DNA of 29,670 nucleotides from IMG/VR virus record IMGVR_UViG_3300046386_000020, positions 1-29,670 of that record, one strand, 5' to 3'. Shown piece after piece: positions 1 to 29,670 of the stretch. The position numbers were made by a program, and so were the translations under genes. How positions within the stretch are numbered: position 1 is the stretch's first letter; the number at the start of each line of letters is the position of its first letter. The DNA comes from a virus. Under the pieces are notes generated by a model. It had not been told where the DNA came from. It saw only the letters and a program-made list of their open reading frames with translations, and did no database searches.

Positions 1-138
1 AGCGTGCTCCTTTACATGAACGGCTCCACTGACTACGTAGAAGCCTATGGAACTCAAAATTCAGGGTCCACCAAAGATGTTTACCAAGGAGCGCCGTACA
101 CTTTCCTGACAGGCTTCCTCGCACGGAGCGCAACATGA
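1..138 (+). CDS. Tail fibre protein, C-terminal fragment (5' truncated by the window)
   Basis: An open frame enters from the left edge and ends at TGA 136-138, giving the last 45 residues (SVLLYMNGSTDYVEAYG ... FLTGFLARSAT). The beta-rich, Gly/Tyr/Thr-rich end with a terminal 'TFLTGFLARSA' resembles the C-terminal globular domain of phage tail fibres and collar proteins (C1q/TNF-like or similar trimeric tips). That would be the surface touching the host receptor. The next gene starts inside its stop codon (ATGA at 135-138). The same-strand neighbours are also tail-fibre-like, which supports the call. Only the C-terminus can be seen, so domain order and length are unknown. Confidence 0.6.
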   Translation, partial: SVLLYMNGSTDYVEAYGTQNSGSTKDVYQGAPYTFLTGFLARSAT

Positions 139-305
139 CCTCACGCTACGAAAAAATCAAAGCACTCTACCCTGAACTCACAGACCGTGACTTCATGACC
201 GTCATCCGCTTGCAGAACGACTCCGACGGTAAAGGCGACTACATCGCCGCATGGGATCACCCCACACTGGCACGGCCAACTGATGAACAACTGGAGGCCT
301 TGTAA
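135..305 (+). CDS. Small tail-associated hypothetical protein (56 aa)
   Basis: ATG 135 overlaps the preceding stop as ATGA, and the frame ends TAA 303-305, itself overlapping the next ATG (TAATG). The 56-residue product (MTSRYEKIKALYPEL ... WDHPTLARPTDEQLEAL) is acidic to neutral with no membrane segment. The pattern 'DSDGKGDYIAAW' followed by 'P..PTDEQLEAL' resembles short XkdW-like or tail-fibre-associated phage proteins, a match made from memory only. Double start/stop overlap with two tail-fibre genes argues that it is real and translationally coupled. It could be a fibre chaperone or a small virion component. Confidence 0.6.
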   Translation: MTSRYEKIKALYPELTDRDFMTVIRLQNDSDGKGDYIAAWDHPTLARPTDEQLEAL

Positions 306-1039
306 TGTCTGGCAATATTGTAATTTCACAAATCAACGGCGGTGCTATCGGCGTAAAGAACGTCATCATCAACGGCAACTTTCAGATCAACCAACGTGGT
401 GTATCTGGCACTGTTACCTTGGCTGCTGGTGCTTACGGACATGACCGCTTCAAGGCTGGCGCTTCTGGTTGCACATACACGTTCGCCACTTCTAACAACG
501 TCACGACACTGACCATCTCTGCTGGATCACTTATTCAAGTGGTTGAGGGCTTGAATCTTTACACCGACACCTACACGTTGTCGTGGACTGGTACTGCTCA
601 AGGCAAGATTGGCGCTGGCTCTTATGCTGGCTCTGGTGTGACTGGCTCTGTTACTGGTGGCACGAACTTGAACATTGAGTTCAATACAGGCACTTTGTCC
701 TTGGTACAACTCGAAGCTGGCAGCGTAGCGACCCCGTTTGAGCGCAGGGACTACGGGCGTGAGCTGATGATGTGCCAGCGGTATTATTGCAAACAGTCTG
801 TTTTTATCGGAAATACCTACGCAGCTAACGGCGGCAACGTATCCGCTTCTACATATGTTGGCTTCAAAGTAACAATGCGAGCATCACCGACAATAACATT
901 TGTTAATACAAGTGCTTTGCTCACAAACGCAGACAGTGCAACATTTCTAGGCCCGGATGGCTTTAGTTACGCAGTAAATATTACAGGAACAGGCACATTC
1001 AATAGAGCAAGTGTCGCTTCAATGGAAACTGAACTGTAA
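305..1039 (+). CDS. Tail fibre / receptor-binding-like protein (244 aa)
   Basis: Starts ATG 305 overlapping the previous TAA. The N-terminal part (NVIINGNFQINQRG, residues about 19-32) and the beta-rich stretch up to 'LVQLEAGSVATPFERRDYG' followed by 'CQRYY' are a recurrent phage tail-fibre module. In it a carbohydrate-binding-like beta-sandwich precedes a C-terminal receptor-tip region. The last ~85 residues after CQRYY are Asn/Ser/Thr-rich and probably form the variable tip. There are no transmembrane segments or signal peptide. Its position just after another fibre gene suggests a second fibre subunit or a receptor-binding tip. Codon use after about nt 780 turns more AT-rich than upstream, compatible with exchange of the tip region, as is common in fibre genes. 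Confidence 0.7.
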   Translation: MSGNIVISQINGGAIGVKNVIINGNFQINQRGVSGTVTLAAGAYGHDRFKAGASGCTYTFATSNNVTTLTISAGSLIQVVEGLNLYTDTYTLSWTGTAQGKIGAGSYAGSGVTGSVTGGTNLNIEFNTGTLSLVQLEAGSVATPFERRDYGRELMMCQRYYCKQSVFIGNTYAANGGNVSASTYVGFKVTMRASPTITFVNTSALLTNADSATFLGPDGFSYAVNITGTGTFNRASVASMETEL

Positions 1040-1048
1040 GGACTAATC

Positions 1049-1237
1049 ATGTACCAACTTCTTCCCTCTACCCCAATGGGCGCGAATAGCTCGCTATCGC
1101 TCTCAGCAACCTGCATCAAACGCATCGCTGACAACGCCTTTATTCCGATGGACCCGCAAAACACAGACTACGCTGAGTACCTGAAGTTCTTGGCCGAGGG
1201 GAATGTACCCCTTCCCGCAGACGCTCAACCCGAGTAA
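1049..1237 (+). CDS. Small tail-fibre-associated hypothetical protein (62 aa)
   Basis: ATG 1049 is preceded by AAGGA (1038-1042) at suitable spacing. The 62-residue product contains 'CIKRIADNAFIPMDP' and 'NTDYAEYLKFLAEGNVPLPAD'. This 'IP.DP.N.DY.EYL..L.EGN.P.P' pattern recurs in short proteins encoded next to phage tail fibres and resembles the N-terminal part of tail-fibre-assembly-like proteins. No catalytic residues or membrane segments are seen. A role in fibre folding or as a fibre accessory is inferred from position and pattern only. Confidence 0.65.
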   Translation: MYQLLPSTPMGANSSLSLSATCIKRIADNAFIPMDPQNTDYAEYLKFLAEGNVPLPADAQPE

Positions 1238-1267
1238 AATCTGGCAACTTTTCAGCTGAGGCTTGGC

Positions 1268-1492
1268 ATGGACAACCAACAACTTTTCAACCTTGTAGTA
1301 TCCGTTGCCGGGTTCTTAGCGATTTACCTCATCAACCAGCTCACGCGCACAATCCAGCGTCTGGAAGACAAGGTCAACGAGTTGCCCCTCACCTACGTGG
1401 CCAAGGACGACTACCGCTCTGACATTGCCGAGATCAAGTCAATGGTCAAGCAAATCTTCGATAAGCTGGACGGCAAAGCCGACAAGACATGA
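1268..1492 (+). CDS. Small membrane protein with coiled coil, lysis cassette (74 aa)
   Basis: ATG 1268 follows GAGG (1258-1261). Residues ~7-25 (LFNLVVSVAGFLAIYLINQL) form one N-terminal transmembrane segment. They are followed by a charged amphipathic helix likely to coil (IQRLEDKVNEL, IAEIKSMVKQIFDKLD). Small one-TM proteins with this layout are common beside phage holins and endolysins, where they act as holin-like or accessory lysis proteins. The gene overlaps the next tiny membrane ORF (ATGA, 1489-1492) and sits two genes upstream of a holin. It may be a second holin, an antiholin or an XhlA-like anchor; the sequence does not decide. Confidence 0.7.
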   Translation: MDNQQLFNLVVSVAGFLAIYLINQLTRTIQRLEDKVNELPLTYVAKDDYRSDIAEIKSMVKQIFDKLDGKADKT

Positions 1493-1590
1493 GAGATTTT
1501 GCCGAGGCCCTTGTCGCGGCAGTTTTCATCGTTGGGCTTGTCATCTGGACAGCCAAGGTAGTGGTCGAAATGTTTGTGACAACCAACTGA
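1489..1590 (+). CDS. Tiny single-TM protein in lysis cassette (33 aa)
   Basis: ATG 1489 overlaps the previous TGA (ATGA) and the frame closes with TGA 1588-1590. The 33-residue product starts MRDFAEALVAAVF and has one continuous hydrophobic stretch (ALVAAVFIVGLVIWTAKVVV, residues ~7-26), clearly a membrane segment, with charged ends. Stop/start overlap, a membrane segment and a position between two lysis-type membrane genes support a real gene despite its size. The role is unknown; a holin-assisting or pinholin-like peptide is possible. Confidence 0.6.
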   Translation: MRDFAEALVAAVFIVGLVIWTAKVVVEMFVTTN

Positions 1591-1597
1591 GGCGTTC

Positions 1598-2011
1598 ATG
1601 CTGGCAATCGACTCCATACTCAACATCGGCGGTAAGCTCATCGACAAGTTGATTCCCGACCCGGAAGCCAAGGCTAAGGCGCAGCTTGAGCTGGCCAAGA
1701 TGGCGCAAGACGGTGAGCTGGAGGCCATGAAAACTCAGATGAGCGCCATCATTGCAGAGGCGCAGTCTGCTGACCCGTGGACAAGCCGAGCACGGCCATC
1801 CTTTCTATACGTGGTCTACATCCTCTTGCTGTGGTCGATCCCGATGGGCATCCTGTCCGTCTTTAGGCCGGAAGCCGCTGTAGCGTTTACCGCCGGATTC
1901 AAAGCGTGGATGAACGCAATCCCTGAGCCCGTCCTTACGCTGTTCGGCACCGTCATGCTGGGCTACGTGGTTGGGCGTTCTTACGAAAAAGTCAAAGGTG
2001 TGGCCAAATGA
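1598..2011 (+). CDS. Holin of the 3TM superfamily (137 aa)
   Basis: ATG 1598 with GAGG upstream (1589-1592). The N-terminal ~60 residues are a charged helix (DPEAKAKAQLELAKMAQDGE). They are followed by 'DPWTSRARPSFLYVVYILLL', a membrane segment (~69-89), a second weak hydrophobic region (~93-104) and a third segment (~111-125) ending 'GYVVGRSYEKVKG'. The DPWTSRARP signature before the first TM and the GRSYEK after the last are typical of the phage/GTA 3TM holin family. The protein would permeabilise the inner membrane to release the endolysin, whose gene overlaps this one by 4 nt (ATGA 2008-2011). Confidence 0.85.
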   Translation: MLAIDSILNIGGKLIDKLIPDPEAKAKAQLELAKMAQDGELEAMKTQMSAIIAEAQSADPWTSRARPSFLYVVYILLLWSIPMGILSVFRPEAAVAFTAGFKAWMNAIPEPVLTLFGTVMLGYVVGRSYEKVKGVAK

Positions 2012-2520
2012 AAGCCAACTTCGACTCCGCACTCAAAGCCGTATTGCACCACGAGGGCGGCTACGTAGACCACCCCGCTGACCCCGGCGGGCGCACCAAC
2101 CTCGGCGTTACGCAAAAGGTCTGGGAGGAGTGGGTCGGCCATCCTGTAGACGAGAAACAGATGCGTGCGCTGACGCCTGAGATTGTTGGTCCGATGTACA
2201 AGAAAAAGTACTGGGACAAGGTCAAAGGTGACGATCTACCGACTGGGGTGGACTATGCGGTGTTCGATGCGGCTGTGAACTCTGGACCGGGCCGCGCTGC
2301 CAAGTGGCTGCAAGCCTGCGTGGGTGTGGAGCAAGACGGTGGGATTGGCCCCAAGACGCTGGCTGCTGTAGCTGCCGTAGACCCTGCCGATCTGGTTGAG
2401 GACTACGCCAAGCGTCGGCTGTCGTTTCTGATGGATTTGCCACACTGGCCAACATTCGGTAAGGGCTGGGGACGTCGCGTGGCGGAAGTTCAAACCGTTG
2501 CCAGCTCGATGACCGCGTAA
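2008..2520 (+). CDS. Endolysin, GH108-type N-acetylmuramidase (170 aa)
   Basis: Residues 1-~95 match glycosyl hydrolase family 108: 'HHEGGYVDHPADPGGRTNLG' carries the catalytic Glu (E16) in the EGGYV motif, then the conserved NLGVTQ. Residues ~90-165 (GVDYAVFDAAVNSGPGRAAKWLQ ... DGGIGPKTLAAV) match the C-terminal peptidoglycan-binding domain of the same family. The length is normal for the family. No signal peptide or SAR segment is visible, so export should depend on the holin encoded immediately upstream (ATGA overlap). The enzyme cleaves the MurNAc-GlcNAc glycan at the end of infection. No spanin pair was recognised after it. Confidence 0.93.
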   Translation: MKANFDSALKAVLHHEGGYVDHPADPGGRTNLGVTQKVWEEWVGHPVDEKQMRALTPEIVGPMYKKKYWDKVKGDDLPTGVDYAVFDAAVNSGPGRAAKWLQACVGVEQDGGIGPKTLAAVAAVDPADLVEDYAKRRLSFLMDLPHWPTFGKGWGRRVAEVQTVASSMTA

Positions 2521-2522
2521 AA

Positions 2523-2560
2523 GTAAGCACCCACTAGCCAGCACTTGCTGGCCAGCTTAC
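2523..2560 (+). repeat. Nested inverted repeat between endolysin and next gene
   Basis: Outer arms GTAAGC (2523-2528) and GCTTAC (2555-2560) enclose a perfect 7-bp stem GCCAGCA (2537-2543)/TGCTGGC (2546-2552) with a 2-nt spacer. This would fold as a long hairpin in RNA. No T-run follows, so it is not a classical intrinsic terminator. It lies in one of the few noncoding gaps of the + arm (2521-2593) and may be a transcript-processing or partial termination site after the lysis cassette. Confidence 0.5.
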
Positions 2561-2593
2561 AATGCAGGCACTTTCCAACAAAAGGAACTCATC

Positions 2594-2812
2594 ATGAGCG
2601 CTTCTTCCCGCCCCGGCACCATGGGTGCATACAAGCCCCGCCGCAGCCCTGAGAACCCCAACACTGCATCCATGGTGGAAGAGTCTCGCCAAGCTGCGCA
2701 GGACGAAAAAGACCGTGCCAAGGTCAAAGCCATGGGCTACAAAAACGGTGGCATGATCAAGCAGACCAAAAAAGCTACACCGTACATGTGCGGTGGCATG
2801 GTTAAGAAGTAA
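2594..2812 (+). CDS. Small basic hypothetical protein with GGM motifs (72 aa)
   Basis: ATG 2594 follows AAAGGA (2580-2585). The 72-residue product is Lys/Arg-rich, probably disordered at the N-terminus. It ends with two copies of a short motif, 'YKNGGMIKQ' and 'YMCGGMVKK'. Similar 'NGGMI' motifs occur in the virion protein encoded at 5209-6954, which hints at a shared structural context. No known domain was recognised. Its position between the lysis cassette and virion genes suggests a small virion or assembly protein; the function is unknown. Confidence 0.65.
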   Translation: MSASSRPGTMGAYKPRRSPENPNTASMVEESRQAAQDEKDRAKVKAMGYKNGGMIKQTKKATPYMCGGMVKK

Positions 2813-2826
2813 TCGAGGGATAGGCC

Positions 2827-4860
2827 GTGGCCGGTGTCGCTCTAAAAATCCAGCGCTTCTTTGGTGAAGCGCCGAAGATCAGTCCTGAGCTGTTGCCGGA
2901 TACGGTAGCCCAGTACGCATACAACCTCGACTTGTCGTCTGGGGACTTGTTGCCGTACCGCCGGGCCGAGGCGATTACCACGCTGGATAAGACTGGTGTA
3001 GTGCAGACCATTTACCCGCTGGTTGACCCCGTCACTGGAGACAATAAGTGGCTGCACTGGACCACTGACGTTGACGTTGCCACATCCCAGATTGAGGGTG
3101 ACACCACTCAGCGCGTGTACTACACCGGCGATGGCGCACCTAAGGCGACAAACTACGATCTGGCAACCAGCGGCACTCAGTACCCAACTGAGAGCTACAT
3201 CCTCGGTCTGCCTCTGCCTACAGACATCCCGGTCGCTACAGCTGCGGCGTTCACGCAGAAGTCATCCGTCACACGCTCACGCGATGCGGGTAACACAGCA
3301 ACGATCGTTACAAGCGCTGCACACGGGTTGACAACTGGCGACTACGTCACCACATCGTCGTTTGGCGGTACTGGGTACAACCTGACCAACGTGCAGGTCA
3401 CAGTCATAGACAGCACCACGTTCAGCTACTTTAACTTCGGTGCTGCTGAAACAGCAACAGCGGACACTGCTGGCCGAATTGACCTTGCTGGTGTTACTGG
3501 CCCTCGCAACTACGTGTTCACGTACGTCACAGCATGGGACGAAGAGTCTGTGCCATCGGAGCCATCGGCGACTATCTTCGTCAAAGAGGGCCAAACCGTC
3601 ACCGTCTCAGGCTTGCCCGCTTCGTGGAGCCACGGTAGTGGCTACCAGACAACTGACATGAAGGTGCGGATTTACCGCACTGTGGCCACTGTGTCTGGCG
3701 CTGTGTACTTGCGGGTTGGCGAGGTGGACCTCGGGACCACGAGTTTTGTAGACGATATTGACGTGTCGTCTCTGGACACGGTGCTGGAGTCTGAGGACTA
3801 CGACGCCCCTGAGCCCACGATGCAGGGCCTGATGGCCATCCACAACGGCATGATGGTGGGTTTCTTTGGCAACACGGTTTGCTTCTCGGAGCCCGGGCAC
3901 CCGCACGCATGGCCGATTAAGTACCGCCAGCAGGTTGACGCGCAGATTGTTGGCCTTGGCGCTTATGGCACCACGCTGCTGGCCCTGACAGACAAGACGC
4001 CGTGGAAGTTCGACGGCAACAACCCAGAAGCCATCTCACGCGCTCGCACAGACTACATCTTGCCTTGTGTGTCCAAGCGATCCATCATCAACATCGGCTT
4101 CGGCGTGGTGTGGGCTTCGGCAGGCGGCTTGGCTGTGTACTCGACAACAATCGGTACAGATTACCTGACAAAGAACGTGCACAGTTGGTCCACTTGGTCA
4201 GCTGCGGTGACGCCTTCGCTGGTCTATGGCGCGTACTACCGTGGTCGGTACTTTGGCTCTGATACCACACATACGTTTTTGTTCGAGCGCAACGATCAGG
4301 TCGGCGGGCATTTGGTGCAGACAGATATTGTCTTCTCGGCTGCGTACTACGAGGCCAAGACTGATCGGTTCTACTACGCGCATGACGGCGTTGTGTACCT
4401 GTGGAACTCGCCAAGTGTTGGCAACTCGATCCTCGACTGGAAGTCCAAGGTGTTCACGACCAAGCAGCCCATCAACATGGGCGCAGCGCGGGTCATCGCG
4501 GACTACCAGAGTGACGAAGACGAGGCAGCTCTTGAGGCTGAGAACGCCGCGATTCTTGCATCCAACCAAGCCATCATTGACTCGGGGCTAGACGGTTTTG
4601 GGGCACTGGGCACTGCGCTTGTGAATCAGCACGTTGTTGCTGGCAGCAACCTGTCTTTGTTCAAGGAAAGCTACCGGGCGGCTACGTTTCAGCTGTATGT
4701 CAACAAGAAGTTGGTGTACTCGGCGTCTCGCCAAAACGACGACGCGTTCCGCTTGCCAGCAGGGTATCGCTCAGACACGTTCGAGATTCGAGTCGCGACC
4801 AACGTGCGGGTTCGTGCGGTTCACTTGGCTGAAACCATGTCCGGCTTGCGAGGTGCTTGA
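2827..4860 (+). CDS. Virion/tail structural protein, probable beta-propeller (677 aa)
   Basis: The start is GTG 2827 with GAGGGAT upstream (2815-2821); no better start is seen. The N-terminus (RFFGEAPKISPELLPDTVAQ) and the 'RVYYTGDGAPKATNY ... YILGLPLP' segment (residues ~97-138) are followed by a beta-rich, fibronectin-like region with Ser/Thr/Gly-rich strands. Then comes 'GLMAIHNGMMVGFFGNTVCFSEPGHPHAWP' (split here: GLMAIHNGMMVGFF, then FSEPGHPHAWP) and repeated 'YYRGRYFG/TDRFYYAHDGVVYLWN' strands, typical of a beta-propeller. This layout recurs in podovirus-like tail or head-completion/stabilisation proteins (comparable to P22 gp10-type proteins). It is therefore probably part of the tail hub or head-tail closure. 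The next gene overlaps its stop (TGATG). Confidence 0.6.
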   Translation: MAGVALKIQRFFGEAPKISPELLPDTVAQYAYNLDLSSGDLLPYRRAEAITTLDKTGVVQTIYPLVDPVTGDNKWLHWTTDVDVATSQIEGDTTQRVYYTGDGAPKATNYDLATSGTQYPTESYILGLPLPTDIPVATAAAFTQKSSVTRSRDAGNTATIVTSAAHGLTTGDYVTTSSFGGTGYNLTNVQVTVIDSTTFSYFNFGAAETATADTAGRIDLAGVTGPRNYVFTYVTAWDEESVPSEPSATIFVKEGQTVTVSGLPASWSHGSGYQTTDMKVRIYRTVATVSGAVYLRVGEVDLGTTSFVDDIDVSSLDTVLESEDYDAPEPTMQGLMAIHNGMMVGFFGNTVCFSEPGHPHAWPIKYRQQVDAQIVGLGAYGTTLLALTDKTPWKFDGNNPEAISRARTDYILPCVSKRSIINIGFGVVWASAGGLAVYSTTIGTDYLTKNVHSWSTWSAAVTPSLVYGAYYRGRYFGSDTTHTFLFERNDQVGGHLVQTDIVFSAAYYEAKTDRFYYAHDGVVYLWNSPSVGNSILDWKSKVFTTKQPINMGAARVIADYQSDEDEAALEAENAAILASNQAIIDSGLDGFGALGTALVNQHVVAGSNLSLFKESYRAATFQLYVNKKLVYSASRQNDDAFRLPAGYRSDTFEIRVATNVRVRAVHLAETMSGLRGA

Positions 4861-5207
4861 TGCCTAAGTTTCAGGGTATTCCCTCAATTCCTTCGGAGCA
4901 AATTCCGCAGTGGCAGTACGACGTGCTGTCTGCGATGAAGGAAAACATCGAGATCATGTTGGGTCAGCGTGGCCCCGGTCGTGTTGTAACGAATGATTCA
5001 GTGGGTGTAGAGCCCGCAGACCGTCAGGTTATGAAGCAGTTGTCTGCACGCGGGGACTACTACACAATCACAACAAGTGGCGGACCCATCGACGTCCCTG
5101 CACGCGGTGACTATGTAAAATTGCTCAATGACATGCAGCAGCTTGCTGTCGATGTCACCAACATTCAGAATGCGCTCAATGCGCTCTTGCAGAACGTAAG
5201 GAACTAA
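4860..5207 (+). CDS. Hypothetical virion-module protein (115 aa)
   Basis: ATG 4860 overlaps the preceding TGA (TGATG) and is preferred over an in-frame TTG at 4857. The 115-residue product begins MPKFQGIPSIPSEQ. It has an amphipathic N-terminal helix (QWQYDVLSAMKENIEIML), a short beta region (DYYTITTSGGPIDVP) and a C-terminal helix ideal for a coiled coil (VKLLNDMQQLAVDVTNIQNA). No cysteine, membrane segment or catalytic motif is seen. Coupling to the upstream 677-aa virion protein suggests that the products work together, for example as a tail adaptor or chaperone. The family was not recognised. Confidence 0.7.
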   Translation: MPKFQGIPSIPSEQIPQWQYDVLSAMKENIEIMLGQRGPGRVVTNDSVGVEPADRQVMKQLSARGDYYTITTSGGPIDVPARGDYVKLLNDMQQLAVDVTNIQNALNALLQNVRN

Positions 5208-5208
5208 G

Positions 5209-6954
5209 ATGGCCTCCTCCCTTGAGCGCTCGTTGTACCCACAGGCTGGCCTGACCCCCACGTCAGGCGTGCAGTATTTTGGCAACACAGGCCGTGGCAC
5301 ATCGGTCAACTACTTCAGACCTGAAGCCCCGGTTGCGCAGTCATCGCGCCCCGCGAACAACGTGAACGCTGGCTTTTCGACACCTGCTGCTGGTGCGTAC
5401 GAGACGCCTGAGTCTGGCTTTGTGCAGACCCCAACAGAGTCTGGCTTCGGGGGCGGCGAGGGTGTAGCTACTGGTGGTACCAGTGGCGGTGGCATTTCAC
5501 CAAGCACTGCACAAGGTATAAATACAGCAGCCACAATAGCAGGGCTGGCTGGTGTAGCAACTGGCAATCGGGCGCTGAGCCAAGCCGCTGGTGGAGTAAA
5601 CGCGGTTACTGGGGCTACGCAAGGGCAGCTGGGGCCGATGGGAAGTATGGTGGGCGGTATGCTTGCTGGCCCACAAGGAGCTTTGCTTGGTGGTTTGGCC
5701 GGGCAAGCTGCGTCTACACAGGGAATTACAACAGCTGGCCTAACCAACGCTGTTGGGTCTGCGACAGTCCCGGGTTTTTCTATCGCAAACGCGATGCTAG
5801 GCCTTGCAACATCGCCCGCTTTAGGTGGTGATCAGTCTGTGTCTATTGGCGACATGATAGGAAACTTTGCGCTGACGTCTAACCCAGCACTTAGTGGCAC
5901 TGTCGGTATCAACAACGTAGGCCTTGTTGATGCTACTCAGGCAGCTATGGCGATTAACCAGTCGCAAGACCCACTAGGCTCACTGTTGGGTGTACTCGGG
6001 CAAGACGTCAGTAGTAACACAACGGCTGCTGTAGGGGCAGCAAACGCTATTTCTGCTGCCAATAACACTAACTCCTTGGATGCGCTCATGGGATTGACCA
6101 ATTCGTTTGGTACAGGCGCAACTTCAGACGGCACAACTGGCCCCGGCTCTGCCACTGGCGTTGGCGTCGGCAGCGCTGAGGGTATTAACGGCATGGATGC
6201 TGCAAGCGACGCAGCTTCTGCAGCAGGTGCGAGCACGGGAGACAGCTCTGGGGACAGCGGCGGTGTAAGCGGCGTAGGCTCAGATGGCATAGGCTTTGCT
6301 AACGGTGGCATGATTGGCGAGCGTCCCGGCATCACAAAGCGTTACGCTGACGGTGGCCCGTTACTGGCCATGGGGTTTGCCGGTGGTGGGCGCATCGCTA
6401 TGGGTGCTGTGCCATCGAACGCATCGGTCAACGACCGTGTGAACGCTATCTTGCGCAACCCGCAGATGCGCCAGAGTATTGTTGCTCGTGCCCAGCAACT
6501 CATGGACTCGGGCGAGTTGACTCCTGAAGAAGTAACAACCATGGGCCGTGTAGCCGAAGCCGCGATGTACAACCCATCGCTGTACCCACAGCTGCGCCAG
6601 TTTGTTGCTGCACAGGGTATGACCCCGTTGCCAGCAGCGTACGATCCATCTGTTGTGACGAAGATCATCGCTACGGCCCGCGCCTTGGCCCAAAGCACAC
6701 CTGCTGGCCAAGTGCCTCCCACAAGCGCAGCTGCAGTAACACCCGCGGCTCCCGGCATGAATCGCGGTGGCATGATCCGTGGCCCCGGCACTGGTCGCTC
6801 CGACTCGATCGGTACAGTCAACGAAACAACTGGTGAGCCTGTGCGTGTTGCCAATGGTGAATACATCATCCCCGAGCACGTTGTACGCGCAAAGGGGCAG
6901 GAATTCTTCGATAATCTGTTACGCCGGTACGCAGACGTGCCGAAGGAGTCTTGA
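5209..6954 (+). CDS. Gly/Ala-rich virion protein, probable internal/ejection protein (581 aa)
   Basis: ATG 5209 with AAGGA at 5199-5203. Residues ~85-340 are extremely Gly/Ala/Ser/Thr-rich with hydrophobic small-residue helices (AGLAGVATGNRALSQAAGGV, GGMLAGPQGALLGGLAGQAA), as in membrane-active ejection proteins. Next come 'NGGMIGERPG ... YADGGP ... GFAGGGRIAMG' and a helical segment. The C-terminal module (about 515-581: NRGGMIRGPGTGRSDSIG ... VANGEYIIPEHVV ... FFDNLLRRY) recurs at the C-terminus of many phage structural proteins of unknown fold. The position directly before two further virion/ejection genes supports an internal virion protein. A tape-measure role is less likely given the length. 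Confidence 0.6.
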   Translation: MASSLERSLYPQAGLTPTSGVQYFGNTGRGTSVNYFRPEAPVAQSSRPANNVNAGFSTPAAGAYETPESGFVQTPTESGFGGGEGVATGGTSGGGISPSTAQGINTAATIAGLAGVATGNRALSQAAGGVNAVTGATQGQLGPMGSMVGGMLAGPQGALLGGLAGQAASTQGITTAGLTNAVGSATVPGFSIANAMLGLATSPALGGDQSVSIGDMIGNFALTSNPALSGTVGINNVGLVDATQAAMAINQSQDPLGSLLGVLGQDVSSNTTAAVGAANAISAANNTNSLDALMGLTNSFGTGATSDGTTGPGSATGVGVGSAEGINGMDAASDAASAAGASTGDSSGDSGGVSGVGSDGIGFANGGMIGERPGITKRYADGGPLLAMGFAGGGRIAMGAVPSNASVNDRVNAILRNPQMRQSIVARAQQLMDSGELTPEEVTTMGRVAEAAMYNPSLYPQLRQFVAAQGMTPLPAAYDPSVVTKIIATARALAQSTPAGQVPPTSAAAVTPAAPGMNRGGMIRGPGTGRSDSIGTVNETTGEPVRVANGEYIIPEHVVRAKGQEFFDNLLRRYADVPKES

Positions 6955-6956
6955 TC

Positions 6957-8204
6957 ATGGATGAATTTATCGACTGGTACGGGTACAACGACGGTGTTGA
7001 CTACACCGCTCCTCAGGCGGACTACACCGCCCCTGCCGTGGATTACACCGCCCCTGCCGTGGATTACACACAGTTTGCTGACCAGCAGGGCACTGCGGAC
7101 AATACAAACCAGCCTGACGCTGGCTCTTCCGGCGCTTTTCAGGGTGGATTTGGTGACGCCCAGTTCATGCCGCAGCAAGGCACAGCTGCCCCTGCTCAAA
7201 CTCCATTCTGGGACTTCACGTTCAACACCGGGGCAGGCACAACTGCGGCTATGCAAGGTGGCTTCAGTGACACCGCTCCCGGACTTTCTGCTGCCGCAGC
7301 CCCTGCGTACGCCGCTACTTTTGGTACTGGTACAGGTGCGCAGCCCGGCATTACCATGGGCCCTTCGGGTAGCACACAGTTCGCTACTGACGCAGCGCCT
7401 TCTCAGGCTGGTATCACTGGCGGCATGGGCGGCACCACTGCTGCTATGCAAGGCGGCTTTGGTCAGACTGCGCAGCAGCCGGGCCTCTTGGAGCGTGCAA
7501 ACGCTGGGCTTAAAGACCTTGGTGCATGGGGCAAAGAAAACGCCGAAGTTGTCAAGCTGGGTTCCGGCTTGGTGAGCGCTCTCGCAGGGCAACGCAACGC
7601 AAGCGCAGCCAGACAACAGCAAGGCGTAGCCGACCAGCAAATCCAGCGTGAGTTGGCAATGCGCGAACAAGCTCAGCAGTCTCAGATGGCAGCCGCTGCA
7701 GAAAACCAGCGCGTGGCTGGTATCTCCAACCAACAAGCTCAGCAGTCGTTTGACGAAGCACGTAGCTTATACAACCCACAAGAGATGGCCGTGCGTGGCA
7801 TGGCTCAGCAGACTGCAGCTACCCAGCGCGGGATCGAGAGTCTTCGCAAAGACCTTGCCCGTCGTGGCCTGAGTAAAGCGGCTATCGACGCCGAAGTTCG
7901 CCGTGCTCGTCTGGGCGGCTCTACTGCTGCAACTACTGCGTATACCAAGGGTCTAGACACAGGCCGCGCAGCTCAGCAGCAGGCGCTGACTTCGGCTAAG
8001 GGGCTCACTTCTACCGTGCCCGGTCTGTCGTACACTCCATCCAGCTCTGTGGCGGATTACTACGCTCGTCAGGCTGAAACGACCAAGAACCAAAGCGCGT
8101 TGACATCTGCACAACTGCAAAAGCTGCTCGAGGACTACCTCGGCCAGCCGACCAAGACCGTGCAGGACGCTCGCACCAAAGCCGCAGGAGCAACAGCCAG
8201 ATGA
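6957..8204 (+). CDS. Virion protein with YTAP repeats and long coiled coil (415 aa)
   Basis: ATG 6957 is chosen because AAGGAG (6943-6948) lies 8 nt upstream; an in-frame TTG at 6951 is too close. The N-terminal 160 residues are low-complexity. They hold a 7-residue tandem repeat (DYTAPAV, 3 copies) and three dispersed copies of a '(TTAAM)QGGF' motif. From about residue 170 the protein becomes a Gln/Ala/Arg-rich helix with strong coiled-coil character (ARQQQGVADQQIQRELAMRE ... IESLRKDLARRGLSKAAID), followed by an Ala/Thr-rich tail. This resembles podovirus internal virion (ejectosome) proteins in composition and position. It couples to the next gene by ATGA at 8201-8204. No enzymatic motif is visible. 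Confidence 0.6.
   Translation: MDEFIDWYGYNDGVDYTAPQADYTAPAVDYTAPAVDYTQFADQQGTADNTNQPDAGSSGAFQGGFGDAQFMPQQGTAAPAQTPFWDFTFNTGAGTTAAMQGGFSDTAPGLSAAAAPAYAATFGTGTGAQPGITMGPSGSTQFATDAAPSQAGITGGMGGTTAAMQGGFGQTAQQPGLLERANAGLKDLGAWGKENAEVVKLGSGLVSALAGQRNASAARQQQGVADQQIQRELAMREQAQQSQMAAAAENQRVAGISNQQAQQSFDEARSLYNPQEMAVRGMAQQTAATQRGIESLRKDLARRGLSKAAIDAEVRRARLGGSTAATTAYTKGLDTGRAAQQQALTSAKGLTSTVPGLSYTPSSSVADYYARQAETTKNQSALTSAQLQKLLEDYLGQPTKTVQDARTKAAGATAR
6999..7061 (+). repeat. 21-bp coding tandem repeat (DYTAPxx x3)
   Basis: Three direct 21-bp copies at 6999-7019, 7020-7040 and 7041-7061, with a fourth partial copy (GATTACAC) starting at 7062. Copies 2 and 3 differ at a single position and copy 1 differs more. 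They encode DYTAPQA, DYTAPAV, DYTAPAV, then DYT. The high identity of copies 2 and 3 suggests recent slippage or unequal exchange. Confidence 0.9.
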
Positions 8205-9910
8205 ATATCCAATCTTTGATCGGTGGCCTGAGCGCCGCCCAGACTGCTGGCCGTCAATTCGCCGACGAAGAACGCGCAGCGGAAACCCAAGCCCGTACAC
8301 TGGAGCGCATGCGTGCCGCAGACGCATTGTCCGTGCGCAACGAGCAATACCGCCAAGGGCTGATGCAGCCTGTCGAGGGTCCAGAGGCGTTGCCCGGTGG
8401 AACCCCCGGTGCTATGGCTCCTACCTTTCCATCTCCTGCACAAGCGGCCCCTACTGCACCCGCAACAGCACCCGCTGGCTCCTCGGCGTTTATGCGCCCG
8501 GCTGCGCCTGACCAATCGGCTGCTGAGACGGCACGGCTGGCTCGCGCTGGGACTCCCGGCGCAGCTCCCTACGAAAACGTAGCGGGTTACACCCCACCTG
8601 CTGGCATGACTGGTCCGCAGAATATGGCGGCTTTGCGTGACGCACGCATGCAGCGTTTTGTCAATCCTCAAGGTGCTGCAGCTGCAGCCCCTATGACAGA
8701 GGCCCAGCGCCTCGCAGAACTTCAGCGTCTCAACTCTGGTTCCACAGCACCAGCCGCTCCAGCAGCCAACGCTCCTCGCGGTGTCCGCAACAACAACCCC
8801 GGCAACATCATTGCCAGCCCCTTCGCTACCCGCATGGGGGCCGTGGGCGCTGACGCCCAAGGTTTCGCGATCTTCCCAGACGCTGCTGCTGGTGAACGCG
8901 CAGCAGTTGGTTTGTTGTCGACATACGGCCAGCAGGGCTTAAATACTGTCGAGCAAATTGTTGGCAAGTGGTCCCCAGCCAATGCTCCGGGCAATACGCC
9001 TGCTGGTACAGTGAGCTATGTCAACTTTGTCGCAAAGCAACTCGGCGTGGCACCCAATGTTCCGCTCAACATGCAAGATCCACAAGTCCTGCAACGCATT
9101 GCTGCGGCCAAGTTTCAGTTTGAGAATGGCGGGTACACACCCGGCGCAGCTTCTGCCCCCGTCCAAGCTGCCGCGCCCACACAAGCCGCTGCTCCTGCTG
9201 CCCCCGCTATTCCCATTGTGGAGTTCACCCCCGAGCAAGTTACGCAGTTGTCGGCCCGTGCCCAGCAAGAATCTCGCATGGCCCAGCTGCGCTTGCAAGA
9301 ACTCAACCGCTTGCTTCCATTGGCCCCCACTGCGGAAGTCGCCAGCAAGATTCGCGAAGAGGCCAACAAGGTTCGCTTTGGTGGTTATGCGGCTCAGCTC
9401 GTGGACGCCTCAGCACAAGCCATCGGTGGCAATCAGCAGGCTCTCACGCAGCTGGCGACAGCTGCCCAGGTGCAGTATGCTCAGACCCCACAGGGGTTTG
9501 TTGAAGTAGCTCTTGACCCAGCCACCAGCCAGTACAAGGCTGTATCGCAGCCCATGCCGCTCAACACGTTTGTCAACCAGCTCTACGCGGTTGCATCTGG
9601 TGCCGCTGCCAAGGCAGAGCAAGCTCGCCGCGAAGCTATGCTCAAGACTCAGGGCGAGATCGCTGTCGAGCAAGTCAAGGGGCTCAACAAGTTGCGCGAA
9701 GTCAGTGCCACGGCGGAGAGAGACTTGCAAAAGGCGCTGTTCGAGCGCCAGCTGTCTGCGAACGATGTGGCCAAGATCGACACCGTGGGTGGGCTTGGCA
9801 AGGAGCAGGTGCTTGTGACCATGAAGAACGGCCAGATTGCAACGCTTCAGCCAGCCCAAGACTTGGGCGGCGGTATGATGTCACGGCCTCGCTTGCAGCC
9901 TATTCAATAA
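8201..9910 (+). CDS. Virion protein with peptidoglycan-hydrolase-like (structural P5-type) domain (569 aa)
   Basis: ATG 8201 overlaps the preceding TGA. The N-terminus is a charged helix (residues 18-55, FADEERAAETQARTLERMRA) followed by a Pro/Ala linker. Residues ~193-311 hold 'RGVRNNNPGNI', 'GFAIFPDAAAGERAAVGLL', 'TVEQIVGKWSP' and 'YVNFVAKQLGV', with a terminal 'FQFENGG'. This is the signature of the phage structural-protein/lytic-transglycosylase-like domain seen in virion-associated lysins. The C-terminal third is coiled coil (AEQARREAMLKTQGEIAVEQ and onward). The likely role is local opening of the cell wall during DNA entry, as a component of the ejected internal proteins. The catalytic residues of this domain are not established well enough to assign here. 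Confidence 0.7.
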   Translation: MNIQSLIGGLSAAQTAGRQFADEERAAETQARTLERMRAADALSVRNEQYRQGLMQPVEGPEALPGGTPGAMAPTFPSPAQAAPTAPATAPAGSSAFMRPAAPDQSAAETARLARAGTPGAAPYENVAGYTPPAGMTGPQNMAALRDARMQRFVNPQGAAAAAPMTEAQRLAELQRLNSGSTAPAAPAANAPRGVRNNNPGNIIASPFATRMGAVGADAQGFAIFPDAAAGERAAVGLLSTYGQQGLNTVEQIVGKWSPANAPGNTPAGTVSYVNFVAKQLGVAPNVPLNMQDPQVLQRIAAAKFQFENGGYTPGAASAPVQAAAPTQAAAPAAPAIPIVEFTPEQVTQLSARAQQESRMAQLRLQELNRLLPLAPTAEVASKIREEANKVRFGGYAAQLVDASAQAIGGNQQALTQLATAAQVQYAQTPQGFVEVALDPATSQYKAVSQPMPLNTFVNQLYAVASGAAAKAEQARREAMLKTQGEIAVEQVKGLNKLREVSATAERDLQKALFERQLSANDVAKIDTVGGLGKEQVLVTMKNGQIATLQPAQDLGGGMMSRPRLQPIQ

Positions 9911-9928
9911 GCTGGCAGCGCGATAGAA

Positions 9929-9952
9929 TAGCCCCAGAACACTCTGGGGCTA
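9929..9952 (+). repeat. Perfect 10-bp hairpin just before the start of the giant ejection gene
   Basis: TAGCCCCAGA (9929-9938) and TCTGGGGCTA (9943-9952) pair perfectly around a 4-nt loop (ACAC). The stem ends 3 nt before ATG 9956. There is no T-run after it, so it is not a standard terminator. No other Shine-Dalgarno is visible, and the only G-rich stretch (CTGGGG) lies inside the 3' arm. The structure could therefore limit initiation at 9956, or act as an RNA-processing site in the only noncoding gap (9911-9955) of this part of the operon. Confidence 0.7.
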
Positions 9953-9955
9953 CCA

Positions 9956-12900
9956 ATGAAGAACCTCTTCGACTACGACGCGCAAGCGAACGAATCCGTG
10001 CTTGGCGGCGTTGCTGCAACTACCGCTGTGGGGCTGCCCAAGCCCGAAGCCATTGGGGGCACTTTTGCCCCGGGCGGCTCTAACGCTACAGCTGACGCTT
10101 TGCTCGCGCAGATGAAGACCCGCACAGCCACGATGGCTGCAGGTTTGCAGGCACAACGCCCACAGCGTGAACCCGTGGTTGGTTACAACCCCGAAACCAA
10201 CGACCTGTTCAGTGGTGGCAAGACATTCAAACTTGACCTGAACGAAGGCCGCGCTAACGCAGCCCTGCTCGACACAGACAACCAGCAACTGCCCGAAGGT
10301 TTTGTGCCTGTTGCAAGTTCGCAGGTTAAGCAGCGGTTGCAGCGTGAGTTCGAGAGCCAAGGTTTGTTGTCCGACGCGTCACGTCGATCTGGCCAGTTCC
10401 TGTCCGGCGTTGGTTCTGCAGCCCGCGACGTAGGCTTGCCCGGTGCACAGGCTCTGGAGCAGTATGGTGCTGGCGTTGCAGCTCGCAACCCAAGTCAGAT
10501 TCAGACCGCTGGTGACATCTTGGCCAAGCCCATGACGGCTGCTGGCGAAGCTTTTGGTGAAGCCTCTGTAGACCTCGCGAAAGCCGCAGTCGGTGCGACT
10601 GCTGGAGCCAAGATCGGCGCTGCCCTTGCACCACTTACTGGTGGCTTATCCATTCCTCTGGGCGCAATCCTTGGTGGCGCTGGTGTATTCTTGCCTAACT
10701 TGCTGGAGTCTTACGGCTCTATCCGCAAAGAGCAACGCGAGCAGGGTATTGAGGACAAGACCCGCGCAGCAGGCGCAGCTGTTGGCGCAGCAGCTCTTGA
10801 TACAGCCCTTGGTCCAGAAGCCGCTATTGCTCGCATGGCAACCCGCAAGGTAGGCGCTGTTGCAGCCCGTGATCTGTTGGAGCAAGGTGCAGGCCGCTCT
10901 ATTGCTGCTGGTGCAGCGCGGGGCGCTGCTGTTGAAGGCCCACTGACGGAAGTCCCACAGTCTGCGATCGAGCGCTTTGGTGCGTACAAGTCCATGACGA
11001 GTGACGATGCCCTCAACGAGTATCTGATTGGCGCATTCAAGGGTGCTGTGGGTGGCGGTGCAATGAGCACCGTGACTTCGTACGTCGAGTACGCGCAGGC
11101 CAAAAATTTCATGAACAACTTTATGGCAGATCAGCAGGCAGCTGCCGATTTGAGTTTGCCTTCGTCCGTGCGTATTGCTGCAGCCCGCCGAGTGCAGGAT
11201 GTCATGCGTGGTGCATCTGACGACGCCCAGTTCGACCAGCAGTTGCAAGAGTTCAAGCAGAAGTTACAGTTTCTCGAAACCGGTATGGTGTCGACTGCTA
11301 CGCAAGAGGCGCTGGACAGCGGGGCACCGCTGAACTTGATGGACACGAATCCACAGCAGGACATGTTTAACCGCGTTGTGCCGCCTACGCCAAGCATCAC
11401 AGAGGAAGCACCAGAGCCTGTCGTTACACAACCTGCACAGACAGAACTCTTCGGTACTGAGGGCTCGCCCATCTTCGGCATTACTCCTGAAGCCCAGTTC
11501 CGTGGGCAGATGAACGAAGCGCTGTCGGTGATGAATGAAATCCGTGGCACTGGTCCAGCGTTCCCCGAGCCAGCGCCGATTGTCCCAAGCCCTGTGACTG
11601 GCGAGCTCACACCCGGGCAGCAAGCTGCACTGGCTGGTCCAAATGCACCTACGCCTATCCGTGGCGAGCAAACACCCGTGACTGGTGGCCCAGCGGCGCT
11701 TACCGAAGGCCAACGCACTGCGTTGCGTGGCCCTGACATCCAGCCACCTGCCCCTGCGGCTCCTGCCCCCACACCTGTCCAACAACTCCTAACATCGCTG
11801 CCGTCACTTGATCTTCCTGCGACGCCCAGCTCCCCTGCACCAGTTGCCCGTGGTGTCTCCGAGGGTGGCACAACCCGTGTTGTGCCTTTACCCGCTGCGC
11901 CGGTCGCAGCGGGTGTTTCTTTGACTGACACGGGCAAAGAAGATGCGATCATTGAAGAAGCTGGCCTTACCCCGCTGAAGGGCAAAAACCCTCTTGCTGC
12001 ATCTGTCGAAGGTGCTGCTGGCAAAGTGCAGGGTCGCCCATCCATGACCAAGCAGGCGTTCACGGCCATCCGCAGCGCCATCATGAATCCCGGCAAGAAG
12101 GCCGATGAGAAGACGACCAAGATCGCTGACGCTGTCCGCAACTTCGCTGTGTCTTACAAGGCGTACCTGACTGCGTACGGCAACGTCAAGCGGTTCTCTG
12201 ATCCACTCAAAGGCAAGGACACTGCCGCCGCTGCCAAGCAGCGTGCTGACGCTGTTGTGTCTACCGCCGAGATGCGTGCTGCTGAGGCTCGTGAAGCCTT
12301 GCGCGTGCTGGGTGAAGTTCTGGGTGGCAACGCCAAGGACGTTGAGGTGATAGTACGCTTGGTTAAAGATGCTGTGCAGTCGGCCGCCGCCAAGCCCGGG
12401 TCCACACCTAAAGAAGTCGTGCAGGAGCTCAAGAGCTTTGACGCCATGTTGTCGCAGGCATGGAATGCTGCCAAGTCTGACACGTTCATCGAAGACACGG
12501 ACATGTTCTACACACGTCCCGGCGAAACACGCACAGCCAAAGAAGCCAAGCCCGGCACTGTGCAGCCGCTGGAAAAAGCAGCGACCGAAGGCTACAGCAA
12601 CCCACGCGGCAACGGCAGCCCTGAGAACACCTACAAAGGCTTCTTGGGCGTCTTGCAGTATGTGCGGTTCAACGGTACAGGTTACGAGCAGATTCTCGCT
12701 CGTCAAATCCGCGAAGTGCTCAAAGCGTCCGGCGATCTGCCCAAGGTAGTGTTTATCACGTCTGGCACGCCACGCTTTGACCCCCGCTCCAACACAATCT
12801 ACATCAAGGCCAACCAGTCGAACTCGGTGGTTCTGCACGAGGCACTTCACGCTGCCCTGCAATGGTTTGTGTACAACAACCCGAATGATCCTATCGTTGC

Positions 12901-15900
12901 TGACCTGAAGAAGTCAGTAAAGGCCGTCATCGGATACAAAGGCGCTTTGGGTGCCAAGGCCAAGCAAGTTCAAAAGCTGCTGGCTGATTTGGTCAAGGGT
13001 GGCAACGAGCTGGACGCTGTGCTGGAGCTGGTGTCCTACGGCAACACGATGAACGAGTTCCGCACCGCCATGGATGCCATGCCCAAGAAGGGTACGCCCA
13101 AGTCGTTCTACGATGCTGTGCAGGATGTGTGGCAGTTCACGTTGGCGCTCATTCGCCGCCTGACTGGTGTGAAGGACAACACCGAAGCCACAAACGTGCT
13201 CAACCGCACGTGGGAGTTGTTGGCCAAGGCCGCAGAGACTGAAACCCCCGCAGAGCGTGCACGGCAGGGTAACGTGTTGGAAGCTGCCATCATGGAGGAC
13301 ACTTCTCCTCTGCCGGACCAAGCACACAGCATGCAGCGACCCGGTGGCGATTTACCCAGCAAGCAAGACCTGAGCGTCTACAACCAGCGGGCCATGCCTC
13401 AGTTCTTGTCCACCAAGTGGATTTTTGACGCCATCGGCTGGGACAAGGTTTCTTCGTTTACCACCAAGACCGCAGACACTGTAGCGAACGCCATCCGCAA
13501 AGACTTTCCGAGTCTGGAGCGCTGGATCAGCTATGTGAATTCTCGCTTCGGTGTGCCACAGGACTTGCGCGGTGTGTACACACAGTACAAAGATAACCGC
13601 CAAGCCGGGTATAAGCTGTCTGAGCGACTGGCCAACTTCATCCAATTTCGCCCCAAGGAAGATGTCACGGCAATCTTTGCCTACCTTGACGGGGACACTC
13701 GCGCACTGGCAAATGACCCAGCAACGCGTGAGCTGGCCGATGAGGTGAAGAAGTGGCGTGACTTCTACGTGCAGGAGTTGAGCAAGGATAAGAAAAACGC
13801 CAAGATCGCTGAGTTCTTCGCTCGTGGCAAGTTCTCTGAGACCATGCTGATCGCCTCACGCCCTGAGCAGGTTGCCAGTTCTACGTTTGGTGCCCGCAAG
13901 CTCAACAACTTGCTTGGCCAAAAGACGAAGTTTGAGCCCGACCTGTACACAGGCTGGATGAACCTGAGTGCTGAAGGTGACGTCATCTTGGACGGACAGC
14001 GCTTCTTCTCTGTGTACACCCGCGATGGCAACAAGGATTTGCACCAAGGCTTCATTGCCGAGTCCAAGTTCAAAGCCGAGGGGGCACCTGCAGGGTTCTA
14101 CGTTGACCCCACTTACATCTGGTACCACCAGAGCAAGAATAAGAAGGGGCACAAGTTTGTTGCACAGATGACCACTGCACAGGCCATCCAAGAGAACCGT
14201 GCTGACGATCTTGCCAACGCGCTGCGCAACACCATGGCTACGCTGGCTGGCAACTACGCCTCGATGGAGTTCTCCAAGGGCTTGACCGCTTACGGCCTGA
14301 ACGACGACGGCACTCGCTCGGAAGAGTCTGCAGTGTTTGACAACATCGAGCAGATCGAAAAGCTGTACGACATCAAGATCAACCCGGACTCTGTGTTGAA
14401 GGCCAGCGATGACATTGCTGAGTCTGGCCGTGCCAAGAACCTGTACCGCACATCGCACCTGTGGGTGCAAGTTCCGAAGACAGACACCTACGGCGCATTG
14501 GCTGGCAAGATTGTGCGTGCTTCTGCATGGAGCGCCATGAACGACATGAGCGATCGTCGCCCGGTTGTGAACATCCAAGCAATCAACGGCATGATGCGCT
14601 GGTTCAAGAAGTCGAAAACAGTGTACAACTTCAGCACGCACGTCACCAACGTGGCGACCAACTTTACGCTGGCCATGCTGCACGACATCCCGTTTCGCAC
14701 AGTGGCACACGCCGCCAAGCTGTACGCGATGTACGAAGTGAACCCCAACGCCATGACTGAGCAAGACCGTCAGCTGATGCTCGCGTTCATGAACTCCAAC
14801 GCCTCACAGGGCGACTTCTCCAGCACTGAGGTCAAGCAGGCTCTGTACGATGCCATGGAGAAGACTGTGTCTGGCAACGCGACATCACTCACTGCACGCC
14901 TTGCTGCGTTCGCCAAGCTGGAGAAGTCCAAAGCAGAAGCTGTAGAGAAAATTGTCGGCAAGGCTGGTAACGTCGCCGAGCGCATCGACCGTGTGGCCAC
15001 AGAGCTGTACTCTGCGGAAGACAACGTGTTCCGCTTGGCTGCGTTCTTGAAGTTCGCCGCTGACCGCGCAGCCCAGAACAGCACAGGTGTTGCATCTACC
15101 GCTGACTTGCAGGCAGCTGGCGATCACGCCCGCGAGGCATTTCTCGACTACGACATCGACTCCAAGGCCGTTCGTGTCGGTCGGCAAACCGTGCTGCCGT
15201 TCATCTCGTGGACATATGCCATCATCCCTGTGCTTGGTCGCATCGCAGTGCATCAACCGTGGAAGATCGCCAACTTGATGCTGGCCTACGCCGTCCTCGA
15301 GCACGTCATGCAGGAAGTGGCGGGTGGTGATGAAGAAGACGAGAAGCTGCGCAAGGCAGCCCCTGAGCAGTTCCGTGAGCGCATGTTTGGTTTCGGCCCT
15401 TACATGCACATCCGCATTCCGTTCTTGGGCTCAGACGCACAGCCGGTTTACTACAAACTGGGTGACTACATCCCCATGGCTGGTCTTACACGCACACAAC
15501 CCAACGGCTTGATGGGGCAGGACTGGTACCCTTCGTCGATCACACCGACAGGTCCGTTCGTGTCTACGGTCGCTGCAGCTGTGCTAGGTGTTGATCCGTA
15601 CACTGGCAGAGAACTCAGCACTCCAACAGACTCGAACTGGGAGAAGTTTGCAGATCGTGCCAAGGCTGTTGGCGGCCAGTTCGTGCCACAGGTGGGTGTT
15701 GACCTATTGCGTTGGGATCGTGTAAATGACATCGTCAAGGGTCGAGCAGACAAAGCTGCCAACTTTGAAGCCATGCAGATGGCACGCTGGGCAGGTCTGA
15801 AGCTGTACGAGTTTGATGTGGCAGAATCTGGTGCACAACAAGCCCGCGCTGCCAGAGCGATCATGACTGAGTACCAGACAGAGATTCGCAAGATTGCCCG

Positions 15901-16009
15901 CGCTGAGGCACGCTATGAGCGTCCAGACTGGGATTCTTTTAACCAGCGTCAGGCCGAACTGATCGAGCGCATGACGGAGAAAATGGCGAAAGCCAAAGGA
16001 GAAGAGTGA
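9956..16009 (+). CDS. Giant internal virion/ejection (polyvalent-type) protein with HExxH motif (2017 aa)
   Basis: ATG 9956 is the first start in the frame. Residues ~150-350 are Ala/Gly-rich membrane-like helices (AALAPLTGGLSIPLGAILGG) followed by 'EGPLTEVPQSAIERFG' and 'NEYLIGAFKGAVGGGAMS', a pattern common in podovirus ejection proteins. Residues ~500-660 are Pro/Thr/Gly-rich linker. Residues ~960-967 carry HEALHAAL, an HExxH zinc-metalloprotease motif (H961, E962, H965), within a domain beginning near 'KVVFITSGTPRFDPRSN'. The C-terminal half is helical, with 'LPFISWTYAIIPVLGRIAVH' near residues 1748-1767. Its size and its place at the end of the virion run fit a T7 gp16-like ejected protein or a 'polyvalent' multi-domain protein carried in the capsid. 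Protease activity is inferred from the motif only. Confidence 0.75.
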   Translation: MKNLFDYDAQANESVLGGVAATTAVGLPKPEAIGGTFAPGGSNATADALLAQMKTRTATMAAGLQAQRPQREPVVGYNPETNDLFSGGKTFKLDLNEGRANAALLDTDNQQLPEGFVPVASSQVKQRLQREFESQGLLSDASRRSGQFLSGVGSAARDVGLPGAQALEQYGAGVAARNPSQIQTAGDILAKPMTAAGEAFGEASVDLAKAAVGATAGAKIGAALAPLTGGLSIPLGAILGGAGVFLPNLLESYGSIRKEQREQGIEDKTRAAGAAVGAAALDTALGPEAAIARMATRKVGAVAARDLLEQGAGRSIAAGAARGAAVEGPLTEVPQSAIERFGAYKSMTSDDALNEYLIGAFKGAVGGGAMSTVTSYVEYAQAKNFMNNFMADQQAAADLSLPSSVRIAAARRVQDVMRGASDDAQFDQQLQEFKQKLQFLETGMVSTATQEALDSGAPLNLMDTNPQQDMFNRVVPPTPSITEEAPEPVVTQPAQTELFGTEGSPIFGITPEAQFRGQMNEALSVMNEIRGTGPAFPEPAPIVPSPVTGELTPGQQAALAGPNAPTPIRGEQTPVTGGPAALTEGQRTALRGPDIQPPAPAAPAPTPVQQLLTSLPSLDLPATPSSPAPVARGVSEGGTTRVVPLPAAPVAAGVSLTDTGKEDAIIEEAGLTPLKGKNPLAASVEGAAGKVQGRPSMTKQAFTAIRSAIMNPGKKADEKTTKIADAVRNFAVSYKAYLTAYGNVKRFSDPLKGKDTAAAAKQRADAVVSTAEMRAAEAREALRVLGEVLGGNAKDVEVIVRLVKDAVQSAAAKPGSTPKEVVQELKSFDAMLSQAWNAAKSDTFIEDTDMFYTRPGETRTAKEAKPGTVQPLEKAATEGYSNPRGNGSPENTYKGFLGVLQYVRFNGTGYEQILARQIREVLKASGDLPKVVFITSGTPRFDPRSNTIYIKANQSNSVVLHEALHAALQWFVYNNPNDPIVADLKKSVKAVIGYKGALGAKAKQVQKLLADLVKGGNELDAVLELVSYGNTMNEFRTAMDAMPKKGTPKSFYDAVQDVWQFTLALIRRLTGVKDNTEATNVLNRTWELLAKAAETETPAERARQGNVLEAAIMEDTSPLPDQAHSMQRPGGDLPSKQDLSVYNQRAMPQFLSTKWIFDAIGWDKVSSFTTKTADTVANAIRKDFPSLERWISYVNSRFGVPQDLRGVYTQYKDNRQAGYKLSERLANFIQFRPKEDVTAIFAYLDGDTRALANDPATRELADEVKKWRDFYVQELSKDKKNAKIAEFFARGKFSETMLIASRPEQVASSTFGARKLNNLLGQKTKFEPDLYTGWMNLSAEGDVILDGQRFFSVYTRDGNKDLHQGFIAESKFKAEGAPAGFYVDPTYIWYHQSKNKKGHKFVAQMTTAQAIQENRADDLANALRNTMATLAGNYASMEFSKGLTAYGLNDDGTRSEESAVFDNIEQIEKLYDIKINPDSVLKASDDIAESGRAKNLYRTSHLWVQVPKTDTYGALAGKIVRASAWSAMNDMSDRRPVVNIQAINGMMRWFKKSKTVYNFSTHVTNVATNFTLAMLHDIPFRTVAHAAKLYAMYEVNPNAMTEQDRQLMLAFMNSNASQGDFSSTEVKQALYDAMEKTVSGNATSLTARLAAFAKLEKSKAEAVEKIVGKAGNVAERIDRVATELYSAEDNVFRLAAFLKFAADRAAQNSTGVASTADLQAAGDHAREAFLDYDIDSKAVRVGRQTVLPFISWTYAIIPVLGRIAVHQPWKIANLMLAYAVLEHVMQEVAGGDEEDEKLRKAAPEQFRERMFGFGPYMHIRIPFLGSDAQPVYYKLGDYIPMAGLTRTQPNGLMGQDWYPSSITPTGPFVSTVAAAVLGVDPYTGRELSTPTDSNWEKFADRAKAVGGQFVPQVGVDLLRWDRVNDIVKGRADKAANFEAMQMARWAGLKLYEFDVAESGAQQARAARAIMTEYQTEIRKIARAEARYERPDWDSFNQRQAELIERMTEKMAKAKGEE

Positions 16010-16269
16010 TGGCCAAGACAGCAGCATGGCAACGCAAAGAAGGCAAAGACCCGCAGGGCGGACTCAACGCTAAAGGGCGTGCATCTTACAACAAAGCCAA
16101 CCCCGGCAAGCCGGGGCTCAAGCCACCAGCCCCCAACCCCAAGAACGCCAAAGACGCTGCACGCCGTGACAGCTTCTGCGCACGCATGTCTGGGATGCCG
16201 GGTCCAATGAAAGACGAGAAGGGCCAGCCTACGCGCAAAGCGCTCTCCCTCAAGGCTTGGAACTGCTGA
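16009..16269 (+). CDS. Small basic phage protein, DUF6321-like (86 aa)
   Basis: ATG 16009 overlaps the previous TGA, with AAAGGAG (15996-16002 region) at proper spacing; an upstream in-frame GTG at 16006 is too close. The sequence 'TAAWQRKEGKDPQGGLNAKG', 'RASYNKANPG' and 'DSFCARMSGMPGPMKDEKG' is the recognisable pattern of a conserved short phage domain (DUF6321 from memory). The function is unknown. The protein is Lys/Arg-rich with two cysteines. It is the first of four very small Lys-rich genes placed between the ejection protein and the strand switch. A nucleic-acid-binding or virion-internal role is plausible but not shown. Confidence 0.8.
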   Translation: MAKTAAWQRKEGKDPQGGLNAKGRASYNKANPGKPGLKPPAPNPKNAKDAARRDSFCARMSGMPGPMKDEKGQPTRKALSLKAWNC

Positions 16270-16270
16270 C

Positions 16271-16459
16271 ATGGCTACAAAACCCAAATCCACAGTCAAT
16301 GCCGCTGGCAACTACACCAAGCCCACGCTTCGCAAGAAGATCGTGGCACAGGTCAAAGCCGCAGCTACCCAAGGCACTGGTGCAGGCCAATGGTCTGCTC
16401 GCAAGGCACAGCTTGTGGCCAAGAAATACAAGGCCGCTGGCGGCTCGTACAGGGACTGA
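16271..16459 (+). CDS. Small basic phage protein, DUF5872-like (62 aa)
   Basis: ATG 16271 lies 1 nt after the preceding stop. 'YTKPTLRKKIVAQVKAAATQ' followed by 'GAGQWSARKAQLVAKKYKAAGG' is the signature of a short domain widespread in viruses and some bacteria (DUF5872 from memory), whose conserved core is 'TKP.LR ... GQWSARKAQL.A..YK..GG.Y'. It is strongly basic and helical with no cysteine. It is often seen next to the DUF6321-like protein, as here. The function is unknown. Confidence 0.8.
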   Translation: MATKPKSTVNAAGNYTKPTLRKKIVAQVKAAATQGTGAGQWSARKAQLVAKKYKAAGGSYRD

Positions 16460-16460
16460 C

Positions 16461-16694
16461 GTGAAAGCCCCTCAGAAATCCCTCAAAGAGTGGACGGATC
16501 AAAAATGGCGCACAAAGTCTGGCAAGCCGTCGTCGAAGACCGGCGAGCGCTACCTGCCCGAAGCCGCCATCAAATCACTGAGTCCTGCTGAGTATGCAGC
16601 AACGACCAAGGCCAAGCGCGAAGGCAAAGCGCAAGGCAAACAGTTTGTAGCGCAACCCCAAAAGATCGCTGCGAAAACCGCGAAGTACCGCTAA
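16461..16694 (+). CDS. Small Lys-rich conserved phage protein (77 aa, GTG start)
   Basis: The open frame extends back to 16257, but that part overlaps the DUF5872-like gene in another frame and reads as noise. The conserved-looking protein starts at GTG 16461, 1 nt after the upstream stop: 'VKAPQKSLKEWTDQKWRTKS', 'GERYLPEAAIKSLSPAEYAA', 'GKQFVAQPQKIAAKTAKYR'. The 'SLKEWT.Q.W.TKSGKPS' and 'GERYLP..AI..L...EYA.T' patterns recur in phage and large-virus small proteins. It is very basic, with no known function. It belongs to the same four-gene set. Confidence 0.75.
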   Translation: MKAPQKSLKEWTDQKWRTKSGKPSSKTGERYLPEAAIKSLSPAEYAATTKAKREGKAQGKQFVAQPQKIAAKTAKYR

Positions 16695-16712
16695 CCAACC
16701 AAGGAGCCTATC

Positions 16713-16844
16713 ATGGCAACCAAGAAACCTATGATGATGAAGCCCGCAGGCAAAAAAGCTGCGCCGTTCAAACCCTGTGCTGGCTGCAAGATGCCGGGCA
16801 AGTGCGCAGCTGTTGGCAAGTGCCTCGGCAAAGCTAAGAAGTAA
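16713..16844 (+). CDS. Cys/Lys-rich miniprotein (43 aa)
   Basis: ATG 16713 is preceded by AAGGAG (16701-16706) with 6-nt spacing, a strong ribosome site. The 43-residue product begins MATKKPMMMKPAGKK and continues 'PFKPCAGCKMPGKCAAVGKC' before ending LGKAKK. Four cysteines (CxxC, then C and C) in 17 residues suggest a metal site or a redox/disulphide knuckle within a Lys-rich tail. The strong ribosome site and placement directly after similar small basic genes support it as real. The function is unknown. Confidence 0.65.
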   Translation: MATKKPMMMKPAGKKAAPFKPCAGCKMPGKCAAVGKCLGKAKK

Positions 16845-16850
16845 TTACTT
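16839..16850. repeat. 12-bp palindrome at the convergent gene junction
   Basis: AAGTAATTACTT is a perfect palindrome formed by the Lys-stop codons of the two converging genes (AAG TAA on +, AAG TAA on -). The two coding arms meet here with zero spacer. A G/C-rich imperfect inverted repeat follows within the HNH coding sequence (CCGGGCC ... GGTCCGG, 16854-16873). No clear intrinsic terminator with a T-tract is seen for either arm. Confidence 0.75.
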
Positions 16851-17096
16851 CATCCGGGCCGTCTTGGTCCGGGCAAAGGAGCGGTTTTCGGACTTGGGCA
16901 CTGCACGCAGGTTGCCTGATCCGTTACCGCCGCCTTTGGCAATAGGCGTCTTGTGGTCTACATCGAGGTTATCTCCTTTGCGGACCACACCCTTCTTCTC
17001 CATCTCAGCACGAGCGGCGTTGCGCATGGCGCGTTTCTTAATCTGCTCAGGTTTACCTTGATACGCTTGGTACTCATTTTTGTAATCGCGTGGCAT
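16845..17096 (-). CDS. HNH endonuclease, small phage type (83 aa)
   Basis: ATG at 17096 with GAGGA upstream on the - strand. The basic N-terminus (MPRDYKNEYQAYQGKPEQIK) precedes an HNH core: 'VRKGDNLDVDHKTPIAKGG' with the D-H pair of the beta-beta-alpha-metal motif, then 'GNGSGNLRAVPKSENRSFAR' with the Asn residues that complete it. The protein cuts DNA with a divalent metal. Such small stand-alone HNH proteins act in packaging (beside terminase) or as homing/nicking enzymes. Terminase is not adjacent here. The gene is the last of the - strand operon, 9 nt after the MazG-like gene. Confidence 0.88.
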   Translation of the reverse strand: MPRDYKNEYQAYQGKPEQIKKRAMRNAARAEMEKKGVVRKGDNLDVDHKTPIAKGGGNGSGNLRAVPKSENRSFARTKTARMK

Positions 17097-17105
17097 ATAT
17101 AGTCC

Positions 17106-17531
17106 TCAGTAAAGGTTGTTCAGCACAGGGGGCTTGTAGTTAGCACCCTTCATGATTTTCCCATGCTCATTGAACACAGGCTCGCCGTTTTCGTCGTACT
17201 TCGACCAATTTGACTTGCTGACTGCATCGACACCATCGGCCATCTTCATGCCTGCACAGTGGCCAACACCCACAGACGTGACGATCTGATCGGCCAGTGA
17301 GTCCAGCATCTCTTTGCGGTCGTGGATGACAACGCTCTCCTGCCCGCTCTTGAGTCGGTCAGCCAGCAGCTTGAGCTCGTAGCGCAGGTTGTTCCATCCG
17401 CCGTTGAACTGCACGCAGTCCAGCATCTCCACGAATTCCTCCACGTGGCAGCCCATCTGAATGTCCAGTTCCCGGGCAGTGGGGTCAGGCCGACCCCTGC
17501 GGTGCCACAGCTCGATCGAATCAATACTCAT
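17106..17531 (-). CDS. MazG-like nucleotide pyrophosphohydrolase (141 aa)
   Basis: The helical core 'RELDIQMGCHVEEFVEMLDC' gives the EExxE metal motif (E31, E32, E35). 'RKEMLDSLADQIVTSVGVG' supplies the second metal-binding helix (E..D). 'DAVSKSNWSKYDENGEPVF' followed by 'GKIMKGANYKPP' is a tail conserved in phage members of the all-alpha NTP-PPase (MazG/PRA-PH) superfamily. The enzyme hydrolyses NTPs or dNTPs to monophosphates, adjusting nucleotide pools or lowering (p)ppGpp signalling in the infected cell. Its ATG (17531) overlaps the end of the upstream 54-aa gene by 11 nt. Confidence 0.85.
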   Translation of the reverse strand: MSIDSIELWHRRGRPDPTARELDIQMGCHVEEFVEMLDCVQFNGGWNNLRYELKLLADRLKSGQESVVIHDRKEMLDSLADQIVTSVGVGHCAGMKMADGVDAVSKSNWSKYDENGEPVFNEHGKIMKGANYKPPVLNNLY

Positions 17532-17685
17532 CGTCGTCCTCTTCCATGTGTTCTTGCAACAGCTGCAACTTTACTATGTCCATACAACCCAGCACAGTAG
17601 GAAGCAGCACAGAATCGTCGTATTTGTGGATTACGGTCAGTATCTCGTCCACAAGCCCTTGGGCAAGTTCGCTCATATAGTTCAT
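17521..17685 (-). CDS. Small acidic hypothetical protein (54 aa)
   Basis: ATG 17685 overlaps the primase stop (ATGA, 17685-17682) and the frame ends TGA 17523-17521, 11 nt into the MazG-like gene. The 54-residue product begins MNYMSELAQGLVDEIL, is helical and ends in an acidic run (HMEEDDDEY). An alternative ATG lies at 17676. No family was recognised. Overlaps at both ends fit the translational-coupling pattern of the whole operon, so it is probably a real gene. Confidence 0.6.
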   Translation of the reverse strand: MNYMSELAQGLVDEILTVIHKYDDSVLLPTVLGCMDIVKLQLLQEHMEEDDDEY

Positions 17686-20648
17686 GCAACTGCTCCCAAT
17701 ACTGCGAGGCTGATCTTACTCTGTGCGCGGGCTGTTGTGCCCGTCAGGCTGTCTACAAAGCGTGGGTGGTTCAGGTTCACGATCATGCACTGCATCTGAC
17801 CCGGGGCGTGCTTGGGGCAGCCCTTGAACATCGTGACGCGGTCACGGCGGCGCAGCAATGCGTTCTCGGTCTCCAGCTCCCGCTCGATGCGATCCAAGCC
17901 GTCACGCTTGATCTTGAGCCAGCTGCGGAACTTCTCGGCGTTGATCGCCACTTGGCTGCCCGGCATGATGGGGTTCTTGTCGTCATAGACGATCTTGACC
18001 CGCGCCACAGCGCGTTCTGGTGCTGGCAGTGTTACCTGCTCGACGCCTGAGCCGTACTTCTCCTTGCACTCGACCAGCTGGTCGTTGTGCTCTGCAAGGA
18101 ACTGGCCCACGATGTCAAACACATCCACCTTGTGGTCGATAGCAAACTGGCGTGTCTTCTTGATGTGCGCGATCAAGTGGTCAATGGTGCCCTGCACATC
18201 GAACGGGAACAGACCAAGCGTCTGGCCAATACGACCCATGCCCCATGCAGCAATGATGGCCGTGCGATAAAAGCGCTCTTGCGGCTCGAACAAGAAGTTG
18301 AAGGTCTTGGCAAACGATGCCTCAGCCCACGCCCACACAGCCTCTGGACCGCCCCTGTTGATCACCACCTGCACCAGCTCAGGGAAAGCCCAGCCATTGT
18401 TCTTGGCCATGATGTCGAAGAACTCGTAGCCATCGCTCTTGCCGTCTTCACGGGTCTCGATGAATGTGCGGTCATGTTGTGGCAACTCCAAGCATCGGGC
18501 TTTGAGCGGCTCGTTGCCAGCCTGCGCACCCTCGAACTTTTGCCAGATCGAGATGTTGGTCGTCATCAACGTCGGACCGTTCCAAGTCGCAGGGTCGCGC
18601 AAATCGCGATCTTTGGTCATGGCCACTTTTTCGCGGCCCATGCTCAACTGGTACGTCATGTCGGCAATGTCTTTGTCATCTGCTGCGGTCATCTCGTCGA
18701 TGCAGCATGGCAAGTTGTTCAGCACGCCGCGCTGCTTGTACAAGGCGTTGGCTGTGTCCTTCTGACTCAGGAACAGTTGCTTGGGCGAACCGATGAGGCT
18801 GTTGGCAGCGATCAGTGACAGGGTCTTGCCAGTTGTCGTCTCGGTTGAGTAGATAGACACCACCACGGTGCCGTTACCGGCCGCAGGCCCGAGGATGCCA
18901 CTGGTTGCCAGCAGCACGGCGGAGCGTATCGTCTCAGTACCCGGGCGGTTGAGCATGTCCATACCACGCACCCACTCGCTGCGCTCGCCATGCGGGCCGA
19001 TCAGGGGCTCGAACGCTTTAGCTGGGCCACGCAGTCGTGTGTCAATGTTGGCGTGCTCTGCACCCAGCAGTGTGGGGCCGCACATAAACGAGCCGTCCTT
19101 TTGCCAACCGAAGCTCACAAAGTCTTGGCCAGACGGTGTCTGCTGCTGCACCATTGTCAGGTAGTCCATCAAAAATCCCCGTAGTTTTTCTTGTTGCCCA
19201 ATGTTCTTCACAAAAATCTGGCGGTTCAGCAAGAACGAGCTGAAGTCCTTGCCCAGCGATGCCAGCACTGTGATGTCGTGCGGCTTTTCTTTCCACCCTG
19301 TCATGGGGTACTTGACCAGCAGCTTAAATGCTGCCTTGCCGCTCTCTTCGTCGTTGTACACACCAGTAACGTGCAGCTCGTACGTGCTGATGTGGACGTC
19401 TTCCACAACTTCCTGCGCTACCTCATTGCCGTTGGCGTCAGTCGCGGTGACTTCTGTCTTCACTTCTTGGATGATGTTGCCGTTCTTCACCACATAGCCC
19501 TTGGGCATAGTAAAGACTATGTCTTCGCCGCTCACCTCATCTTGCACCGTCACCTCAGTGGCTGCAGACAACTGCGCTGGGCTTGTGATCTTGCCGCGGC
19601 TCGGGCATCCCTCGCAGCCCTTGGCACACAGCTGCTCGAACTTGGCGCAGTTGGTTGGCCCAGTACCGTTCCAGCCGTTGATCTTGTCGATGCTGCTGTT
19701 GAGATCGAAGTCCTTGTGTTTGCCAGCGAGCTTGACGACAGCGTCAGTTACATCAGTGCAATGCTTGGCCAGACCAAGAGAAGCACGCCATAGAGGCTCA
19801 GGAACATCCCGACCAGCAGCATCAAGGCATCCGCCAGAGTCGACAAGCGCCTTGACTTGATTGCACCGTGCGGCAACTGCGTCGAGGATGACGTCATTGC
19901 TGCTGAGCACTGCGGCGAGGATGGATGACTTGGGCTTGCCTGCACGCGGCGTGAGCGCAGCGGATGATAGTTTGGCACTCTTGCCAAACCACGGCTTGAG
20001 CTTTGCGAAGAGTTCAGCAGCATCGTAGTCTGGGCAGTCCGCAACACACCGGACATCCTTCCATGGCTGCTGCTTCTTGTGGTGCGTGCCAACGGGGCGG
20101 AGCACCATAGATGGGTCGTGAATTTTCGTGGTGTCGATTTCAACGCTGTTCTCCTCGAGCGCAATGCGCAGTGCAGTGGATGCCTTGACCCAGTGTTCTT
20201 TGCCTATGTTGGCAGTAAGTGGCCAGTAACAGTGAATGCCGTTGCCTGATGAGATGACCATTGGGCTCGGCATGCCGATCGTTCTGAGCGCCGCAGCCAT
20301 TGCGGTCCAGCCCTCTTTTTGTGTTTGGTATGGCTTGTCAGGGCCAATGTCGAGGTCAAGGGCCAATGCCCTGAACCATGTTGCGTGTTCTTGCTTGCGG
20401 TACCACTTCTGCTTGCCGTCGTCTGTGTACGCGTGTCCTGCAAATGCGCCGACTGTGTAGTAGACCGTGGTGTTGGGTTCTGTATCCCACTGAGCGATGG
20501 CAGCGACGGCGCTGTCGATGTCTGCAAATGAGCCTCTGTTCCAGAAGAAACCACGTGGTATCTTGCCCGTTGGATCAGGCTTGTGTGTGCAAATGACAAG
20601 TTCGTCGAGCTGGGCAAAAACGCGAGTAAGAAAGTGTTTGGTATCCAA
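17682..20648 (-). CDS. Primase-polymerase / DUF927-type helicase fusion (988 aa)
   Basis: The start is TTG 20648 with AGGGG 6 nt upstream. The N-terminal ~230 residues are an archaeo-eukaryotic primase domain: 'ALALDLDIG' gives the metal-binding DxD (D98, D100), 'SSGNGIHCYWPL' the GxGxH motif (residues 134-139) and 'HDPSMVLRPVGTHHKK' the third motif. A four-Cys cluster follows (C334, C341, C345, C348). Residues ~420-700 match DUF927-type helicases, with a Walker A variant 'STETTTGKT' (601-609) and Walker B 'CCIDE' (648-652). The protein would unwind DNA and make primers at the phage fork, acting like T7 gp4 but from a different primase class. It is separated from the upstream ssDNA-binding gene by a terminator. 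Confidence 0.88.
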   Translation of the reverse strand: MDTKHFLTRVFAQLDELVICTHKPDPTGKIPRGFFWNRGSFADIDSAVAAIAQWDTEPNTTVYYTVGAFAGHAYTDDGKQKWYRKQEHATWFRALALDLDIGPDKPYQTQKEGWTAMAAALRTIGMPSPMVISSGNGIHCYWPLTANIGKEHWVKASTALRIALEENSVEIDTTKIHDPSMVLRPVGTHHKKQQPWKDVRCVADCPDYDAAELFAKLKPWFGKSAKLSSAALTPRAGKPKSSILAAVLSSNDVILDAVAARCNQVKALVDSGGCLDAAGRDVPEPLWRASLGLAKHCTDVTDAVVKLAGKHKDFDLNSSIDKINGWNGTGPTNCAKFEQLCAKGCEGCPSRGKITSPAQLSAATEVTVQDEVSGEDIVFTMPKGYVVKNGNIIQEVKTEVTATDANGNEVAQEVVEDVHISTYELHVTGVYNDEESGKAAFKLLVKYPMTGWKEKPHDITVLASLGKDFSSFLLNRQIFVKNIGQQEKLRGFLMDYLTMVQQQTPSGQDFVSFGWQKDGSFMCGPTLLGAEHANIDTRLRGPAKAFEPLIGPHGERSEWVRGMDMLNRPGTETIRSAVLLATSGILGPAAGNGTVVVSIYSTETTTGKTLSLIAANSLIGSPKQLFLSQKDTANALYKQRGVLNNLPCCIDEMTAADDKDIADMTYQLSMGREKVAMTKDRDLRDPATWNGPTLMTTNISIWQKFEGAQAGNEPLKARCLELPQHDRTFIETREDGKSDGYEFFDIMAKNNGWAFPELVQVVINRGGPEAVWAWAEASFAKTFNFLFEPQERFYRTAIIAAWGMGRIGQTLGLFPFDVQGTIDHLIAHIKKTRQFAIDHKVDVFDIVGQFLAEHNDQLVECKEKYGSGVEQVTLPAPERAVARVKIVYDDKNPIMPGSQVAINAEKFRSWLKIKRDGLDRIERELETENALLRRRDRVTMFKGCPKHAPGQMQCMIVNLNHPRFVDSLTGTTARAQSKISLAVLGAVA

Positions 20649-20664
20649 AATGTGCCCCTAGATG

Positions 20665-20687
20665 AAAAACCCCGGCCTAAGCCGGGG
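20665..20687 (-). terminator. Rho-independent terminator (- strand)
   Basis: A perfect 7-bp G/C stem, CCCCGGC (20670-20676) and GCCGGGG (20681-20687) with a 4-nt loop, is followed on the - strand by five T residues (20669-20665). It lies between the ssDNA-binding protein stop (20712) and the primase start (20648). It would attenuate transcription into the primase/MazG/HNH genes. No obvious promoter was recognised between it and the primase, so partial read-through is likely. Confidence 0.88.
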
Positions 20688-20711
20688 TGCCCTTAACGAG
20701 CAGTGATTCTA

Positions 20712-21608
20712 TTACTCGTCAAACAGGCTGTCGAGCTTAGCAGCCAATTCATCCGACGCTTTTACTGGGGCGACTGTAGGCTTGGCCTTGGGGGTAGCAG
20801 CAACCACTGGCGCTGGAGCAGCAGCCTCTTCCTCATAGGCATCATCCACAGCAGGAGCGGCAATAGCAGTCTGCGCCTTGGGAGCAGCCAGTGCAGGACT
20901 TGCAGCAGTAGGAGCCATCTGACGAGTCGCCACTTTGACAGAGTCGCTTGTCAACAGGTTGTCCACACGCTCAATAGCCTTCTCTGGCACGTAGCCCTTT
21001 TGCTTGAATGTGATCTTGGGGAAGCTGGCTGCATCATCAAAACCCAGCTCAGTAACAACTTCTTCAGGTCCGATGCCGTAGTTGCCCAGTTCCTTGAAGT
21101 ATTCGCGCAGAGCTTTCATGCCGCTTACAGGCACGGTCAGGCTGTAGACTTTGGTGGGGTCAGCAGCAGCCACAACAGCGAGGTGACGCTGATCAGCGCA
21201 CATCTTGGACTTGGCACCCGAGGGCAGAATCTTGGAGCCCAGCACGTTGTTGGGGCAGTCAGCGCAGGCGCTGTGCACAGGAGCGTCGATGCTTGCATCG
21301 GGCTTGAGGCCATCGTTGGACCAGCAGTCAGGGCGCACGTTCTCAGCGGACGAGTCGAAAGCCTTGGCGTAGAACACTTTGGAGACGCGGGGGTTGGCAC
21401 CCACGATGATGGTGTCCAGTGTCACGCCCACGGTGGTCTCAACACCCTCTTCGTTCAGGCGATAACGACCAGCACGGATGCTGATACGCGGAATGCTCAC
21501 GCCATCAGAGACGATGGCAGATGCCACGGAGGACTTGGTGCCAGCTTGTTGGCGGGCTGCGATACGCGCTGCGATGTGCGCTGGGACGTTTGCGATCATG
21601 TTGCTCAT
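20712..21608 (-). CDS. Probable single-stranded DNA-binding protein (298 aa)
   Basis: ATG 21608 has AAGGAG 7 nt upstream, formed by the last codons of the preceding gene. Residues ~35-150 are beta-rich (ISIRAGRYRLNEEG, VGVTLDTIIVGANP). Four cysteines (C95, C115, C118, C137: 'CADCPNN' and 'KMCADQ') look like a zinc site. Residues ~225-280 are an Ala/Pro-rich linker, and the C-terminus is acidic (ELAAKLDSLFDE), as in SSB and T7 gp2.5, where the tail recruits replication partners. This layout recurs in phage replication modules between helicase and primase genes, as here. The assignment rests on layout and context rather than on a clear OB-fold motif. Confidence 0.65.
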   Translation of the reverse strand: MSNMIANVPAHIAARIAARQQAGTKSSVASAIVSDGVSIPRISIRAGRYRLNEEGVETTVGVTLDTIIVGANPRVSKVFYAKAFDSSAENVRPDCWSNDGLKPDASIDAPVHSACADCPNNVLGSKILPSGAKSKMCADQRHLAVVAAADPTKVYSLTVPVSGMKALREYFKELGNYGIGPEEVVTELGFDDAASFPKITFKQKGYVPEKAIERVDNLLTSDSVKVATRQMAPTAASPALAAPKAQTAIAAPAVDDAYEEEAAAPAPVVAATPKAKPTVAPVKASDELAAKLDSLFDE

Positions 21609-21612
21609 TTAG

Positions 21613-22005
21613 TTACTCCTTGGATTGCGCTTTGCGCATGTTGAACACTTTTGTCGATGAGAAATTTACCCCGGGTGGGGGTGCGCCGTTGGCCTCGATG
21701 TAACTCTTGACCCCGGTCTTTGATGCTCGGCTCTCAACCATGTCCCAAGCATCGTGCTCTTTGCAAAAGCTGAAGAACTCTTCACGAGAACCAACTGTTG
21801 CGGTGTGATGGGTAGACCAGTAGGCCGTACCGTGCGGAGTCTTGACTGTCTCCAGTCCGTCTTCCTGTGCTTTCGCTGTCATCCAGTTCTCAAGGGCTAC
21901 CAGCTTTTCTGTGAGCTTGCCCTTGGCTGTCTTGTGTTCGCGTTCGAGAGCGTCAATCTCGTTGCGAACCTGCAGATACTTCTCTGCGGCAATGTCGTAG
22001 TTCAT
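21613..22005 (-). CDS. Conserved phage hypothetical protein in replication module (130 aa)
   Basis: ATG 22005 with GAGG upstream. The N-terminal half is a coiled coil (AAEKYLQVRNEIDALEREHK ... LTEKLVALENWM). The C-terminal half contains 'TPHGTAYWSTHHTATVGSRE', 'AWDMVESRASKTGVKSYIEA' and 'APPPGVNFSSTKVFNMRK'. This C-terminal pattern recurs in phage genomes next to helicase or ssDNA-binding genes. No enzyme motif is obvious. It lies 4 nt before the ssDNA-binding gene and 16 nt after the helicase. A replication accessory role, such as a loader or clamp for its neighbours, is inferred from position only. Confidence 0.75.
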   Translation of the reverse strand: MNYDIAAEKYLQVRNEIDALEREHKTAKGKLTEKLVALENWMTAKAQEDGLETVKTPHGTAYWSTHHTATVGSREEFFSFCKEHDAWDMVESRASKTGVKSYIEANGAPPPGVNFSSTKVFNMRKAQSKE

Positions 22006-22021
22006 TCAGTTACCTCGTTTC

Positions 22022-23572
22022 TTACTCGTCACTGTTGATGCCTTGCACCAAATCCAAAAACTCCGTCAGTGTGTTTTTCTTTGCGCGGAGTCGGCGGTAC
22101 AACTCTGCTTCAAAGCCGGTGGCCCAGATGTGCCACACAGTCGTCTTGCCGGTTGTTGTCAACCGGCGAATCCTTGCATTACCCTGCTCATAACTTTCCA
22201 GTGAGTAAATGGGTGCGTACCAGATGATGTCTTTCGCACGTGTCAGCGTCAAACCGTGTGCAGCAACCTTGGGGTGAGCCAGCAAAATCTGCGGCTTGTC
22301 CGTGTGCTGAAAGTCGTTGAATATCTGATCACGTTCTTTCTTGCTTGTATCTCCGTTGACCAGCGCAACGTCAAAACCATCTGCGGTGAGCCTGCTCAGT
22401 ATGCGTTGTTGAGACGCTTTGAAAGGCATGAAGATGATTGCTTTGTCGCCGATCTCCGTGAGTAATCCAGTGAGTGTATTGTACCGCTCTGAGTCATCTA
22501 AGTCAATCACACCGGTCTCGCTGATCACTGAACCGCAGCAGATTTGCAGCAACTTGGCCAGCACCACAGCAGCGTTGGGTGCGGTCACTTCGCCACCAGC
22601 GAAGATCGTCACCGCCTTGTCCTTCATGTCTTTGAACGCCTTCTCCTGTTGCTTGGTCAGCTCGGTCTTGCGGCCTACGAAGTTGGTATCAGGCAAGTCC
22701 TTGCACTCGTCCAGCGAGAACCGGATCGAGGGCTGCAGCACCTTGCGGCATGTCTCCAATGCGTCAGCTCGTGGCGTCCAGCGAAACGTCGTCACCTTCT
22801 GCATCACCAAGTCTTTGAACGTAGTGAAGCTCTTCGGGCACTGTGGCGAGTCAACAAGTCGTGCCAGCGTCCATGCGTCAGCGGGTGTTTGCGAGATGGG
22901 TGTGCCCGTCAGCATCCACAGCCATGGCTGGTTCTTGGTCATCCACTTGGCAAATATCTTGTACCGTTGTGAGCTTGGTGACTTCAGCGCAGTCGCCTCG
23001 TCATAGATCACCACATCGAAGTCTTTAAGTTCTGCAGCCATGTTGGTGAACCCGTCATGGTTGATGATGACGTACTGCACACCGGGCGTATCCAGCAGGT
23101 CGATGCGCTTTTGCTTCGTACCAGTGCAGACGACAAACGAACGATGTGGCAAGTGATGCTTGAGCTCGCGGCCCCACACCACCTTCACGGTAGATAGCGG
23201 AGCGACGATGAGCACCTTGCGTGCAACGCCTTCATCCAGCAAGAAGTCAGCAGCCCACAATGAACTGATGGACTTGCCCGTGCCCGGCGCGTTCAAACAC
23301 AACGCACGTTTGTGCATGGTGAGGAAAGCAGCAGTGCCCTTCTGGTGCTCCATAGGCGCAAAGCGTCCCGGCCAGCTGTAGTATTCGTTGATGGGTGCTG
23401 GCACATTGAACCCGAGGTTCTTCAGCACCATGGCCTCATCCACGCCGTAAGGCATGGCCAGCATCTCTTCACCGTTGTGGGTGAACTTCTTCGCGTGTGG
23501 AATCACTAGAGCAACAGCATCGTTCTCATTGCTGTTGATGATGATCTTGCGCTTATCAGGAATTACCAGCAT
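22022..23572 (-). CDS. SNF2-like superfamily 2 helicase/ATPase (516 aa)
   Basis: Walker A/motif I 'LNAPGTGKS' (residues 93-101), motif II 'DEAT' (191-194), motif III 'LTGTPISQTP', motif V region 'AHGLTLTRAKDIIWY' and motif VI 'QGNARIRRL' are all present in order. This gives a complete two-RecA-domain SF2 enzyme of the SNF2/DEAD-like type. The N-terminal ~65 residues are a small accessory region typical of phage members. It would translocate on or remodel dsDNA during replication or recombination. The ORF start (ATG 23572) overlaps the VRR-NUC gene by 17 nt, suggesting that nuclease and helicase are made together. Confidence 0.92.
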   Translation of the reverse strand: MLVIPDKRKIIINSNENDAVALVIPHAKKFTHNGEEMLAMPYGVDEAMVLKNLGFNVPAPINEYYSWPGRFAPMEHQKGTAAFLTMHKRALCLNAPGTGKSISSLWAADFLLDEGVARKVLIVAPLSTVKVVWGRELKHHLPHRSFVVCTGTKQKRIDLLDTPGVQYVIINHDGFTNMAAELKDFDVVIYDEATALKSPSSQRYKIFAKWMTKNQPWLWMLTGTPISQTPADAWTLARLVDSPQCPKSFTTFKDLVMQKVTTFRWTPRADALETCRKVLQPSIRFSLDECKDLPDTNFVGRKTELTKQQEKAFKDMKDKAVTIFAGGEVTAPNAAVVLAKLLQICCGSVISETGVIDLDDSERYNTLTGLLTEIGDKAIIFMPFKASQQRILSRLTADGFDVALVNGDTSKKERDQIFNDFQHTDKPQILLAHPKVAAHGLTLTRAKDIIWYAPIYSLESYEQGNARIRRLTTTGKTTVWHIWATGFEAELYRRLRAKKNTLTEFLDLVQGINSDE

Positions 23573-23867
23573 TTAAGGCCACCCATGCTTTGAACGTCAG
23601 AACCCAGTCGTCCACGTTAGTCTCTCGAACAATCCACACTTCACCGCCTGCATGTGATGCAGCGTTGATTTCGCGGTTCTGATTAGCAGTAGTCACACCC
23701 TTGCCGAACTTGGTCTCGACAGCGAACGGGCAGCCGTTGACCCAGCCCACGAAGTCAGGAATACCAGCGCGGCCAAAGCCATTGGCTGGCGGCATAAACC
23801 ACCAGCACTTGTCAGTGTCTTTGAGGACAGCTTTGACAATCTTTTTTACATCGCCTTCATTCTTCAT
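23556..23867 (-). CDS. VRR-NUC domain nuclease (103 aa)
   Basis: This is a compact PD-(D/E)XK nuclease: 'GFGRAGIPDFVGWVNG' holds the catalytic Asp (D38), 'FAVETKFGKG' the E51-x-K53 pair and 'ANQNREI' the conserved Gln (Q63). The length is normal for stand-alone phage VRR-NUC proteins. Its start forms ATGA with the upstream 67-aa gene and its end overlaps the SNF2-like helicase. The family resolves branched DNA or trims flaps, which fits a place between the RecB-like nuclease and the helicase. Confidence 0.88.
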   Translation of the reverse strand: MKNEGDVKKIVKAVLKDTDKCWWFMPPANGFGRAGIPDFVGWVNGCPFAVETKFGKGVTTANQNREINAASHAGGEVWIVRETNVDDWVLTFKAWVALNAGNS

Positions 23868-24067
23868 TGCAGTTTCCTTTTGCCTGATTCGTACAACTCA
23901 CGTTGGTCATGTGCGTTATGCACAAGCACCCTGTCGTCATCTTCGTCTACCTCTGGCTGACACCAGCATGTGATGTCCAGCTCATGTTCGTAGGTGTCTT
24001 CGACTGGCACAACGTGCGCTACACGCTGGCCAGCTTTGTTCTTACCGAAGATGTTCAACCAGCTCAT
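23864..24067 (-). CDS. Small conserved phage protein (67 aa)
   Basis: ATG 24067 overlaps the PD-(D/E)XK nuclease stop (ATGA) and the gene ends in another ATGA. The sequence has 'SWLNIFGKNKAGQRVAHVVP', 'ELDITCWCQPEVDEDD' and 'VLVHNAHDQRELYESG'. The pattern 'RVAHVVP..D...H ... CWC.PE ... VHNA.DQRE' recurs in phage genomes, but its function is unknown. The CxC with nearby His residues might bind a metal. Coupling at both ends strongly supports a real gene in the nuclease cluster. Confidence 0.75.
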   Translation of the reverse strand: MSWLNIFGKNKAGQRVAHVVPVEDTYEHELDITCWCQPEVDEDDDRVLVHNAHDQRELYESGKRKLQ

Positions 24068-24756
24068 CGCTTGCCCTTCAACCGCGCGTCAGGGCAGAAG
24101 CCTTTCGCTGGGCACCATGGGCACAAGCCGCTTGGCTTGGTCTTGAACACGCCGAGGTCAATCGTCTCTTGTACGTTATCGAAGCGTGGCTCCAATGCAC
24201 GCCACAGCGCGTCAAGGTAGCGGCGCTCATACTTGGCGTTTGTCACGTCGTCGAACTTCAACCAAATGAACGATGTCTTCACAGTGTTGACTTGTGGGTA
24301 ATGCCACATCACCATGGCTGCAAACAACTGCAGCTGTGTTGGGTTCTCTTTCACTTTGCCTGTCTTGTAGTCAAGGCAGTACGCAGTGTCACCGTCAATG
24401 ACCAGCACGTCGGCGATGGAGCGAATCCACACGTCTTTGGCAAACCAGTCAACAGGCTGCAGCTGGCGGTTTACGGCCATCTGATGCTCGAACAGCTTCT
24501 CGCCACTGCGTGAGGTGATCTTGTCGACGAGTGGGCCCCAGCGTTCGAGTGTCTGCTTTCCTTCAAGCGTCAGCGTGCTCTGGTCAAGAGAACCATTGCC
24601 ATAAGCCTCCAGCGTTTTATGCACCCTGTCGCCATATTCTGACGCTTCGTTCGTGGAGTTCTGCACGCGCTTGGATACGTACAGGTAGTCGAACTGCGCA
24701 GGGCATTGCTCAAAAGTCGACAGTCGACTGAACGACAGCGGCATCGGTGTGGTCAT
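24064..24756 (-). CDS. Cas4/RecB-like PD-(D/E)XK exonuclease with probable Fe-S cluster (230 aa)
   Basis: 'YGDRVHKTLEAYG' (conserved H46), 'SIADVLVIDGDTAYCLDYKTG' with D116 and D129-x-K131, and 'QLQLFAAMV' (motif QxxxY-like) define the RecB-family nuclease core. One Cys near the N-terminus (C18, 'FEQCPAQFDY') and three near the C-terminus (C212, C215, C221; 'LCPWCPAKGFC') form the arrangement that binds a 4Fe-4S cluster in Cas4 and AddB-type nucleases. It would act as an exonuclease in phage recombination or DNA-end processing. No CRISPR array is present, so no adaptation role is implied. It is coupled by ATGA to both neighbours. Confidence 0.9.
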   Translation of the reverse strand: MTTPMPLSFSRLSTFEQCPAQFDYLYVSKRVQNSTNEASEYGDRVHKTLEAYGNGSLDQSTLTLEGKQTLERWGPLVDKITSRSGEKLFEHQMAVNRQLQPVDWFAKDVWIRSIADVLVIDGDTAYCLDYKTGKVKENPTQLQLFAAMVMWHYPQVNTVKTSFIWLKFDDVTNAKYERRYLDALWRALEPRFDNVQETIDLGVFKTKPSGLCPWCPAKGFCPDARLKGKR

Positions 24757-25001
24757 GTTTCTTCCAAAGTTGCTTCTGCAAGTTGTACAGTGAGTTGTTC
24801 AACCAGTAGTTCGAGAAGTTGCCTTCTCGTGAGTTGCAGCCTATCACTTCTACCAGCCGCGCTGACTGTGTACGCAGGAATATCAAGCACAAGAACATCA
24901 GCGTCAAGGCACCGCAGGGCTACGCGAAACCGCCAGTCAATGTGGTTGAAGTCGTGGTATCCCTCTACCACACACCACTGCGGCAGCATGTGGTCTCTCA
25001 T
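24753..25001 (-). CDS. Hypothetical protein between polymerase and nuclease (82 aa)
   Basis: ATG 25001 overlaps the polymerase stop (ATGA) and its TGA overlaps the nuclease ATG (ATGA at 24756-24753). The N-terminal half (MLPQWCVVEGYHDFNHIDWR ... LDADVLVLDIPAYTVS) looks like a small alpha/beta fold. The C-terminal half (LQLTRRQLLELLVEQLTVQL) is a long amphipathic helix. No known family was recognised. Exact double overlap supports expression with the polymerase. Confidence 0.72.
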   Translation of the reverse strand: MRDHMLPQWCVVEGYHDFNHIDWRFRVALRCLDADVLVLDIPAYTVSAAGRSDRLQLTRRQLLELLVEQLTVQLAEATLEET

Positions 25002-25975
25002 TTCGCGTCTCCATACGAGGGGCCAGTTCCAGTTTCACACGACACGGGGATGCTGCGGCACCACTTGGGTGTTAACGACAGGCACTCTTCCATGTACGCA
25101 CGGGCTTCATCAAGTTCTTCATTCCTCACCACACAGACAGCCTCGTCATGGACGGACAGCTTCACTGGGTAGCGCTGATTGATACGTGCAGTTTGCCACA
25201 TAACGATCTGCATTGCAGCATGTTGCGATAAATTTTCTACGACTTTCGCGCCATGCAGGTTCACACGCTGGCGACCCATGGTGTACGTCCAGCCCTTGCC
25301 GTCATGGCTCAGCTCGTTGTACATCACACCGGGCTCACCGGGGCGACCAAAGCCATCCCACTGCGTTACAAACCAGCCGTTGACATCCACGTTAATCATG
25401 CTACAGCCGTTGGCAATGTCAGGCAATATGACCTTCTCGCAACGCTTCCACAACTCGACAACCTTGTAGTGCACGGACCTGTACAGGTCCACAATCTTGT
25501 AAGCTCTGTCGAGGTCAATCAACTCAACACCGGGGTCAGTGCGCTTGGCCAGCCGCACCATCTCTTGGAAGCGTGCAGCTCCTGCACCGTACTGCAAACC
25601 CAGCATCGCTGTCTTGCCCAAGAAACGCTCGGCCTTGTCTTTCTTCGTAATCTCGCGGCCAAAGAGCTTGGACGCAAAGTCACAGTACAGGTCAACGCCG
25701 TTCTTCAACTTCTCTGTCACGTCATCTTGGCCAGCCAGTGCCATCACTGTGCGGAGTTCGATGTTGGATGAGTCGCCGACGAGCACAGTGTGGCCAGCAG
25801 GAGCCAGCAACGCATCGCGCAAGCCCGCTGATGGGCCACGCGCAGGGATGTTCTGCCAGTTGCAGTTAGAAACTATCTTCCCGTTCGCTGCGAAGCGATT
25901 TCGTGGCCCGCAGTTTACGATGTCGAATACTGGGGCGACCGCTAGTACTTTTTGGGCGGTTAATGATTTCGTCAT
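24998..25975 (-). CDS. DNA polymerase family A, C-terminal part, preceded by a C-intein (325 aa)
   Basis: ATG 25975 has AAAGGA at 25988-25983, 7 nt upstream. Residues 1-37 are a C-intein: 'VFDIVNCGPRNRFAANG' (block F) and 'KIVSN' (block G), ending at Asn37, followed by Cys38 as the +1 extein residue. The extein continues 'NWQNIPARG', motif A with D68 (VGDSSNIELRTV), motif B R117-x3-K121-x7-YG (129-130) and motif C HDE (276-278). This is a full polymerase catalytic core lacking its exonuclease and thumb region. Those are encoded at 26323-27591 in another frame. The usual block F His (here N26) and penultimate His (here S36) are both absent. The 3' end forms ATGA with the next gene. Alone this half should be inactive; trans-splicing would restore the enzyme. 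Confidence 0.92.
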   Translation of the reverse strand: MTKSLTAQKVLAVAPVFDIVNCGPRNRFAANGKIVSNCNWQNIPARGPSAGLRDALLAPAGHTVLVGDSSNIELRTVMALAGQDDVTEKLKNGVDLYCDFASKLFGREITKKDKAERFLGKTAMLGLQYGAGAARFQEMVRLAKRTDPGVELIDLDRAYKIVDLYRSVHYKVVELWKRCEKVILPDIANGCSMINVDVNGWFVTQWDGFGRPGEPGVMYNELSHDGKGWTYTMGRQRVNLHGAKVVENLSQHAAMQIVMWQTARINQRYPVKLSVHDEAVCVVRNEELDEARAYMEECLSLTPKWCRSIPVSCETGTGPSYGDAK

Positions 25976-26462
25976 CTGTTAATCCTTTCACAATCCATGT
26001 TCGTATGGTTTCATAGCTGAGATCAGTTCGTATGTCAGCCAGCTTCGCAATGCGCTCTCCGTACTTCCAGCACGTATACCGTCGTTTGTTGTTCGCTTGC
26101 TCTTCGCGTGAGGCCCAGCGGATATTGCCGGGCTCATAGTTCTTGCTGTTGTCAATTCGATCTATCGAGTGCTGCCCAGACGGCCTCACGCCTAGCGTCT
26201 GCAAAACGTACATCGCCATCATCATTCCTGACGCGAACTTAAAGTAAATCCCACGCCCGCCGTAGTTCTCGTACGCCACGTTCATTTTGTTCGTGCATCT
26301 GTCTTTCGCGCTCTGGCACAACCTACGTAACGAGTCCCACTCTGCTGGCGTCACCCCCAGTCTGAAGCACAAGTCCTTCGCTTGCCGCGACTCCAAGCTC
26401 GACTGGTTCCTCCCTACCAACGACGTAGACTTTGTGGTCGACCGTGCCGATGATTCCGTCAT
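25866..26462 (-). CDS. Homing-endonuclease-like protein nested in the split intein (198 aa)
   Basis: ATG 26462 is preferred over TTG 26468 because AAGGAGG (26478-26472) is 9 nt upstream. The recognisable core starts near residue 43: 'LCQSAKDRCTNKMNVAYENY', 'GGRGIYF', 'SIDRIDNSKNYEPGNIRWAS', 'EEQANNKRR'. This is a common phage HNH-like (possibly EDxHD/Vsr-like) endonuclease family. It is followed by a helix-turn-helix-like tail 'LADIRTDLSYETIRTWIVKG'. About 45 N-terminal and 35 C-terminal residues read the intein-coding DNA in another frame and may be non-functional. It would cut intein-less polymerase alleles to drive spread of the element. Its own ribosome site makes it a free-standing enzyme rather than an intein domain. 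Confidence 0.8.
   Translation of the reverse strand: MTESSARSTTKSTSLVGRNQSSLESRQAKDLCFRLGVTPAEWDSLRRLCQSAKDRCTNKMNVAYENYGGRGIYFKFASGMMMAMYVLQTLGVRPSGQHSIDRIDNSKNYEPGNIRWASREEQANNKRRYTCWKYGERIAKLADIRTDLSYETIRTWIVKGLTDDEIINRPKSTSGRPSIRHRKLRATKSLRSEREDSF
25973..25988 (-). promoter_or_regulatory. Ribosome binding site of the polymerase C-half
   Basis: On the - strand AAAGGA (25988-25983) is followed by TTAACAG and ATG 25975. In the overlapping endonuclease frame the same bases encode KGLTDD, part of its HTH-like tail. A well-spaced site at the exact start of the C-intein argues that the C-half is translated separately, rather than being the product of a chance frameshift in one long gene. Confidence 0.75.
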
Positions 26463-27591
26463 ATTCAATTACCTCCTTGTAGCCCCTACACACAAGCCCA
26501 CCATGGGCCACAAACTCTGTGCCGTCCCAGACGAGATCGGTGTTTAGTAGCGCTGACATTAGGATAACCAAAATTTTCCCGTTGCGCAATACCGTCAGCC
26601 ACGTAGTTCCGACTAAACACTGGTTGCCGCCAGAGTACCGTCCAGTGGTCTTAGCGCCCCAGAAGTTGAGGTACACAGGCAATGGGCCGCGCTTGGCAGT
26701 CTCCAAGAACTTCAGCGCACGTGTCTCAGCGATAGTCGTTTTGACACCAAGGCGAGCCGCAACCAACGCCTGTACGTCCGCATCGTCGGACTCCAGCAAA
26801 TCGGTGAAGGCTTTGTCGGATTTGGCGAAGGCATAGGTCTCTTTGTCGGGGTTGGCCTTGCTCTGCTTCATCGGCGGGGTCACACCCAGCTCCAGCAAGC
26901 GAGCAGCAAATTTGTCATTGGACATAATGGTCTCGCGATCAGTCACGGCTGTCTTGAGCAGCTGTTCCTTGCGCACCACCTCGTCGTCGTAGAGCTGTTT
27001 CATCTTGGCTTCATCGCCGACCAGCGTGGGCTCTGTGAACATCCGCACAGTCATGTCGATCAGCCGTGTGGCCAGTGGCGGTGTGAACGGGTCGAACTTC
27101 TTGCCCAGCTCTTTGCACAGCCATGTGTCGTGCTTGCAGTAGTCTGCGTACTCCTCTAATTCCATGGGATTAAAGTCAGCGCGTCGTTTGCCCAGCGCCT
27201 TGACCACAGCTGTGCCTTTGTCCGGCAGGTTGTACTGCTTGACGAGGTTGGCCAGTGAGTGCGATGTCAGGAACGGCAGCAGCATGCGCCCTTGCCCGAG
27301 GGTATCCATCCACAGCTTAGGGCGGATGCCGAAGCGCTGCGTCAGGATGAACCCGTCGAACATGGTGTTGTGGCAGCGCACAGCGCTGTTGGCCCAGTCG
27401 AAGTTGCCCCACAGCCAGTGAAGCGTTTCTTCCTCAGAGCCAGAGAACCACACGGCATCTTCGTCGTTCTTGGTGACCGACACGCCAATGACTTCAAAGC
27501 GGTCATCGTTGATGTACGCGTCCGTCTGCATCTTGCTGAGACTGTACTGCTGGTCGTAGTAGGTCTCCATGTCCACTGTAAGAATATCCAT
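26323..27591 (-). CDS. DNA polymerase family A, N-terminal part (exonuclease + thumb) ending in an N-intein (422 aa)
   Basis: ATG 27591 overlaps the previous TAA (TAATG), with GGAGG 7 nt upstream. Residues 1-~165 are a DnaQ-like 3'-5' proofreading domain: ExoI 'VDMETYY' (D7, E9), ExoII 'CHNTMFDGFIL' and ExoIII 'YADYCKHD'. Residues ~170-324 are the start of the polymerase domain, ending 'FWGAKTTGRYSGGNQ'. Residue C325 begins an N-intein of 98 residues: block A 'CLVGTTWLTVLRNGKI' and block B 'GIIGTVDHKVYVVG' with the TxxH motif (T383, H386). The frame stops at TAG 26325-26323, in the normal endonuclease-insertion region. Joined by trans-splicing to the C-half it gives a 612-residue polymerase, a normal length for phage family A enzymes. 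Confidence 0.92.
   Translation of the reverse strand: MDILTVDMETYYDQQYSLSKMQTDAYINDDRFEVIGVSVTKNDEDAVWFSGSEEETLHWLWGNFDWANSAVRCHNTMFDGFILTQRFGIRPKLWMDTLGQGRMLLPFLTSHSLANLVKQYNLPDKGTAVVKALGKRRADFNPMELEEYADYCKHDTWLCKELGKKFDPFTPPLATRLIDMTVRMFTEPTLVGDEAKMKQLYDDEVVRKEQLLKTAVTDRETIMSNDKFAARLLELGVTPPMKQSKANPDKETYAFAKSDKAFTDLLESDDADVQALVAARLGVKTTIAETRALKFLETAKRGPLPVYLNFWGAKTTGRYSGGNQCLVGTTWLTVLRNGKILVILMSALLNTDLVWDGTEFVAHGGLVCRGYKEVIEYDGIIGTVDHKVYVVGREEPVELGVAASEGLVLQTGGDASRVGLVT
26460..26478 (-). promoter_or_regulatory. Ribosome binding site of the nested endonuclease
   Basis: AAGGAGG (26478-26472), then TAATTGAAT, then ATG 26462-26460 on the - strand. The site lies inside the N-intein coding sequence, where it encodes KEVIEYD shortly before block B. 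It is a seven-base match to the Shine-Dalgarno consensus with 9-nt spacing and decides the ATG start over the TTG at 26468. Confidence 0.78.
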
Positions 27592-27932
27592 TACTTATCC
27601 TCCAACAACATCGCTGCCACTTGCGCAGTGAACAGCCCCTGCAGTTCTTCGAGGTCTTTGGCGATCAGCACATCATCCTTGCACTTGAGTACGAATCCGT
27701 TGGATACCTTGTCGATCTCAACATAGAGTCGCGGAGCCGCCCGAAATACCCTGCCCCCCTCTATGGCTCCGGGCGCTGTGCTTAGGTTCGCGTTTGTGAT
27801 CGCGCTGTTGTATTGCACCCTGAGCATCTGCGCCTGCGGCATACCTTGTGCACCCAGCGGGTCGTAGCCGTAGGGACTCCCCAGCAGTCCCGATGCGATA
27901 GCGCCTTGCGCTGCTACGTTTTCATCAAACAT
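27591..27932 (-). CDS. Hypothetical protein upstream of DNA polymerase (113 aa)
   Basis: ATG 27932 is chosen because GGAGG lies 9-10 nt upstream (27947-27943 region); a TTG at 27953 overlaps the preceding gene and has no site. The protein begins MFDENVAAQGAIASGLLGSP. Its middle is Gln/Gly/Ala-rich, and the C-terminal 55 residues (RLYVEIDKVSNGFVLKCKDD ... LEELQGLFTAQVAAMLLEDK) look like a small beta-alpha domain. No family was recognised. It is coupled to the polymerase start (TAATG) and overlaps the DUF3310-like gene by 8 nt. Confidence 0.72.
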   Translation of the reverse strand: MFDENVAAQGAIASGLLGSPYGYDPLGAQGMPQAQMLRVQYNSAITNANLSTAPGAIEGGRVFRAAPRLYVEIDKVSNGFVLKCKDDVLIAKDLEELQGLFTAQVAAMLLEDK

Positions 27933-28233
27933 TGGTTTTTTCCTCCAGCTCAATCAGCAGCTCAATGTAGTGCTTAGCTTTTTCCAAATCTTTGATGCCA
28001 TTTTTTGCTTTCCATCGTGATACGTACTTGATGACGTTGCCCTCAAAGTACCCGATGCCATTGGCGTGGATGTACTCCACAGGCTGAATCGCCAAGTCCT
28101 TGTAGTGGTTGCCCGCCACTTGCACGTCGAGGGCACTCGTGCCGTTCGCGCCTTTGTTCAGCATCTGCTGCATAACTTCTTCTTCCTCTGGTGTCCATGT
28201 TGTCAGGTCGGGGAACAGTTCAAGTTGTTTCAT
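27925..28233 (-). CDS. DUF3310 / T7 gp1.7-like protein (102 aa)
   Basis: The start is ATG 28233 with AAGGAG 7 nt upstream; the open frame continues further but overlaps the next gene. The C-terminal part carries the family pattern 'VAGNHYKDLAIQPVEYIHAN', 'GYFEGNVIKYVSRWKAKNG' and 'DLEKAKHYIELLIELE'. Members include T7 gp1.7, an unusual nucleotide kinase acting on dTMP/dGMP. Other members are fused or stand-alone and not all have been shown to be kinases. The role here is probably nucleotide metabolism for phage DNA synthesis, fitting its place just upstream of the polymerase. Confidence 0.85.
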   Translation of the reverse strand: MKQLELFPDLTTWTPEEEEVMQQMLNKGANGTSALDVQVAGNHYKDLAIQPVEYIHANGIGYFEGNVIKYVSRWKAKNGIKDLEKAKHYIELLIELEEKTNV

Positions 28234-28490
28234 ACGTAACTCCTTACTCTCTTGCTGGGGGGTTTGGGGCAGTGCAGTGGTGGAATAACCACGCACCATA
28301 CGGCTCTGTAAGCTCTGCGAGACGACTCCTCCCACCGATCAATGTACGCGTCGGGTAAGTTCTGCACGACGCGTCTGACGTTGGTCCTCGTCATCTTTGG
28401 AAACTCATCAAGTATTTGCGACAGTGTAAGCCCATCTGGGTTTTTTCTCAACAGCGCTCGTATCTCGTGCGAGGCGTAACGCCGTGTCAT
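28230..28490 (-). CDS. Small HTH-like hypothetical protein (86 aa)
   Basis: ATG 28490 overlaps the preceding TGA and the stop overlaps the DUF3310-like start (ATGA at both ends). 'SHEIRALLRKNPDGLTLSQI' with 'FPKMTRTNVRRVVQNLPDAY' resembles a winged helix-turn-helix with a following 'IDRWEESSRRAYRAVWCVV' wing. It could bind DNA as a small regulator. The C-terminus is Pro-rich. No named family was recognised. Confidence 0.7.
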   Translation of the reverse strand: MTRRYASHEIRALLRKNPDGLTLSQILDEFPKMTRTNVRRVVQNLPDAYIDRWEESSRRAYRAVWCVVIPPLHCPKPPSKRVRSYV

Positions 28491-28696
28491 CCTTCACCCC
28501 GGTCAAACGTAGGCAGTGGGTACCAGTGTGTCCAGCCATCCGCGTCGCGCCAGTTGCCAAGTACAGCAACGCCCAGCTTTCTGTCGATGAGCAGCATCTT
28601 TGCACCTCTGGGGGGTGAATACTTCTTTGCATCCAACCATTTGTTGTTCACGTCTACCACTGCGAACTGGTCGCTCGTGAGTTTGATGTTTGTCAT
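28487..28696 (-). CDS. Small conserved hypothetical protein, DUF551-like (69 aa)
   Basis: ATG 28696 is preferred over ATG 28702 because AAAGGA lies 8 nt before 28696 but only 2 nt before the other. The sequence 'YSPPRGAKMLLIDRKLGVAV' followed by 'GNWRDADGWTHWYPLPTF' fits short phage proteins of the DUF551 type (P.G..V ... G.W ... THW.PLP). The function is unknown. Both ends overlap neighbours by ATGA. Confidence 0.72.
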   Translation of the reverse strand: MTNIKLTSDQFAVVDVNNKWLDAKKYSPPRGAKMLLIDRKLGVAVLGNWRDADGWTHWYPLPTFDRGEG

Positions 28697-29034
28697 TGCC
28701 ATAGTCCTTTGTTGCCCACGAATGTGGTTTTGATTTCTGCTTGCATCCGCAACGCTGCTTTGCGCAGTGCGCTCCTGCGCTGCCTCTCCTCTTGCGTACG
28801 AGATTTCTTCGGTGCTGCGTCAACACCGTTGCCTAAGGTAAAAACTTTTACTCTATTGCGCCCATCAGTCTGGTTGGCGTATTCAATTACGTAGATGAGC
28901 TTCTGCGCCTTCATCTCTTGCAGCACACGGCCAACAAACTTCGGGCTTATGTCTGCGCGTCGTGCCAACTCCATCCTACTGAACGAACCTTGCAGTAGTA
29001 GGTCAAACACCTGCACCGTTTGCTTGATGCTCAT
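28693..29034 (-). CDS. Winged helix-turn-helix DNA-binding protein (113 aa)
   Basis: Residues ~5-65 form a wHTH: 'VQVFDLLLQGSFSRMELARR', 'ADISPKFVGRVLQEMKAQKL' (recognition helix) and 'IYVIEYANQTDGRNRVKVFTLG' (wing; positions ~47-68). They are followed by a Lys/Arg-rich helix (KKSRTQEERQRRSALRKAAL). It probably regulates transcription of phage or host genes. It is coupled to the glutaredoxin gene upstream and to the DUF551-like gene downstream by ATGA overlaps. The target sites cannot be named from the window. Confidence 0.75.
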   Translation of the reverse strand: MSIKQTVQVFDLLLQGSFSRMELARRADISPKFVGRVLQEMKAQKLIYVIEYANQTDGRNRVKVFTLGNGVDAAPKKSRTQEERQRRSALRKAALRMQAEIKTTFVGNKGLWQ

Positions 29035-29267
29035 AGTCCCAGCTCCTTCAATGCTGCCTGCAATCCAGCCAAGCCGCCGACACGCTGGTTGTTGATGAAA
29101 ATCTGCGGCATCTGCCTGAGTTCTGGGAAGTCTCGCCGCAACAACTCAAGTGTGGCCGGTATCGCTTCGGTGTCGTACTCCTCGTACCCAATCCCCTTGC
29201 TGTCCAGCAGCCGCTTGGCTGTCGTGCAGTTGGGGCAGTTGCTCTTGGTGTAGATCACGATTTGCAT
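29031..29267 (-). CDS. Glutaredoxin (78 aa)
   Basis: 'IYTKSNCPNCTTAKRLLDSK' holds the redox CPNC motif (C11, C14). 'QMPQIFINNQRVGG' gives the cis-proline (P54) and the GG glutathione/thioredoxin-fold end. The length and order are those of a complete small glutaredoxin. It supplies electrons to a ribonucleotide reductase, encoded by host or phage, for dNTP synthesis. ATG 29267 has AAGGAG upstream, overlapping the previous TAA. Confidence 0.93.
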   Translation of the reverse strand: MQIVIYTKSNCPNCTTAKRLLDSKGIGYEEYDTEAIPATLELLRRDFPELRQMPQIFINNQRVGGLAGLQAALKELGL

Positions 29268-29276
29268 TGCTTCTCC

Positions 29277-29670
29277 TTATATCGAATTCTTCGCTTTGAG
29301 TCCGGCTTCGATTGTTAGTGCAAACAGGATTGCAAATTCGCGTTCACCACACATGCCTTGATCTATCACGTCAATTTCTTCATCCGTCAGCCCAACCCAC
29401 GCACTACTACGCTCCTCCGGAGCTGGTGCTGCCAGTGGCGTAGCCACGTTGGGTGGGGTGGTGTAGAGCAACTCAACGCCATGCCCTTGGTAAGCCAAAT
29501 CTTCCCAATCAATTTCATGATGGAAATACAAATCGCCATCAATGACACACGCCACAGGCTCCTGCACCAGTGCTGTGGCATCTGCATCCATGCAAAACTG
29601 TTCAATTATTTCTTCTAGATCGCAGCATCGGTTTTGCCAATAGACTGCGCTGTGAATCGCTTTTTCGGTA
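29277..29670 (-). CDS. Hypothetical phage protein, 5' end beyond the window
   Basis: The frame is open from the right edge (first full codon at 29669) to TAA 29279-29277. An internal ATG at 29591 would give 104 aa, but upstream codons read as plausible protein (EKAIHSAVYWQNRCCDLEEI), so the gene probably starts outside. 'ALVQEPVACVIDGDLYFHHE' followed by '...VELLYTTPP' is a pattern found in many phage hypothetical proteins with an 'EPVA.V ... LYT.PP' segment. The C-terminus contains 'WVGLTDEEIDVIDQGMCG'. The function is unknown. Confidence 0.7.
   Translation of the reverse strand, partial: TEKAIHSAVYWQNRCCDLEEIIEQFCMDADATALVQEPVACVIDGDLYFHHEIDWEDLAYQGHGVELLYTTPPNVATPLAAPAPEERSSAWVGLTDEEIDVIDQGMCGEREFAILFALTIEAGLKAKNSI

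Follow-up and report, generated by a model that had tools for sequence, protein, structure and literature searches.

In a viral DNA stretch of 29,670 nt (positions 1 to 29,670 of the IMG/VR record IMGVR_UViG_3300046386_000020; hereafter the window), we found three small basic genes, A, B and C, whose products may be the separate parts of a single basic protein system, fused in other phages. The proteins would be made late from the virion operon, would take their place in the head or in the packaging complex and would bind or organise the packaged DNA there, and they may afterwards be delivered along with it. B and C would act as one unit, with A or a substitute, A2, as the obligatory third component, and the neighbouring gene D would be a local extra. 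We put the probability of such a late-made system acting on packaged DNA at about one half. It would join DUF6321, both halves of DUF5872 and A2, previously anonymous families, into one functional unit, and link a cyanophage virion protein with genes that stand alone in abundant pelagic and freshwater phages. Genes that hundreds of genomes list as 'hypothetical' would gain a candidate role, and the idea that proteins assist in organising or delivering the DNA of tailed phages would become testable.

The cassette A-D closes the late plus-strand operon of the window. As the original prediction had it, four consecutive basic genes of 86, 62, 77 and 43 aa lie there. All are on the plus strand, with pI values of 10.2-10.7. 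The ATG of A (16009..16269; 86 aa, pI 10.4) overlaps by one base the stop of a 2017-aa late gene (9956..16009, plus strand) for a putative ejection or inner protein. B (16271..16459; 62 aa, pI 10.7) starts one base after the stop of A, and C (16461..16694; 77 aa, GTG start, pI 10.3) starts one base after the stop of B, a tight packing that suggests translational coupling. D (16713..16844; 43 aa, pI 10.2) is the last gene of the operon. All four are genuine genes. Comparison with relatives gave dN/dS values of about 0.23 for A, 0.07 for B and 0.08 for C (rough for A and C, with few unsaturated pairs), indicating purifying selection on the three at the level of sequence. Upstream late genes match tail fibre, holin, endolysin, internal virion and tape-measure/transglycosylase families, and opposite-strand HNH-like, MazG-like and replication genes lie beyond D. 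The 2017-aa protein had no confident PHROG match, and in close relatives homologues of its gene precede the cassette. It carries an HExxH motif (LHEALH) at window position ~12836, suggesting a metalloprotease domain. Searches for promoters, terminators and RNA families gave nothing informative.

Two of the genes had been described as DUF6321-like and DUF5872-like. A proved to be a clear DUF6321 (PF19846) protein, with E 2.9e-27 in the profile search and 95.5 bits against a gathering cut-off of 28.5 over positions 1-72 of 72. It also matched phrog_4689 (E 4.4e-30), and its family is present in 490 phage records. B and C matched phrog_17747 (E 6.7e-25) and phrog_14910 (E 4.3e-37), both unannotated. 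Neither had a direct match to DUF5872 (PF19197) at E ≤ 1 in the profile search, and their direct assignment to that family was therefore rejected. We then compared both genes with relatives in which they are joined, since a single B-C protein is encoded by phages S-CRES1 and Hodr, by a proteobacterial MAG and by alphaproteobacterial chromosomes. By hhalign, B aligned with the N-terminal half of the bacterial and phage fusions at 99.1% and C with the C-terminal half at 99.8%, while reversed controls stayed below 1%. One fusion (G029) scored 27.7 bits against the DUF5872 cut-off of 27.5 over nearly the full length. At locus L167, the B-like sequence scored 42.1 bits against DUF5872 at positions 1-39, and the C-like sequence 20.9 bits at positions 51-90. 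Through these relatives, B and C correspond to the two halves of DUF5872, a family that includes bacterial fusions as well as a protein of an algal giant virus. The window, in contrast, splits it over two genes, neither of which passes the family test alone. An attempt to align separate B and C rows jointly to a fusion misplaced the B rows and was discarded. None of the papers searched names DUF6321, and one names DUF5872, in an algal giant virus; the text consulted on pelagiphage transcription and on cobaviruses contained no data on these genes.

We further studied how often the genes occur together. Of 50,697 phage records, 16 contain B and 19 contain C. Every record with B also had C, and in the three C-only records B was fused within the same ORF (for S-CRES2, as judged by a match to the fusion at 99% coverage). 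B adjoins C in nearly all loci examined, and in the initial set of IMG/VR and cultured loci it stood directly before C in 150, with a median gap of -1 nt. When unique B-C contigs that extend 3.5 kb or more upstream were inspected, every one carried a third gene (61/61), which was A in 56 and A2 in five, never both and never neither. Cultured carriers followed the same rule, with A in 10 (MEP401, MEP402, HTVC033P, 034P, 035P, 103P, 104P, 115P, EXVC029P and Hodr) and A2 in eight (HMO-2011, CRP-1, -9, -13, -345, -603, S-CRES1 and S-CRES2); in HTVC103P, 104P and 115P the A gene lies at a distance from B-C. One contig (L097), from a close relative of the window's phage, has the backbone of the window, including a 1904-aa ejection protein, HNH and MazG, but carries A2 in the A slot. 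These counts are not independent events, since most of the IMG/VR loci sampled are linked via shared flanking proteins: 112 of the 121 unique B-C loci were linked in this way, the other nine forming a second group. Cultured carriers mostly had at most one other ORF in common in the regions compared, indicating that several phage lineages are involved. A and A2 have only a short RR.SF.AR motif in common (14 columns), so we do not claim common descent for them. Cobaviruses also have A2 genes close to where the late operon ends, ahead of the strand switch, as in SIO1 (L256:5001-5240, unannotated) and ICBM2 (L354:4001-4258, preceding a bidirectional terminator). In some loci a further motif family, HYLPSG..Y.G..HK..G.LMTG..HT, lies between B and C (L097:6186-6332; L010:5855-6001) or is fused to B-C (L302:4706-4822); it is absent from the window.

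The modules are also joined in single chains. B and C were fused in 78 ORFs, and there were two different B-C-A triple fusions, one in L282 and one in the identical L283 and L285, whose DUF6321 parts matched the Pfam model at E 6.5e-28 and 9.7e-29. The cyanophage proteins Syn9 gp114, P-SSM2_123, ACG-2014f gp129 and S-SCSM1 gp029 combine remote forms of C and B (C2-like and B2-like) with DUF6321 in one chain; the B2-like matches were modest (1.6e-4 to 3e-3) and are the weakest of the three parts. Among the closest known counterparts of the A-B-C set is the cyanomyovirus gp114-type protein, in which A and the remote B and C form one chain, whereas the window has three separate genes and its phage is not a T4-like cyanophage. 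In other phages the remote set was arranged as B2-C2-A2 in 51 of 80 loci and as B2-C2-A in 13, and HTVC027P carries a parallel set (gp49-gp50-gp52) within its virion operon. By hhalign, B matched B2 at E 1.3e-9 and C matched C2 at E 1.1e-5, scores reached by 0 of 60 permuted controls, and both pairs are homologous. B-C domains were also seen near the N-terminus of two frames of about 1600 aa (L271:3620-8368 and L273:3596-8377) that had no other confident family match, and at L165:4681-5001 a small basic protein (phrog_6437), resembling the HNH-like gene of the window, precedes a B-C fusion.

The original prediction treated all four genes as a co-occurring set with a shared role. For A (or A2), B and C this stood, as they recur together in unrelated aquatic phages, and the constant pairing, the fusions and the replacement of A by A2 make a joint role well supported by comparative evidence. 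D fell out of the set, having no match among cultured phages and a motif, FKPCxxCxxPxxCxxxGxC, present only in the window's own phage group. It has no known domain. Its own AAGGAG ribosome site and its four cysteines were as described, although the cysteines span 16 residues (22-37) and not 17. Its dN/dS was roughly 0.2-0.4, dN being the lower of the two rates in the measured pairs. The stop of D abuts that of a convergent 83-aa basic HNH-like gene (16845-17096, minus strand; phrog_4590).

To place the proteins in the virus particle, we examined DUF6321 relatives with proteomic records. S-CREM2 gp137 carries DUF6321 at its C-terminus and corresponds to ORF137 (108049-109521), which was detected in the mass-spectrometry virion proteome with four unique peptides and 4.1% (PMC10665884). 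ORF165 of the same phage, suspected from its size, was rejected as the DUF6321 gene, as the domain sits in gp137. In the S-SCSM1 record, gp029 is labelled 'virion protein', a label otherwise given to particle proteins and not to the terminase; 45 virion proteins of this phage were identified by mass spectrometry (PMC9602691), and the label of gp029 probably reports such detection. The DUF6321 protein of S-SZBM1 was not in the reported proteome of that phage. Proteins of the A2 family align with part of phrog_220, a group of minor head proteins. Given the virion detection of DUF6321 relatives, a head or virion location of A, B and C is moderately supported.

The set might instead comprise packaging accessory factors that aid the terminase or portal and need not remain in the particle. 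A-B-C lies directly upstream of terL in MEP402, and the cyanophage fusion proteins are encoded beside or between the terminase genes terS and terL, as would be expected of such factors. However, in the window and in the cobaviruses the late operon closes with these genes, at a distance from the terminase, and DUF6321 proteins were found in finished virions (S-CREM2 gp137, and S-SCSM1 gp029 by its label), and we consider a packaging role unlikely. None of the proteins appears to be the small terminase subunit itself, for a separate terS is annotated in CRP-13, Syn9 and S-SCSM1.

Of the two roles suggested originally, DNA binding inside the capsid and early host interference after injection, the former seems the better one, in view of the DUF6321 relatives in virions, the virion and packaging operons and a weak Rho_N-like tail, below cut-off, that ends two of the three bacterial B-C copies scanned. 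DNA is the likeliest partner of proteins with pI above 10 at a head or packaging location, although a high pI by itself does not establish DNA binding. A and a B-C fusion were modelled with AlphaFold2 (pLDDT 74 and 87, respectively); the models had no relative in the PDB and no match to a DNA-binding fold, and profile searches of PDB sequences returned nothing. A viral fold library gave phage and DUF5872-type matches only, among them a weak one (E 0.05) to a DUF5872 protein of Chrysochromulina ericina virus. As for the latter role, nothing specific spoke for early host interference: the genes sit in the late operon, following holin, endolysin, internal virion and tape-measure-type genes on the same strand. 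Head-borne factors acting on host DNA, RNA or nucleoid after injection would fit the position of the genes directly after a putative ejection protein and the chromosomal homologues with their Rho_N-like tail. Yet nothing indicates a host target, the late location argues against it and conservation over widely differing hosts points to a general role, so that host-acting factors are an unlikely explanation. That DUF6321 is a targeting or docking tag through which cargo reaches the head, B-C being either that cargo or another tag, is very unlikely: it is C-terminal in large proteins with varied N-terminal parts (ACG-2014f gp129, Sf-FS3, S-CREM2 gp137), but it stands alone beside B-C in many phages and is followed by further residues in L282 and L283.

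With action on packaged DNA as the preferred reading, the chlorovirus PBCV-1 proteins A278L, A282L and A437L, packaged basic DNA-binding proteins, may serve as a working analogy only. Chlorovirus basic virion proteins were proposed to neutralise and organise DNA, and the same source notes that basic proteins are not known to play much part in neutralising the DNA of tailed phages (PMC3281028). A bolder and rather doubtful proposal is that, in tailed phages infecting aquatic bacteria, a conserved system of three proteins condenses or organises head DNA, with homologues in bacterial chromosomes and, by a weak model comparison, giant algal viruses; if true, chromatin-like packaging would exist in a setting believed to lack it. 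Elsewhere in the window, two minus-strand ORFs (24998-25975 and 26323-27591) match consecutive parts (978-1233 and 670-980) of one DNA polymerase family, phrog_17, and the DNA polymerase of this phage therefore looks split in two.
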